Source: Bacteroidota bacterium (lineage in GTDB: Bacteria; Bacteroidota; Bacteroidia; Bacteroidales; UBA12481). From it: 64,000 nt of DNA. Of the stretch, positions 1 to 64,000 are shown in pieces (position 1 is the stretch's first letter; every line of letters begins with the position of its first letter). The notes below the pieces were generated by a model. That model saw only the letters and a list, made by a program, of their open reading frames with translations, was not told where the DNA came from and searched no databases. The position numbers were made by a program, and so were the translations under genes. The stretch covers positions 62,001-126,000 of the forward strand of contig JABHCC010000061.1 of the NCBI GenBank assembly GCA_018669475.1, in the 5' to 3' direction.

Positions 1-1058
1 GCTTTCTGGTTAGTTGGGGCTATTGGATTTCCATCTGGTGTGGTAATGCCGCTATTTCTGTTGCCGGAGTTGGCTATTTGTCTGTTTTCTTTCCGGCCCT
101 TAAAGATAATTTTCTACTTTCTGCCCTGGTGGCAATTGCAGCAATCTGGTTTTTCACTCTTGTCAATACGAGAAGTATCCGAAGTGTTGGAATAGTACAG
201 CTCATCACGACCATCCTGAAAATTCTCCCTCTTGTATTAATAGGAAGTTTTGGATATTTATATTTCAACAGTGAGCACTTTTCACCATTGAATGTTAGTA
301 CAAGTTCAAGCTTTGAAGCCATTTCGGCAACTGCTGCTTTGACATTATGGGCATTTCTGGGCCTGGAATCTGCAACCATCCCATCTGACAAGGTAAAAAA
401 CCCTCGCAAAACCATCCCCAGAGCTACAATAGCAGGATTGTTAATTGTTGCATTAATCTATATTGCCAGTACTGTGGCCATAATGGGAATTATGCAAGCA
501 TCAGAGCTGCAAGACTCAGCAGCTCCATTCGCTGATGCAGCCCAAGAAATCTGGGGGGATGGAGCTTCATATTTGCTTGCTCTGGGAGCTGCAATTTCTT
601 GCTTTGGGGCTTTGAATGGCTGGATCCTTATTCAGGGACAATTACCATTGGCCGCCGCCAGTGATAATATTTTTCCAGCAGCATTTAAAAAACTGTCAAA
701 GAATGGAATTCCAATTACAGGGATCATTATTTCGAGTATTCTGGCCAGCCTGCTCGTAGGCATGAATTACTCTAAAGGACTTGTAAAGATGTTCACTTTT
801 ATTATTATGCTCTCCACTTTGACCTGCCTATTGCCCTATCTGTTTTCATCTTTAACTGAAATTTCTCTTCACCTTAAAAGAAAGATTCCATACAATAAGA
901 GAAAGTTTACTATTGCAATAATAATATCTATCCCTGCTTTCATTTATTCCATGTGGGCAATCTGGGGATTAGGAATCGAAATCATTGGCTGGGGAATAGC
1001 CCTCCTCTCAGCAGGAATACCAATATTTCTCTACAAAAAATATTCGGGTAAGAAGTAA
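1..1058 (+). CDS. APC-family amino-acid permease, 5' end outside window
   Basis: Inner-membrane amino-acid transporter or antiporter of the APC superfamily. The reading frame is open from base 3, so the gene starts upstream of the window; a TTG at 78 is only an internal codon. The visible part begins with residues GYWISIWCGN and AVAGVGYLS-like sequence, typical of the early helices of AdiC/CadB-like antiporters, and shows about nine further hydrophobic helices. Residues around WAFLGLESATIP resemble the substrate-binding helix of basic amino-acid/polyamine antiporters. Substrate cannot be assigned. The next gene is convergent. Confidence 0.85.
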   Translation, partial: FLVSWGYWISIWCGNAAISVAGVGYLSVFFPALKDNFLLSALVAIAAIWFFTLVNTRSIRSVGIVQLITTILKILPLVLIGSFGYLYFNSEHFSPLNVSTSSSFEAISATAALTLWAFLGLESATIPSDKVKNPRKTIPRATIAGLLIVALIYIASTVAIMGIMQASELQDSAAPFADAAQEIWGDGASYLLALGAAISCFGALNGWILIQGQLPLAAASDNIFPAAFKKLSKNGIPITGIIISSILASLLVGMNYSKGLVKMFTFIIMLSTLTCLLPYLFSSLTEISLHLKRKIPYNKRKFTIAIIISIPAFIYSMWAIWGLGIEIIGWGIALLSAGIPIFLYKKYSGKK

Positions 1059-1088
1059 ATTCTACCCGAATATTCTTATCAGATGATT

Positions 1089-2720
1089 CTATTGCTTCAA
1101 AATTCTTATTCTCTTATGTTTTTGATCTGAAGTAACAACTTCAAGCAAATAGAAACCCCTGGGACCAGGTATATCAATACTGATTATCTTACCTGCCATT
1201 CTGCTACGGTTCACTATAACCTGACCAACAATATTTCTAAGTGTGATAGTTATTAATTCACTAGTATCTCCACCATCTATATAAACAATTCCAGTAGTAG
1301 GATTTGGGTAAACAACTATGGATGAAATCATCTCATCATCGTAAATACCAGTACTTAGTGTTTCATAAAAATAGGCCGAACCTGCATCACCCATAAAATT
1401 TCCTCCTTGCAGATCATGATCTTCTAATGTTGCCCCAATAAGAGCAGTATTGCCACTTATGGCAACAGAAGATCCGAAACTGTCTCCATACTCCCTGTCG
1501 GATGGTACAATCTTCTCCATGTGATTCCAGATGCCAGCTTCATTTCGTTTAAAAATATGAGCTCCCCCTGCAGCACGCAATAAATTTTCACCAGAGGCAT
1601 CATGTGATTCTACCCGACTGCCAACAATAGCATAATCTCCTTCGACACATACTTTCTCACCAAATACATCACCTCCGGAGCGATCAACTCCAACAATCTT
1701 TTGAGTTTGGTTCCAGCTGCCAATTGCATCCCTTTCAAAAATATAGGCCGAGCCGGCTGCATTGACAGAGTTCTCTCCCAGAGCATCCTCATCTTCCCAG
1801 TGGGCCCCAACTATTGCATAACTTCCACTTAGAGAAACTGATATTCCAAAAATATCATTGGCTGCCCTGTCGGATGAAATAATTTTCTGTTTCTCAAGCC
1901 ATTCTCCACCAGAATTTCTTTCAAATACATAAGCCGAACCAGCCCTGTTCAGATTATTCCCTCCGGCAACATCTTCCTCTTCATTGGATGCGCCAACAAG
2001 AGCATAACTTCCACTAATAGCTACTGAGATACCAAAGAAATCATATGCCGTTCGATCAGAAGTAACAAGCTTTTGAACCAAATTCCAGTTACCGCTTATA
2101 TCACGTTCAAAAACATAGGCGGCTCCGGCTGCCCACTTGTATTCCTCGCCCATGGCATCTTCTGGTTCGTCACTGGCTCCAACGATCGCATAATTACCAC
2201 TAATACACACTGATTCTCCAAAATTGATATTATACCTTGCTTCCTCAACTGGCTGAAGTTTTTCAACCTCTATCCATACACCAGCCTGATCCCTTTCAAA
2301 AATGTAGGCAGAACCAGCATTGGCCATATACCTTCCTCCCGAGGCATCTTCATCTTTGTAACGGGCACCTACAATAGCATAGGATCCGCTAATAGACACT
2401 GAATAACCGAACTCATCACCTCCACCACGCTGTGAACGATCTGAGGCAACAAGTTTCTGCACCTCAAGCCAATTTCCTTCAGCATTTTTCTCGAAAATAT
2501 AAGATGCTCCCGCTGCACTCATTGTATTTAATCCGGCAGGATCTTCATCTTCCCAATAGGCTCCAACAATAGCATAATTACCACTTACGCTAACTGCATT
2601 ACCCATGCGATCATGCTCATTTCGGTCGCTCGACACAACTTTGGTTTCCTTATCCCAGCTCTGAGAGATCCCAGGGATGGAAAAAACAATTGAAAGAAAA
2701 ACTAACAGTAACTTTTTCAT
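1089..2720 (-). CDS. Secreted seven-repeat beta-propeller protein with T9SS sorting domain
   Basis: A 543-residue secreted protein with a signal peptide (residues 1-20) followed by seven repeats of about 58 residues. Each repeat carries the core SGxYAIVGA, an acidic stretch such as WEDEDPAG, and the close AGSAYIFER. This is an FG-GAP/integrin-alpha-like pattern and seven copies fit a seven-bladed propeller; the acidic loops could bind calcium. The last 75 residues (from YPNPTTG) are a type A T9SS sorting domain, so the protein should be exported and anchored at the cell surface. The ligand is unknown. It is divergently transcribed from the membrane protein at 2930. Confidence 0.85.
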   Translation of the reverse strand: MKKLLLVFLSIVFSIPGISQSWDKETKVVSSDRNEHDRMGNAVSVSGNYAIVGAYWEDEDPAGLNTMSAAGASYIFEKNAEGNWLEVQKLVASDRSQRGGGDEFGYSVSISGSYAIVGARYKDEDASGGRYMANAGSAYIFERDQAGVWIEVEKLQPVEEARYNINFGESVCISGNYAIVGASDEPEDAMGEEYKWAAGAAYVFERDISGNWNLVQKLVTSDRTAYDFFGISVAISGSYALVGASNEEEDVAGGNNLNRAGSAYVFERNSGGEWLEKQKIISSDRAANDIFGISVSLSGSYAIVGAHWEDEDALGENSVNAAGSAYIFERDAIGSWNQTQKIVGVDRSGGDVFGEKVCVEGDYAIVGSRVESHDASGENLLRAAGGAHIFKRNEAGIWNHMEKIVPSDREYGDSFGSSVAISGNTALIGATLEDHDLQGGNFMGDAGSAYFYETLSTGIYDDEMISSIVVYPNPTTGIVYIDGGDTSELITITLRNIVGQVIVNRSRMAGKIISIDIPGPRGFYLLEVVTSDQKHKRIRILKQ

Positions 2721-2929
2721 GTTTGATTATTTTGGTTTGAATCAGATCAACAAACACCAATATCAGCAAATCCCAACTTGATTCTGGCATCAAATACGTT
2801 CCGATTTATTAAACAGAACATATTGGATAGCCCTTGCTAATCAGATTTTAATGAGTTTTAACAAAAGAAACAAGTAGTTATGTTGAAGTTCTATATCAAA
2901 CTCTAAAGAATAAACTAAAACTCAAAGTC

Positions 2930-3865
2930 ATGCGTAAACATCTTTCATTAACCATTACCCTCCTGATTCTTGTCGCAATTCCGATTTTGGCACAAAGCGA
3001 AGCAGAGGTAATTACTCCTGAAAAAAACATTGAATGGTTTCAAGTCATTGTTACAGTTGGTTATTTGTTGGGAGTTTTTCTTCTTTTACCCCTGGTGATA
3101 TATTCTAATCTTAAGGAAAAAATTGCAGCACCCGGAGACAAGGATCAAAAGGATATTAAGCCAGTTGAGTATGTAAATAAAAATGATCGAAATCAGGAAG
3201 CTTCAATGATTCTTGATCATTTAATTGAAAATTTAACTCCTTTTGTTTCAGAGGATGGAGAAAATCAGGTAACTATAAACAAGGGTAAACAGGCCAGGCT
3301 GGTTAAAAATGGATTAGAATATATCAATACCCGACTTCAGCCAAACGATAGTGAAATCATTGAGAGAATAGAGGAATTAACTCTTGTATACAACGAAAGG
3401 GCAAAAAGAGCCTTCACCGGTTCAAAGTGGATTATAATCTGCAGCGCGGGGATTGGTGTATTATTTGCAGTTACAGGTGGCATCACAACCTTTCTATTTC
3501 TCCATTTATTAGGTCTGCTTTTTTATATCCTCTCAAGCAGAACACCGATATACGTACTGGAAAAGCGTATGGATTTATTTGGCAGCTGGGGTGGAGGAAT
3601 GGTAAGTGCAATTTTTGAGGGACTATTCGTAGGGGCAGCTACAAAGCATTACAATGTGTACAGTGATGGAAGAAGAGAACGTGATCATAGCTCCGAGTTT
3701 TTAGGAGGAATGGCCTATTTCCTCATTGGATTTGTAATTGCCATGTTCTTAGGTGTCCTGGCAGCTGTACTTGGAGTGGTAAATTTCTTTTTGAATTACT
3801 CAACTTCATATCACATGCCATTCAAATCTCTTGACAGCTGGTACACTAAGGAATTTGACAATTAG
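2930..3865 (+). CDS. Membrane protein of unknown function
   Basis: 311 residues, not recognised. It starts with a signal peptide (residues 1-22, ending in ILAQ), then has a hydrophobic helix at about 34-60, a hydrophilic stretch of roughly 100 residues rich in charged residues, a pair of hydrophobic segments at 165-200, and a long hydrophobic segment at about 260-285. The layout suggests an envelope protein with a large soluble domain between the first and second helices. It is flanked by a divergent propeller gene and a convergent MG2-domain gene, so it is probably a single-gene unit. Confidence 0.6.
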   Translation: MRKHLSLTITLLILVAIPILAQSEAEVITPEKNIEWFQVIVTVGYLLGVFLLLPLVIYSNLKEKIAAPGDKDQKDIKPVEYVNKNDRNQEASMILDHLIENLTPFVSEDGENQVTINKGKQARLVKNGLEYINTRLQPNDSEIIERIEELTLVYNERAKRAFTGSKWIIICSAGIGVLFAVTGGITTFLFLHLLGLLFYILSSRTPIYVLEKRMDLFGSWGGGMVSAIFEGLFVGAATKHYNVYSDGRRERDHSSEFLGGMAYFLIGFVIAMFLGVLAAVLGVVNFFLNYSTSYHMPFKSLDSWYTKEFDN

Positions 3866-3879
3866 CCAGCATACAAACT

Positions 3880-6219
3880 TTAGAATGAGCTGAACAGAGG
3901 CTTGCCAGATTCATCAAGTCCCTGTATAACTAAACGGTATTTCGATTTGAAAGTTGGATATGGGATGAGTAGACTGATTCTCAATCCTGAATTCAATTCT
4001 ATATCAGGTTTCCAAAATAAACATGGATCATGGGGTTTTTGAACTTTGTCGGTCATCATCCCCAGAGCCTGAGCAGCGGTTTTTGTAGTTACAACAATTA
4101 TCCCGCAGGAATTTCCCGTACCAGTGTACTTTAATATGTCAGATACTGAAGTATACACTTTCATGTTATACACAGATAAAGGATTTAAATCCTTTAGAAT
4201 TTTAGACTGTGATCCTTTGGGAACTCCATCGACAATAATCAGAGCGGGTGGATTATAATTAATTGAAGTAGGAGCCCTGAAATAAATAGAGCCCCCATTA
4301 ATAATAACCGGTTTCAATACACGTAACACGCTTAATAATGGAGTACCTCGCGCAATCAATTTCATCACTTTTTCTTCCTTGCTTAATTGTGAATAGGTGA
4401 GTTTCCTCTCCCTGAGCTTAAAATTATTCACTTTAAGAAAATCATTAAAGGCAGGCTGGTCTCTGAAAAGGTATCTTTCATTAAACTGATCCACTCTGAG
4501 TATTGAGGCAAACTGCGTCATCGGGCTACCTTTCTCATTATCGAGAATTCGTTGCAGGAATATTGTCGGAGAAATATTTTCCGAACCATAATTCCCCAAT
4601 CCTATTTTTTGCCAATCGTACTTTGTATCGATCTGTGTAATCATAAATAAATCAAATAAACCAGGATCATAATCTTCTCTGTTAAGAAAATAATCTTTAG
4701 GAAAGATGGTATTATCTGCAGAAGGCCCTAATAAAAAGCGTGTGTAAATATCTGGATTAGGTGACCAGTCAGGACAGAAATTATTATCAACTACAGACAC
4801 GCTTACACGGCCTTTATTAGCCTGGTTATCTGAAGACTTCATATCAAGTATAAGCTTTCCTTTCTTTAAGAGATTGCGTTCCGGAATCTCCATTTCTGCA
4901 TCTATTCTACCTGAATGTTTTGATATAAGGAGAGGGCGCTGTGCATATAGTTTATAATCCTGATCTAAAATATTGACCCGCATGATACCATCTGGCAAGT
5001 TCGACAAAGGGATAATAAAATGAAGTGAATCCTCAAGCATTGCGCTGTGGGTCCACACTATTCCTCCGTTCATCTCGGCCAGGGCCATAATTGCGATTTT
5101 TTCATTTTCATAATTGCTATTAACCACAATTTCAAGCTCTTCTTTTGATATGTTCAGCATCTTGAGCTGAATCCCTTCTTCATGAATCGCTGGTAAATCA
5201 AATTCAAAATCTTCTGTAACCGGGCTGGTCAATCTCATTATCACAGGATTCCCCACATCCGGCAGGAGAGAGAAATAACCCAAACCAGGAATTGAGGTTT
5301 TTATAATTCCAACTTCCTGCTCATCATCATCAATCAGTATACCTTCTACATCGATAGCTTCACCGAGCACATTCTGAGCTGTAAACACCATTTTTGACTC
5401 AAATCCTTCAACGAGTTTACCGCCTTCGGGATAAAAACTCATCAGGATCGATCGATGAATCGTTGGAATCAAAATACTGTTTGTATGAATGAAACCATTG
5501 TATGAAGCCGATATTTGAGCAGCAATATTCGACAATCCTTGTTCCTCAGGAATTGGGAAAGACAAAATTGCCCGGCCATGTCGATCGCTTGTTAGCTCTC
5601 CATAATCAAACAAAGTACCATTCTTACTCAGTGAATAGTTAATTATATCATGCTTAATGGCTTTCCCTTTTGAATCGCTCAGAATAATTTCAAGTTCAGC
5701 CTTGTCTCCAACTGAATACTCTTCTTTCAGATTTGTCAATTTGATTCTGACAGGTGGGATTTTAAAGTCTCTTACAAGAATTTTATGGCTCAAAAGCTCT
5801 GGCTTGACTGACCTGAATGTTGCATCAGTAAAGGCTTTCAAAAAATACTCTCCATATTGGACAGAATGGCTCAGGCTTATTTCACCAGCAGCAGTTCCCT
5901 GATGGATCGGAAATGAGTACTTTTCTATAAGCTCCCCCTTAAAGTTTACCAGCCATAAAAATAAACTGTCACTATTAATGGATGCATCCTGATAATTATA
6001 GAGATAGGCCTGAAAGCGGATCAGACTGCCAGGAGAATAAATATCACTGTCAGTATGAATAAAAACATGTTCTTCAGGGTTGTGGGCTATAAATTGTTCA
6101 AAATTCTGAATTAAAATATCCTCACTAATTTGCGCCTGAAGCTGCATTCCTATGCAACTATAGATGCTTATTGAAATAAGCATTATTCTGAAAATAACCT
6201 TAGAAAACAATGATCCCAT
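3880..6219 (-). CDS. Secreted MG2-like protein with a TonB-receptor plug-like end
   Basis: 779 residues with an N-terminal export signal (about 1-30). The segment around HVFIHTDSDIYSPGSLIRF is the hallmark of Bacteroidota proteins with an alpha-2-macroglobulin MG2 domain. Several beta-sandwich-like stretches follow, and residues about 640-730 resemble a TonB-dependent receptor plug (YNPPALIIVDGVPKG, then SCGIIVVTTK). There is no beta-barrel behind the plug, so this is not a transporter; this architecture is common in the phylum but its function is not established. It probably lies in the periplasm or outer membrane. Confidence 0.75.
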   Translation of the reverse strand: MGSLFSKVIFRIMLISISIYSCIGMQLQAQISEDILIQNFEQFIAHNPEEHVFIHTDSDIYSPGSLIRFQAYLYNYQDASINSDSLFLWLVNFKGELIEKYSFPIHQGTAAGEISLSHSVQYGEYFLKAFTDATFRSVKPELLSHKILVRDFKIPPVRIKLTNLKEEYSVGDKAELEIILSDSKGKAIKHDIINYSLSKNGTLFDYGELTSDRHGRAILSFPIPEEQGLSNIAAQISASYNGFIHTNSILIPTIHRSILMSFYPEGGKLVEGFESKMVFTAQNVLGEAIDVEGILIDDDEQEVGIIKTSIPGLGYFSLLPDVGNPVIMRLTSPVTEDFEFDLPAIHEEGIQLKMLNISKEELEIVVNSNYENEKIAIMALAEMNGGIVWTHSAMLEDSLHFIIPLSNLPDGIMRVNILDQDYKLYAQRPLLISKHSGRIDAEMEIPERNLLKKGKLILDMKSSDNQANKGRVSVSVVDNNFCPDWSPNPDIYTRFLLGPSADNTIFPKDYFLNREDYDPGLFDLFMITQIDTKYDWQKIGLGNYGSENISPTIFLQRILDNEKGSPMTQFASILRVDQFNERYLFRDQPAFNDFLKVNNFKLRERKLTYSQLSKEEKVMKLIARGTPLLSVLRVLKPVIINGGSIYFRAPTSINYNPPALIIVDGVPKGSQSKILKDLNPLSVYNMKVYTSVSDILKYTGTGNSCGIIVVTTKTAAQALGMMTDKVQKPHDPCLFWKPDIELNSGLRISLLIPYPTFKSKYRLVIQGLDESGKPLFSSF

Positions 6220-6410
6220 AGCAAATGCTTGTTTATGAGTAAATTATCATATTTCGGTCTACGGTAGGGGACAAGAAATCTATGCAAAAACCAGACCAAA
6301 TCTGGCACTGTCTTTGTGTATATATTCTGACATTTAAGTTGATCCCTGAAACCTGAAAAATTTGTATTAAATTCCCCCATTTAGTGCAGATGCTCACTAA
6401 ATTTGAAGCT

Positions 6411-7412
6411 ATGAGATTGATTTTACTAATTACATTACTTTTCTCCTTTTCATTATCAAATTCTCAAACGATTAAAGGCTTTGTATATGACAGTAAAACC
6501 AAAGAAGCACTGATAAATGCAAATGTCTATTTTAACGGCACTTTTAAGGGGACTACTACTGATACTCAGGGGTATTTTGCACTTTATGATCCTGATAATT
6601 CCCGCCATACTCTTGTTATAAGTTCGCTTGGTTATATGTCAAATATTATTGTTGATTATCAGTTTGAACATTTATTGCAAGTTTTTCTGGAACCCAAGAC
6701 ATTTGATATCAATGAGATTCTGGTAGTATACGACAAAACCATATCTGAAAAACTAAGGAAGGCAGGGATTAAAAAATTCAAAAAGGAGTTTCTTGGCAAC
6801 AACTATAATGCCCGCAAATGTAAAATTCTTAATATGGAGGATATCCTGTTCCAACAGGACGAAGAGCAAAATACATTTTCTGCTTATGCCAGGAAACCAA
6901 TTCTGATTGAAAATGAGGCATTGGGTTACACAATTACGTATCATTTAGATTCTTTTATTAAAACAGATACTATGCTGTATTATCAGGGGGCGCATTTTTT
7001 TGTCGATAAACCATCTAAAAGGAAAAGAATAAACAAGAAAATTGAAAAACGACGCATTAGCACTTACTCGGGCTCCCGCATGCATTTTTTCAGATCTCTT
7101 TATAGCGAGAGTCTGGGTACAGACAAATTCATTCTTCGGGATAGTTCAGAATCATCAATCCCATGTCAGATTTATTTATCAGACACTCTCGGACCAATAA
7201 GATACTTCTATCCCGGAACTGAGACCAGCTATGTTTACTTTCCTGAGCAAGATAATAGTTTCAATTTTCTGGTCACATATATGCGAATGTCAGGTGATAG
7301 TGTACTAATCTCAAACAAAGGTTATTTTGACCCGAGGTATATTACTTTCTGGGGTAAATCATCCAAAGAGAGAATTGGTGACTTATTACCATTTGAGTTT
7401 GTATTGGAATAA
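6411..7412 (+). CDS. Carboxypeptidase-regulatory-like domain protein
   Basis: The start is placed at ATG 6411, which begins a clear signal peptide (MRLILLITLLFSFSLSNSQ); earlier in-frame starts would add an unlikely leader. Residues about 20-105 form a CarboxypepD_reg-like beta-sandwich (TIKGFVYDSKTKEALINANV, then TTTDTQGYFAL), the domain found at the front of SusC-like receptors and many surface proteins. The remaining 220 residues have no recognised domain and are basic around KRKRINKKIEKRR. It is likely a periplasmic or outer-membrane-associated protein. Confidence 0.75.
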   Translation: MRLILLITLLFSFSLSNSQTIKGFVYDSKTKEALINANVYFNGTFKGTTTDTQGYFALYDPDNSRHTLVISSLGYMSNIIVDYQFEHLLQVFLEPKTFDINEILVVYDKTISEKLRKAGIKKFKKEFLGNNYNARKCKILNMEDILFQQDEEQNTFSAYARKPILIENEALGYTITYHLDSFIKTDTMLYYQGAHFFVDKPSKRKRINKKIEKRRISTYSGSRMHFFRSLYSESLGTDKFILRDSSESSIPCQIYLSDTLGPIRYFYPGTETSYVYFPEQDNSFNFLVTYMRMSGDSVLISNKGYFDPRYITFWGKSSKERIGDLLPFEFVLE

Positions 7413-7478
7413 GAGCTAATATAGCTCTATGAATTCAACCAAGAATTGCTATCTTCATTTCTTCAAAATTCTTTGTCT

Positions 7479-8648
7479 ATGCTAAATATCGCATTGTTCG
7501 GACCTCCGGGTGCTGGTAAGGGAACCCAATCTCAATATCTGATAAAAAAATATAATCTGTTTTATATCTCAACCGGAGATTTATTAAGAAAGGAGATTAA
7601 AGAAAAAACCAATTTAGGAAAGGAGGCAGAGAGTATTATTGCATCAGGAGGATTAGTGCCGGATGAAATAATTGTGCAGATTATTGAAAAAACAATTACG
7701 GACAATCCGGATGCGAATGGATTTCTTTTTGATGGTTTTCCCAGAACCTATATACAGGCTTATATTTTATCCGGACTTATGATCAAGCTGAATACCAGCC
7801 TGAGTTGTCTCATCAGTCTTAATGTGCCTGAAGAAGAATCGGTTAAGCGTCTTCTTCATAGGGGTAAAACATCCGGCAGGTCAGATGACAATGAAGAGGT
7901 AATCAGAACAAGATTGAAAGAATACTATGATAAAACTCTACCGGTTATGCAGTTTTACAAAGACCGGGGCATTTTCACTGAGGCAGATGGTACCCAAAGC
8001 ATCGAGGTGGTGCAGGAGCAGATATCCTCAATTATTGATGAAGAATTGAGTAAACGTCTTTTCAATATCGTCGTTTTCGGTTATCCGGGATCAGGACGAG
8101 GATCTCAGGGTAAGGCTTTGGCAGAAAAATACGGTCTCGAATTTGTTGCCACAGGAGGGATGCTTGAGCAAGAAATCAGTAAACAAACAAGTATTGGCAA
8201 AGAAGTACAACGAATATACGATAGTGGTGAACTGGTACCCGATGAAATTGTTGTAAAATTAATTGAGCAGAGACTAGAGAACTCAAAAAACGTTAAAGGA
8301 TTTATATTCAAAGGATTTCCCAGAACTCTGGTACAATCTTACATCCTTGATGGCATGCTTAAAAAGCACGGTACAGGAATTGCAAAAATTGTGGAATTTG
8401 AAGTACCCACCCTTGAACTTATTAAGCGATTGGATAAGCGGTCGAAAACTGATCGTGGTATGCCATATGACTCAAGTACTGCAAAAATTGTAACTCGTTT
8501 ACAGGAACATGAACAGAGAACAATTCCTGTGATCAAGAAATATCAGCAAATCCACGGTACAGAAAAAATAGATGGCACCGGCAGCTTTGAAGAAGTATTT
8601 AATCGTCTTTCCTTTGCAGTTGAACATGGAATAAAAGCCATGCTTTAG
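7479..8648 (+). CDS. adk: Double-domain adenylate kinase with degenerate second half
   Basis: Adenylate kinase balances AMP, ADP and ATP. The start is ATG 7479, giving MLNIALFGPPGAGKGTQ. Residues 1-190 are a complete short-lid enzyme: Walker A G8-PPGAG-K14, the AMP-site motif STGDLLR, FDGFPRT and a lid with RGKTSGRSDD. Residues 196-389 are a second copy of the fold. In that copy the Walker lysine is arginine (GYPGSGR207GS), STGDLLR has become ATGGMLE, and FDGFPRT has become FKGFPRT. The second half therefore looks catalytically impaired and may be structural or regulatory. The ordinary bacterial enzyme is a single domain of about 190-215 residues. No frameshift is seen between the halves. Confidence 0.9.
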   Translation: MLNIALFGPPGAGKGTQSQYLIKKYNLFYISTGDLLRKEIKEKTNLGKEAESIIASGGLVPDEIIVQIIEKTITDNPDANGFLFDGFPRTYIQAYILSGLMIKLNTSLSCLISLNVPEEESVKRLLHRGKTSGRSDDNEEVIRTRLKEYYDKTLPVMQFYKDRGIFTEADGTQSIEVVQEQISSIIDEELSKRLFNIVVFGYPGSGRGSQGKALAEKYGLEFVATGGMLEQEISKQTSIGKEVQRIYDSGELVPDEIVVKLIEQRLENSKNVKGFIFKGFPRTLVQSYILDGMLKKHGTGIAKIVEFEVPTLELIKRLDKRSKTDRGMPYDSSTAKIVTRLQEHEQRTIPVIKKYQQIHGTEKIDGTGSFEEVFNRLSFAVEHGIKAML

Positions 8649-8743
8649 CCAGAGGAATAAGTTCTACAACTCTGAATTTGAAAATTGGCTATTCCTTCCT
8701 CAATCATCTTATTCGCTGTCACATAATGGCAATCATAATACTT

Positions 8744-10318
8744 ATGCAAAGACAAATCACAAAGCTTATTGTTCTGTTTATTCTTGTAAGCACTGCCCTC
8801 AGCTGTGCCAACAAAAGAGAAAATAAAACAGAAAAACCGAACATTTTGTACATCATGTCTGATGATCATACCTCGCAGGCCTGGGGTATCTATGGTGGCA
8901 TTCTCAAAGATTATGTTCATACACCTGCAATCAGCCGTCTGGCTGAGGAAGGGTGCGTACTGGATAATTGTCTGGTGTCGAACTCAATTTGTGTTCCGAG
9001 CAGGGCATCAATCCTCACAGGATTGTACAGTCATAAATCAGGAGTTAAAACCTTAGGTGGAAAACTGAATCCGGCAGAAGAAAACATTGCTAAAGTATTG
9101 CAAGGAGGGGGCTATCAAACAGCCATTTTTGGGAAATGGCATCTCAAATTAGAGCCTGCAGGCTTTGACTATTATTGTGTATTGCCCGGACAAGGAAACT
9201 ATTGGGATCCGCATATGAAAACCAAAGAGAATTGGGAAGATGGGGGCAAAGGAGGGAAACAATACTATGGTTTCAGTACTGATATAATTGCGAATATGAC
9301 TATTGAATGGATTGAAAACAGGGATTCTGAAAAACCATTTTTCGCCATGTGTCATTTCAAAGCCACACATGAACCATTTGATTATCCCGATCGCTTTAAA
9401 AATCTTTATCTGGATATTGAAATCCCGTATCCTGCCACTCTCCTTGATCAGGGTCCTGAAACTAATGGAAGAACTTTTAAAGGACAATCAATGGATAATC
9501 TTAAGCAACGCTACCTGAACGCTACAGAAACTGAGGTATTGAGCCGAAAAGGTCACACTAAATATCCTGGTTTACCTTTTTCTGTTGAAGGTCTAGATAA
9601 TACGGAAGCACGAAAGAAAACCTATCAGAAGTTCATAAAAGATTTTATGAGGTGTGGGGCCGCTATTGATGACAATATTGATAAGTTGCTTAATTACATC
9701 GAGGAGGCTGGTTTGGACGAAAACACCCTTGTAATCTACACAGCTGACCAGGGTTACTTTCTGGGTGAACATGGTTGGTTTGATAAACGTATGATTTACG
9801 AAGAGTCTGCTCATATGCCTTTCATTATTCGATATCCGAAAGAGATTCCTGCCGGAAGCCGGAATTCAGATATCATTGAAAATGTCGATTTCTCAGCCCT
9901 TTTTGCTGATTATGCTGGTGTTGAATACCCTGAAACTATGCAAGGATTCAGTTTTCGCGAGAATGTGAATGGAAATACTGCAGCTGATTGGCGCAAATAT
10001 GGATATTACAGGTACTGGGCCCATTCGAAAGACCGGCCAGGCCATTTTGGCATTCGGGGTGATCGATATAAACTGGCCTTTTATTATGGTAATGGATTAA
10101 AAGCCAACGATTATTCTGCGACGGCAAATATTCTTTACTGGGAATTTTTCGATCTTCAGGAAGACCCCGATGAACTTCATAATGCCTATCATGATCCCGG
10201 CAATAAGGAATTGATTTCTGAGCTTAAACAAGAAATCATCCGGCAGCGAAAAATGCTCGGTGATACTGACAAGGACAACCCTGAGATTCTCAAAATAATT
10301 GAAGCACACTGGGATTAA
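8744..10318 (+). CDS. Sulfatase (iduronate-2-sulfatase/arylsulfatase type), lipoprotein
   Basis: Hydrolyses sulfate esters, probably on glycans. The start at ATG 8744 gives a lipoprotein signal with lipobox ALSC. The formylglycine motif is C83-V-P-S-R, followed by ASILTGLYSHKSG. The metal-binding start PNILYIMSDDHT and the TADQGYFLGEHGWFDKR motif are intact. The C-terminus (DLQEDPDELHN) is typical of the S1 sulfatase family. A formylglycine-generating enzyme would have to be encoded elsewhere. The neighbours are not glycan genes; the second sulfatase lies at 37.2 kb. Confidence 0.92.
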   Translation: MQRQITKLIVLFILVSTALSCANKRENKTEKPNILYIMSDDHTSQAWGIYGGILKDYVHTPAISRLAEEGCVLDNCLVSNSICVPSRASILTGLYSHKSGVKTLGGKLNPAEENIAKVLQGGGYQTAIFGKWHLKLEPAGFDYYCVLPGQGNYWDPHMKTKENWEDGGKGGKQYYGFSTDIIANMTIEWIENRDSEKPFFAMCHFKATHEPFDYPDRFKNLYLDIEIPYPATLLDQGPETNGRTFKGQSMDNLKQRYLNATETEVLSRKGHTKYPGLPFSVEGLDNTEARKKTYQKFIKDFMRCGAAIDDNIDKLLNYIEEAGLDENTLVIYTADQGYFLGEHGWFDKRMIYEESAHMPFIIRYPKEIPAGSRNSDIIENVDFSALFADYAGVEYPETMQGFSFRENVNGNTAADWRKYGYYRYWAHSKDRPGHFGIRGDRYKLAFYYGNGLKANDYSATANILYWEFFDLQEDPDELHNAYHDPGNKELISELKQEIIRQRKMLGDTDKDNPEILKIIEAHWD

Positions 10319-10406
10319 AGCTCTTGTGGAACATGTCTTGGAGGTTTTGGAAAAAAACTTATCCTATTAACTTTATGCCATAAGCATATCTTAATCATTT
10401 GTCATT

Positions 10407-12809
10407 ATGAAACAGATTAAAAATATTCTTGCCCTGGGTATAGCCCTTTTGATCTCTTCAGGTCTTTCAGCCCAACTCCCTGGTATTGAAGAGAAAACTA
10501 AAGGAATGGACAAGTATTCAGGTTTCTTTACATTCTATTGGGACAATACCAAAGGTAAAATCTGGCTTGAAATCGATAAGTTAAACGAGGAGATCCTATA
10601 CCTTAACTCAGTCTCAGGTGGGCTAAGCACCAGCGGCATCGACCGCAACAGTCTTGGTCAAAGTAAGATAGTTGAATTTCAACGAATAGGTCCAAAAGTA
10701 ATAATGATACAACCCAATTATTCTTTCAGAGCCAATACCGAAAATGAATTTGTACTTGAAGCAGTTGAAAACGCTTTTGGTCGATCTATTATATGGGGAT
10801 TTGAAGTTGCTGCTGAACAGGGTGAAAAGATCTTAGTTGATGCAACTAAATTCCTATTGAGAGACGCCCGTGCCTGGGGAGATAATATGGGGGGCAGAAA
10901 CAGTACAACAAAATATCGCTTCGATGAATCCAAATCAGCCTTTGATCTCTCTCACACCAAGAACTTTCCGAATAATTCTGAATTCGATGTTATGTTGACC
11001 TTCACAGGTAAAGGATTCAGGGGTAAAGAGGCCCCGAGCTCTGAAGCTATTACAGTTAAACTGCATCATTCCCTGGTGCAATTGCCTGACGATCAATACA
11101 AGCCTCGAAAATATGATCCACGCTCAAGCTTCATGAGTTTCTCTTATAATGATTATGCCAGCCCTTTTGATGAGGATATTGAACAGAAATTTATTCTACG
11201 GCACCGTTTAGAAAAGAGAAATCCTAAGGCTGAAATCAGCGAGGCTATCGAACCTATCATTTATTATGTTGACAGAGGTATTCCGGCCGATATTATGGAT
11301 GCGGTGGTCGAAGGTGCAAAATGGTGGAATCATGCTTATGAAGCCTGTGGTTATAATAATGCCTTCCAGGTAAAGCTCCTGCCGGATGGTGTCGATCCCA
11401 TGGATATAAGATATAATATGATCAATTGGATCAATCGGGCAAAAAGAGGATGGTCATACGGAAGTACAATATCGGATCCCCGGACAGGTGAAATTATTAA
11501 AGGGAATGTATCTATGGGTGCTCTTCGCATCCGGCAGGCCTACCTGATCGCATGCGGTATTGCGGGTGAATATTCACAATCTGATCAAATTGATCCCCAA
11601 ATGAAAAAGATGGCCCTTCTTCGGATCAAACAACTCTCTGCTCATGAGGTTGGACATACAATTGGTCTCGTTCATAATTATGCTGCAAATGTGGATGATA
11701 GGTCTTCTGTAATGGATTATCCACATTCACTTGCCACAATCAGGAATGACGGGAGCATTGATCTGTCAAAAGCCTATACCGAGGATATTGGTGCCTGGGA
11801 CAAGGTATCTGTAGCATATGGATATCAGGATTTCCCTGATAATCAGGATGCAGATGCAGAAGCTAAGAAAGAACTTGATAAGGCATTTGTTAAGGGGATA
11901 TATTACCTTACGGATAAGGACGCTGGGGCCAATATCCACCCTCTGGCCAGTCAGTGGGATAATGGAAAACACCCGGTAGATGAGTTAGAACGTGTAATGA
12001 AAATCAGAAAAATTGCACTTGACAACTTTTCTGAAAAGAAAATTAGGTATGGGAAAGCAATGTCGACCCTTGAAGATGTGCTGGTGCCAGTCTATTTTTA
12101 TCATCGATACCAGATTACTGCTTCGGCAGGAGTTCTGGGTGGATTATATTACAACCATGCTTTGCGCGGGGGACCTCAATATATTCAAAGAAATGTGCCA
12201 GCCGAGGAGCAAAGACGGGCTCTGAATGTATTAATCAAAACATTGGAGCCAGAAAATCTGCTTATTGATGAAAAGATATTGAATTTGATTCCCCCCAGAG
12301 CTCCAGGACATAATCAGACTAATGATTTATTCACCAGTTATACCGGCGGAACTTTCGATCCATTGGCTGCCGCAGAAAATGTGGCCGATCTAAGTGTAGG
12401 ATTGATTCTAAATCCTGCGCGTGCAGCCCGATTAGTCAATTACCACGCTCTGAAACAGGAATTACCTGGCTTAGAAGAAGTAATCGAAACACTTTTGACT
12501 ACTATCTTTAAAAAGCAAGTCGAAAACCCCTATGAGCAAGAAATACAAAGAGTAGTTAATCTGGCTATTTTAAATCGCTTAATGGCCCTGGCGGCTGACT
12601 CAAAAACGTCTCCACAATCAAAGGCTCTTGCTTTCCTCAAACTGAAGGATCTGGATGTTTGGCTCAAAGCTCAGAAACCTGAAGACACAGCTCAGAAAGC
12701 ACACTACCTGTTCTGCAGACTAAGAATAAAGCAGTTTGAGAGAAATCCCGATTCTTTTAAGATTAGCTCCGTAATTAAAATACCTAACGGAGCCCCTATT
12801 GGAAATTAA
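10407..12809 (+). CDS. Zinc-dependent metalloprotease (DUF5117/DUF5118 family)
   Basis: An 800-residue secreted protein with signal peptide MKQIKNILALGIALLISSG. The zinc-binding site is H413EVGHTIGLVH, an extended HExxHxxGxxH metzincin-type motif. The N-terminal 100 residues (FFTFYWDNTKGKIWLEI) and the following block match the DUF5117/DUF5118 architecture of large Bacteroidota metalloproteases. Physiological substrates are unknown; periplasmic or surface proteolysis is the likely role. It lies about 90 nt after the sulfatase and is convergent with the lipoprotein gene at 12822. Confidence 0.88.
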   Translation: MKQIKNILALGIALLISSGLSAQLPGIEEKTKGMDKYSGFFTFYWDNTKGKIWLEIDKLNEEILYLNSVSGGLSTSGIDRNSLGQSKIVEFQRIGPKVIMIQPNYSFRANTENEFVLEAVENAFGRSIIWGFEVAAEQGEKILVDATKFLLRDARAWGDNMGGRNSTTKYRFDESKSAFDLSHTKNFPNNSEFDVMLTFTGKGFRGKEAPSSEAITVKLHHSLVQLPDDQYKPRKYDPRSSFMSFSYNDYASPFDEDIEQKFILRHRLEKRNPKAEISEAIEPIIYYVDRGIPADIMDAVVEGAKWWNHAYEACGYNNAFQVKLLPDGVDPMDIRYNMINWINRAKRGWSYGSTISDPRTGEIIKGNVSMGALRIRQAYLIACGIAGEYSQSDQIDPQMKKMALLRIKQLSAHEVGHTIGLVHNYAANVDDRSSVMDYPHSLATIRNDGSIDLSKAYTEDIGAWDKVSVAYGYQDFPDNQDADAEAKKELDKAFVKGIYYLTDKDAGANIHPLASQWDNGKHPVDELERVMKIRKIALDNFSEKKIRYGKAMSTLEDVLVPVYFYHRYQITASAGVLGGLYYNHALRGGPQYIQRNVPAEEQRRALNVLIKTLEPENLLIDEKILNLIPPRAPGHNQTNDLFTSYTGGTFDPLAAAENVADLSVGLILNPARAARLVNYHALKQELPGLEEVIETLLTTIFKKQVENPYEQEIQRVVNLAILNRLMALAADSKTSPQSKALAFLKLKDLDVWLKAQKPEDTAQKAHYLFCRLRIKQFERNPDSFKISSVIKIPNGAPIGN

Positions 12810-12821
12810 AATAAGAAAACA

Positions 12822-13469
12822 TTAGAGTTCTGCCGGGGTAATCTCCAGGTTCTTGAACCAGCCTTCAGAATTAAAGCCGACCCAAAAGCCCACCCAGCCT
12901 TTGTGGCGGTGGCTGACCTGATTGATCGATAATGATGGAGTTTCAGAATTATTCACATATGCTTCAAGCAAATGATCCTTAATCACCAATTTGACATGAA
13001 ACCAGGAGTCAGGATCCGGAACCGGATCTATCTTATTCTCATATTTGTCAGGATGGCTCTCACGTAGAATTCGCCAAGTGTATTCAGGATGGGCAATATA
13101 TTGAACAGAATGTGTATTTCTTTCAGGATTTTGAAAATTGAATGGGCGAAAATAGACAACATCATAGGTGCTATCATTAAGTCCGTGGAAAGCCAAGCCC
13201 ACAAAACTCTTCCCGGGATCATTTTTCCCTTTTATATCCAGTTCAATTGTCCCATCGGCAAATACCAGATCATTCAGTTTAACAAAACCGTCACTCTGAT
13301 TTGCATCGAGATGAACTTCTTCACCCACACTTACTACCCTGTTGTGAACTGTCCATATTTCCGGATCACTTACCTGTGTCAAATCCGGAACAATCGCATT
13401 ATTTTGATTACAGCCCAGAATAATCAGACCAAGAAAAAGAATTGTGTTGATTTGAATTGCTTTCATCAT
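12822..13469 (-). CDS. Lipoprotein with concanavalin/LamG-like fold
   Basis: 215 residues with a lipoprotein signal (LGLIILGC). The body has the pattern of concanavalin-like beta-sandwich proteins: FADGTIELDIKGKNDPGKSFVGLAFHG, then WFHVKLVIKDHLLEAYVNN and KGWVGFWVG near the end. Such proteins resemble the DUF1080 (3-keto-disaccharide hydrolase-like) family and carbohydrate-binding LamG domains. Enzyme activity cannot be claimed. It may bind or process a glycan at the outer membrane. It is monocistronic and divergent from the operon starting at 13594. Confidence 0.65.
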   Translation of the reverse strand: MMKAIQINTILFLGLIILGCNQNNAIVPDLTQVSDPEIWTVHNRVVSVGEEVHLDANQSDGFVKLNDLVFADGTIELDIKGKNDPGKSFVGLAFHGLNDSTYDVVYFRPFNFQNPERNTHSVQYIAHPEYTWRILRESHPDKYENKIDPVPDPDSWFHVKLVIKDHLLEAYVNNSETPSLSINQVSHRHKGWVGFWVGFNSEGWFKNLEITPAEL

Positions 13470-13551
13470 AATTTCTTATTTAGCACTAATATACACATTT
13501 TCATATTTCTGATATTGTAATAATTATCCAATAATCTCAATCAGATAATAT

Positions 13552-13583
13552 TTTGGTTAATAATATTAATTAGTTTATCTTTG
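13552..13583 (+). promoter_or_regulatory. Bacteroidota-type promoter for the 13594 gene pair
   Basis: TTTG at 13552-13555, 20 nt, then TATCTTTG at 13576-13583, an exact match to the Bacteroidota -33/-7 consensus (TTTG, TAnnTTTG). Transcription would begin near 13590, leaving only about 4-10 nt before the start codon. Confidence 0.75.
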
Positions 13584-13593
13584 TGTCAATATA

Positions 13594-14181
13594 ATGATAA
13601 TGAAAAAAGAACTAACAGCTCAGGAGAGCCTTGGGATCGTTTCAAAAACTATCCTCACGGCCAAAATAAAGAATCAGGAAACCGGAAGCATTTTTATTTT
13701 CTGGGGACTTCTGATGATGCTCGCCAGTCTGGGCCAGTATCTTATACTTCAGACAAAGTATACAGACTATAACTATTACCCGTATTTTGCTTTCCCCCTC
13801 GGAGCAATATTCACCTGGCTTTATTATTCTAAAAAATTCAAGATCAAAGATCAAAGCAATGTCATTTCATCCATCATCCCAATAATCTGGATGGTAGTCG
13901 GGATTAACTTCATGGTTCTGTCTATTGGTTTTGAAACCTTTCTCGGTGAATTGTTAACTCCGGTCATATTGATTCTTTTAGGAATGGCAACGATCCTGAC
14001 AGGTCATATAATGAAATCAAGGCTAATTCTGATAGGAGGGATGCTCAGCAATATAGCTGGTTTTATTTGCTTTCAATTTGCCTGGGAATACCATGGTCTG
14101 ATATTGAGTGCAGCATCATTGATTTGTTTGGCTTTACCAGGTTTTATCATCAGATTTGCATCGACTAATAGAAATGATTAA
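13594..14181 (+). CDS. Small multi-pass membrane protein paired with a regulator
   Basis: 195 residues (193 if the second ATG at 13600 is used). After a soluble stretch of about 35 residues come roughly six hydrophobic helices (for example GSIFIFWGLLMMLASLGQYL and IIPIIWMVVGINFMVL). The protein is not recognised beyond a resemblance to small integral membrane proteins found next to winged-helix regulators in Bacteroidota. Its stop overlaps the start of the regulator gene by 8 nt, so the two are co-translated and probably act together, perhaps as membrane sensor and DNA-binding output. Confidence 0.7.
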   Translation: MIMKKELTAQESLGIVSKTILTAKIKNQETGSIFIFWGLLMMLASLGQYLILQTKYTDYNYYPYFAFPLGAIFTWLYYSKKFKIKDQSNVISSIIPIIWMVVGINFMVLSIGFETFLGELLTPVILILLGMATILTGHIMKSRLILIGGMLSNIAGFICFQFAWEYHGLILSAASLICLALPGFIIRFASTNRND

Positions 14182-14458
14182 GCGATTAAATCCCATTCTT
14201 CATTCAGAGTTACGGCTTGCAATAATGTCGCATCTCCTATCGGTTGGTGACAGTGATTTTGTGAAAATCAAGGAAATCACTGAGGCTGCAAGCGGTAATG
14301 TCAGCATCCAAATAAAAAAACTTCAGACGGTGGGATATATCAGTGTGACAAAGGGATACAAAAATAATTATCATCACACCAAAGTCTCAATAACATCTCT
14401 TGGAATTGCAGAATTCGAAAAATACATTGAAAGCCTATCCCAATATCTGAAGAGATAA
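14174..14458 (+). CDS. Winged-helix transcriptional regulator
   Basis: 94 residues from ATG 14174. It is a single winged-helix domain: RLNPILHSELRLAIMSHLL leads into a helix-turn-helix (IKEITEAASGNVSIQIKKLQ) and a wing (GYISVTKGYKNNYHHTKVSITSLG). This is the pattern of the small MarR/ArsR-like HTH_34 family, which usually controls the adjacent membrane-protein gene. It overlaps the upstream gene by 8 nt, so both come from the promoter at 13552. No effector domain is present. Confidence 0.8.
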   Translation: MIKRLNPILHSELRLAIMSHLLSVGDSDFVKIKEITEAASGNVSIQIKKLQTVGYISVTKGYKNNYHHTKVSITSLGIAEFEKYIESLSQYLKR

Positions 14459-14592
14459 TTTTTTCCCAATTCTTGTTTATTCCATTAACTGAGATATGTT
14501 ATATAAATATGTTTTTGTACTAATTTCGATGATACCATATTAGAGAATAGTTCTTAATATTGTGTACCAATTCTGATAATAACATATTATGC

Positions 14593-14632
14593 AACCGAGC
14601 ATGACAAAAGGAAAAATATTTTAACACACACG
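14593..14632 (+). repeat. 40-nt near-identical repeat, copy 1
   Basis: This 40-nt stretch matches the reverse complement of 32042-32081 at 39 of 40 positions. It begins AACCGAGCATGACAAAAGGA and ends TTTTAACACACACG. Here it lies 58 nt upstream of the S15 peptidase start. The rest of the 14459-14690 gap holds no gene. Confidence 0.85.
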
Positions 14633-14690
14633 CGGATGATTGTTTTTGTTGTGCGAGCTCCATCCGACAAATAAAATTAAATATAAACGG

Positions 14691-16541
14691 ATGAAAACCA
14701 TTAGCAAAACTTTTCTCATTCTGATTGCCCTGGCTATATTAGCCCCCGGAGCTATTCATGCTCAAAACAAGAAGTCGAAAGTTGGTCCAATAATTAAGGA
14801 TGGCATGACCCAGGTGGTGCCTGAATTCAAAGATCCTGAAAAGTGGATTATTCATGATCTATTTGTGGAGTCTGAATTCGATTCTGATGGGGATGGAAAA
14901 CTCGACCTGATACATGTGGATGTTACACGTCCGGCTGAGACTGAAAAAGGAGTCAAACTTCCGGTTATTTACGTGACCAGTCCTTACTTTGCAGGAACAG
15001 GAACCGCAAACAAGGAGTACTTCTGGAATCCCAGACATGAACTGAATGATCCACCACCTGCACGCAAGGCCTTTCCTGAATGGAGCCCGCGCAACAATCG
15101 TCCGGTAATCTCCAAATCACATGTCAGAACATGGGTTCCACTTGGCTATGTTGTGGTTCATTCATCCTCTCCGGGAACAGGATTATCACAAGGTTGTCCA
15201 ACTGTTGGTGGAGATAATGAATCATTAGCGCCCAAGGCGGTGATTGACTGGCTCAATGGCCGGACAAAAGGCTATACTGAACTCGACAGAAAGAAAAAGG
15301 TAAAAGCTTATTGGGCCACTGGCAAAGTTGGCATGACCGGTACATCATATAATGGTACTTTGCCACTTGCAGCTGCCACAACAGGTGTTGATGGTTTGGA
15401 AGCTATTATACCAATTGCCCCAAATACTTCTTATTATCATTACTACCGTACAAACGGACTCGTACGTCATCCGGGAGGTTGGATTGGAGAAGATATAGAT
15501 GTGCTATATGATTTCATTCATAGCAATCCTTATCTGGCTGATTCTTGCGATTGCAATGTGAGAGATGGAGAGATGCTTAGTAACCAGGATCGTGAAAAAG
15601 GTGATTACAGTGACTGGTGGGCAGGACGAGATTACCTCAATGATTTAGGTCCATTAAAAGCTGCCGTTCTAATGGCTCATGGTTTCAATGACTGGAACGT
15701 TGTTCCCGAACACAGCTGGAGAATCTCTGAGGCACTTAAAGAAAAGGGTGTTCCTCTTCAGATGTATTATCATCAGGGTGGACATGGTGGCGAGCCTCCA
15801 CATGAGATGATGAATAAATGGTTTACACGATATATACATGGTGTAGAGAATGGCGTTGAGAATGACCCTAAAGCCTGGATCGTCAGAGAAGGAGCAAAGC
15901 GCGATGAACCCACTCCTTATGCCGACTATCCAAATCCTGATGCATCGCCCGTCACATTCTATCTGGCAGGAGGTGCTCCCAGAGCCGGCTCACTGATACC
16001 TCATGAAATGGGTGAACAGGGTACTGAAACACTGGTTGACAATGTTCATTTTGATGCTTCTACATTGGCTCAAACTGAGTGGACAACTCACCGGCTGATG
16101 TACCTTACACCAACTCTTTCACAGGATCTGCACCTATCGGGAACAACAAGTATAACAGTCAAAATGGCCAGTAGCAAACCGGCAGTAAACCTTTCTGTTT
16201 GGATCGTTTCTTTGCCCTGGAATAAGAGCAGAAACTCAAAGATTACCGATAATATTATTACTCGCGGATGGGCTGACCTTCAGAACTACAAGTCCTTACG
16301 TGAGAGTGAAGAACTGGTTCCTGGTAAATTCTATGAAATGACATTCGATTTGCAGCCAGATGATCAGATAATTCCTGCAGGCCAGCAAATTGGATTAATG
16401 ATTTTCTCGAGCGATAGGGACTTCACTTTGTGGCCAGAGCCAGGAACAGAGTTAACACTTGATCTGGATGGTACATCTATTACCTTTCCAGTGGTTGGCG
16501 GTGAAGATAAGCTAATGAAATCTTTTAAATCAGGGCATTAA
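14691..16541 (+). CDS. Xaa-Pro dipeptidyl-peptidase/CocE family hydrolase (S15)
   Basis: 616 residues from ATG 14691, chosen because it begins a signal peptide (MKTISKTFLILIALAILAPG). The alpha/beta-hydrolase part carries the nucleophile motif GTS219YNG. The acid residue is in LMAHGFNDWNV and the histidine is in HQGGHGG. The C-terminal third is the jelly-roll domain typical of PepX/CocE enzymes. The expected activity is removal of N-terminal Xaa-Pro dipeptides in the periplasm. Some family members are acyl-esterases, so the substrate is uncertain. Confidence 0.88.
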   Translation: MKTISKTFLILIALAILAPGAIHAQNKKSKVGPIIKDGMTQVVPEFKDPEKWIIHDLFVESEFDSDGDGKLDLIHVDVTRPAETEKGVKLPVIYVTSPYFAGTGTANKEYFWNPRHELNDPPPARKAFPEWSPRNNRPVISKSHVRTWVPLGYVVVHSSSPGTGLSQGCPTVGGDNESLAPKAVIDWLNGRTKGYTELDRKKKVKAYWATGKVGMTGTSYNGTLPLAAATTGVDGLEAIIPIAPNTSYYHYYRTNGLVRHPGGWIGEDIDVLYDFIHSNPYLADSCDCNVRDGEMLSNQDREKGDYSDWWAGRDYLNDLGPLKAAVLMAHGFNDWNVVPEHSWRISEALKEKGVPLQMYYHQGGHGGEPPHEMMNKWFTRYIHGVENGVENDPKAWIVREGAKRDEPTPYADYPNPDASPVTFYLAGGAPRAGSLIPHEMGEQGTETLVDNVHFDASTLAQTEWTTHRLMYLTPTLSQDLHLSGTTSITVKMASSKPAVNLSVWIVSLPWNKSRNSKITDNIITRGWADLQNYKSLRESEELVPGKFYEMTFDLQPDDQIIPAGQQIGLMIFSSDRDFTLWPEPGTELTLDLDGTSITFPVVGGEDKLMKSFKSGH

Positions 16542-16570
16542 CAATCAACAAATTTCATTTTATATATCTG

Positions 16571-16603
16571 CAACGAGTTTTACCTAAAAAGTAAAACTCG
16601 TTG
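16571..16603. terminator. Bidirectional terminator hairpin
   Basis: A perfect 13-bp stem (CAACGAGTTTTAC at 16571-16583, GTAAAACTCGTTG at 16591-16603) with a 7-nt loop lies between two convergent genes. A/T-rich stem flanks allow termination from both sides. Confidence 0.8.
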
Positions 16604-16624
16604 TATTTATTACTTAAGCTATTC

Positions 16625-17167
16625 TTAAGCCGACTCGCTTACACCAGTTGCCGATAAGAAATATACATTCACCGCCTCTCCACTACAGGGAACAATATAA
16701 TGTTGGTACCCGAGCGAAGTGGCTTTATCAACCAATGGAGCGGGAAGAAAGGGAGAAAGCACATCCAGTATCTGTCCCTCCTTCAAATTCTTCAGATCAG
16801 CAACAACCTGATGTATAGGATGTTCACCAGCTTCGAGAATTGGTCCAAGATCTAAGTTATCAATCACCTTATCAGCATCATACCAATCAGGTTTTTCAAA
16901 ATTTAAATTGTAATTATCAGGATTATGGTCAAGATTGTCCAATTCCTGATTTGCTTCAGTTCTTAACATAGTAACAAGTTCATTAACAGGTATATTAGCT
17001 ATTGTTGCTGCCTGTTGAACAGTAGCTATCCGTGCAACAGTTTTTCTTAAAACAGGATTCTTTAATTTCTTAAAAACAGGCACAATCTCTATCAATCGTT
17101 CCTCCAGACCAGGATAATCCTCAAATATCTCCATCAGTCTGCTTTTGGGGCTTATTAATCTACTCAT
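16625..17167 (-). CDS. DUF1858-DUF2249 protein
   Basis: 180 residues in two parts. Residues 5-70 (ISPKSRLMEIFEDYPGLEERLIEIVPVFKKLKNP) match DUF1858, a small helical domain common in hemerythrin-linked and hybrid-cluster genes. Residues about 110-180 (HPIHQVVADLKNLKEGQILDVLSPF) match DUF2249, a TusA-like fold. The gene overlaps the upstream hemerythrin/PAS gene by 8 nt and ends the operon. Role inferred from context: redox, NO or Fe-S stress response. Confidence 0.8.
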   Translation of the reverse strand: MSRLISPKSRLMEIFEDYPGLEERLIEIVPVFKKLKNPVLRKTVARIATVQQAATIANIPVNELVTMLRTEANQELDNLDHNPDNYNLNFEKPDWYDADKVIDNLDLGPILEAGEHPIHQVVADLKNLKEGQILDVLSPFLPAPLVDKATSLGYQHYIVPCSGEAVNVYFLSATGVSESA

Positions 17168-18386
17168 ATGATACTATTCTTTGTTCACCCTCCAGGGCCC
17201 TGTATTTTGTTAAATCTTGTGAAACTTCAAGTGTTCCCATGTAATCACCCTGATCATCGTGCAGGGCATAATAGGATATATGTATGAATTTTCCTTTCAT
17301 CTGTATCCAGAATGGAGCATAGGTCTCCTTGCCCGATTTAAAATCTTCAAGTATTTTCTCCACAATATGAACACTCGAGGGTGGATGACAATGGCGAACG
17401 TCACGATTTATTATTGCCCTGCTTCTGGTAAAAACCCGATCAGCTGATTGAGAAAAGTACTTAACCTTATCGTTTTTGTCTACAAAAGTCATGTCCACTG
17501 GTAATGTGTTTAATACCTTCACCAATTCGTTTGCCTGGAATGATCCGGTAGGCAAATTTATACCCGACCCGCTGTTGACCGCATTTATTGCTTCACTATC
17601 TACACCCTCAGGGGCCCACTTATCTTGCGGATCATAAATACAATATCCAATCTCCATGGTCTGACTATCGATTTGATACCAGTCCAAATCAGTGAGGTTA
17701 TCCATACTCATGGGAAAGAGAATTTCCTCTTCCTTTATTACCATTTCATCTACTCCTGTGAGAGCAGGCAGCATAATAATCTCTGCCGATGTAAGCAAAT
17801 CCTCTTTTTCAATTTCGGGAGTACGTAAGATTTCAATACTTCCTTTAATTAACTCCCGAATCTCATCATGCTTTCCCCACATAACCTGTGGCGGACCCGT
17901 AATACCCTTCTGCTCCAGATATGGAAATAACAGATATTCTTTCCTCTGGTAATGCTTATCCACATCAAGCAGCAGATTAAATTTTTCAAGCAGTAAAGGA
18001 AGATAATTGCTAAGATCTGCATCTGTATTATTCTCCACAGCCTTGATCAAATTGCGAATCTGACCAGTTACTTGCATAAGCTCTTTATTCTCCCGGATGA
18101 ATGTATCAACCGGATGTCCGGCAGGAATATCAGCCGCTGCAGATAAATCTACATTACCTTGCAGAACTGCTGAATGGATGTCGCAAAGCTTCAAAACTTC
18201 CTCCTGAGGAAGGCCCTCCTCAATAAGCTCTTGTTCCACCTCAACAACCTCACCATAGGGGATGTTCTCAAGAGTATCAATCAACTCTTTTCTAACCTCA
18301 TCAGGTGAATCACCTTCATGAAGTTTCAAAATTAAACCCTTAAGTTTAATCTTTCGATGCTTAGAATTATCTATAAATTCACTCAT
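17160..18386 (-). CDS. DUF438-hemerythrin-PAS protein
   Basis: 408 residues. Residues about 15-85 match DUF438 (LILKLHEGDSPDEVRKELI, then GEVVEVEQELIEEGLPQEEV). Residues 105-250 form a hemerythrin-like four-helix bundle (DKHYQRKEYLLFPYLEQKG, GKHDEIRELIKG, EEEILFPM) that can hold a di-iron site. Residues about 285-400 are a PAS domain with the conserved CHPPSSVHIV motif. Such proteins are linked to sensing or handling of NO or oxygen in anaerobes. It is in one operon with the Rrf2 regulator. Its PAS part is clearly paralogous to that of the next gene upstream. Confidence 0.85.
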   Translation of the reverse strand: MSEFIDNSKHRKIKLKGLILKLHEGDSPDEVRKELIDTLENIPYGEVVEVEQELIEEGLPQEEVLKLCDIHSAVLQGNVDLSAAADIPAGHPVDTFIRENKELMQVTGQIRNLIKAVENNTDADLSNYLPLLLEKFNLLLDVDKHYQRKEYLLFPYLEQKGITGPPQVMWGKHDEIRELIKGSIEILRTPEIEKEDLLTSAEIIMLPALTGVDEMVIKEEEILFPMSMDNLTDLDWYQIDSQTMEIGYCIYDPQDKWAPEGVDSEAINAVNSGSGINLPTGSFQANELVKVLNTLPVDMTFVDKNDKVKYFSQSADRVFTRSRAIINRDVRHCHPPSSVHIVEKILEDFKSGKETYAPFWIQMKGKFIHISYYALHDDQGDYMGTLEVSQDLTKYRALEGEQRIVSYE

Positions 18387-18417
18387 ATTATTTATATATT
18401 TTTAAAATCAATCATAA

Positions 18418-18509
18418 CCCTTAACCCTTATTCCTTATCCCTTTACCCTTTACCACGCGTCACCAAGCGTAACCAAGTGTAACCTCGTGTAACCTCGTGT
18501 AACCATTCC
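18418..18509. repeat. Short intergenic tandem repeats (heptamer then decamer)
   Basis: Between the two paralogous genes lie five heptamers of the type CCCTTWA (18418-18452), then four decamers of the type TAACCWMGTG (18460-18499, first copy degenerate) and a partial fifth. Both arrays are imperfect. They separate genes that otherwise look operonic. Confidence 0.8.
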
Positions 18510-18513
18510 CCCC

Positions 18514-19725
18514 CTACCAATCCAGCAAACGCTGCTCACCTGTCCGATTAATCATTTCTGTTATATCCTGCGATACCTCAAGCACTCCCCTGTATGTCTT
18601 ATCTTCATCTCTCACTGCATAATAATTAATCTGTATTTTTTTTCCTCTTATATCGATCCAGAACTCTGCAATATCTTTCTCACCCTTCTTGAAACTCTCA
18701 ATAATCTCATTTACAATATGCACACTCTCAGGAGGATGACAATTCTGAACCTTCCGCCCAATAAGCGCTTTTGTTCGTGGGAAAATACGATGTGGCGGAT
18801 CAGAGTAAAACCTGACCTCGTCATTCTCATCAACATAACTCATATCAACCGGAAGATGATTAAATATCAGGTTGAGAGTTTCAGGACTCAGAGATCCGGT
18901 AGGAAGATCTACTATATCAGACTTACTTTCACTTTGTTTCTTTTTGACAACAACATCCTGATTCCTTCCGCTGATGAAAGGAAAATCAAGGTCTGTTGTG
19001 GCAATATATGCTGAATTAAGATCATCTTCTCCAATAGTATTTAGGATTACCGGTATGAGAATTCTTTCTTCACGGAATTTAACCGCGTATAAGTCAAAAA
19101 ACAAATCTCCTAACAAACGGTGCAAATCACTATCTGGGAGTAAGCCTCCCCTTTCAATCGATACCTGCAGTAAATCATTTAGTCTCTTAAGGTTTTGCCT
19201 TATATCATCGTGAATTGACCACATTACCTGCACACATCTGTAATTCTCCCAATGCTTCTCAAGTACCGGGAAAAGAATATTTTCCTTCAACTGATAAACG
19301 AGTGGGTAATTATTAAGCTCAATAAAAACTTTGGATAATGCATCTAATCCGGATAGAGTTTGAGGACTTTGATCATTCTCCATTATTGCCTGATTGAGCG
19401 TTTTAATTATTGGACGTAGTCCGCTAAGTTTCTCATCAAGAACCTTATTGTTCTCCATCATAGCATTGAGAAAACCACCTTGCATCGGCTCAGGTATTGG
19501 ATAGTCTGAGAGCTGATTATAAAGTAGGTTGAGCGCTTTCGATATCCCGGTCTTCATGTTGTCCATGGGGATATCCTCCTGAGCCAAAGCATGTACAACA
19601 TCAATCACATCTATAGCCTGAGCTTTCCGGATTGCCCATTTATGACTTGCATATAATTCCCTTCCGGATTTATTACGAGATAATCCGGCAAAAAGATCTA
19701 AGAGTGCAAGTTGACGCTTATTCAT
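18514..19725 (-). CDS. Hemerythrin-like/PAS protein, paralogue of the 17160 gene
   Basis: 403 residues. The C-terminal PAS domain (LPVDMSYVDENDEVRFYS, CHPPESVHIVNEI) closely resembles that of the downstream gene, and the central part is a hemerythrin-like bundle (ENILFPVLEKHWENYRCVQVMWSIHDDIRQ, EERILIPVIL). The N-terminal about 90 residues differ and do not match DUF438 well. It probably arose by duplication and N-terminal divergence. It starts 6 nt after the Rrf2 gene, so the two are co-transcribed. Several bundle ligands differ from the paralogue, so iron binding is uncertain. Confidence 0.8.
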   Translation of the reverse strand: MNKRQLALLDLFAGLSRNKSGRELYASHKWAIRKAQAIDVIDVVHALAQEDIPMDNMKTGISKALNLLYNQLSDYPIPEPMQGGFLNAMMENNKVLDEKLSGLRPIIKTLNQAIMENDQSPQTLSGLDALSKVFIELNNYPLVYQLKENILFPVLEKHWENYRCVQVMWSIHDDIRQNLKRLNDLLQVSIERGGLLPDSDLHRLLGDLFFDLYAVKFREERILIPVILNTIGEDDLNSAYIATTDLDFPFISGRNQDVVVKKKQSESKSDIVDLPTGSLSPETLNLIFNHLPVDMSYVDENDEVRFYSDPPHRIFPRTKALIGRKVQNCHPPESVHIVNEIIESFKKGEKDIAEFWIDIRGKKIQINYYAVRDEDKTYRGVLEVSQDITEMINRTGEQRLLDW

Positions 19726-19731
19726 GCTATT

Positions 19732-20169
19732 TCAGATTTTATCATGTAAATAAACTTTGTCCTGCCCCAGCTTAACAGCCATCTCATATATGCTTAAGCG
19801 AGATACAACTTCATAATAGTTCTGACGAATCTTATGGTATTCATCATGCATGGGACATGGGTGTCCGTCTGAGCACTCGTTTAAGCCAAATCCACAGCGA
19901 CTAAAGAAAGACTCGCCCTCAAGAAGTTTAATCACCATGTACAAGGTGATAGGCTCAGAACCCTCTCTAAAGAAAAAGCCACCACCTCGTCCTTTTGCTG
20001 AACTTACCAGATCATGTCGGGCGAGAGTTTGCAGTACTTTAGCTGTGTAGTGTGCCGGTGAGTCTATCCCTTCAGCAATCTCAGAAACTTTAGGCCTTTT
20101 ATCTTTTAGGTTTTCAGCCTGAATAAATATCAAAGCCCGGATTCCATATTCAGTCGTTCTTGATAACAT
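19732..20169 (-). CDS. Rrf2-family regulator with Fe-S cysteines
   Basis: 145 residues, first gene of the minus-strand operon. It has an Rrf2 winged helix (SRTTEYGIRALIFIQAE, SEIAEGIDSPAHYTAKVLQTLARHDLVSSAKGRGGGF split over the domain). The three cysteines C92, C99 and C105 (RCGFGLNECSDGHPCPMH) occupy the cluster-binding region of IscR/NsrR proteins. This supports a [2Fe-2S] or [4Fe-4S] sensor of NO or redox state. A palindrome and a -7 element lie just upstream, fitting autoregulation. IscR is less likely because no isc genes follow. Confidence 0.88.
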   Translation of the reverse strand: MLSRTTEYGIRALIFIQAENLKDKRPKVSEIAEGIDSPAHYTAKVLQTLARHDLVSSAKGRGGGFFFREGSEPITLYMVIKLLEGESFFSRCGFGLNECSDGHPCPMHDEYHKIRQNYYEVVSRLSIYEMAVKLGQDKVYLHDKI

Positions 20170-20185
20170 ATCATTATTTCTGCTA

Positions 20186-20193
20186 CAAAGATA
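20186..20193 (-). promoter_or_regulatory. -7 element for the Rrf2 operon
   Basis: On the minus strand 20193-20186 reads TATCTTTG, an exact TAnnTTTG match, about 17 nt upstream of the Rrf2 start codon. The -33 position (TTAG) is a weak match, which is common when an activator or repressor overlaps it. Confidence 0.6.
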
Positions 20194-20201
20194 GGCTATT
20201 T

Positions 20202-20221
20202 GATATTAAGACCCTAATATC
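20202..20221. promoter_or_regulatory. Palindromic operator candidate of the Rrf2 operon
   Basis: Perfect inverted repeat GATATTA-N6-TAATATC immediately upstream of the -7 element, covering the -33 position. Its place and symmetry fit a dimeric Rrf2 binding site controlling its own operon and perhaps the divergent gene at 20280. Confidence 0.55.
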
Positions 20222-20279
20222 TTTTTATGAAAATCTATAAATAATTGCTTACGTTTATAGAAACTAAACTCGATCAGGA

Positions 20280-22151
20280 ATGATCCCTATTCGAAATCTA
20301 TTGTTTTTGCCTGTATTAATTTGGCTCGTTCAGTATTCTAGCGCCCAAACAGGCACTGTGGGTAAGGCACTTTCTTTAGGAGAGTCAGCTCAACCCACCG
20401 GTATTACATGGGATGGCACCAATCTGTGGATGATTGATTATTCTGCAGATATGATTATTAAAATAAATCCATCATCCGGAGAAGTAATTGAATCCTTTGA
20501 GGCCCCTGACCAATTTCCAACCGGTCTGGCATGGGACGGGAATAATTTGTGGTGCAGTGGCAACCGCCAAAATAAAATCTTCAAATTAGACCGGAATGGA
20601 GAGGTAATTATTTCACTGAATGTAAGCAGCACTCCACGCGGTATGTGCTTCGTCAATGGTTCTATTTGGTATGCTGACAGCGGCAAAAAAGAGCTTTATA
20701 AGATAAATCCTGATAGTGGATCCTATTTAGATACTATTCCTGCTCCAGGTGGTAGTGCCCGGGGGCTAAGCTTTGACGGAAAATACCTGTGGTGCTCAGA
20801 TGCAAATTTGAATGAAATATATAAAATTGATATAGACTACAAAAAAATTATTCTCATTCTGCCTGCTACCCTGGATTATCCTTATGGCATCACCTGGGAT
20901 GGCACTGCCATGTGGGTTGCAGGATATAGTTCTGCTACAATTAATCAAGTATATACTGAGGGTGAGGAAAAAATACTTTATATCGATTCTTTGAAAGCTC
21001 ATCTGGAATATTCACTTACAGTACGCAATGTAGGGAGCACCGACATGAACCTCAGAACGTGGATTTGTGAGCCATACTCTTCTCTTAAACAGACACTTGA
21101 CTCAGGCCCGACTTTTTCACCCTACCCTCTCACAATGACTACTGATCAATGGAATCAGAGATTTGCCTATTACAATGGCCAACTCATTAATCCAGGTGAC
21201 AGTACCGTGTACACAATGGACATGGATATAAGTACTTATGATATTCGTTATAATATCCTGCCGGATGAAACAGGTACGATTGCAGATGTTTCTGCATCTA
21301 TTCAAAGCAGCTATTTAGCTGATGGAGACTATTACGAAATAAATAATCCTGAGCTGAAAGCTGCTGTTGACCTGGCGATTGGCTCAGAAACAAATATGTA
21401 TTGGAAAGCAAGAAAGATTCATGATTACATAATTCAGAAAATTCAATATGTCAGGGATGGCAAATGGGACAAGGCACCACAAGTTCTGTTACAGGGAGAA
21501 GGCTCCTGCTCAGAATATACCTTCCTTTTTATCGCAATGTGCAGAGCGGCCCTTGTACCTGCCCGGTATGAAGCGGGAGCTTATTTTGGAGGTTCTTTCC
21601 CATTTATTGACCAGGTTTTTCATCGCTGGACCCAAATCTACCTGCCTCCATATGGTTGGATTCATGTGGATGCTACCTGGGATGATCGCGAATATCCGGC
21701 AAATCAAAGCAGATATTTTGGAGCCAGCTCAAAAAAGGTGTTCGCAACCACACTTGGTGGGGGTGGTTCAAATAAAATATCCTGGACTTACAATTCTGCA
21801 AACAGCCAGACCGGTGGCATAAGAGAGCGAACAAAACAGTTCACCTGGACACTTCCGGGAACTTCAGGCTTTGAAAGCAAGTTATCAAATGATATCGTTC
21901 TGCATCAGAACTATCCGAATCCATTTTCCGGACAAACAACAATTTCATTTAGCATGGCGAAGCACTCTTTTACACAAATCAGGATATTGAATCTTCTTGG
22001 AGTGGTAGTCAAAGACCTGCTTTCTGAGCCACTTGGCCCTGGAGAACATATGCTGTTATGGAACTCTGCAAATCTGGCACCCGGAACTTATCTGATACAA
22101 CTGCTAACAGCAGAAGAGATACGAACAATTCCATGTGTCATAACTCAATAA
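20280..22151 (+). CDS. Secreted beta-propeller transglutaminase-like protein with T9SS domain
   Basis: 623 residues. A signal peptide is followed by an NHL/SMP-like propeller (repeats such as GITWDGTNLWMIDYSADMIIKINPSSG, residues about 25-225) and a linker. Next is a transglutaminase-like domain with the triad C410 (EGSCSEYTF), H448 (VFHRWTQIY) and D464 (IHVDATWDD). The last 80 residues (HQNYPNPFSGQTTI) are a T9SS sorting domain. The catalytic part may act as a cysteine protease, amidase or cross-linker at the cell surface, guided by the propeller. It is divergent from the Rrf2 operon. Confidence 0.87.
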   Translation: MIPIRNLLFLPVLIWLVQYSSAQTGTVGKALSLGESAQPTGITWDGTNLWMIDYSADMIIKINPSSGEVIESFEAPDQFPTGLAWDGNNLWCSGNRQNKIFKLDRNGEVIISLNVSSTPRGMCFVNGSIWYADSGKKELYKINPDSGSYLDTIPAPGGSARGLSFDGKYLWCSDANLNEIYKIDIDYKKIILILPATLDYPYGITWDGTAMWVAGYSSATINQVYTEGEEKILYIDSLKAHLEYSLTVRNVGSTDMNLRTWICEPYSSLKQTLDSGPTFSPYPLTMTTDQWNQRFAYYNGQLINPGDSTVYTMDMDISTYDIRYNILPDETGTIADVSASIQSSYLADGDYYEINNPELKAAVDLAIGSETNMYWKARKIHDYIIQKIQYVRDGKWDKAPQVLLQGEGSCSEYTFLFIAMCRAALVPARYEAGAYFGGSFPFIDQVFHRWTQIYLPPYGWIHVDATWDDREYPANQSRYFGASSKKVFATTLGGGGSNKISWTYNSANSQTGGIRERTKQFTWTLPGTSGFESKLSNDIVLHQNYPNPFSGQTTISFSMAKHSFTQIRILNLLGVVVKDLLSEPLGPGEHMLLWNSANLAPGTYLIQLLTAEEIRTIPCVITQ

Positions 22152-22473
22152 CCTGAATCATTTCAGTCCGGAAAGCAGTAAAATGTGTATCCGGCAGGGC
22201 CACCCCGTCAATCTCCTTTCCTGACAAACTCCAGACATTCGGTACAAAACAGAATAAGATGAATTGCCAGATATTCTGAAAGAGCAACCACTTAACAATT
22301 CATTACTCCCGGTGTACAAACTAGTATTCCCTATTCGGGATTTTATATCCACTTTGCAGTAACGATGGCTTAAATTATGCCTCTTATTTCTGAAAGGCTC
22401 TCAAAAATGAAGATTAACTGAGAATAACAAAACCCACTGTTTTAGGCTATATTTATATCGCAGAAAAAATATT
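22152..22473. other. 322-nt intergenic region
   Basis: No gene is supported here. It contains one copy of the decamer ATCCGGCAGG (22189-22198) and a weak 5-bp hairpin just after the upstream stop. On the minus strand a 28-codon open stretch (22209-22292) has a tail resembling zinc-finger anti-sigma ends, but no start or upstream half. No consensus promoter for the kinase gene was found. Confidence 0.5.
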
Positions 22474-24180
22474 TTGACTAAGAAGAAGCTTCATATTGTA
22501 TCACTGGTATTGGGTTTATTCTTGTCCTCTTTGACATACGGACAAACCTTATGGGAAAAACCTGATTCTGTACAGGGCATTCGTATTGATTCCTTGTACC
22601 AGGATTTATTCTATCTGAATCCAGATTCTGACCCCATTAACTGCGAGAAAGTTCTGGAGCTTGCGGAAGCATACTTAAGTTCAGGAATGGTTTTTTCAGC
22701 TGACTCGCTGGCGGATAATTATTTGTATAGAAACTATCCGGATATTCCACCATTTATAGAATCTAAGTTAGTGCAAATCCGGATAAGGGCTGACAGTCTT
22801 AAGGCCTGGATGAATGTACCTGACCATTCTCAAGAGCTCATCAGCTATCTAAAATCAGAGTTAAGTAAGAAAAACCACCCGCCAACAATCTATAGAGAAT
22901 TAAACTATGAATTGGAACAAGTATATTTTCTGACAAGAAACTATTCAGAATATAAGTTAGGTATCAGAAAGGCCATTGAATTATCAGGTTCCTTGTTTTT
23001 ACCTGACCATTTAATGGATTTGGCGGCCAGTTACTACTATCTGGATGATCTTGATTCAGCTTTGATTACTGCAAATGAAGCCTTTCTCTTGTACGAAAAA
23101 ATTGGTGATATTATCAAACTATGTTACGCCCACAACCAAATAGGTGCCATTCATGGTAAAATGAACGATAGCAAGCAGAGCTTTTATCATTATCAACTTT
23201 CGTTTGACCTGGCTAATAGATCCTCTGATATAAGATCCATTGAAGTTGCCGGTTACTATTTAGCAAAGTATTATGAGGATAACGGAAAGCCTGAAAGAGC
23301 TATCCCTATCCTGCGTCAAATCATGGCTGTCCAAGGTTCTATGCCAAATTACCGCAGTCCATTTGGCGAAATAAGTCCAAATATCTACCTGGTAGAGAAA
23401 GCTGAGGGCGTTATTAGTAACCTTACCAAACAGAGACAACTTCTCTTTGTATTGATCCTGACGCTTATACTTGGAGGAATAAGCCTTTCGCTCGCAATAA
23501 GGCTAAGGGCAAAAAAACGTGAAGCTCATCTTTTGCAGCAAATAAACCGCATACAAATAAATCCTCATTTCATTTTCAATTCATTGAATTCTCTTCAGAG
23601 GTTTATCATTGAGAATGACATTGGATCCTCGAATAAGTATCTTACTCGTTTCTCCTCTCTTATTCGATCGGTACTTAATAATACTCAGGAAAATTACATC
23701 CCGGTGATGGATGAGATACAATTCCTGGAGGATTATTTGGCTTTGGAAAAATTGCGGTTCAGAAATCAATTCTCCTATGAGCTTAATGTCAGTCAAAATA
23801 TAGACATCTACAACATGCTGATACCCACAATGATCATTCAGCCTTTCATTGAAAATTCCTTATGGCATGGATTAATTCCCAAGGATGGTCCCGGAGAAAT
23901 CAAGATTGAATGGGAGGCTACGGGTTTATCATGTTTAAATTGTACAATAACTGACAATGGTATAGGCCGATCCAAAGCCAGGGAAATCAAAGGAAATTCA
24001 TCTAAGAAAAACTCATCGATAGGAACGAGATTGATTAAAAATCGACTGGATCAACTAAGTAAGATCAATAAATCAGAATATAAATTCGAGTATGAAGATC
24101 TTACCGATACTATAGGTCAGTCAAATGGAACCAAGGTCATTATATCTATCCCTTTAAAATGGAAAAAGACAGAAAAATAA
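22474..24180 (+). CDS. LytS/YehU-type sensor histidine kinase
   Basis: 568 residues. The likely start is TTG 22474, since it begins a signal peptide (LHIVSLVLGLFLSSLTYGQ) and no ATG is close. A periplasmic tetratricopeptide-like region (about 40-310) precedes one transmembrane helix (LLFVLILTLILGGISLSLAI). Then comes a His_kinase domain with phospho-acceptor H365 (QINPHFIFNSLNSLQRF) and an ATPase part (IIQPFIENSLWHGL, DNGIGRSKA). The stop overlaps the response-regulator gene by 22 nt. The pair forms a two-component system of unknown signal. Confidence 0.9.
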   Translation: MTKKKLHIVSLVLGLFLSSLTYGQTLWEKPDSVQGIRIDSLYQDLFYLNPDSDPINCEKVLELAEAYLSSGMVFSADSLADNYLYRNYPDIPPFIESKLVQIRIRADSLKAWMNVPDHSQELISYLKSELSKKNHPPTIYRELNYELEQVYFLTRNYSEYKLGIRKAIELSGSLFLPDHLMDLAASYYYLDDLDSALITANEAFLLYEKIGDIIKLCYAHNQIGAIHGKMNDSKQSFYHYQLSFDLANRSSDIRSIEVAGYYLAKYYEDNGKPERAIPILRQIMAVQGSMPNYRSPFGEISPNIYLVEKAEGVISNLTKQRQLLFVLILTLILGGISLSLAIRLRAKKREAHLLQQINRIQINPHFIFNSLNSLQRFIIENDIGSSNKYLTRFSSLIRSVLNNTQENYIPVMDEIQFLEDYLALEKLRFRNQFSYELNVSQNIDIYNMLIPTMIIQPFIENSLWHGLIPKDGPGEIKIEWEATGLSCLNCTITDNGIGRSKAREIKGNSSKKNSSIGTRLIKNRLDQLSKINKSEYKFEYEDLTDTIGQSNGTKVIISIPLKWKKTEK

Positions 24181-24929
24181 AAGCCCTTCTCGTTGACGAT
24201 GAAGTTGATGTACTCAGCAATCTATCTTTCCTTCTGGGCAAATTTTGTCAGGACATTGAAATCATTGGCCTGGCAAAAAATGTGGATGATGCACTGGGCA
24301 TAGTTCAAATAAAGGATCCTGAAGTAGTATTTCTGGACATTGAAATGCCGGGCAAAGATGGTTTTGACTTTTTAGATCAGTTATCAGAACGCTCGTTTGA
24401 GCTCATATTTGTTACTTCGTATAACCAACACGCGATTAGGGCCTTCCGCTACAGCGCCCTTGATTATCTGCTCAAGCCTATTGACATTGATGATTTAAAA
24501 GAAGCAGTTGACCGGGTGAGTTTAAGAATCTCGACCCATCAGGAATCTACCTTGTCTATTGAGCTGATAAAAGAGGCTCTCTCCGGATCAAATCCATCAA
24601 AGATTGCCTTACCAACCCACCAGGGAACACATCTGACCCCAATTTCAGATATCATTTATATTGAGGCAGATGGTAGCTATTGCACCGTTTGTATTGCCGG
24701 TCAGAATTCACTAATGTTATCCAAAAACCTTAAGGAGTATGAAGATCTGCTGCAAACAGCAGGATTCTACAGAGTTCATTATTCATATCTGGTCAATATG
24801 AATCATATTGTAAAATTCAGTCAGCTTGATGGTGGGTCCCTGAGTCTGTCAAATAACAAAATCATTCCGGTTTCCCGCCGTCGAAAAGCTCTTTTTGAAA
24901 GCAGATTGAAACAATTTTTAGGTTCATAA
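24159..24929 (+). CDS. LytTR-type response regulator
   Basis: 256 residues. A receiver domain has the acidic pair DDE near residue 13, phospho-acceptor D60 (VVFLDIEMPGKDG) and the conserved lysine in DYLLKPI. A LytTR DNA-binding domain (about 145-250) includes IIYIEADGSYCTV and FYRVHYSYLVNMNHI. It is the partner of the overlapping histidine kinase. Targets are unknown; the cytochrome genes immediately downstream on the same strand are candidates by position only. Confidence 0.92.
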   Translation: MEKDRKIKALLVDDEVDVLSNLSFLLGKFCQDIEIIGLAKNVDDALGIVQIKDPEVVFLDIEMPGKDGFDFLDQLSERSFELIFVTSYNQHAIRAFRYSALDYLLKPIDIDDLKEAVDRVSLRISTHQESTLSIELIKEALSGSNPSKIALPTHQGTHLTPISDIIYIEADGSYCTVCIAGQNSLMLSKNLKEYEDLLQTAGFYRVHYSYLVNMNHIVKFSQLDGGSLSLSNNKIIPVSRRRKALFESRLKQFLGS

Positions 24930-25088
24930 GCAGTTTGTAATGGCTACCTGAATGGTGCATTTGTAAATACTTTCGTCAAAGGCTTCTATTTTCTTCACCC
25001 AATAACAGGCCGGCCAACACACTGGGGTGGGATACCCGTTATAAAGCAAAAATCAATAGCTTTACCTAAATATCAAAATCTTTTCATT

Positions 25089-27449
25089 ATGAAGAAGAGC
25101 CTGAGATTTGTAATCACATTATTGATATTGACCAGTATAGCACTACTGTCAATGACTGGTTTCGATAAGGACAGGCCTATTGAAGAATCGGATTCTCTGG
25201 ATTTCTCTACACTTGTGCTGGTTGAACGACATGCTATCAAATCAACGCATGTATATACCTATCATGAAGAAGATAATAAACCGGGCGGTGGATTATATAC
25301 CTACCACATCAAATCGAAATCATTAAAAAAGATCCTTGACAGCAAGCATGGATTGATTCTGGATGCCAATTTGCACTATGATGGCCATACCATTCTTTTC
25401 AGCTGGAAGAAAGATATGTCAGGCTATTTTCAACTGTATACCATTGACATCAATGGGGACAATTTGAAACAGATCTCCGACCATCCTTCGAATAACTTCA
25501 ATGCCTGCTGGTTGCCAAATAATCAAATTACTTTCCTGTCGGATAGAAAACCGGCTTTTGCCTACTGCTGGAGTACAACAACTCCCATTCTGTATAAATG
25601 TAACAGTGACGGAAGTCAACAAACACGACTGAGTGCAAACTATCTGAATGATTTCACCCCTGCTGTCATGGAAGATGGTCGGATACTTTACAGCCGTTGG
25701 GAATATGTAGACCGACCGGCTATTCCGATTCAAAGTTTGTGGTCAATAAATCCGGATGGCACAAAACTGGCCGGTGTATTTGGAAACAGAGTCCTCTCTC
25801 CCGCCACTTTTATGGATGCTCGCCCAATACCTGAATCAGGGGGGAAAATTCTATGCGTACTTACCTCACACAACAGACATTGTCATGGCGCTATCGGAAT
25901 CATTGATCCTGGTATCGGCAGCAATACACAGGAGGCCATTAACAATATAACACCAGAGATTAACATTGGATTTGTTAGCAAAGGCGATGGAAACAGAATA
26001 CACGGACCTTATGTCAATCCGTATCCACTTGATAATAAAAGCTATTTAGTTTCAAAAGATGGTGACATCCAAATCAGAACCTATGACAACAGCCAGATTT
26101 CAGAATTGATTAAGGGTATGGGAATAGATAGCCTGGGTTTTTACTCTCCGCAACCGATTCGCCAGCGACAGAAAGAAAGACTGGTAAGCTCATCACTACC
26201 CGAAGAACAGAACCTATCAGATGAGCAGGAAGGCGAATGGGCTGAAATTCAAATGATGGATGTATATAATGGTCTGCCCAAATCTATTGAACGCGGATCA
26301 ATCAAAAAGCTGGCCATAGTTCAAGAAATAGAAAAGCCCCTGGGAATTGACCCGGCACTTAGAGCTTTTGGCTTTCAGTTCCCTGTTGTTAGTGCAGGTG
26401 CCACCTATGCACCGAAAAAAGTGTGGGGGTTTGCCACAGTTGAAGAAGACGGATCAGCCCGTTTTAAAGTGCCTGCCCGTCAACCCATCTATTTTTTACC
26501 GCTGGATAAAAATGGGATGGCTGTGCAACGCATGCGTACCTTTACTCACTTGATGCCCGGAGAAGTACAAGGATGTGTTGGATGTCATGCCGATCGCAAT
26601 TATGTGGTTCAGGCTAACAAGAAAAGTCCCATGGCCATATCAAGAGAAGCTGAACAGCTTACTGAACCAGAATGGGGTGTCACAGGATTCAGCTACACTC
26701 AATTGGTACAACCTATTTTCGATAAACATTGTATTAAGTGTCATGGCCGCCATGATCCGGCAGGTGGACTTGAATTGACAGGGGATAAGACAGATTTTTT
26801 CAATATGTCATATGAAAATCTGGTAAGAAAAGGAACACCCTCTGTTGATTTTCTAAATGGGAATGGACCCGGAAGTTTTGATAATAAATACACGAAATGG
26901 ATTCCTACGTACAACGGTCAGGAAGCCAACATTCTGCGTATTGAGCCTGGGGAATGGGGTGCAAAAGCATCTCTATTAGGTCAAATTGTTGAAAGTGGGC
27001 ATAGCAACAAAGAAGGCCGATCCCGAATAACACTCAGCAGGGATGAAAAACTCAAAATTTTCTTGTGGATGGATCTGAATGTTCCCTATTATGCTGGAAG
27101 TAATTCAAATTATCAGTCAAACAGGGGTTGCAGGCAGCAGATCCCGAAAGATTTCATTACAATTTTTGAAGATGTTACAGCCCGACGATGTGTTAGCTGT
27201 CACAAGCATAACAACAACAAGTCTGTATTTAGCTATCCAAATCAATTCGCCTTACGGGTTGAAAACCCTGAGCTGAATCCAATATTTTTAGCACCCTTGA
27301 ATCCTGAAGACGGGGGTTCAGGAAAATGTGAGGTCATTGTCTTTAAAGACACAATGGATCAAGACTATGTACGCCTGTTGAAAACCTTTGATCACCTAAA
27401 TAAAATGTTGGCCATTATGCCCAGAATGGATATGATATCTCAACAATAA
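25089..27449 (+). CDS. HzsA-related multihaem-type protein
   Basis: 786 residues, exported. The N-terminal half is a TolB/WD-like propeller (HYDGHTILFSWKKDMSGYFQLYTI, INPDGTKLAGVF). The C-terminal half has three haem c motifs: CVGCH 496-500, CIKCH 548-552 and CVSCH 701-705. The order resembles proteins annotated as HzsA-related (hydrazine synthase alpha-like domain) in many non-anammox bacteria, so an electron-transfer or redox-enzyme role is likely but hydrazine synthesis is not implied. Its stop overlaps the start of the next gene by 1 nt. Confidence 0.8.
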   Translation: MKKSLRFVITLLILTSIALLSMTGFDKDRPIEESDSLDFSTLVLVERHAIKSTHVYTYHEEDNKPGGGLYTYHIKSKSLKKILDSKHGLILDANLHYDGHTILFSWKKDMSGYFQLYTIDINGDNLKQISDHPSNNFNACWLPNNQITFLSDRKPAFAYCWSTTTPILYKCNSDGSQQTRLSANYLNDFTPAVMEDGRILYSRWEYVDRPAIPIQSLWSINPDGTKLAGVFGNRVLSPATFMDARPIPESGGKILCVLTSHNRHCHGAIGIIDPGIGSNTQEAINNITPEINIGFVSKGDGNRIHGPYVNPYPLDNKSYLVSKDGDIQIRTYDNSQISELIKGMGIDSLGFYSPQPIRQRQKERLVSSSLPEEQNLSDEQEGEWAEIQMMDVYNGLPKSIERGSIKKLAIVQEIEKPLGIDPALRAFGFQFPVVSAGATYAPKKVWGFATVEEDGSARFKVPARQPIYFLPLDKNGMAVQRMRTFTHLMPGEVQGCVGCHADRNYVVQANKKSPMAISREAEQLTEPEWGVTGFSYTQLVQPIFDKHCIKCHGRHDPAGGLELTGDKTDFFNMSYENLVRKGTPSVDFLNGNGPGSFDNKYTKWIPTYNGQEANILRIEPGEWGAKASLLGQIVESGHSNKEGRSRITLSRDEKLKIFLWMDLNVPYYAGSNSNYQSNRGCRQQIPKDFITIFEDVTARRCVSCHKHNNNKSVFSYPNQFALRVENPELNPIFLAPLNPEDGGSGKCEVIVFKDTMDQDYVRLLKTFDHLNKMLAIMPRMDMISQQ

Positions 27450-29281
27450 TGAAAATTCTTATCCAGATTAGTATTGTATTGCTTGGTTTGATCACTTTCA
27501 TCCCTCAAGATCAAACAAAGCATAGGGCAACTTACTTATCTCCAACACATATAAGCTGTGATGGGAATTCGGGTTTCGTTTATATCAGTCTTTCAACAGC
27601 TGGGAAAATTGCAGAAGTTGATTTAAACACCAATCAATTGAAAAGATACATCAGTCTGCCATTTAATCCGGGAGGGACTGCTCTTTCCCGGGATACCAAA
27701 ACTTTGATGGTTGCTGATAAATCTCCTTCTGGTCACCTGCACTTCATATCATTGCAGAGTGGAGATATTAACAAGCGTATCTCTGTTGGTCACACACCAG
27801 ATGCTATTGCCATAACACCCGATGGCAAACAAGTTTTTGTGGCTAACCGTTTTTCAAATACCGTTTCTGTAATTGATCTCAAAACCAACAAGATCATCAA
27901 AAATATTTCTATTGATCGCGATCCCATTTCCATTGCTATTTCACCAGCAGGTGACTACCTGGCCGTGGCTAATCACATTCCTAATGCGGCGTCAACTGAT
28001 GACTTCGTGTCAGCCAAAATTAGTCTGATCGAACTGAGCTCTTTAAAAGTTGTTGCCCATATTCCGCTGGCCAATGGAAGCCAATCAATACGAGGAGTTA
28101 TTTTTTCTAAAGATGGTAAATACTTGTATGCTTCTCACATTCTGTCCAGAAATACACTACCCACCACTCAGATAGAGCACGGATGGATAAACAGCAATGC
28201 TATGTCAATCATCCGGGTCGAAGATAAGAGGTACCACACCAGCGTATTACTTGATAACTTCAACAGAGGCGCCGCCAATCCGGCAGGAATGAGCCTGTCA
28301 GAAGATGGTAGAGAATTGTTTGTTGCTCTCTCTGGGGTAAACGAACTGGGTATTATCGACTTGCCCAAATTACATGAGAAAATTGACCAAATCAAAACTA
28401 GCAATCCTGGAGATAGCAATCCTGAATTTGAAGATATCTCCAGTGATCTTCGATTTCTCAATGGGATTAGGAAGAGAATCCCAATAGCAGGTAAATCCCC
28501 ACGTTTTGTTACCGTTTGTGGGGACAAGATCCTGGTTTCGTCATACTTTTCCAGTGATCTCGAAATCCTCTCAAACAGTGATTTTGGCAATAGCGAAAAT
28601 ATTTCCCTCGGAGAAGAACCAGAGATGAGCCGTGAACGTAGGGGTGAATTACTCTTTTGCCAGGCAGATCTTTGCTTCCAGGATTGGCAATCTTGCCTCA
28701 GTTGTCATCCGGATGCCAGATCAGACGGGCTAAATTGGGATTTACTAAATGATGGAGCTGGAAATCCCAAAAACAATAAAAGCATGCTTTTGGCCCATTA
28801 CACCCCTCCAGCCATGATCACCGGGATTCGCAAAAATGCCGAGACAGCTGTACGTGCAGGGATGAAATATATTCTGTTTACTGAACCTGTGGAATCTGAT
28901 GCAAGAGATATTGATGCCTATTTGAAGGCACTGGAAGCAGTCCCCAGTCCGTATTTAAAGAATGGCAGGCTATCAAGAAATGCTAAACGCGGCAAAGCCT
29001 TATTCAAGAAAGCTGATTGCCTGAGATGTCACACGGGTCGGTACCATACCAATGGCAAGAAATACAATGTCGGCACAGGAATCAATCAACACAAAAATAA
29101 TGAGTTTGATGTTCCGGGGCTGACTGAAGTATGGAGAACCGCACCCTACTTATATGATGGTCGGGCAAAAACCATGAATGAGGTCTTCAGTAAATTCAAT
29201 TCTGAAGACAGGCACGGTATCACCAGTACCCTTTCAGATAAACAGATTGAAATGCTGGTTGAATACGTCCTTTCTCTCTAA
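27449..29281 (+). CDS. YVTN beta-propeller fused to cytochrome c peroxidase-like domain
   Basis: 610 residues with a signal peptide. Residues about 30-390 are YVTN-type propeller repeats (VGHTPDAIAITPDGKQVFVANRFSNTVSVIDLKTNKI). The C-terminal part carries two haem c motifs, CLSCH 416-420 and CLRCH 524-528, in a MauG/cytochrome c peroxidase-like setting (FDVPGLTEVWRTAPYLYDGRAKTM). It is translationally coupled to the HzsA-related gene (1-nt overlap), so the two proteins probably form one periplasmic redox unit. Peroxidase activity is inferred from the family only. Confidence 0.82.
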   Translation: MKILIQISIVLLGLITFIPQDQTKHRATYLSPTHISCDGNSGFVYISLSTAGKIAEVDLNTNQLKRYISLPFNPGGTALSRDTKTLMVADKSPSGHLHFISLQSGDINKRISVGHTPDAIAITPDGKQVFVANRFSNTVSVIDLKTNKIIKNISIDRDPISIAISPAGDYLAVANHIPNAASTDDFVSAKISLIELSSLKVVAHIPLANGSQSIRGVIFSKDGKYLYASHILSRNTLPTTQIEHGWINSNAMSIIRVEDKRYHTSVLLDNFNRGAANPAGMSLSEDGRELFVALSGVNELGIIDLPKLHEKIDQIKTSNPGDSNPEFEDISSDLRFLNGIRKRIPIAGKSPRFVTVCGDKILVSSYFSSDLEILSNSDFGNSENISLGEEPEMSRERRGELLFCQADLCFQDWQSCLSCHPDARSDGLNWDLLNDGAGNPKNNKSMLLAHYTPPAMITGIRKNAETAVRAGMKYILFTEPVESDARDIDAYLKALEAVPSPYLKNGRLSRNAKRGKALFKKADCLRCHTGRYHTNGKKYNVGTGINQHKNNEFDVPGLTEVWRTAPYLYDGRAKTMNEVFSKFNSEDRHGITSTLSDKQIEMLVEYVLSL

Positions 29282-29299
29282 TACACGACAGGCGCAGCC

Positions 29300-29345
29300 G
29301 GGGCATACTCACCTGCTGGAGTTAGGTAAGCGGCCCCATTTTTTT
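29300..29345 (+). terminator. Terminator after the cytochrome pair
   Basis: GGGGC (29300-29304) can pair with GCCCC (29333-29337) around an inner ACCT/AGGT hairpin, followed by a run of seven T. It fits an intrinsic terminator for the plus-strand cytochrome genes. Confidence 0.5.
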
Positions 29346-29362
29346 GTTTTGTAATGCATATT

Positions 29363-30226
29363 TTAGTGTTGATGAAAGGCATCTGAGATGAATTCCAAGA
29401 CCACAGGAAGTGATGCACGCCAGTATGTCCAGCTGTGGCCACCATCTCTGACCCGATATTCATGGGCTACCTCCTTTTTTCGCAGAGCTATGTGTACCAG
29501 ACTATTTCCTTCATAAAGAAAGTCATCGTCTCCACAGTCAATAAACCACCTAACTGTTTTGAGTACCTTGGCAGGTGTATTTTCAATCAGTGACAGAGCG
29601 CTATGGGCTTCGAAATAGCTTTGTTGATCAGCCTTAGAGATACCACCGGCATTCCTCGCAAATCTTTTACTAAACTCATCGAATGACAGTGGGCCAATAT
29701 AGGCACTCAAAGGACAAGCCGAAGAGAACAACTCAGGATGATGGAGAGCATACATGAATGATCCGCCACCGCCCATTGATAAACCAGCAACAGCACGATA
29801 ACGCTTTTCGCCTTTAATCCGGTAGGTCTTTTCAACATAGGGCATCAGCTCTTCAAAAAAGAAATCTTCATAGCGCCAATCGCCTGAAATACTGTTGAAA
29901 TAACCTCGCTGACCACGGTTGGCATCGGGCATTACAATGATCATTGGGGTGGCTTTACCGGCTTTGATGGCCTGATCTGTGATATGGAGAACCTCACCGA
30001 ATTGAACCCATCCGCTTTGGTCATCACCCGCACCATGCAGGAGGTAAAGAACCGGATAGCTGCGCTCAGATGTCTCATAATCAGGAGGCAAATAGATAGC
30101 AAACTTACGCTCACTGTCCAGAATCTCACTTTTCACCGATAAATCATCGTACACTTTACCGGTCTGAGCTACAGATGGTAATACTAGTAAGAAGCCAAGA
30201 ATGAGGCTTAGGAGTAGATTTTTCAT
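29363..30226 (-). CDS. Esterase-D/feruloyl-esterase-like hydrolase
   Basis: 287 residues with a signal peptide (ending SVAQ). It is an alpha/beta hydrolase of the PF00756 type. The motifs are YPVLYLLHGAGDD (oxyanion region), nucleophile S150 in AVAGLSMGG, acid residue in WFIDCGDDDFLYEG and histidine in DGGHSWTYWR. Bacterial relatives cleave acetyl or feruloyl esters on plant or algal glycans, or act on cholesterol-like or short-chain esters. The adjacent alpha-L-fucosidase remnant makes a glycan role more likely. Confidence 0.85.
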   Translation of the reverse strand: MKNLLLSLILGFLLVLPSVAQTGKVYDDLSVKSEILDSERKFAIYLPPDYETSERSYPVLYLLHGAGDDQSGWVQFGEVLHITDQAIKAGKATPMIIVMPDANRGQRGYFNSISGDWRYEDFFFEELMPYVEKTYRIKGEKRYRAVAGLSMGGGGSFMYALHHPELFSSACPLSAYIGPLSFDEFSKRFARNAGGISKADQQSYFEAHSALSLIENTPAKVLKTVRWFIDCGDDDFLYEGNSLVHIALRKKEVAHEYRVRDGGHSWTYWRASLPVVLEFISDAFHQH

Positions 30227-30300
30227 AGTAATTGTTGTTATTTATATTCGGACTTAGATTTTAAGACCTTTAAAGATGGCCAATAAAAAAACAAAACGAA

Positions 30301-30582
30301 AGCTCATTGTGTTGGGGTCCCTACTCCGTACCTGCCTTTTCCAAGCTTGGATAATACTCAGAATGGTACTGGATGAATCTGCGTAATCCCAAACGCGTTA
30401 ATCAGGGACATAAAGAGACCAAAGCATTTCACAATATGGCTTATGGTGGAAACTTTAACTACCCTGATTTTGTACCCCTTTTCAATTATAACTTTTTTGA
30501 CGCCAATCAGTGGGCTGATGTATTTGAGCAATCAGGGGTAAAATACCTTGTACACCAGATCTTAGTTCTGTTGAATTCATAG
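30301..30582 (+). pseudogene. Alpha-L-fucosidase (GH29) remnant
   Basis: Decayed fragment of a GH29 alpha-L-fucosidase. From 30313 the frame reads WGPYSVPAF, the canonical N-terminal motif, but a TAA at 30352-30354 interrupts it. The same frame then continues YSEWYW, GHKETKAFHNMAYGGNFNY and PLFNYNFFDANQWADVFEQ, ending SGVKYLV before unrelated sequence. No start codon precedes it and roughly three quarters of the gene, including the catalytic region, is missing. It lies between two minus-strand genes. The region outside the fragment (30227-30300 and 30583-30690) holds no gene I can support. Confidence 0.8.
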
Positions 30583-30690
30583 CAGAGTATTACTTATTTT
30601 TCAAGATAACTCACACAATTTAACATAATCTTCAACAGCTGAAATACAATTGTCTGATGAGGTTTGTTCAAGCGAAAATAATTCTATTTT

Positions 30691-32040
30691 TTAATTCATT
30701 TCTCGAAATCTTTCAAGAGATTCCTGATTTGGAATTGTCCTGGAAATACTATTAATAAAAAAAATTGCGTCAAATGAATTTACCGGGATAAAAGTCATTT
30801 CAAATCCCTGACCACGGATAACTTTATCGGTTTTTAACCAATTAAGCACTTCCGCATCATTTGTTTCACCTTTTAAATCCAGAAGGCTAAACTTCATCCC
30901 CAGGCCAGCTAAGGTTCCATCCAACATTGTCTTTTCAGCAGGAGGAAAGGACTGATCCCACTCCTCAAATTCGCCATGATTGAAGGAAGCCCCTATAGAA
31001 ACCAGATCATCTTTCAGCTCTTGTCCTAAAATATATCCCATGCCTTTGATGCTTGCAGATTCACCTGTCATCTTGAATTCTCCCTTTGTTATATGGACAT
31101 TATGAGCCCAGATAATGGTTTTGTCATTCTTCGGATTATTTCTTTTTATCCACAGTGTATTCTCAGCCATTGCACTGTCTCTTATAAGGCCCATATCCAT
31201 TCTTGTCTTCGCAGTAAACATTCTGTTGGCTTCCTGAGCACAATATGCAAGTCTCAAAATCCAGTCGTACTCAATTTGTGATGATTGGGCGATAAAATCA
31301 AATTGGTTTTGCAGAATATGCTTATGCAAATTACTGTAATTCCTTCTGAGAACTTCCTTGTCAACAGTTGGAAGTGCTGCAACTCTTTGAAAAGTTGTCT
31401 GCCAGTGTCTATCAACTATCAGCTCACGGGCAAGATTCAAGGTCTCAAAACGCTTATAATCCACTGCATCAACTTTTTTCAGATATTTAAATATCGAGTT
31501 GAGTCCGTATTCCGGCGCTACGATATCAATCCCATAAAATTGCAGTTTATTCTCATTTTCAGGATTAATATTATACGCTCTCATCCAAGAGATAATGTCT
31601 GACATTTCCTGTGTGTCCCATAAAAACCATCCAGGCATATTGGCCATTATTTCATCAAGATTCCCCTCACCCTTTTCAATAAACCCATTGATCAGCTCTG
31701 AATAAGGCAGGCTTGCTTCCAATATGAAAGTTGTGAAACCAAGTTCTTCTACCAGATATTTTATGAAGCGATGCTTTAGTTGAAATTGCTCACGAATATC
31801 ATGTCGACTTTCGCCCAGACAAACAACATGGGCATTGCCTACTATTTGTTCCAATTGTTGCAGATCTTGCTGTTGGTCTGACAATTCCAGTGTTTCAATT
31901 TCATAGGAATTATTCTTCATCCAATTAAATATTGGATCTTTTTCACTTTCGGTCTGAGAATTAATGCAGCTTGTGAAAGTTGCAATAATCATGACAATTC
32001 CAATTGCCAGATTTATAATGTATTTAATTTTATTTTTCAT
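30691..32040 (-). CDS. Erythromycin-esterase-like lipoprotein
   Basis: 449 residues, lipoprotein signal (ATFTSC). It belongs to the erythromycin-esterase/EreA fold family, shown by VVCLGESRHDIREQFQLKHRF, FTTFILEASLPYSELI and TIIWAHNVHITKGE. Family members hydrolyse macrolide lactones in a few cases but most have unknown substrates, so no resistance is claimed. It lies last in an operon after a small HTH regulator and a DUF2975 membrane protein, spaced 18 nt from the HTH gene. Confidence 0.8.
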   Translation of the reverse strand: MKNKIKYIINLAIGIVMIIATFTSCINSQTESEKDPIFNWMKNNSYEIETLELSDQQQDLQQLEQIVGNAHVVCLGESRHDIREQFQLKHRFIKYLVEELGFTTFILEASLPYSELINGFIEKGEGNLDEIMANMPGWFLWDTQEMSDIISWMRAYNINPENENKLQFYGIDIVAPEYGLNSIFKYLKKVDAVDYKRFETLNLARELIVDRHWQTTFQRVAALPTVDKEVLRRNYSNLHKHILQNQFDFIAQSSQIEYDWILRLAYCAQEANRMFTAKTRMDMGLIRDSAMAENTLWIKRNNPKNDKTIIWAHNVHITKGEFKMTGESASIKGMGYILGQELKDDLVSIGASFNHGEFEEWDQSFPPAEKTMLDGTLAGLGMKFSLLDLKGETNDAEVLNWLKTDKVIRGQGFEMTFIPVNSFDAIFFINSISRTIPNQESLERFREMN

Positions 32041-32041
32041 C

Positions 32042-32081
32042 CGTGTGTGTTAAAATATTTATCCTTTTGTCATGCTCGGTT
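32042..32081 (-). repeat. 40-nt near-identical repeat, copy 2
   Basis: Reverse complement of the 14593-14632 copy (39 of 40 identical). Here it covers the last codons of the HTH gene and the leader of the erythromycin-esterase-like gene. Confidence 0.85.
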
Positions 32082-32286
32082 CATCACGAATGTGCTCAAG
32101 TAGATCGCCTGGCTGGCAGTCTAATATGTCACAAAATTGATTCAGTGTATTAAAGCGGATTCCTTTTATTTTTCCTGTTTTTATCAAAGACAAGTTGGTA
32201 AGAGACAAGCCAGTTCTATTGGCCAATTCAGAAAGCTTCATTTTTCTTTTAGCAAGCATAACATCCAGGTTTACAATTACAGCCAT
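32059..32286 (-). CDS. Small XRE-family (YozG-like) HTH regulator
   Basis: 75 residues forming one helix-turn-helix domain (MLAKRKMKLSELANRTGLSLTNLSLIKTGK split at the turn, then FNTLNQFCDILDCQPGDLL). This is the YozG-type XRE regulator that typically sits beside a DUF2975 membrane protein, as it does here (11 nt apart). It likely autoregulates the three-gene operon. Confidence 0.88.
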   Translation of the reverse strand: MAVIVNLDVMLAKRKMKLSELANRTGLSLTNLSLIKTGKIKGIRFNTLNQFCDILDCQPGDLLEHIRDEPSMTKG

Positions 32287-32297
32287 TACATAGTGTT

Positions 32298-32957
32298 TTA
32301 AAGAAATGATTTACTGTCTTCCTGATAATCCAATCCTTTTTTAAATACCTCAGACAAAGCCCAAATCCCTACTCCAAACAGCAGAAACTCCCAGTGGAAA
32401 CGAGAGAGTATATTTCCGACCATCCCCATATTCCAATTAATGAAAAATCCGGGATCAACTGGAAATTCAAATCTGGAGGATAAAAAATAATGTGTACATA
32501 TTAGATCCAGAGATGCAAAAAGAGGGATGATCATGAGATAGATTGCAATTTTCTTTAACCGTCTGATGTTATCCATGCTGAACGGACTTTTGTCTGTCCA
32601 GGAGGATGCAATCTTCCTGGTTGAATACAGTATTTGCAACAAAATAAACATACCAGCAACAACCCTGGAGAATTGAAATAATATTATTCCAAATCTTGTT
32701 GGTGTTGTAAAGCCCAATTCAATTTCTGAAGCTTCGAACCTTATCTTACTCATATCAGACACTTTGGAAGAAATTGAATAATGTACGCTGTCAGGATCTA
32801 TCATGATGGTCCAGCCACCCGGGTCATATTCGGGCAAAAAGCAGATGAATATGAAGAAACCCACCATTCCACCGGCAATTACTAAACTAACAATCCATAA
32901 TATATTCATGCTGATTTGTATAATCCTGGCAGCCGAAATTTTTTTAATAAGCTCCAT
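32298..32957 (-). CDS. DUF2975 membrane protein
   Basis: 219 residues with four clear transmembrane segments: about 12-40, 90-115, 135-155 and 188-205. The topology and the adjacent YozG-type regulator match DUF2975, a family of membrane proteins of unknown function. It is the first gene of the operon, with a promoter 25-55 nt upstream of its start. Confidence 0.82.
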   Translation of the reverse strand: MELIKKISAARIIQISMNILWIVSLVIAGGMVGFFIFICFLPEYDPGGWTIMIDPDSVHYSISSKVSDMSKIRFEASEIELGFTTPTRFGIILFQFSRVVAGMFILLQILYSTRKIASSWTDKSPFSMDNIRRLKKIAIYLMIIPLFASLDLICTHYFLSSRFEFPVDPGFFINWNMGMVGNILSRFHWEFLLFGVGIWALSEVFKKGLDYQEDSKSFL

Positions 32958-33480
32958 ATCTTAATCTGTTTTGATATTTTGCAAAGATTAAATTTAACTT
33001 TCATTATTGCAAGTTTTATAGTTATTATTTTAAGTCTTATTTAAACTTTTCTATTTAGATGATGTAATTACTCCTCAATCCAGATAATAATAAACATGAT
33101 GCATAACCTGTATTATTCTCCCATTTGTCGAGATTATATCCCCAGGAGTTTAATTATTACATAGTTTTTTGGGAAAATGTGGAATCACTATTATGATAAT
33201 GAATAAATCTACAATAATTCTCTCTGCAACTATTAACCGAATAACAGAGCAACATAGTAACGGAGGAGCCGAGTAACGGAGTATGCGAATCACCGATTCC
33301 AGACATCTATATCCTTTTCGTAGTTGAACTGCTTTTAATCGTCGACAATCGGGTTTGTGTGTTCCAGATTGCTTGTTGAATTATTTCCAAATTTGTTGGT
33401 CGATATATTTTTATTTATTGACAAAAAATAGCTGTCTTCGTTGACGATTACTTCTTGAAAACGAATTTAAAAGCTTTGTT
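32958..33480. other. 523-nt intergenic region between divergent units
   Basis: Besides the minus-strand promoter it holds no supported gene. A low-complexity patch at about 33235-33290 repeats AGTAACGGAG twice within related sequence, similar in kind to the other intergenic repeats in this window. No consensus promoter was found for the plus-strand gene at 33481. Confidence 0.5.
32982..33012 (-). promoter_or_regulatory. Promoter of the DUF2975 operon
   Basis: On the minus strand: TTG (33012-33010), 20 nt, then AATCTTTG (32989-32982), one mismatch from the Bacteroidota -7 consensus TAnnTTTG. The spacing is exact. Confidence 0.5.
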
Positions 33481-34032
33481 ATGAAGAAGAACTTTACGGC
33501 TATTTCTTTCCCCTTTAGTCTTATTGCCCTGATTTTTTCTTGCCAAATTGTTGCTCAAACTAGTTTTGAGAATCAAACAATTGATGACAACTTCAACTCT
33601 CCTGCACGAGTTTATTTGATGCTTAATCAAGGGAAAGCCGGTTTTATTTCTATGCCCGGAATTGTACACCAATTCTACATCCCGGAATTTACCGGGGTAA
33701 TGCTTGAATGCATAAGAGTTATTGATTCGATAGCCGGCTCTACAACAAGTACTCATCAAACAGGATTTACTCCAAATGAAATCAATGTCTTTCCCAATCC
33801 ATTTAATGATAATCTCATAATACAATTACCGGAAAATCTGGATGGTGAGGTGAATGTCACTATAAGTAATTTGACAGGTCAGATTCTTTATGAAAAGAAT
33901 TTTAATTCAAGACTTAATTCAGGAGAAGTCCTACAACTGGATCTTTCAGGACTAACAATATCTAAAAGTGTTCTCATTCTACAGATTACTAATGAGATTC
34001 TCATCTTCAAAGAGAGATTAATGCAAAACTGA
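33481..34032 (+). CDS. Small secreted protein with T9SS sorting domain
   Basis: 183 residues. A signal peptide (about 1-23) is followed by a middle part of some 70 residues with no recognised domain, and a C-terminal T9SS type A sorting domain (NVFPNPFNDNLIIQLPENLD, SNLTGQILYEK). Nearly half the protein is the sorting domain, so the cargo portion is tiny or truncated. It is 5 nt upstream of the beta-helix protein, likely co-transcribed. Confidence 0.65.
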   Translation: MKKNFTAISFPFSLIALIFSCQIVAQTSFENQTIDDNFNSPARVYLMLNQGKAGFISMPGIVHQFYIPEFTGVMLECIRVIDSIAGSTTSTHQTGFTPNEINVFPNPFNDNLIIQLPENLDGEVNVTISNLTGQILYEKNFNSRLNSGEVLQLDLSGLTISKSVLILQITNEILIFKERLMQN

Positions 34033-34037
34033 CCATC

Positions 34038-35453
34038 ATGAAAAGAATTATTCTATCATCAATTCTGGTTTTTACATCAATTTACTGTACAGCAAAAGTT
34101 CTGGAAGTTCCCGGAGACTTTCAGTCAATTTCAGAAGCTATAGCTGCTGCCAGCAACCTCGACACCATACTGGTAGCTCAGGGTACTTACTATGAAAATC
34201 TCAACTTCTCTGGTAAAGATATCGTAATGGCGAGTCATTACATCTTTACCAAAGACTTAAGAGATATTGAAAACACTATTATTGATGGTAGTTCCCCTAC
34301 TAATCCAGATTCCGCAAGCTGCCTAATTTTATGTAGTGGGGAGTCCAGGACAGCTGTAATTGAAGGCTTTACTATTACTAATGGCTCAGGTTCAGATTGG
34401 ATTGATCCCCAGTTTCCATCTTATACCTGGCACAGCGGAGGAGGCATTCTTATCTACCAAAGTTCACCCACTATCAGGAATAATATCATCATCGGCAATC
34501 ATTGTGATGATGATACCGGAGTAAGTGGAGCCTCAGGTGGTGGAATTCTTACTTATGGAGGAAATCCAATTATTACTAAAAATAAGATTCAGTATAATTC
34601 AGCCCGATATGGTGCAGGAATAGTTATCGATTATTCAGGCTGCGTGATCAAAAACAATATTATTAGCAACAACAAAGGCCCAAAGATATACGGGGGCGCA
34701 GCATTCTGGACCATAGGAAATGGGTCTTCACCAGCAATAATTGAGAATAATACTATCATCAATAATGAGACAACTTTGTCGGGGGGAGCTTTTTACATCT
34801 GGTCAAGTCAGTTAATTGCTCGCAATAATATCATTTGGGGAAACAAACAGGGAAATGAAAATACTATTCACCTTTTCGAAGGTGGAGCAATTGACATTAG
34901 CTATTCAATTGTTGAGGGTGGTTATGAAGGCACTGGGAATATGGACATCGACCCGGAATTCTCGGGTCCCATGCTTGAACTCACACCCGGCTCACCATGT
35001 GTTGATGCCGGAAACCCGGGGCTTGAATACAATGACATTGAAGATCCGCAAAATCCAGGAATGGCATTATCTCCAGCTCTTGGTACCACTACAAATGACA
35101 TGGGAGTATTTGGCGGCCCCAATTGTCTGATTATGACTAATAATACTTCCGGACTAAATGATAAAGCTGAGACTCAACAAACCCGCCTGTGCTGCTTTCC
35201 CAATCCCTTCTCTGACCAAACAGAAATCCAATTTAAGCTTGAAAGATCATCCAATATTGAATTAGTAATTATTGACATGCAAGGACGAACTGTAAGATTC
35301 CTGGATAAGGGATTTCGGTCCCGGGGTACTCATTCTCTGAATTGGAATGGAAGCGACTCCTACGGAACAAAACTTCCCGCTGGTATATACTATCCACAAT
35401 TGAATGTGAATCAAGAATTTCTGATTACGGAGAAAATTGTGATTTTTCAATAA
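34038..35453 (+). CDS. Secreted right-handed beta-helix protein with T9SS domain
   Basis: 471 residues. A signal peptide is followed by a pectate-lyase-like parallel beta-helix: VPGDFQSISEAIAAASNLDTI (typical DUF1565/NosD-like entry) and repeated motifs such as SSPTIRNNIIIGN and NPIITKNKIQYNSA. The C-terminus (CFPNPFSDQTEIQF) is a T9SS sorting domain. The helix may bind or cleave polysaccharide, but no lyase active site is evident. It follows the small T9SS protein by 5 nt. Confidence 0.83.
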   Translation: MKRIILSSILVFTSIYCTAKVLEVPGDFQSISEAIAAASNLDTILVAQGTYYENLNFSGKDIVMASHYIFTKDLRDIENTIIDGSSPTNPDSASCLILCSGESRTAVIEGFTITNGSGSDWIDPQFPSYTWHSGGGILIYQSSPTIRNNIIIGNHCDDDTGVSGASGGGILTYGGNPIITKNKIQYNSARYGAGIVIDYSGCVIKNNIISNNKGPKIYGGAAFWTIGNGSSPAIIENNTIINNETTLSGGAFYIWSSQLIARNNIIWGNKQGNENTIHLFEGGAIDISYSIVEGGYEGTGNMDIDPEFSGPMLELTPGSPCVDAGNPGLEYNDIEDPQNPGMALSPALGTTTNDMGVFGGPNCLIMTNNTSGLNDKAETQQTRLCCFPNPFSDQTEIQFKLERSSNIELVIIDMQGRTVRFLDKGFRSRGTHSLNWNGSDSYGTKLPAGIYYPQLNVNQEFLITEKIVIFQ

Positions 35454-35467
35454 TAAAAATCTAAAAA

Positions 35468-35487
35468 GCCCGGGGAAATTCCCGGGC
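35468..35487. terminator. Terminator hairpin between convergent genes
   Basis: GCCCGGG (35468-35474) and CCCGGGC (35481-35487) form a 7-bp GC stem with a 6-nt loop. Read on the minus strand it is followed by TTTTT, so it mainly serves the DUF2202 gene; it may also stop plus-strand transcripts. Confidence 0.75.
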
Positions 35488-35523
35488 CTAATCAATCCTT
35501 ATTCAAAAGAAAAGGGTATAAGC

Positions 35524-36258
35524 TTACTCAGTGTCTATGAGACGGCATAAACCTGTCCCTCTTTCCCAGGGTGAGCTTACTATCGCTTCATAATCCTCAA
35601 TACTCAGTACTGCTGGTTCATATTCAATATCTCTCAGTGAGAGAATACGGGTAAAGGCTCTTAAATGATTCCTTGATCCCAACTGTAAAGCCTCAGAAAG
35701 AAGAATTAAGTCCTCACCCGGATCTAATTCATTTAGTTCAACTAAATCTGCAATATCAACCTCCTCAATAAGAGCACCCACTTTTAATGCTTCATTCAGA
35801 TCTGCATTTCCGGCCTCTATCAACTCATTATATAATTTCTGCAAATCTTCGTTGCTAAATACACCTATCTCATCAATAAGCGGATCATCAATTTCCCAGG
35901 CGTTCAAATATGCAAGAACAACTGCGGTATGGTTATCCTCAGCCTTAGAAATATTATTAAATATCGGAATCTTATACAATCCATAGAGTGTACGATAAAC
36001 ATCGCCAGCCAGTTTCTCCTCTTCACGCATAAACTTCAGCCACTCTGCCTGTTCATCAGTCAATTCTCCATCTCCCAATCCTGTAACACTTTTAAGTTCG
36101 TCAATATCAACATTTGTTTCTCCTTCATCACCTACACTGATTATTGAAACATATTCACTGCTAGCCAATATATCTTCAGTCTCGTCACATGATGATAAGC
36201 CAAATCCTGCTATTAGAAGGATTGTCATCATTTTGGTAATCAAATTAGTCTTGTTCAT
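35524..36258 (-). CDS. DUF2202 ferritin-like lipoprotein
   Basis: 244 residues, lipoprotein signal (GLSSC). Residues about 75-215 match DUF2202, a ferritin-like four-helix bundle (EEKLAGDVYRTLYGLYKIPIF, KAEDNHTAVVLAYL, NHLRAFTRIL). The conserved Glu/His positions suggest a metal site, but the reaction is unknown. It lies about 200 nt from the divergent ric gene, another di-iron protein. Confidence 0.82.
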   Translation of the reverse strand: MNKTNLITKMMTILLIAGFGLSSCDETEDILASSEYVSIISVGDEGETNVDIDELKSVTGLGDGELTDEQAEWLKFMREEEKLAGDVYRTLYGLYKIPIFNNISKAEDNHTAVVLAYLNAWEIDDPLIDEIGVFSNEDLQKLYNELIEAGNADLNEALKVGALIEEVDIADLVELNELDPGEDLILLSEALQLGSRNHLRAFTRILSLRDIEYEPAVLSIEDYEAIVSSPWERGTGLCRLIDTE

Positions 36259-36412
36259 CTCATTAAATTTTCAAGTTTTTAACTCCAACTATCTACATAT
36301 TTATATGTCTTTATATTATAAACGCTTATAAACATCAGTACCCTACTTCTAAAGGAAGCTCATGCAAGAGATTTCAAAGTACATGCAATCTGGCTGAACC
36401 TTTCTGGCTTAA

Positions 36413-36435
36413 CCTTGTTAAGCATATTAACAAGG
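36413..36435. promoter_or_regulatory. Palindromic operator candidate upstream of ric
   Basis: Perfect inverted repeat CCTTGTTAA-N5-TTAACAAGG, ending 23 nt before the ric start codon. The core TTGTTAA/TTAACAA recalls CRP/FNR-type sites. It may alternatively act as a leader hairpin. Confidence 0.55.
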
Positions 36436-36458
36436 ATTGAATAAATAAAACAAAGTAT

Positions 36459-37145
36459 ATGACCTATAAATCAAAAGCCATCGGAGATATCGTTTCATCA
36501 GATTTCAGAACAGCAGAATTGTTCAAAGAAGCCAAAATGGATTTTTGCTGTGGTGGAAAGATCTCACTGGAGGAATCTTGTAAGCAAAAGGGTATTGATG
36601 TGGATAGTTTCGTAGAAGACCTTAAGAGAATTGAAGCCAGTCAGGATAACTCAGGACACAATTATTCAAGCTGGACTCTGGATTTTCTCTGTGACTATAT
36701 TGTCAATACTCACCATAAATATGTAAAAAAAAACCTTCCGGATTTGGATGGATATACTAAGAAGATTGCCTCCGTGCATGGAGACATCCACCCTGAATTG
36801 ATTGAGGTTGCCGAATTATTTGGGCAATTGAAGTATGAGCTCGACCAGCATCTGTTGAAAGAAGAAAAGATACTCTTTCCTGCCATTAAGGAAGTTTTGA
36901 GCAGTGGATCTGATGAGGCCAAAAAGATTATCAAGAGTGAAATTGATCGAATGGGGACTGAACATGAATTTGCTGGAGGAACGATGGACAAGATCAATCA
37001 GATCACCAATGATTACGATTTACCAGACGGAGCATGCAATACATACAGGGTTTGCTTTGAGCTGCTGTCACAATTTGAGGATGACCTGCACATCCATGTT
37101 CATCTGGAAAATAATATCCTGTATAATAAAGCGCTTGAATTATAA
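36459..37145 (+). CDS. ric: Iron-sulfur cluster repair di-iron protein
   Basis: 228 residues, family Ric/ScdA/YtfE, which repairs iron-sulfur clusters damaged by NO or oxidants. An N-terminal ScdA_N domain (IGDIVSSDFRTAELFKEAKMDFCCGG with the paired cysteines, split) is followed by a hemerythrin-like bundle. Histidines and glutamates stand in NTHHKYVKKNLP, SVHGDIHPELI, LDQHLLKEEKILFP, TEHEFAGG and HVHLENNIL. The palindrome just upstream and the Rrf2/hemerythrin operon at 16.6-20.2 kb suggest a shared stress response. Confidence 0.92.
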   Translation: MTYKSKAIGDIVSSDFRTAELFKEAKMDFCCGGKISLEESCKQKGIDVDSFVEDLKRIEASQDNSGHNYSSWTLDFLCDYIVNTHHKYVKKNLPDLDGYTKKIASVHGDIHPELIEVAELFGQLKYELDQHLLKEEKILFPAIKEVLSSGSDEAKKIIKSEIDRMGTEHEFAGGTMDKINQITNDYDLPDGACNTYRVCFELLSQFEDDLHIHVHLENNILYNKALEL

Positions 37146-37243
37146 ATTCGGGACAGGATAGGACTCGGGGACTTCCCGCATCAAGATATTAGGGTGGTTT
37201 TGTGTTTGCTTCATGTATATATGGTATTGTTATTCTTGTTGGA

Positions 37244-38752
37244 TCAATAATCATAACCTTCCGAACTTTTCTGACAGGATTCAATCCATGCACTCACCTC
37301 CTTCACCATTTTCCGCAGTATATCAGGATGATCCTTTGCGATATCTGTAGTCTCAGCAGAATCATTGACCATGTCATAAAGTTCCCATCTCTCACCATCA
37401 TCCAGGCTTATTATTTTGTAATCCTCTTGCATCCAAGCAATTTGCCGACCCGATACCTGCGACCATGATTTCGTATTTTGAGCCTGGTTAGCCATCACCG
37501 GAGCCTGAAAACCTATTGGAGAATTACGCTTTTGAGTTTTCCCAGAAAGCAAATCAAGAACAGATATTCCATCTACAGGTCGGTTCTCCGGAATGATGGC
37601 CTTCTGCTCTATCTCTGACAAATACTCCAAAATTGTTGGGAGGAAATCGGATGTAGTAATCGGAGTGGCTATTTCACCCGTGGTATTGCTTAATCCGGGC
37701 CATTCTAAAATGGCTGGAACACGAATGCCTCCTTCCCAAAGAGTTCCTTTCTTACCCCGGTATGGACCGGCAGAATTCAGGTCATGAATCCATGAGGGCC
37801 CATTGTCGCTACAAAACCATAAGACTGTATTATCAGATAATCCTCTGGTTTTTAATCCCTGACGAAGCCTTCCAATCTGTTCATCCATTGCTGTAATGCT
37901 ACCATACCAATGCTGTTCTTCCATGGATAATTCATGATATTGTACCCGGTGTTCATTGCCAGAGACAACTGGTGTATGTGGAGTAGAGAACCAGATCAGT
38001 GCCAGAAAAGGAGCTTCCTTTTGATAGGCATCATCGATAAAAGCCAGTGCCTGATCAATTAGGATCTCAGGTAAGGGTCCTTCCAACCAATCATCGTGAA
38101 ACTGTCCCGGACCTGTCCAGAATCTATCTCTCCAAACAAATCCACCTTCACGCTGCCCCTTTTCAACAGGTCGATCCATCACAAATCGATAGCCCTCTGT
38201 CCCAAAATCCCCACCAGCTAAATAATACGGATTATAACAGGGCACAGAATTCTCTACACTAAAGCAAACGTCAAATCCATTTTCCCAGGGTGGACTATAC
38301 AATTCTTCAGACCGTGGAATTCCTGAATAGGATTGTTCCATAGTTTTTGACAATTGGCCAACATGCCATTTACCAAAATGACCTGTGGTATAACCATATT
38401 CTTTCAGGGCTTCAGCCATGGTTATTTCTTCATCAGGTAAACTTCCCCGGAATGCCCAGGTCATATTCACCCTGGCCGGATGTCTACCTGTCAGGCAACT
38501 TACCCTGGTGGGAGTACAAACTGGTGCAGCTGCGTAGAAACGGGTGAACTGTATGCCAGATTCAGCCATTTGGTCAAGTACCGGGGTCTGCACATGTAGA
38601 TTTCCATTATAGGCAACATCTCCGAATCCCAGGTCATCAGCCATCAGGAAAATAAAATTCGGTTTGGTTGGATTCATTTTCTCTGAGGGGGATTGACAGC
38701 CTGAAATAAGTGCTATCAAGACAATTGCAGAAAGTTTGTAATAACTAATCAT
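37244..38752 (-). CDS. Arylsulfatase-type sulfatase, lipoprotein
   Basis: 502 residues with lipobox LISGC. The formylglycine motif is C79-T-P-T-R83, followed by VSCLTGRHPARVN. Metal ligands are in FIFLMADDLGFGD and the FCSDNGPS motif is intact. It closes a minus-strand run (C10 peptidase, ThuA, sialate O-acetylesterase, sulfatase) and its start overlaps the end of the acetylesterase gene by 8 nt. The context suggests desulfation of an acetylated glycan in the periplasm. Confidence 0.92.
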   Translation of the reverse strand: MISYYKLSAIVLIALISGCQSPSEKMNPTKPNFIFLMADDLGFGDVAYNGNLHVQTPVLDQMAESGIQFTRFYAAAPVCTPTRVSCLTGRHPARVNMTWAFRGSLPDEEITMAEALKEYGYTTGHFGKWHVGQLSKTMEQSYSGIPRSEELYSPPWENGFDVCFSVENSVPCYNPYYLAGGDFGTEGYRFVMDRPVEKGQREGGFVWRDRFWTGPGQFHDDWLEGPLPEILIDQALAFIDDAYQKEAPFLALIWFSTPHTPVVSGNEHRVQYHELSMEEQHWYGSITAMDEQIGRLRQGLKTRGLSDNTVLWFCSDNGPSWIHDLNSAGPYRGKKGTLWEGGIRVPAILEWPGLSNTTGEIATPITTSDFLPTILEYLSEIEQKAIIPENRPVDGISVLDLLSGKTQKRNSPIGFQAPVMANQAQNTKSWSQVSGRQIAWMQEDYKIISLDDGERWELYDMVNDSAETTDIAKDHPDILRKMVKEVSAWIESCQKSSEGYDY

Positions 38753-40883
38753 TTTTTTCTAAATATTTGTTTGATTCCTCAAATTCAGTAGAAAAAGTGG
38801 AAGCAGGTAAATCATCGCGATTGACCAGATTGCCTTCAGAAAATGGTTTCCAGCCATATCTCACATATTGAGGTTCAGCAACATCACTACTCCTAACAAC
38901 AATAAACGCTCCTTCTATTACTGCAACAGCTGGCTTGAAGATTCGATCAAACCCTGCTACTTCAAATTCTTTAAGAGCTTTCCCATCACTGCTTTTCATT
39001 CCTTCTGCATGCTTAAACTGAAGGATCGCCTGATTCTTTACAAAACTTGCATTTTTAAACAGAGGCCCACTTGATTCCAGATTGAGGTGATAATCATTTG
39101 CAAGGGCTAAAAGCGATAAACGCTCACCCACTTCCTTCTTCTTTTTCGGATGCACATCATTAGCGTTTCCCAGATCGCTACAGACTGCCATTCCCGTATT
39201 ATCTAACTTATTCAACAATCGTCGTTGACTATCCCGAAACATCGGCCAACTGGGTCTGTTCAAGCTTGAGAGCTGTACATAATAAAAGGAGAAATCATAT
39301 CCCCACGCTTCTCTCCAACTTTTAATCAGGGTGGTAAAGATCTCCTCATGCAGCTCAACCTTTTCGGCATTGGATTCTCCCTGATACCAAACAGGACCCT
39401 TAATTGGAAACTTCTTCAAGGGATTTATGCCAGCTTCATACAGATAGGCTGCTTGAAATGGATGTCTTTGGTTGGGATTTTTAGATAAACTGAGATTATA
39501 GCTTCCACGTTCTTTGCACCACTCAGGAATCATCTCATTGCTCTCCCATTTTTCCAGAAGGTCAAGCAATTGAGGATGAAACTCCAGTGCCTTACGACCT
39601 ACCCAGGCTTCTGCAGGAGAACCTCCTTTAGAATTTTCAATTAACCCTATTGGAACTCCTAAATTATCATGAAGACTTCTTCCAAAATGATACGCAATAG
39701 CAGAAAAATCAGAAACCGTTTCCGGGGAACATACCAACCAGGAGGAATTATAAAACTTAAGTCGGTTAACTTTATCCAGAATTTCTTCTGAAAACTTAAC
39801 CTTCTTTGCCCATGCTACCGCTTCCATTTTGTAAAATCTGATTTCTGGATAATCAGCCTTTTTGATCTCTTCATCAGCCCTCTCGGATCTATTCATTTCA
39901 AAGGCCATGTTAGATTGACCAGAGCATAACCACACTTCACCAACAAGTATATCCACAAAAGCTTTTCTATTCCCCTTAGTAGTTACCTGCAGTGTATGAG
40001 GTCCTCCTGCTGCCATTGGTGGAAATGACACTTTCCAATTCCCATGTTCATCGCAGGTGGTCTTTAGAGTTTTATCGGCGAATGTCACAGTAATTTCATC
40101 CTGATAATTTGCAGTGCCCCACACCGGAATCACCATCTCCCGTTGCAGAACCATGTGATCTGCAAAAATCTCTGGTAGTTCTAAACCACCATATTGCCCG
40201 CTAAGTTCTCCATAAACTATACTGGCAATAATTCCGGCTCCATCCTCTACTGGATGCAAATTATCCGGGAAAAGATCTATCCGTCCATATAATGGTGTGT
40301 GTAAGTCAATGAAACCCGTATTATTTACTACTGCCACATGTTCAATAGTCTCCTGAATCTGCCAAAACCAATCGCGAGTACCAGCTTTGAAACGATGATG
40401 CCCGCTGAAAATTGGAGTCATTTTGCAGATCCACACTTTTGGGGAGGGATTTGCAGTCCCCTTCCTGAAAACATCGATCATCTCTGAATAGTCAGCAATA
40501 AAGTCATCGCGATAAAGGGCCCAATTCCTGGGGTCGGTATCATTTAATCCCAGGTGTATCACGATAAGATGCGGATTATACTCCTGAGCCTGCAGAAAGA
40601 CTTCCTGCTCCCAGTAGGGTCTGTGTCCTTTTTTGAGCAAGGTTGCCCCGGAGTGGCCAAAGTTCTTAACCTCAAACCGGTCTCCCAGCATTTGTTGAAG
40701 CTGTGCCGGATAACTTTTAGCTTCCCGGTCTTCAATACCATGACCGTAGGTGACTGAATTCCCAATACAAGCAACCCTAATCTTTCCTTGATAGTTGTTT
40801 ACATCAACAGGGTAGGTTTGGCCTGAACCTGAAAAATTCAGGAATAAGCTAAACAGTGCAATTAGTAGAGTTATTCTGGACAT
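38745..40883 (-). CDS. SGNH esterase fused to sialate O-acetylesterase
   Basis: 712 residues from ATG 40883, which begins a signal peptide (MSRITLLIALFSLFLNFSGSG). Two deacylase domains are joined. Residues about 30-230 are SGNH/GDSL (IRVACIGNSVTYGHG, IVIHLGLND, FPDNLHPVEDG). Residues about 230-712 are a sialate O-acetylesterase (VWLCSGQSNMAFEM, PVWYQGESNAE, NDVHPKKKKEVG). Both active sites look intact. It likely removes acetyl groups from glycans before sulfatase or glycosidase action, and is translationally coupled to the sulfatase. Confidence 0.9.
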   Translation of the reverse strand: MSRITLLIALFSLFLNFSGSGQTYPVDVNNYQGKIRVACIGNSVTYGHGIEDREAKSYPAQLQQMLGDRFEVKNFGHSGATLLKKGHRPYWEQEVFLQAQEYNPHLIVIHLGLNDTDPRNWALYRDDFIADYSEMIDVFRKGTANPSPKVWICKMTPIFSGHHRFKAGTRDWFWQIQETIEHVAVVNNTGFIDLHTPLYGRIDLFPDNLHPVEDGAGIIASIVYGELSGQYGGLELPEIFADHMVLQREMVIPVWGTANYQDEITVTFADKTLKTTCDEHGNWKVSFPPMAAGGPHTLQVTTKGNRKAFVDILVGEVWLCSGQSNMAFEMNRSERADEEIKKADYPEIRFYKMEAVAWAKKVKFSEEILDKVNRLKFYNSSWLVCSPETVSDFSAIAYHFGRSLHDNLGVPIGLIENSKGGSPAEAWVGRKALEFHPQLLDLLEKWESNEMIPEWCKERGSYNLSLSKNPNQRHPFQAAYLYEAGINPLKKFPIKGPVWYQGESNAEKVELHEEIFTTLIKSWREAWGYDFSFYYVQLSSLNRPSWPMFRDSQRRLLNKLDNTGMAVCSDLGNANDVHPKKKKEVGERLSLLALANDYHLNLESSGPLFKNASFVKNQAILQFKHAEGMKSSDGKALKEFEVAGFDRIFKPAVAVIEGAFIVVRSSDVAEPQYVRYGWKPFSEGNLVNRDDLPASTFSTEFEESNKYLEKND

Positions 40884-40904
40884 TATTATTTGCAAATTTG
40901 ATCA

Positions 40905-40940
40905 CTAACAAGAAATCAAGTTCTGTACGATTCTTGTTAG
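40905..40940. repeat. 10-bp inverted repeat upstream of the acetylesterase gene
   Basis: CTAACAAGAA (40905-40914) and TTCTTGTTAG (40931-40940) are perfect inverted arms 16 nt apart, just before the acetylesterase start. It could be an operator or an attenuating hairpin inside the operon. Confidence 0.6.
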
Positions 40941-41008
40941 ACTTTTGAAGATTTATTCAACTATCGCATGCTGCCGTTTCACCATCCATGTATTAAGAAT
41001 GCTTTGAA

Positions 41009-41719
41009 TTATTTAGCCCAATCGATTGCCTGGGAAAGGAGCTTAGTGAAATTAGGATTGCTATATGAATTATTATCATGCCCGAACTGGATATAAACAA
41101 TGCGGGATTTACCGTACTTATTGGCCCAAACAATTGTATCTGAACTCTCAGGGTGCCCGGTCGTCATCAGAGGATGAATACCCGGATGCAGTTGGATTAA
41201 ATCATAAACCTCCTCATGAATCTCAAAATCATCCAGCCCTTTAGTCACCGGATGCCTGCGATCAATAATCTCAACACTGACGTCTTGTCCATGAGTATAA
41301 GTTGACGCGGGTATCGAATCCTTACCCTGCATTCCAGCTTCAAGATAATACTTCGCTCCTAGTACCTTAATAAATTCGTCCCAATCCTGATAGGATGCAA
41401 TAGAATGATGGAGAAAAACTAATCCCTTTCCTTCATTCAGCATTTTTAGGAAGGCTTCCTTCTGAGCTTCGCTTATTTCCTGCACCATATCATAAAAGAC
41501 TAAAACATCATATTTATCGATTGAATCCGACCCATAAATTTCATTGGCCACAGGTTGAATCATTTCGTCGAATTCTGTATTCTCAAGATTCTGAAAAACT
41601 TTAACGAAGTTCTCGTAATCATAATCATGTCCGCCTGTAACTACCAAAATTCGGGTAGTCTGGCTATTTGAGCAAGCCATAGCAAGCGGCACCAGCAAAG
41701 CAATTATCAGGTTGCGCAT
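41009..41719 (-). CDS. ThuA-like protein
   Basis: 236 residues, short signal or lipoprotein-like N-terminus (LAMAC). The class I glutamine-amidotransferase-like fold of the ThuA family is seen in RILVVTGGHDYDYENF, YDVLVFYDM, GKGLVFLHHSIASY and PVTKGLDDFEIHEEVYD. ThuA proteins are linked to disaccharide (trehalose-like) metabolism, but the reaction is not settled. It lies 21 nt after the C10 peptidase gene and 125 nt before the acetylesterase gene. Confidence 0.83.
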   Translation of the reverse strand: MRNLIIALLVPLAMACSNSQTTRILVVTGGHDYDYENFVKVFQNLENTEFDEMIQPVANEIYGSDSIDKYDVLVFYDMVQEISEAQKEAFLKMLNEGKGLVFLHHSIASYQDWDEFIKVLGAKYYLEAGMQGKDSIPASTYTHGQDVSVEIIDRRHPVTKGLDDFEIHEEVYDLIQLHPGIHPLMTTGHPESSDTIVWANKYGKSRIVYIQFGHDNNSYSNPNFTKLLSQAIDWAK

Positions 41720-41740
41720 TCCGTGAAGTTAGTTAATTTT

Positions 41741-44700
41741 TTATTTCCCGGTAATGATAATCCTGTAAGACTTTTGACCTGATATAGTTCTGAGAAGAAC
41801 CCAATAATTTCCCGGTGGCAGTGCATCAATATTGATTTCAATATCACCATTACCTGATGATCCGGGAATATCCTGCCGGATGAGTTGTCCCATGGACGAA
41901 TAAATATCGATATACCTGATTTGTTCGTGGCTATTTGCTCTAATATGAAGAATATCACTTACCGGATTTGGATACAAGGTAAAATCCGGCAGGGAGGGAT
42001 CTCCTGGTATTTCAGAATTATCAGTTCCGGCAGATCCATATCCGGAGATATATAAATCATCTAGATAGAATAAGGGGAAACCATCGGTGGGCCAAAATGG
42101 GCCCTCTTCGGTTGAAAATTCCAGTTTATCAAAACTGATCTGCTGCTGTGCAAAAGCAAGTTCTTCATCTACAATAAGATTACCATCCATCCTGATATCC
42201 ATAGCTTTATTATGACCTGAGATGAAAATATTCCATTCCATCCAGCGATGAGAAACATAAAAAAACTGTTCAATCAGTTTGCCATTATATACAACATCAC
42301 CTTTCCCATTTACTTTCAGAAATATTGCCAGATCTGCTCCATTCAGATTGGTAATTTTTATAGCTGCCCTGCTGTTATTCTCAATATACATCCCAAACCT
42401 GATTAGCAAACGACTACCTTTGAACTGGTTAATGCTAAGGCCAAGATGTGAATTGCTTATCATCCTGAGCGATTTATTTCCTTCTAAACTTTTATAATCA
42501 ATCACCTGAGCATCATCTTTGCTTCCTGGAGAATTGGTGTTAGTACGCCAATAAGGTGACTCAGTGGCAAGAAACCCATAGCTGGGAAAACTCTCAAAAC
42601 CCTCATTATAAGGTAATTTTATGGGCATGTAGGTTTGGAAATCAAATAAACCACTTAAAAAACTAGTGTCAGTATTGTATGCTAAAACCTGCCATTTGTA
42701 GCTCTCATTGGGAACGATATCCACCATGATATGGTGGTCTCTTAAAGCCCGGGCTATTGTGTCTAAATGACCTTCAACTCCAAAAAATATATCGTAAAAC
42801 AAATCATGATTCTCTGATCCGACAGACCAGCTCAGATTAACCTCCTTCTCATGGATAAAGGTATTTCGAAAAGGTGAGGGATAGCATGGCACAACTGGTT
42901 CAAACATTTCAGTTTGCAAGAAAGTATCAACCTTTGACTTGAAAAGAGGGTAAAAATCATCATATGACTCTAGTGAGGCCGGATTGTCCTGGAGATTGAG
43001 ATACTCAAGCTGAACATACAAATCATTATGGTTTAAAGGATAGAAGTCGCCCACCAAATTACCTGAAACATCGAAATGTTTCAACACCGGATTTCTGCTT
43101 ACCGGATCTATAAGGGACAATTTGTTATTACTTAAATCGAGATAGCTTAGTTTCTGCAAGCCGGCAGACCACATTTTTGTTAGCTGATTATTACTCGACT
43201 TTAGAAGGGAAATATTTGGAGCATGGTAAATCAAAAGATCAATATTATCTATTTGATTATTACTAATATCTACATATTCCAGCAATGGTATATCCCTTGT
43301 TATCCATACCTTGTTGAGGCCATTGCCTGCGATTTCAAGACGCTTCAGATAAGGCATCTCCTGATTGAATTGCACCTTTCCAAGAGAGTTATTATTCAAA
43401 TTCAGAACTTCAATCCTATCCAGTTTCTCAATAAACCACATTTGAGTAAGTGTATTGTTGGCAAGATTTAATTCGCGGAGATGAGGTAAATAATGATTCA
43501 AACTAATCCTTTCAATATCATTATCAGATAAATCCAAACTCCGGATATGGTCCAGGCTCTCAAGTGATTCGATAATTTTAATTCCACAGTTTCTAAGTTG
43601 AGCAGTTCTGAGTAAAGGAAATTGCTTTAACGAGTCTATTTCCGTAACAGGTACATCACTAATTTTCAGTGAAATGAGATCCTCCAAACAAGAAAATTGC
43701 CCAAGGGGATCAATTGGAATTCCATCAAGGTGCAACTTGATTAACCATGTATTTTGTTTCAGGCTATTCAGATTAATAGGAACCAGGTTACCGAGTTCCA
43801 GGATGCGCAGATTTTGAATGCTTTTCAGTGGATCAAGATCAAGAGACCGGCCGTCATTATCCGGCAGGCGTAAAATTTTCAATTCCTGACAAAATTCTAT
43901 ACCAGAAAGTGAACTTACGGCTTCATTAAGCTCAATGATTTCAACAAACTGAAACTCATCCTCGCGAGGCTGATACTCATTCCTTAACTCTGCTTTAATC
44001 CCCAAAGATTTGTTTATTGCCCTGCGAAGTCCTTCATCCTCAATAAGCAGAGCTTCACCTTTATTGACAATGCTTACCGGACCGATCCAGGCTGATTCCC
44101 CTTCCTGATAGACTGCTGTTACCTGAACGAGATGCTTTCCCGGGCCCAGTTCATTGGTGAAGTAAATACTATCTGTAGTTTCAGCAACACGTTCACCATT
44201 AATGTAGATTCTGTATTTCTGCACCGCTGTTTCAGCATCCCGATGGGTATGCCAGGTAATATTTGGATTAACATCATTATGAAACCTGAGATTGACAGGT
44301 GGCAGTTGGCGTCTCCACGGAATAACTTCAACAAAAGCCTCAGTACTTGGAAAAGAGCCGTAACCCAGTAAGGGATAATACCCGTTTCCTCTGCCACCCC
44401 ATCCCAGATTATAGTGGAAAAATCCGTCCGGGTCATAACCATCACAGATGTATGCATGACCCCATCCTGTGACAAAAAGTGGTTTGAATTCACTGATATT
44501 ACGATAGAAAGTATTTACCCATTTTGTTGTATCTGTAAACATAGAAAGTAAACGCTCTGCATCATAATATCCAAGAGTTTTGAATGCTGAGTATGCATTG
44601 TAATTAGAAGTAGTTGAAGCTGTTGGACCATAGCCCATTTTTGTAACCAGTCCCATATGATAAAGCAATCTGGATACCTCCAAACTCTCACAAACAGGTT

Positions 44701-45361
44701 GCTTTTCCATTTTTAACCATTCATATCCACCAACATGATCGGATAAGTGACCATACTTACCTGCATCATATTTCGACTCGAAGAAAAAGGTATTCCATCT
44801 GCCATAATAATTAACAATCTGTCCCATGGCTACAGCCACACAGCCTGTATATACTCTGCCTCCCGGACCTTCAGAATCCTCCGGACAGAAATAATTGCTC
44901 ACAGAATTCTGATCCCATACTGTTGTAATCATGGGTTCAATAGCTTCAGGAAAAGTTTTAAGACGGGAGCTACTGTTATATTGCCCCAGATCATTTTCGG
45001 CGATTGCTTCGAGAGCATATTTCACAGGTTCAGGTACTTCGTCATTATAATGGAAAAGGTTGCTAAAGGAATATCCTGCCAACTGTGGCTCACTTTCCTC
45101 CTTAACCAGAATAAAACTTTCAGGATGAAGAATTTCAAATACCCAAACAGAATCGTACTGACTGATTTTATCAAATTGAATGGTCGCAATTTCTTTTACC
45201 TCCGGATGGTGACTTTGATAAAAATTCCGGGCAAAAATTTCACAGGTTTCCTGACCAAATGCATAATTATAGTAAATGCAATTTATACATAGTAGCCAAA
45301 AACAAATAATACAATATTTAGCAACTCTTATCCGATGCCAATTATTTAATAAAGTCATCAT
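41741..45361 (-). CDS. C10 (streptopain-like) peptidase with leucine-rich repeats and T9SS domain
   Basis: 1206 residues. A long signal region precedes a C10 cysteine peptidase. Its catalytic C174 lies in YTGCVAVAMGQIVNYY and its histidine H302 in GWGHAYICDGYD, followed by NLGWGGRGNGYY. Residues about 440-840 are leucine-rich repeats (LRSLDLSDNDIERISL, IEVLNLNNNSLGKV). A lectin-like region (about 900-1115) and a C-terminal T9SS sorting domain (TLYPNPVSDILHIRA) follow. Streptopain relatives degrade extracellular proteins; the repeats probably give substrate or surface recognition. It is the first gene of the minus-strand run. Confidence 0.88.
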   Translation of the reverse strand: MMTLLNNWHRIRVAKYCIICFWLLCINCIYYNYAFGQETCEIFARNFYQSHHPEVKEIATIQFDKISQYDSVWVFEILHPESFILVKEESEPQLAGYSFSNLFHYNDEVPEPVKYALEAIAENDLGQYNSSSRLKTFPEAIEPMITTVWDQNSVSNYFCPEDSEGPGGRVYTGCVAVAMGQIVNYYGRWNTFFFESKYDAGKYGHLSDHVGGYEWLKMEKQPVCESLEVSRLLYHMGLVTKMGYGPTASTTSNYNAYSAFKTLGYYDAERLLSMFTDTTKWVNTFYRNISEFKPLFVTGWGHAYICDGYDPDGFFHYNLGWGGRGNGYYPLLGYGSFPSTEAFVEVIPWRRQLPPVNLRFHNDVNPNITWHTHRDAETAVQKYRIYINGERVAETTDSIYFTNELGPGKHLVQVTAVYQEGESAWIGPVSIVNKGEALLIEDEGLRRAINKSLGIKAELRNEYQPREDEFQFVEIIELNEAVSSLSGIEFCQELKILRLPDNDGRSLDLDPLKSIQNLRILELGNLVPINLNSLKQNTWLIKLHLDGIPIDPLGQFSCLEDLISLKISDVPVTEIDSLKQFPLLRTAQLRNCGIKIIESLESLDHIRSLDLSDNDIERISLNHYLPHLRELNLANNTLTQMWFIEKLDRIEVLNLNNNSLGKVQFNQEMPYLKRLEIAGNGLNKVWITRDIPLLEYVDISNNQIDNIDLLIYHAPNISLLKSSNNQLTKMWSAGLQKLSYLDLSNNKLSLIDPVSRNPVLKHFDVSGNLVGDFYPLNHNDLYVQLEYLNLQDNPASLESYDDFYPLFKSKVDTFLQTEMFEPVVPCYPSPFRNTFIHEKEVNLSWSVGSENHDLFYDIFFGVEGHLDTIARALRDHHIMVDIVPNESYKWQVLAYNTDTSFLSGLFDFQTYMPIKLPYNEGFESFPSYGFLATESPYWRTNTNSPGSKDDAQVIDYKSLEGNKSLRMISNSHLGLSINQFKGSRLLIRFGMYIENNSRAAIKITNLNGADLAIFLKVNGKGDVVYNGKLIEQFFYVSHRWMEWNIFISGHNKAMDIRMDGNLIVDEELAFAQQQISFDKLEFSTEEGPFWPTDGFPLFYLDDLYISGYGSAGTDNSEIPGDPSLPDFTLYPNPVSDILHIRANSHEQIRYIDIYSSMGQLIRQDIPGSSGNGDIEINIDALPPGNYWVLLRTISGQKSYRIIITGK

Positions 45362-45557
45362 ATACTAATCTCCTAAATGAATGGCACTTCACATGCAATT
45401 ATAGACAATATCCTAATTGGTAAAAAACAATTTCTCCGAATAACTATTTTGAGTAGATGAACAACAGAAAAAACCTACCAAAGGAATGTTTTACCTCTGA
45501 CTTAATATTGTTTCATGCCATGCTGAAAATTGTAGTCATCAAATTAAAGAATTCTAA

Positions 45558-48797
<3,240 letters not shown>

Positions 48798-48811
48798 TAC
48801 TAAAACAGGGA

Positions 48812-49744
48812 ATGAAACTTAGGCTTTCTCATATTCTATTTGTACTCTTTTTGTGGATTTCAGCAGGGCAATTATCTAAAGCTCAGGAGTATCATGGCAT
48901 GTACGTTGCCCGCTTCGATGAGATTTTAGGCGATAATTATAAAGAGACCAAGCTTCTTCGCTATGCAGAAGCCACAGGAACAAATAGTTTGTCCTTTTAT
49001 GATCTTGATGAAGTGGACCTTAATATTGCTGAGAACCGGCAAAAACTAAGAAAATTCATCAGATTGGCCAGATCAGAGTATCATATAATCCATATCGGAG
49101 CTGTTTCTGAATCAATTGAAAATTTCAGGAAAAACCTGCATACTTACAATATTGATACTCACACCAAAGTAGCTGACAGAATTAATGCCTATAATATTGA
49201 GTTTGAGTTTTGGAATAAAATCCCATCTAAGAAATACTACTGTTCGAGGTATTTATCACCTTCCGGATTTGAATGCAGCCAGGAAGGAGCTTTTCAATAT
49301 GTACTTGGTTTCATAAAAGAATTACGCAAATTGGCCAATGAGATTCCGGGCACTGATGTTGAAATTTATGTTGGATGGCTGGATGCTGATCATGCTAAAA
49401 AAATCACTCCGCTGGTTGACAGGGTCTATTATGCAGTTTATCGCGAAATGGAAATAGATGGTTCTCTTAACCTTTATCATTACGGCATGCAGCGATCCAG
49501 GCTAAAGAGTTTGGCAGCATCAGGGCCAATTGAGATAGTGCCAATTTTTTCAGGCCACAGAGGATCAACAGATCCAAGCCTCCATCTATGGCTAAAATTG
49601 GGTAATCGTCCGATAGAAGCCTGGTGGCATTATGCGAAAGCCTTTGAAAGGGATGCCTTCCTCAGAAACAAGAAAAACTTGAATATGGTTGGCTACCAGT
49701 GGTTTTTGTATAACACTATGCCAAGTATTTCAGGTATTAATTAG
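48812..49744 (+). CDS. Secreted protein of unknown function
   Basis: 310 residues, signal peptide (about 1-24). Not recognised. The spacing of beta strands and helices (YHGMYVARFDEI, NSLSFYDLDEVDL, YHIIHIGAVSES, YNIEFEFWNK, EIYVGWLDAD, VYYAVYREM, IEIVPIFSGHRG) resembles a TIM barrel, as in glycoside hydrolases, but no catalytic pair can be fixed. It starts 14 nt after the beta-galactosidase gene and precedes fucU by 60 nt, so a glycan-related role is plausible. Confidence 0.65.
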   Translation: MKLRLSHILFVLFLWISAGQLSKAQEYHGMYVARFDEILGDNYKETKLLRYAEATGTNSLSFYDLDEVDLNIAENRQKLRKFIRLARSEYHIIHIGAVSESIENFRKNLHTYNIDTHTKVADRINAYNIEFEFWNKIPSKKYYCSRYLSPSGFECSQEGAFQYVLGFIKELRKLANEIPGTDVEIYVGWLDADHAKKITPLVDRVYYAVYREMEIDGSLNLYHYGMQRSRLKSLAASGPIEIVPIFSGHRGSTDPSLHLWLKLGNRPIEAWWHYAKAFERDAFLRNKKNLNMVGYQWFLYNTMPSISGIN

Positions 49745-49804
49745 CTTAGACCTATTCTTTATATTTTCCTAAATTTACCAGTTCCATTCAAAAACTCACA
49801 TATT

Positions 49805-50239
49805 ATGCTAAAAGGAATCTCACCACTCATCAGTCCTGACTTGTTGAACATATTATCCAGAATGGGACATGGGGATGAAATTATCCTGGCTGATGCACAT
49901 TTTCCAGGGGAAAGTTTTAACCCAACTGTGTTAAGAGCTGATGGACTTAAAATCGCCCCTTTGCTTGAGGGTATTCTTCCATTATTTGAATTGGATTCTT
50001 ACGATGATCATCCTTTGATCATGATGGCAGCCGTTGAAGGTGATGAGCTCGATCCACTGGTTGAGGAAGGCTATCTAGAAGCCATTCATCAAACAAATCC
50101 GGATATTGCTCCAATCGCGAGAATAGATCGATTTGACTTCTATGATCGCACAAAAAATGCATTTGCGGTAGTCATGACAGGTGAAACAGCCAAATACGGC
50201 AACATATTATTAAAAAAAGGAGTCACTCCAATCAAATAA
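49805..50239 (+). CDS. fucU: L-fucose mutarotase
   Basis: 144 residues, the length of FucU/RbsD mutarotases. The motifs [58 protein letters not shown] and [16 protein letters not shown] match FucU closely. The catalytic His/Asp and Tyr positions are intact. It interconverts alpha and beta L-fucose after uptake. It lies 9 nt before fucP. Confidence 0.93.
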
Positions 50240-50248
50240 GCTGATGCT

Positions 50249-51631
50249 ATGAACAATGACAAAAAAGCACTGGTTCCCAAATCAGTAATTTATGCCTTTA
50301 TATTAATCACCTCCCTCTTCTTTCTGTGGGGCATAGCCAATGATCTCACTAATCCAATGGTGTCAGCTTTTAAAAAAGTGCTGCGCGATCTGTCAAACTT
50401 CGAGGCTGCTTTGGTACAACTGGCATTTTATGGAGGATATGCTACCATGGCTATTCCTGCTGCACTTTTTATCAGAAAATTCTCGTACAAAGCAGGGATC
50501 CTTGTCGGACTTGGGCTATATGCAACAGGTGCATTATTGTTTTATCCGGCTGCAGCTAATGAGCAATTCGGATTTTTTCTGGCCTCTTTGTACATTTTAA
50601 CTTTCGGCCTGGCTTTTCTCGAAACAACTGCCAATCCATATATATTATCGATGGGCCCCAAAGAAACCTCAACCCGACGACTCAACCTGGCCCAATCATT
50701 CAATCCAATGGGATCACTGATGGGTATGTTGGTGGCTCAATTATTTGTCATTAAAGCTCTTCAATCCGATAACACTTTTCAGGAGCAGGTATTGAATCCG
50801 GCAGGTGAAATTCTTCATGATAAAGGGGATCTGATTTTCGACACACTGCCAATTGCCGAACAAGCTGCTATTCGTACAAACGATCTCAATCTTATCAGCG
50901 GGCCATATATCGGCCTGGGAATATTCATACTCATTATCCTGGTAGTTATGGCCGTTTCAAAAATGCCCAAGAAGCATGATGAAACATCCATTCCGGTGGG
51001 TAAAACCTTTAAACAACTATTCAAAAATAAGCGTTACCGCGAAGGGGTCATTACCCAGGCCTTTTATGTGGGTGCACAAATTATGTGCTGGACATTCATA
51101 TTTCAATATGTTGATAATCTCAATGCCGGTCGTCCCGAAAGTCAGCACCTGACGGCCACATGGTACAATATGGCTGCCATGATTGCCTTTCTTTCAGGCA
51201 GATGGATAAGCACTCTCTTATTGAAATATTTCAATCCTGCCCGCCTCATGTTCTTCTTTGCTCTTGGCGGCGTTCTAATGACCATGGGAGCAATATTTAT
51301 ACCAGGAATAGCGGGATTATACTGTTTAGTAGGTATCTCAGTTTTCATGTCACTAATGTTCCCAACCATTTATGGCATTGCTCTCAAAGACATGGGTGAT
51401 GAAGCTAAAATCGGATCGGCCGGACTAGTAATGGCCATTGTTGGAGGCGCCCTCATGCCTCCGTTGCAGGGAAGAATTCTCGACATCGGAGGTGATGGAT
51501 TCGCGGATGTTCAGTTGTTCGGGTATATTCCGGAGATAAATTTCTCATTCGTCTTACCAATGATTTGCCTGATTGTGGTAGCAATATACAGCTACCGGGC
51601 CCTAAAAATTCACCTACCAAATAAAACGTAA
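50249..51631 (+). CDS. fucP: L-fucose:H+ symporter (MFS, FucP family)
   Basis: 460 residues with 12 predicted helices. The first helix (LITSLFFLWGIANDLTNPMV) with its buried aspartate and the FGLAFLETTANPYIL motif with its buried glutamate correspond to the proton/sugar residues of E. coli FucP. The pairing with fucU strongly supports L-fucose, though relatives carry glucose, galactose or other sugars. It ends 6 nt before a tandem repeat tract. Confidence 0.9.
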   Translation: MNNDKKALVPKSVIYAFILITSLFFLWGIANDLTNPMVSAFKKVLRDLSNFEAALVQLAFYGGYATMAIPAALFIRKFSYKAGILVGLGLYATGALLFYPAAANEQFGFFLASLYILTFGLAFLETTANPYILSMGPKETSTRRLNLAQSFNPMGSLMGMLVAQLFVIKALQSDNTFQEQVLNPAGEILHDKGDLIFDTLPIAEQAAIRTNDLNLISGPYIGLGIFILIILVVMAVSKMPKKHDETSIPVGKTFKQLFKNKRYREGVITQAFYVGAQIMCWTFIFQYVDNLNAGRPESQHLTATWYNMAAMIAFLSGRWISTLLLKYFNPARLMFFFALGGVLMTMGAIFIPGIAGLYCLVGISVFMSLMFPTIYGIALKDMGDEAKIGSAGLVMAIVGGALMPPLQGRILDIGGDGFADVQLFGYIPEINFSFVLPMICLIVVAIYSYRALKIHLPNKT

Positions 51632-51636
51632 TCCAT

Positions 51637-51692
51637 AGTCAATAGTCGTTGGTCGTTAGTCGTTAGTCGTTGGTCAATAGTCGTTGGTCCTT
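51637..51692. repeat. Heptamer tandem repeat (8 units)
   Basis: Eight consecutive 7-nt units of the type RGTCRWT, most often AGTCGTT or GGTCGTT, fill 56 nt between the convergent fucP and fucO-like genes. It begins 6 nt after the fucP stop codon. No hairpin of the usual terminator type was seen. Confidence 0.9.
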
Positions 51693-51698
51693 AAGCCC

Positions 51699-52808
51699 TT
51701 ATTTCCTAAGCCCTGCCTTATATATCTCCAGAATCTCCTTCTCCGTCACTTTGGCTGGTGTAATCTTAATATCTCCTTTTACAATGACTTTCTTAACGAA
51801 AGTGCTCAATTCTGATTCCGATATTCCATGATCAGAAAGAGAGCTTGATATTCCCATATCATTAACAAATCCTCTTATCCCCCCAACAGATTTGAAAATT
51901 TGATCCAAGGTGGCGATTTTACTTTTCACACTTGAATATTCCCTTAGAAAATCCATAACTGCAGGTAGAAGGATTGCGTTTGCTTTTCCATGTGGAATCC
52001 CGTGATAAACAGTCAAGGGATAGGCCATTATATGTAAAAGAATCGTACTGGCATGGGTAATAGCAATTCCTCCCAACATAGAAGCATAAGCCATTGCATC
52101 CAGAGCCTCTTCATTTTTTTCCTTCGCCTTTTTAAGATTATCAATCACCTGCCGGATGGATTCCAGGGCTATCATATCATTCATTTCGAATGCCTCGGTT
52201 GAGAGGTAAGCCTCTATACTATGGGTCAGTGCATCTAATCCGGTATTAATCAGAACAGACTCCGGAACAGTATCGGTCAGAGCCGGATCCAGAAGCGCCA
52301 GGATCGGGAAAATATCCTTATTGCCGTACCCGCATTTGTTTTTCCCTTTGCGATCAGTGAAAACTGCAAATGGTGTGACTTCACTGCCCGTACCCGATGT
52401 AGTTGGTACACATATTACTGGCAGCGGCTTAGATGGTAATTCATCCATTTCGATCAGCTCTTTCAAATAGGCATCATTTGTCACCCTCATCGCTATTCCT
52501 TTGGCCGCATCCATTGGTGAGCCACCTCCTACCCCGATGATTAGCTGACACTTCATCTGCTCTGCAATTACTGCTCCCTTTTCAATTGTTTCAAAAGAAG
52601 GATTCTCCTCAACATCCAGAAACTGGCAAACTTCAAGACCAGATAACTGCTTCTGCACTTCATTTACAGCATTGCTATGCTTGGCAACAGTATGTTCCGA
52701 AACAATCATAACACGTTCAAAACCTGAGGACAAATGCCCTCGTAGCTCAGAAATGCGTCCTCTTCCAAATACAATCTCCACCGGAATATTAAAGCTGAAG
52801 TTTTTCAT
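51699..52808 (-). CDS. Iron-containing alcohol dehydrogenase, FucO-like
   Basis: 369 residues, group III iron-dependent alcohol dehydrogenase. The NAD-binding region (LIIGVGGGSPMDAAKGIA), TTSGTGSEVTPFAVF and the metal ligands (LDALTHSIEAY, LLHIMAYPLTVYHGIPHGKANAILLP) are present. Beside the fucose genes it may reduce lactaldehyde to 1,2-propanediol as FucO does, but 1,3-propanediol or butanol dehydrogenases share the fold, so no symbol is given. Convergent with fucP. Confidence 0.88.
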   Translation of the reverse strand: MKNFSFNIPVEIVFGRGRISELRGHLSSGFERVMIVSEHTVAKHSNAVNEVQKQLSGLEVCQFLDVEENPSFETIEKGAVIAEQMKCQLIIGVGGGSPMDAAKGIAMRVTNDAYLKELIEMDELPSKPLPVICVPTTSGTGSEVTPFAVFTDRKGKNKCGYGNKDIFPILALLDPALTDTVPESVLINTGLDALTHSIEAYLSTEAFEMNDMIALESIRQVIDNLKKAKEKNEEALDAMAYASMLGGIAITHASTILLHIMAYPLTVYHGIPHGKANAILLPAVMDFLREYSSVKSKIATLDQIFKSVGGIRGFVNDMGISSSLSDHGISESELSTFVKKVIVKGDIKITPAKVTEKEILEIYKAGLRK

Positions 52809-52830
52809 GACTCATCTTTTAAATGAATTC

Positions 52831-52858
52831 CAAATTTACACCAAATCAAACAAATGTA
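52831..52858 (-). promoter_or_regulatory. Promoter candidates of the alcohol dehydrogenase gene
   Basis: On the minus strand two exact TAnnTTTG elements occur in tandem: TACATTTG (52858-52851) and TAAATTTG (52838-52831), 43 and 23 nt upstream of the start codon. Neither has a well-spaced -33 box. Confidence 0.45.
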
Positions 52859-52938
52859 ATTTCCCCACTTCAACGAACCCACAAGATCTATTATTGACTC
52901 ATGGGAGTTCAGTATTGAATATTTCGGGTTATTGCTAA

Positions 52939-52952
52939 ATTTACGCGTAAAT
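52939..52952. promoter_or_regulatory. 14-bp perfect palindrome, operator candidate
   Basis: ATTTACGCGTAAAT is a perfect palindrome with a central CG, the symmetry of LacI-family operators. It overlaps a near-consensus -7 element (TAAATTTA) upstream of the M28 peptidase gene and lies 131 nt from the divergent alcohol dehydrogenase start. Confidence 0.5.
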
Positions 52953-52974
52953 AACAAAATCAAATATTATCACG

Positions 52975-54561
52975 ATGAAGAATAGAAAATTCACCTACAC
53001 CTTTTTTACTATTGCTCTTTTAATCCCGGGCTCATTATTTGCCCAACAATCAGAAGAAGATGCAATAAATTCAATCACCGCATCTGAATTACGGGATCAC
53101 ATTTTCTTCCTGGCATCTGACTATCTCAATGGCAGATATGCTCCTACTGCCGACTATGCTATTGCGGCAAAGTACGTTGAATCCCAATTTGCTGCAGCTG
53201 GTCTGGAGCCTGTTGTTGAACAAGAGGATGGTAGTATGAGCTATCTACAGGGAGTTCCTTTCGCAAAAACCGAATACAGTGATGAGCTGAGATGGAGAAT
53301 TATTAAAGACGGAACAGAAAATGAGCTGACCCACAGAGAGGATTTCAAAGTGATGATGGGAAGCAAACTCAATTACAATAAAGCTGAGATGGTATGGGTT
53401 GGATATGGCATCGAAGAACCTGATCATAAATGGAATGACTTTAAGGGTCTCGATGTGAAAGGCAAAATTATGATTTGTATGGGAGGAGCACCTATTAAAA
53501 AAGGAAAACCGGTTCTGCCGGAGGATATCCATAAAAAATACATAGGTCAGCAAGGATTCTCAACCAAGATATCCCAAACCCTGTTCCGAAAAGGTGCAGC
53601 CGGAATCATCCTTATCGATCTCGATAGTGAAATTGGAGTTGGATATGATCAGATCCCGAGCCAGATATCTAAAGAGAAATATGTTTTTAAAGGTGATGAT
53701 AATGAATCACAGATGGGTTCATTTCCGTCTATTTACCTGGTAAAATCAAATTTTCTCAACACAATTTTTGCAGACAGTAAAAATAATCCTTTAAAGAATC
53801 CAGATAATATTCTGAAGCATTACAAAACCCAGGTGCTTGAAGACACCTATCTTACAGCAGGAATCGAGATCATCTCTGAAGATATCATCCTATCAAATAA
53901 TGTTATTGGAATGGTAGCTGGCACTGATCCGGAATTGAAAAATGAATACATAGTTGTTGGTGCCCACCTTGACCATGTCAGCCCCCAACAGGGACAGGTG
54001 TGTAATGGAGCTGATGATAATGCCAGCGGATCCTCAGGTGTGATGGAAATTGCTGAAGCTGTTGCGATGAATCCTTTTAAGCGCTCAGTGATCTTTATAA
54101 CCTTTACAGCTGAAGAGATGGGTTTAATCGGATCAAGATTTTTCCTCAATAGTGACTTATTCCCGAAAGAACAAATAAAGTTTAATATCAACATGGATAT
54201 GATTGGGCGAAGTGATCCGAAAAACGAGGAAAGCCGGGCTCATTACGTGGTCACTCATAAGAAGTATGTGAATGAACTAGAGGCCTTTATTAATGAAATT
54301 AACGATGGCGTTACCGACTTTCCTCTTATTATAAATAATGATGAAGATTCTCCGGGTGGCAGTGATCACCAGAGTTTTATAGGCGAAGATATTCCTGCGT
54401 TTTTCTTCTTCTCAGGTCTTCATCGTGACCTGCACCGACCCACTGATGACGCTGACAAAATTGACTACCCAAAGGCTGAAAGTATTAGTAAACTGGCTTA
54501 CCTTATTGCCAGCAAACTAGCTAATATGGAAACGGTTCCCAGTTTCGAAGCTGTCAAGTAA
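52975..54561 (+). CDS. M28 family aminopeptidase
   Basis: 528 residues with signal peptide (ending SLFAQ). A protease-associated insert (about 125-270) lies within an M28 di-zinc peptidase. The zinc and catalytic residues are in VVGAHLDHVSP, CNGADDNASGSSG, FITFTAEEMGLIGS, INMDMIGR and GGSDHQSF, followed by FFSGLHRDLHRPTDDADKI. It is expected to remove N-terminal residues from periplasmic peptides. The neighbouring symporter may import its products, an inference from position. Confidence 0.92.
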   Translation: MKNRKFTYTFFTIALLIPGSLFAQQSEEDAINSITASELRDHIFFLASDYLNGRYAPTADYAIAAKYVESQFAAAGLEPVVEQEDGSMSYLQGVPFAKTEYSDELRWRIIKDGTENELTHREDFKVMMGSKLNYNKAEMVWVGYGIEEPDHKWNDFKGLDVKGKIMICMGGAPIKKGKPVLPEDIHKKYIGQQGFSTKISQTLFRKGAAGIILIDLDSEIGVGYDQIPSQISKEKYVFKGDDNESQMGSFPSIYLVKSNFLNTIFADSKNNPLKNPDNILKHYKTQVLEDTYLTAGIEIISEDIILSNNVIGMVAGTDPELKNEYIVVGAHLDHVSPQQGQVCNGADDNASGSSGVMEIAEAVAMNPFKRSVIFITFTAEEMGLIGSRFFLNSDLFPKEQIKFNINMDMIGRSDPKNEESRAHYVVTHKKYVNELEAFINEINDGVTDFPLIINNDEDSPGGSDHQSFIGEDIPAFFFFSGLHRDLHRPTDDADKIDYPKAESISKLAYLIASKLANMETVPSFEAVK

Positions 54562-54599
54562 TGTAAATCCATTTTGTCTTACACCAAAGACTACGAACC

Positions 54600-54827
54600 A
54601 TGCAAATAAAATCACGAGGTTGGAAAATCTGCATAATCATCTTTGTCATTCTCACAATCGTATCTTTCACTCCGCTGATTATCCCTCAGGGAATCTATAA
54701 GCCTGAGATTCTGGGCATTCCATATTCTTTGTGGTCAGGTTTCTTTATCACACTGGCCTTAGTGATTCTAACTTTTGCGGGTACAAGAATGCATCCGGGT
54801 GGAGAAGAAAAAAAGACTGGCAAATGA
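54600..54827 (+). CDS. Small two-helix membrane protein, symporter partner
   Basis: 75 residues with two transmembrane helices (about 8-27 and 42-62). Its stop overlaps the start of the symporter gene (ATGA), indicating translational coupling. Small DUF3311-like proteins often precede sodium:solute symporters; the similarity here is topological rather than strong. Likely an accessory subunit. Confidence 0.75.
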   Translation: MQIKSRGWKICIIIFVILTIVSFTPLIIPQGIYKPEILGIPYSLWSGFFITLALVILTFAGTRMHPGGEEKKTGK

Positions 54828-56215
54828 AAACCTGGATTTGGATATTAGGATCTTTGTATGTGGGATTGTTGATTTTGGCATCATTAAAATCCTTCAAAAA
54901 AGGGCGCTCAGCTGAGGACTTTATGTTTGCCGGATCCAATATCGGACTGTTATTGGGTGTTCTTACTTATGCAGCGGCTTTATTCAGTACTTTCACTTTT
55001 CTCGGCATGCCCGATTTCTTTCGGCTGCATGGAATTGGGGCCTGGATTTTTTTGGCCCTATCGGATGGTGTCATGGTCTTTTTCCTCGTGTGGTTTGCTT
55101 ATCATATCCGTAAAAAGGTTCAAACTATGGGATTCAAAGGAGTTGCCGGCCTGATCGGAAACACCTACGGAAATAAATATGCCGGATATGTGATATTCCT
55201 CTCTGCATTTCTTTTTCTGATCCCCTATGTGGGCATACAGATACAGGGTATTGCCATTTTTATGCAGGCTGCCTTCCCAAATTCATTACCAGCATGGGCC
55301 TGGGCAGCTCTAATTGTGGCAGTTATGCTGGTGTACAGTGAAATTGGTGGTTTCAAAGCCATTATTTTCAGCGATGCAATACAAGCCCTTCTCCTACTCA
55401 CAGTCATCTGGATCATTGGTGGAGTATGCCTGAATCATTTTGGCGGAATAAAATCTATGTTTGAAGCTATAAAAGTTGTTGATGAAAAACTACTGTCAAC
55501 TCCCGGACCAAATGGCTTGCTCACACCGCAATTTTTAATCGCATCCATGATAGCAATTGTGATGATTCCGGTTACTCAACCCCAGTTTACCACACGAATT
55601 ATTGTGATGAAAAATTTAAAGTCCACTCATTACATGGCTGTAAGTCTGGGCTTTTTTGCTATTCTGGTTATATTACCCACACTTTTTATTGGCATGTATG
55701 GTGCCCAACAGTATTCCGAAGCTACAAAAGATGAGTTTTTTGCTAATGCTTTCCTGTATGACCAGTCAGGATTCGTAGCAGCTCTGGCCGTAATAGGATT
55801 AATTGCTGCGGGCTTGTCAACTACAAATGCCCAGATATTCGCTTTGGGAAGTGAACTCAGAGGCTTGCTCAAAGGAGATGAGAAAAAGGTGATGCGAATA
55901 ACCAAAATAGGAATATTTTTCTTTTCAATAATTGCCCTTGCTTTCTCCCTTAAAATCAGTGATCAGATTGTTCTTCTTGCCAGGGTAAGTTTTGCAGGCA
56001 CAGCTCTTATGGGTCCGATGATTCTTCTGGGAATTCTAAGCAACAAAAAAGTGGGCTTACTGATGATCCCCTTGTCCCTCCTTGCACTTGTTATATTTCT
56101 CCTCTCACTGGCAGATGTTATTCCAAATCATTATTTCGGTCTTCGTCTCGACCTGATACTTTTTATTCTCCTTAGCTTCGCCGCATTATTATCCCACTTA
56201 TTCAGCAATAAGTAG
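54824..56215 (+). CDS. Sodium:solute symporter (SSS family)
   Basis: 463 residues from ATG 54824. About 13 hydrophobic helices and the SSS signatures GFKGVAGLIGNTYG, EIGGFKAIIFSDAIQ and GLIAAGLSTTNAQIFALGSELRG are present. It imports a solute with sodium. The substrate is not predictable; candidates include amino acids, sugars or carboxylates. It overlaps the small membrane protein gene by 4 nt and is followed by a weak 6-bp hairpin at 56228-56246. Confidence 0.88.
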   Translation: MKTWIWILGSLYVGLLILASLKSFKKGRSAEDFMFAGSNIGLLLGVLTYAAALFSTFTFLGMPDFFRLHGIGAWIFLALSDGVMVFFLVWFAYHIRKKVQTMGFKGVAGLIGNTYGNKYAGYVIFLSAFLFLIPYVGIQIQGIAIFMQAAFPNSLPAWAWAALIVAVMLVYSEIGGFKAIIFSDAIQALLLLTVIWIIGGVCLNHFGGIKSMFEAIKVVDEKLLSTPGPNGLLTPQFLIASMIAIVMIPVTQPQFTTRIIVMKNLKSTHYMAVSLGFFAILVILPTLFIGMYGAQQYSEATKDEFFANAFLYDQSGFVAALAVIGLIAAGLSTTNAQIFALGSELRGLLKGDEKKVMRITKIGIFFFSIIALAFSLKISDQIVLLARVSFAGTALMGPMILLGILSNKKVGLLMIPLSLLALVIFLLSLADVIPNHYFGLRLDLILFILLSFAALLSHLFSNK

Positions 56216-56263
56216 TTAAACAAGCAGCAGATTTAAGCTTAATCTGTTAATAAAATTACATTC

Positions 56264-56281
56264 TTGTGATTTTTATCACAA
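56264..56281. promoter_or_regulatory. CRP/FNR-family binding site candidate
   Basis: TTGTGATTTTTATCACAA is a perfect 18-bp inverted repeat except for the spacer and fits TGTGA-N6-TCACA exactly. Its centre is about 50 nt upstream of the predicted transcription start, a position suited to activation by a CRP/FNR-type regulator sensing redox state, NO or a metabolite. Confidence 0.65.
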
Positions 56282-56285
56282 AACA

Positions 56286-56317
56286 TTTGGCTGCCAATGG
56301 TTTCTGTGTTAATTTTG
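56286..56317 (+). promoter_or_regulatory. Promoter of the hydrogenase operon
   Basis: TTTG (56286-56289), 20 nt, TAATTTTG (56310-56317): an exact Bacteroidota -33/-7 pair, transcription start predicted near 56324. The leader to the first start codon would be about 410 nt. Confidence 0.7.
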
Positions 56318-56737
56318 TAACAGCTTTAACTGGTATCCTTCGGCCAGGTCATAATTTTGGTTTTACCAATATTGATTCGGCCAGTGAATAGGATGGATGC
56401 ATAATACTTTTTAGTTTGCAAAACTATAGCTAGGCATCCATATTGTACATGCCCATGATGTTGGGCAAACCGGAATGGAAAACCGGTTGTTCCCAGGAGT
56501 TTACCTGGCAAATAACACTGTTATCGCATTGAATTGTGCACTGACCACTCAAGGTCTATTGGATTTCAGGAACTGACTTCAACCCTGAATACCTTGCGGA
56601 ATTTTCAACCAAAAGCAATCATACTGCTTAGACTTCGTCACCATTTTTCATAGATGAACCGAAAGGAACTTGCTCTAATCATCCTTTCCTGGTTCACTGT
56701 CGCTTATTGAAACTAATCCATCCGGAGGAGATTCTCA

Positions 56738-57163
56738 ATGGAATTTAAACCTAAAATTGTAGCATTTCTCTGCAACTGGTGTTCATATACCGGTGCAGAC
56801 CTTGCTGGAACTTCTCGAATGAAATACCAGCCCAATGTACGTGCAATCCGTGTCATGTGTTCAGGACGTATAGAACCAACATTTGTCCTTAAAGCCTTTA
56901 AAAATGGTGCAGATGGTGTATTAATCTGTGGTTGCCATCCTGGCGACTGTCATTATCAGGAAGGAAACTTTAGATGTATGAGAAGATTTCAGCTCCTGCA
57001 GAATTATATCAGCCAAATGGGGATCAACTCAACCCGATTAAAACTTGAGTGGATCAGCGCCAGTGAGGGTAAACAATTTGCTGAGCTTGTTAATAGTTTC
57101 ACCGAAACAATCATCGAACTAGGTCCCAGCAAGATAAAAGAGACCGTAGAATTATTAAACTAA
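56738..57163 (+). CDS. mvhD: F420-nonreducing hydrogenase iron-sulfur subunit D
   Basis: 141 residues, MvhD/FrhD family, a [2Fe-2S] electron-transfer subunit that links the hydrogenase to HdrA. Cysteines are in [37 protein letters not shown] and FRCMRR. GGAGGAG lies 11 nt upstream of the start. First gene of the operon; 16 nt to mvhG. Confidence 0.9.
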
Positions 57164-57179
57164 TCCCCTGCAACAAATT

Positions 57180-58154
57180 ATGACTAAACCAAATTCCAAA
57201 ATAAATTTAGCTGTTTACTGGGGTGCCGCTTGTGGTGGCTGTTGTGTATCAATACTTGATGTTCATGAACAGCTTTTCGATATTGTAGCAGCTGCCAATC
57301 TTGTGTTTTGGCCAATCGCTTTGGATATTAAATATGATGATGTCAGGGCAATGCCTGACGGCCACATCGATGTGACCTTGTTCAATGGTGCAATTCGCAA
57401 TTCTGAGAACGAAGAAATGGCCACTTTGCTAAGAAAGAAATCAAAACTGCTAGTGGCATATGGAAGTTGCTCTCATATGGGTGGGATTCCTGGCCTTGCA
57501 AATTTCAGCAACAAAGAAGAGATCTTTCAACGGGTATATCATGACTCCGAGTCTACCATCAACAAAGATAAAATACGACCTGTGCCAAAGTTTGAGGTTG
57601 CTGAAGGCATTCTGGAGCTTCCCGTTTTTTACGATTCAGTTCGATTACTGAAAGAAGTTGTAAATGTGGATTATTTCATGCCCGGTTGTCCACCTCAAAC
57701 AGAGAGACTGGTTGAAGTATTTATGGCAATTGTTAGCGGTGCAGAATTACCCCCGGCAGGATCAGTTATTGGAGCCGGTGACAAAGCGCAATGCGAAGAA
57801 TGCGAACGCAAAAAAACTGAAAACAAACAGATCACAAAATTTTATCGTCCCTGGGAAATTGAAGATGATGGAGAAACCTGCTTTCTGGAACAAGGAGTTA
57901 TCTGTATGGGTCCGGCTACGCGTTCGGGGTGCGGACATCGATGTATCACCGGGAACGGCCAGTGCCGGGGTTGTTATGGTCCATGCTCAGATACAATAGA
58001 TCCGGGTGCAAAAATGATGTCAGCCATCGCTGGTTTAGTTGATTCCAAAGATCCCGAAGAGATTGAACAAATTCTCAATGACATACCCGACCCAGCCGGA
58101 ACCTTCTATCGTTTCAGTTTGCCCTCATCAATAATAAGGAGGAGTTTATCATGA
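57180..58154 (+). CDS. mvhG: [NiFe] hydrogenase small subunit (MvhG type)
   Basis: 324 residues, electron-transfer small subunit of a group 3-like [NiFe] hydrogenase. The proximal cluster ligands are C18-GG-C21 (WGAACGGCC), GSCSHMGG and MPGCPPQTE. A cysteine-rich C-terminal part (CFLEQGVICMGPATRSGCG, ITGNGQCRGCYGPC) holds further clusters. No twin-arginine signal is present, so the enzyme is cytoplasmic. The stop overlaps mvhA (ATGA). Confidence 0.88.
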   Translation: MTKPNSKINLAVYWGAACGGCCVSILDVHEQLFDIVAAANLVFWPIALDIKYDDVRAMPDGHIDVTLFNGAIRNSENEEMATLLRKKSKLLVAYGSCSHMGGIPGLANFSNKEEIFQRVYHDSESTINKDKIRPVPKFEVAEGILELPVFYDSVRLLKEVVNVDYFMPGCPPQTERLVEVFMAIVSGAELPPAGSVIGAGDKAQCEECERKKTENKQITKFYRPWEIEDDGETCFLEQGVICMGPATRSGCGHRCITGNGQCRGCYGPCSDTIDPGAKMMSAIAGLVDSKDPEEIEQILNDIPDPAGTFYRFSLPSSIIRRSLS

Positions 58155-59614
58155 AAAGAATTAGCATTGATCCTATAACCCGATTAGAAGGGCATGGTAA
58201 AATTGAGATCTTTCTGGATGATGAAGGCGGAGTAGATAATGTGTTCTTTCAAGTACCTGAACTCAGAGGGTTTGAAAAATTTTGTGAAGGACGACCCGTT
58301 GAAGAACTTCCATCCATTGTAGCCAAAATTTGTGGAGTATGTCCAGGATGCCACCACATGTCATCTGGAAAAGCTGTTGATGCAGTATTTGGTATCGAAC
58401 CTCCACCTACCGCTAAGAAGCTCCGTGAGTTATTCTATATGGCTCACTTTGTCCATAGTCATATTGCACATTTTTACGCACTTGCCGCACCTGACTTTGT
58501 GGTGGGCCCCACAGCCCCGAAAGCCCAGAGGAATGTGCTTGGAGTGATTGATAAAGTGGGACCAGAAATCGGCACTGCAGTACTAAAGCAAAGACGATTG
58601 GCCCAGGAGATACAGGCTCTTTTGGGGGGGCATCAAACCTTTGTGGTGATGAATATCCCAGGAGGAGTAAGAAAAGGTCTTAATAGTTTGGAGAGAGATG
58701 ACATTGTGGAAAAAGCAAAAGGCTTTATTGATTTTGCACAATTCTCTTTGAAACTATTCGGCGACGTAGTCCTTTCTAACAAGGAATACCTTAATATCAT
58801 ACTAAATGGCCCCTATGCGCTCAATATTCATTCAATGGGCTTAGTTGACATCAACAATAAGGTTACTTTTTATGATGGAAAAGTAAGGGTAGTCGATACT
58901 GAAGGAAAGGAGCACTGCAAATATGCTCCTGTGGACTACCGTGATTTTGTTGCAGAGCGTGTAGAACCATGGACATACTTGAAATTTCCATACCTCAAAA
59001 AAAAGGGCTGGAAGGGATTCACGGATGGACAGGATTCCGGAGTATATCATGCTACTCCTCTGTCACGACTGAATGCCAGTGATGGAATGGCTACACCTCT
59101 TGCACAAATAGAATACGACAGGATGTTTTCCACTTTAGGTGGGAAACCTGTTCATGCCACTCTGGCCATGCATTGGGCACGTTTGATTGAGTTACTTTAT
59201 TCAGCAGAGCGCTGTCTCGAGCTGGCAGAAGATCCTGACATTATTGGCAAAGAACTACGAACACCAAGCAATGGCATTGTTGGTGAGGGTGTTGGTATTG
59301 TAGAAGCTCAAAGAGGAACCCTCACCCATCATTACTGGACCGATAAGAAAGGATTGGTCACCAAAGCAAATATCATTGTTGGTACAACAAATAATAATGC
59401 AGCTATTACCATGTCGATAAAAAAAGCTGCCCAGGGTCTCATCAAAAAAGGTGTTACAGTTACAGATGGAATTCTGAATATGATTGAAATGGCCTTCAGG
59501 GCTTATGATCCCTGCTTTTCCTGTGCTACTCATAGTCTTCCCGGGCAAATGCCCATGATAGTGCTTATACGTGATAGCCAAGGTAATGAGATACAACGTA
59601 TTTCGAGAAAATAA
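58151..59614 (+). CDS. mvhA: [NiFe] hydrogenase large subunit (MvhA type)
   Basis: 487 residues. The four nickel-binding cysteines are intact: C61-GV-C64 (KICGVCPGCHH) and C455-FS-C458 with H461 (DPCFSCATH). RLEGHGK near the start is the usual L0 motif. The C-terminus continues 26 residues past the histidine, so a maturation endopeptidase may be needed, encoded elsewhere. With MvhD and MvhG it resembles the F420-nonreducing (group 3c) type that donates electrons to HdrA. Reaction: H2 oxidation or proton reduction. Confidence 0.92.
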   Translation: MKRISIDPITRLEGHGKIEIFLDDEGGVDNVFFQVPELRGFEKFCEGRPVEELPSIVAKICGVCPGCHHMSSGKAVDAVFGIEPPPTAKKLRELFYMAHFVHSHIAHFYALAAPDFVVGPTAPKAQRNVLGVIDKVGPEIGTAVLKQRRLAQEIQALLGGHQTFVVMNIPGGVRKGLNSLERDDIVEKAKGFIDFAQFSLKLFGDVVLSNKEYLNIILNGPYALNIHSMGLVDINNKVTFYDGKVRVVDTEGKEHCKYAPVDYRDFVAERVEPWTYLKFPYLKKKGWKGFTDGQDSGVYHATPLSRLNASDGMATPLAQIEYDRMFSTLGGKPVHATLAMHWARLIELLYSAERCLELAEDPDIIGKELRTPSNGIVGEGVGIVEAQRGTLTHHYWTDKKGLVTKANIIVGTTNNNAAITMSIKKAAQGLIKKGVTVTDGILNMIEMAFRAYDPCFSCATHSLPGQMPMIVLIRDSQGNEIQRISRK

Positions 59615-59657
59615 TACCGAAACTTTGTCGATTAAATAATTATTTACAGGAGGTTAT

Positions 59658-61460
59658 ATGCGAACTGGAATTTTTTTCTGTCAAGTTGAAAGTGATGGTA
59701 AAATGAATATAGATGCCATTGCAAAATATGCTGCAAACCTGCCAGGAGTTGAATCGGTACAAGATTATGGCGTAAAGCCAGATTTGACTGCAAAACATTT
59801 ATCATTACTTATTATTAAAGATAAACTTGAGCGGGTTGTTGTGGCTGGAGATATGCCGGGATTCTACAAGCCTGTTTTTACAAAGGCAATGTATTTATCC
59901 GGGGCTAATCCGAATGAAGTTAGACTGGCTTCATTTCAGGAACATGGCGCAATTGGTGACATAGCGCTCGAAAGGGCAAAGGCAACTGTAGCATGCGCCA
60001 ATCTGGGAGTTCCCTTTTCTCTGGCGGCAGTCCCTGCCGAAGGTCCGGTTTACCCGGGAACCCTGGTAATTGGAGCTGGCATAGCAGGGATTCAAGCTTC
60101 ATTAGAAATTGCTAATGCAGGCAAGAAGGTATACCTGCTTGAAAGAACAGGTACCATCGGCGGCCATATGGCCATGTTCGACAAAACTTTTCCAACTCTG
60201 GACTGTGCTGCATGCATTCTTACTCCAAAAATGGTCTCTGTAGGTCAGCATGATATGATCGAATTGATGACATGCTCTGAGCTAATAGAAGTAACCGGAG
60301 ATCCAGGTGCATATAAAGTCAAAATTTATCAAACGCCACGGTATATTGATGTTGAAGCTTGCGTTTCATGCGGATTATGTGTGGATGTATGCCCGGTAAA
60401 AGTTCACAGTGAATTCGACGTCAATCTGTCAAAACGTAAATCTGTGTATATCCCTTTCCCACAGGCCGTGCCTAATTCCTATCTGATAGATGGTAATAGC
60501 TGTAGATTTATCCAATCAGAAGGAGAGAAATGTGGTGTTTGTGTTACAAAATGTCCAAAAGATTGCATCGATCTGAAGGAACAAGGCAAAATTGCGGAAA
60601 TTGAAATAGGAAATATCATTATTGCCACAGGCTATGAAACACTTGATATCAGCAATATTGAACAATATGGTTATGGAAAATACCCTAATGTTTTAACTGC
60701 TCTTGAGTTTGAAAGGTTAACAAATGCATCCGGATCTACAGGTGGGAACATAGTAACTAAAACCCCACGCTTTGATAGAAAAACTCAACAAGAAGAGTGG
60801 GTTTTCGAACCAGATGGCATTCCTCCCAAATCTGTTGCTATCATTCATTGTGTTGGTTCACGTAGCCAAAAATACAACTCTTACTGCTCCCGTGTTTGTT
60901 GCATGTATTCATTGAAATTCGCTCATCTGATCAAAGAGAAAATCCCAAATGTTGATTGTTTTGAATTTTACATAGATATGAGGGCCTTTGGCAAGGGTTA
61001 TGAGGAATTTGCAGATAGAATCCGGCAGGAAGGAACTTTTGTTGTTAGAGGACACTCTGCATCTGTGGAAAAAAGAAACGGACAATTGATTGTTACCGGT
61101 GAGGATATCATTAATGATCGTCTGGTCGATTTCAATGTTGATATGGTGGTTCTTGCTACTGGTCTTGTCCCCTCCCAAGGCACTAAAAACATAAGTAATA
61201 TGCTTGGAATACGCCAGGATGTTGATGGTTGGTTCTCAGAATTAGACTATAATGGAAACCCAACGGATACTGAACGAGGAGGAATATTTGTAGCCGGAAT
61301 GTGTCAGGGACCGAAAGATATCCCTGACACAGTTGCACAAGCATCTGCCGTTGCCGCAGGAGTACTAAAAAGTCTATCCAGTGGAAAAGGTGTCGGACAC
61401 TTAACCAGTGTTTCATTGAGTAAAATTGAAGCCAGAGCAAAAAAATATCAAACAGTTTAA
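59658..61460 (+). CDS. HdrA-like FAD/Fe-S oxidoreductase, first copy
   Basis: 600 residues. The FAD site is GAGIAG (139-144), and the HdrA signature LDCAACILTPKM (C183, C186) follows. Two ferredoxin clusters are at C235/C238/C241/C245 and C292/C295/C299/C303. The N-terminal CxC cluster motif of true HdrA is absent (IFFCQVESDG). In HdrA-MvhADG complexes the flavin can bifurcate electrons. The domain arrangement also recalls QmoA/QmoB. It is preceded by a GGAGG site (59650) and lies 43 nt after mvhA. Confidence 0.86.
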   Translation: MRTGIFFCQVESDGKMNIDAIAKYAANLPGVESVQDYGVKPDLTAKHLSLLIIKDKLERVVVAGDMPGFYKPVFTKAMYLSGANPNEVRLASFQEHGAIGDIALERAKATVACANLGVPFSLAAVPAEGPVYPGTLVIGAGIAGIQASLEIANAGKKVYLLERTGTIGGHMAMFDKTFPTLDCAACILTPKMVSVGQHDMIELMTCSELIEVTGDPGAYKVKIYQTPRYIDVEACVSCGLCVDVCPVKVHSEFDVNLSKRKSVYIPFPQAVPNSYLIDGNSCRFIQSEGEKCGVCVTKCPKDCIDLKEQGKIAEIEIGNIIIATGYETLDISNIEQYGYGKYPNVLTALEFERLTNASGSTGGNIVTKTPRFDRKTQQEEWVFEPDGIPPKSVAIIHCVGSRSQKYNSYCSRVCCMYSLKFAHLIKEKIPNVDCFEFYIDMRAFGKGYEEFADRIRQEGTFVVRGHSASVEKRNGQLIVTGEDIINDRLVDFNVDMVVLATGLVPSQGTKNISNMLGIRQDVDGWFSELDYNGNPTDTERGGIFVAGMCQGPKDIPDTVAQASAVAAGVLKSLSSGKGVGHLTSVSLSKIEARAKKYQTV

Positions 61461-61470
61461 AGAAAGTATT

Positions 61471-62628
61471 ATGGCTATTAGAGTGAACTTGAGACTGATA
61501 GACGAATTGGTGCGCTATGGCGCCGAAGATGTACAATATTGCTACCATTGTGGTGATTGTTCCACTGTCTGTCCTCATGCAGATGCTGTATTCAGATTTC
61601 CCCGAAAATCTATGCGGCAATTACAGATGGGGCTGGAACAACGTATCGAAACTACCCTTGAGCCCTGGTTATGTTACTATTGCGGGCAATGTTCAGAACA
61701 ATGTCCCAGAGAGGCTGATCCTGGTGAAACTATGATGGGACTCCGTCGTTGGCTGATTGCAAGATATGATATCACTGGTATTGCCAGACAGTTTTTCAAG
61801 TCGAAAACTGTTGAAATAATTTCGGTGATTGTGGTCGGAATAATAACTGGAGCTTTGCTCTTGTATTATGGTTTCTCCCAGGGGAACCTGAGCATTTATG
61901 ACGGTGAAGGTGCTTTTTTACCAAGTTCCTTTATACACACCTTTGATTTGATTATAGGTATAATTATGGTTTTCTTCCTTATAGTCAACGCGCTTAATAT
62001 GGGATACTTAACGATGAGGAAAGGATGCGATTACCCTGTACCATGGTGGATATATATTAAAAAACTACTTGTTCTTCCCTGGCATTTTTTCACTCAGAAA
62101 AGATATGCTGAATGTGAGAATAAAAGAGAAACCAAAATATTTATGCCATGGTTCATCCACATGGGGCTGGCTTTTGGTTACATGATAATGCTAATATTGG
62201 TTATGGTATTTATTGAAAAGCTTCAATATGGTCCCGAAATTGATTGGTCAGTGCATATTTTTGGATATCTGGCCAGTGTAGGACTAATTATTGGATGCAT
62301 TTATTTCATCCGAAGTCGATTCCGGAAGCATCACATCCAGTATAAAAAGACACATAGCACTGACTGGGTATTTGTTGTATTACTCCTCATTATCACGGTC
62401 ACCGGTATTGCTCAGCATATTCTTCACCGTACAGGTATTATTGAATGGGCCAATATCATTTATGTAGTCCATCTGATTTGTGTAGCACCATGGTTTTTAA
62501 GAATGCCATTTAGTAAATGGTCTCACCTTGTTTACAGGCCATTGGCAATGTATTTTGCAGCTGTTCGCCGCGAAGCACTGGAACGACAAGAAGAGGGTCT
62601 ACCATCAATTTCATATTCATATAAATAA
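61471..62628 (+). CDS. QmoC/HdrC-HdrE-like Fe-S membrane subunit
   Basis: 385 residues from ATG 61471. Residues 20-80 hold two [4Fe-4S] motifs: C24/C27/C30/C34 (YCYHCGDCSTVCP) and C68/C71/C74/C78 (LCYYCGQCSEQCP). Six hydrophobic helices follow (about 110-360) with histidines suited to haem b, for example in FIHTFDLI, FIHMGLAF, VHIFGYLA, QHILHR and VVHLIC. This fusion of HdrC with an HdrE/NarI-like membrane part is the architecture of QmoC. It would connect the cytoplasmic electron chain to menaquinone. No CCG domain (HdrB) is present. Confidence 0.87.
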   Translation: MAIRVNLRLIDELVRYGAEDVQYCYHCGDCSTVCPHADAVFRFPRKSMRQLQMGLEQRIETTLEPWLCYYCGQCSEQCPREADPGETMMGLRRWLIARYDITGIARQFFKSKTVEIISVIVVGIITGALLLYYGFSQGNLSIYDGEGAFLPSSFIHTFDLIIGIIMVFFLIVNALNMGYLTMRKGCDYPVPWWIYIKKLLVLPWHFFTQKRYAECENKRETKIFMPWFIHMGLAFGYMIMLILVMVFIEKLQYGPEIDWSVHIFGYLASVGLIIGCIYFIRSRFRKHHIQYKKTHSTDWVFVVLLLIITVTGIAQHILHRTGIIEWANIIYVVHLICVAPWFLRMPFSKWSHLVYRPLAMYFAAVRREALERQEEGLPSISYSYK

Positions 62629-62640
62629 AACCAGTTGTTA

Positions 62641-64000
62641 TGAATGATATCAGAATAGGTGTATATGTCTGCTCATGCGGAACCAATATTGCCAAAATGG
62701 TAGATGTTGAGCTAGTTAAAACCACTGTCGAAAAGCTTCCCAATGTGGCTATGGTGAGAAATTATAAATACATGTGCTCAAATCCTGGCCAGGAAATGAT
62801 TATTCAGGACATCAAGGATAATGATCTGAACAGGATTGTTGTAGCTGCCTGTAGCCCTAACATGCATGAAAGAACCTTCAGAGCTGCATTGAGATCGGCC
62901 GGACTGAACCAATACTTATTTGAGATGGCAAATATCCGTGAACAATGCAGTTGGGTGCATGAAGATCGTATTGAAGCTACCGAAAAAGCTATTGATCTGA
63001 TAATTGGATCCGTTAAACGAGTCGCTCTTCATGAAGCTCTTGAGAGCATGGAGGTAGATATGAATCCAAATATATTGGTCATTGGTGGAGGAATAGCCGG
63101 ATTAACAGCTGCTCTGGAGCTGGCAGAAGCAGGAAACAAAGTTCATCTGGTTGAAAAACAAAATAAACTAGGTGGAAATATAAGCAGGGTTGACCTGACA
63201 GCACCCTATCTCTATTCAGCCAGAGACCTGCTAACTGAAAGAATAACAAAAGTAAATGAGAATCCTCTGATTGATCTTCATCTCAACTCAAAAGTGAGCG
63301 ATCTAAAAGGTTTTCTGGGAAACTTTACTGCAACTATCGATAAACAGAACGGTAAGCCTGGAAAGGAAAGTGCTCAAACTGTAGTTGACATAGGAAATGT
63401 TGCGGTTTGTACAGGATATAAAGAATTTGATGCATCACGTATAACACACTATGGCTATGGTAAACTTCCTAATGTGATTACTTCTTTTGAATTAGAAAAA
63501 ATGATTCGTAATGGTCAGGTTGTAACCAAAGAAGGCAAAATCCCTCAATATGTTGCCATTATACATTGTGTTGGAAGCAGAAATCAGGAGTTTCATGCAT
63601 ACTGCTCCCGGGTTTGTTGTATGACCGCATTGAAGTATGTCCATGAAATAAAATCAATGAATCCCAAAAGCTATGTGTCAGATATTTATATAGATATGCA
63701 CGCATTCGGAAAAGGGCATGAGGATTTCTACCGACGATCGTCCGAGGTAAAAACTCTTTTCTTAATGTACGAAAAAAGTGACAGGCCAGTAATTCACAGG
63801 GCTGAACCCAAAGATGATTGTGAAATGCTGATTGAAGTGAATGAAATACTATCTGGTGAATTGATAGAAATCCCAGCCGATCTGGTTGTCCTGATGGTAG
63901 GCATGGAAGCAAGTGATGATTCCAATGAAATAGCGCGCCTGACCAACATAAGCCAGGACAAAGACGGATGGTTCATTGAAAGTCATCCAAAGCTTGAGCC
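62641..64000 (+). CDS. HdrA-like FAD oxidoreductase, second copy, 3' end outside window
   Basis: At least 453 residues; no stop before the window end. The N-terminus has the true HdrA cluster motifs VCSCGTNI, YMCSNPGQ, AACSPNMHE and EQCSWVHED. FAD site VIGGGIAGLTAA follows, then LGGNISR. The ferredoxin insert and the CAAC motif of the first copy are not seen in the visible part. It starts 12 nt after the QmoC-like gene. QmoB, which has such an N-terminus and an MvhD-like end, is a likely identity, but the end is needed to decide. Confidence 0.85.

What the first reader, a model, noticed from the sequence alone, without database searches (positions are those of the whole stretch)
7479..8648. 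Tandem adenylate kinase with a decayed second active site
The gene fuses two adenylate kinase domains. The second has Arg for the Walker A lysine (R207), loses the AMP-site arginine (STGDLLR to ATGGMLE) and the Asp of FDGFPRT, yet keeps the fold and GFPRT. This looks like a pseudoenzyme half that could bind nucleotides and regulate the active half.
Basis: partly seen in the sequence, partly recalled or inferred. Interest (0 to 1): 0.6.

Follow-up and report, generated by a model that had tools for sequence, protein, structure and literature searches.

The report
Adenylate kinase fused to inactive twin
This bacterial gene joins a normal adenylate kinase to a second copy whose active site looks rewired rather than simply ruined, and the same fused protein is preserved in scattered bacteria of several phyla, which suggests that the second copy has a job of its own, perhaps sensing nucleotides.

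Summary
Window 7479-8648 (+) encodes 389 aa with two adenylate kinase (ADK) domains; the second has Arg for the Walker A Lys, Lys for the Asp of DGFPR, and no AMP-site Arg. "Decayed" is misleading. The tandem is a conserved family, sparse in Bacteroidota, Spirochaetota and Calditrichota. First and second halves form sister clades: one internal duplication. Asp84 (E. coli numbering) is Lys in 32 of 32 second halves, Asp in 32 of 32 first halves and 23 of 23 single-domain sequences. In the window's subtype the Walker Lys is Arg in 24 of 24, while Arg88, Arg119, Arg123, Arg167 and Gln92 stay. Six close pairs of relatives show strong purifying selection on half 2 (dN/dS 0.02-0.07). The window's genome also has a normal adk; 6 of 25 tandem genomes showed no other ADK. 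One variant sits at the hpt-adk-obgE locus itself. Best reading: an active kinase fused to a non-catalytic, probably nucleotide-binding domain that tunes or stabilises it. Binding and regulation are inferred, not shown.

The parts
7479..8648 (+). tandem adenylate kinase gene, 389 aa
   Evidence: ATG 7479 agrees with the MLNIALFG start seen in most rows of the alignment
7479..8051 (+). half 1: ADK domain with the catalytic residues checked all present (K14, R37, D85, R89, Q93, R124, R128, R134, D136, D137, R145)
8052..8645 (+). half 2: ADK-fold domain with conserved substitutions (among them Y202, S205, R207, K278) and positions free to vary (230, 327, 332)
   Evidence: model residues 194-386 align to solved ADKs
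8079..8102 (+). altered P-loop of half 2, GYPGSGRG (residues 201-208), R207 for the Walker A Lys
8307..8327 (+). FKGFPRT (residues 277-283), K278 for the Asp of FDGFPRT

Best explanation
The gene encodes one chain made of an active short-LID adenylate kinase (half 1) joined almost without linker to a duplicated ADK domain that has lost normal catalysis (half 2). Half 2 keeps most phosphate-binding arginines, but puts a Lys where the Mg-site Asp stood and, in this subtype, an Arg for the Walker Lys. Most likely half 2 holds a nucleotide without Mg and without turning it over, and its occupied or closed state changes the activity or stability of half 1, as a built-in energy-state sensor. Shown: the domains, their separate sister clades, constant substitutions, purifying selection in relatives, patchy spread. 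Inferred: activity of half 1, loss of catalysis in half 2. Speculative: Mg-free binding, and allosteric control of half 1.
For: Half 1 has the standard residue at K13, R36, D84, R88, Q92, R119, R123, R156, D158, D159 and R167 in 32 of 32 rows; half 2 has K for D84 in 32 of 32, and R for K13 in 24 of 24 type A rows, with R88, R119, R123, R167 and Q92 in 24 of 24 and T31 in 23 of 24. Half 2 omega is 0.023-0.068 in the 6 of 11 pairs where it could be computed. h1 and h2 are each one clade (100/97, 100/99) and together one clade (99/89). AF2 gives both halves the ADK fold (mean pLDDT 87.5), with four residues (192-195) between the last helix of half 1 and the first strand of half 2. Lys13 to Gln is stated to be inactive, and Arg123, Arg156 and Arg167 to bind ATP phosphates, in passages of PMC4325324 and PMC3369945. 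Six of 25 tandem genomes showed no other ADK, so a half must be active there if those assemblies are complete.
Against: No biochemistry exists here. Half 2 is less conserved than half 1: mean pairwise identity 0.661 against 0.732, h2 the more alike in only 15 of 253 type A pairs. The AMP-site position 230 is free to vary, so a normal AMP site is unlikely. Type A has no gene neighbourhood shared beyond close relatives, so no pathway is pointed to. pTM is 0.69, so the relative placement of the halves is unsure. The role of D84 in Mg coordination is recalled, not read. The omega pairs come from only two groups of close relatives, three type A and three type B genes.
Confidence: 0.5

Rival explanations
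1. Half 2 is a structural partner only: it stabilises half 1 or mediates assembly, and binds no ligand.
For: The halves abut with four residues between helix and strand; the AMP-site Arg position is free to vary.
Against: Q92, R88, R119, R123 and R167 are kept in 24 of 24 type A second halves and K278 in 32 of 32 of all types; a mere scaffold would not need a conserved set of phosphate-site residues.
Confidence: 0.22
2. Half 2 is still a kinase, with changed substrate or metal use, Lys278 standing in for the metal site.
For: Type B second halves keep the Walker Lys and the AMP-site Arg, 5 of 5; selection is strong in the pairs measured.
Against: Type A has changed K13, D84, R36 and R156 together, and Lys13 to Gln alone is stated to inactivate the enzyme (passage in PMC4325324). 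Four of 5 type B second halves have Ser for R88.
Confidence: 0.2
3. Half 2 is a decaying relic carried along by an active half 1.
For: A normal adk exists in this genome; half 2 evolves faster than half 1.
Against: Omega 0.023-0.068 in half 2 of the six pairs measured, and the replaced residues are constant across the rows compared.
Confidence: 0.05

Closest known systems
Bacterial short-LID adenylate kinase (NCBIfam NF001381, PRK00279.1-3; solved 8pvw, 3cm0)
   Same: Half 1 has the fold and the catalytic residues checked; the whole chain scores 390.4 bits against a cut-off of 187, in two stretches.
   Different: Those are single domains (8pvw 187, 3cm0 186 residues); the tandem form and the altered second site are not part of them.
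Eukaryotic tandem adenylate kinases AK5 and AK8
   Same: Two ADK domains in one chain; an axonemal chain of 475 residues from bovine sperm is the second-ranked Foldseek hit, though at rmsd 16.6.
   Different: AK8, like AK5, is described as having two complete and active domains (passage in PMC10056885); the bacterial second half is altered. That the bovine chain is AK8 is recalled.
Long-LID tandem ADK in the same Calditrichota genome (L040/L075, G403)
   Same: Two ADK domains in one bacterial chain.
   Different: Both halves keep DGFPRT and fall outside the h1+h2 clade, so it looks like an independent fusion.

Membership tests
adenylate kinase (PF00406), half 1 | profile match over the curated cut-off | tested here: met
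   165.9 bits against 26.8
adenylate kinase (PF00406), half 1 | catalytic residues K13, R36, D84, R88, R119, R123, R156, D158, D159, R167 | tested here: met
   present in 32 of 32 first halves, the window's included
adenylate kinase (PF00406), half 2 | profile match over the curated cut-off | tested here: met
   135.9 bits against 26.8; homologous domain
catalytically active adenylate kinase, half 2 | Walker A Lys and Asp of DGFPR | tested here: not met
   R207 and K278
catalytically active adenylate kinase, half 2 | AMP-site Arg (R36) and LID Arg (R156) | tested here: not met
   position 230 is E and varies; the LID Arg column is G in the window and not conserved, with an uncertain alignment there
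regulatory pseudoenzyme | conserved fold under purifying selection with lost catalytic residues | tested here: met
   selection measured on relatives only
regulatory pseudoenzyme | measured loss of activity, ligand binding, effect on the partner domain | not testable with these tools
   needs protein biochemistry

The most novel reading that the evidence does not exclude
A bacterial adenylate kinase family with a built-in, Mg-independent nucleotide-sensing pseudo-domain: a Lys fixed in place of the Mg-site Asp lets half 2 read free (metal-less) ADP or ATP and gate half 1, an energy-charge regulator inside an enzyme usually thought of as unregulated.
Probability: 0.2. Interest if true: 0.8.

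Novelty: new variant of a known kind. Interest (0 to 1): 0.55.

Why it matters
Adenylate kinase is a textbook enzyme and a standard model of enzyme dynamics, nearly always studied as a free-standing domain. A family in which duplication was followed by a charge-reversed second site, sometimes apparently as the cell's only ADK, would give a natural case of pseudoenzyme evolution in which single-domain relatives, the active half and the altered half can be compared directly.

Tried and rejected
Relaxed selection or pseudogene: not borne out. Assembly artefact or frameshift joining two genes: rejected, since the same fused frame occurs in relatives titled as several phyla. Recent duplication of the genome's own adk: rejected; the best identity of window half 1 to any of 23 single-domain sequences is 0.47, of half 2 0.42, and h1+h2 is a clade of its own. 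Function from gene neighbours: 31 loci compared, the tandem found by my ORF picker in 30 (missed in L119); type A shares neighbours only within close groups (such as L004-L007, L013/L014, L012/L120), and L016 has a phosphoribosyltransferase-like gene a few genes away. Mobile carriage: matches to half 2 are under 60% identity in 17 of 17 phage and 216 of 216 plasmid records; best listed 36.1% and 37.2%; I did not look in those records for a tandem. Of 15 Bacteroidota genomes with the FKG[FY]P[RS]T DNA pattern, 7 are not ADK at the hit when read in frame. No reliable structural evidence on how the halves face each other (pTM 0.69).

Papers: searches listed nothing on a bacterial tandem ADK with an inactive half. 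I saw listings only, and only 10 of 354 papers, 10 of 20; most subscription papers are not held. Of PMC3369945, PMC4325324 and PMC10056885 I saw passages only. No paper was found on the Mg role of D84; it is recalled. E. coli residue names were assigned by my alignment and recall.

Rows dropped before counts: L010 (contains a masked stretch that reads N) from the tree and tables; L009 half 1 and L018 half 2 (cut by contig ends); L019 was not joined to L018; duplicates of one gene fetched twice were kept once; the single adk of G389 (L086) was not caught by my motif filter and is not in tree or tables. In one search only 8 candidates were scored in many genomes, so a weak match may be missed. 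As a check, type B and C second halves score 204-234 bits with the same alignment, above every single ADK (at most 165) and first half (at most 181) in my set, so the cut used would have passed them.

Full report
Observation. The frame at 7479-8648 (+) is open, starts with ATG and encodes 389 residues. Pfam ADK (PF00406) matches both halves: 165.9 and 135.9 bits against a cut-off of 26.8.

Another adk. The window lies in a 5.56 Mb assembly of 215 contigs, 95.4% complete. It holds one more ADK, in a 195-residue frame on contig C59 with the standard motifs. Judged by eye from their sequences, its neighbours are a phosphoribosyltransferase (hpt-like) upstream and an ObgE-like GTPase downstream. 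An annotated Bacteroides finegoldii record shows the same order hpt, adenylate kinase, obgE.

Family. A scan of genome contigs with half 2 gave 21 loci. Of these, 16 match at 62-74% identity, two of them (L018, L019) fragments at contig ends of one assembly; the other five are ordinary single ADKs at 36-43%. Titles name Bacteroidales, Bacteroidota, Ignavibacteriae, Calditrichaeota and Spirochaetes among others; these are MAG titles and may be wrong (L018/L019 are titled Chitinophaga pinensis). In whole genomes a window-type tandem is in 8 of 395 sampled from the window's phylum, 2 of 149 in the phylum of G404 including G404 itself, and 2 of 82 in the phylum of G403 including G403; a further one of those 82, G582, has a more divergent tandem. 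The spread is patchy and fits transfer between phyla or many losses; I did not test which.

Subtypes. Some genomes have further tandems. Type A (the window's) has R for the Walker Lys. Type B (L068-L071, and L072 as a variant) keeps GPPGAGKGTQ and the AMP-lid Arg but has KGFPST, or KGFPRT in L072. Type C (L073, L074) has GYPGSGKTTQ or GHPGAGMTTQ with KGYPRT; I grouped G582's L111 (GYPGAGRG, KGFPRT) with it only for counting. The feature shared by all second halves tabulated is Lys for Asp84: 32 of 32, against Asp in 32 of 32 first halves and 23 of 23 single-domain sequences (the 23 include the two halves of an unrelated long-LID tandem). So Lys for Asp most simply came first and the loss of the Walker Lys later.

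Origin. A tree of 81 rows puts all 29 first halves in one clade (100/97), all 29 second halves in another (100/99), and the two together (99/89) apart from the 23 single-domain sequences. The bootstrap had not fully settled and the root is a midpoint. The simplest account is one internal duplication. L072 sits between the hpt-like gene and obgE, and L068, L070 and L071 beside the same kind of hpt-like gene, so the duplication may have arisen in place at the hpt-adk-obgE locus. Type A copies share neighbours only among close relatives.

Selection. Nei-Gojobori omega was tried on 11 pairs of relatives. In the 6 usable for both halves, half 1 gives 0.026-0.067 and half 2 0.023-0.068; in the other 5, dS of half 2 was saturated. 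The six come from three type A genes (L004-L006, half 2 0.023-0.031) and three type B genes (L068-L070, half 2 0.032-0.068); the window's gene is in none. Against my reading, half 2 is less conserved overall: mean identity 0.661 against 0.732 over 253 type A pairs, half 2 the more alike in only 15. Eleven positions are at least 95% one residue in each half but differ between halves; they include P9/Y202, A12/S205, K14/R207 and D85/K278. Three positions conserved in half 1 and in single ADKs are free in half 2: those of R36, R156 and D159. Thus the site looks rewired at some positions and released at others.

Is the tandem ever the only ADK? Of 22 tandem genomes, 6 show no single-domain ADK: G196, G404 and G405 (one type A each), G407 (two type A), G395 (A and B) and G399 (A and L072 type). 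Three further tandem genomes each had another ADK match, so 6 of 25. Of the six only G196 has a stated completeness (100%, about 40 contigs); G389 of the same genus does have a single adk, so an assembly gap cannot be excluded.

Structure. AF2 on 15 sequences, two of them partial: mean pLDDT 87.5, pTM 0.69. Both halves align to solved ADKs (Z about 22-26 in the rows listed). The placement of the halves is not reliable at this pTM.

Mechanism. Half 1 is taken as the working kinase because it has the catalytic residues checked and would have to serve where the tandem is the only ADK. Half 2 lacks the Walker Lys, whose change to Gln is stated to inactivate ADK (passage of PMC4325324), and the Asp that by established knowledge (recalled) helps place Mg. 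It keeps R123 and R167, named among the arginines that bind ATP phosphates, and R119, whose backbone binds the ATP ribose (passage of PMC3369945). A Lys at the Mg site plus retained arginines suggests non-catalytic binding of a metal-free nucleotide. That this regulates half 1 is the preferred but untested step.

Verdict. It is a new variant of a known kind: I found no description of it in the searches listed under Tried and rejected.

Noticed in passing
L040, 510-aa frame (G403:C14); G625:C128, 473-aa frame: A separate tandem of long-LID adenylate kinases in one Calditrichota genome, both halves with DGFPRT; G625 has a similar double match in one 473-aa frame.
   Followed up: partly
L072 4018-6809: A variant tandem ADK occupies the hpt-adk-obgE slot, with no single-domain ADK found in that genome.
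   Followed up: yes
G407 (L017, L077); G406 (L015, L046): Two distinct window-type tandem ADKs in one genome.
   Followed up: partly
L031, L032: Window-type tandems of one genus with an insertion of about eight residues in half 2 and GYPGSGRS at the P-loop.
   Followed up: no
window 8726-10315 and 10407-12806: Downstream genes look by eye like a sulfatase and a zinc-dependent peptidase; not searched.
   Followed up: no
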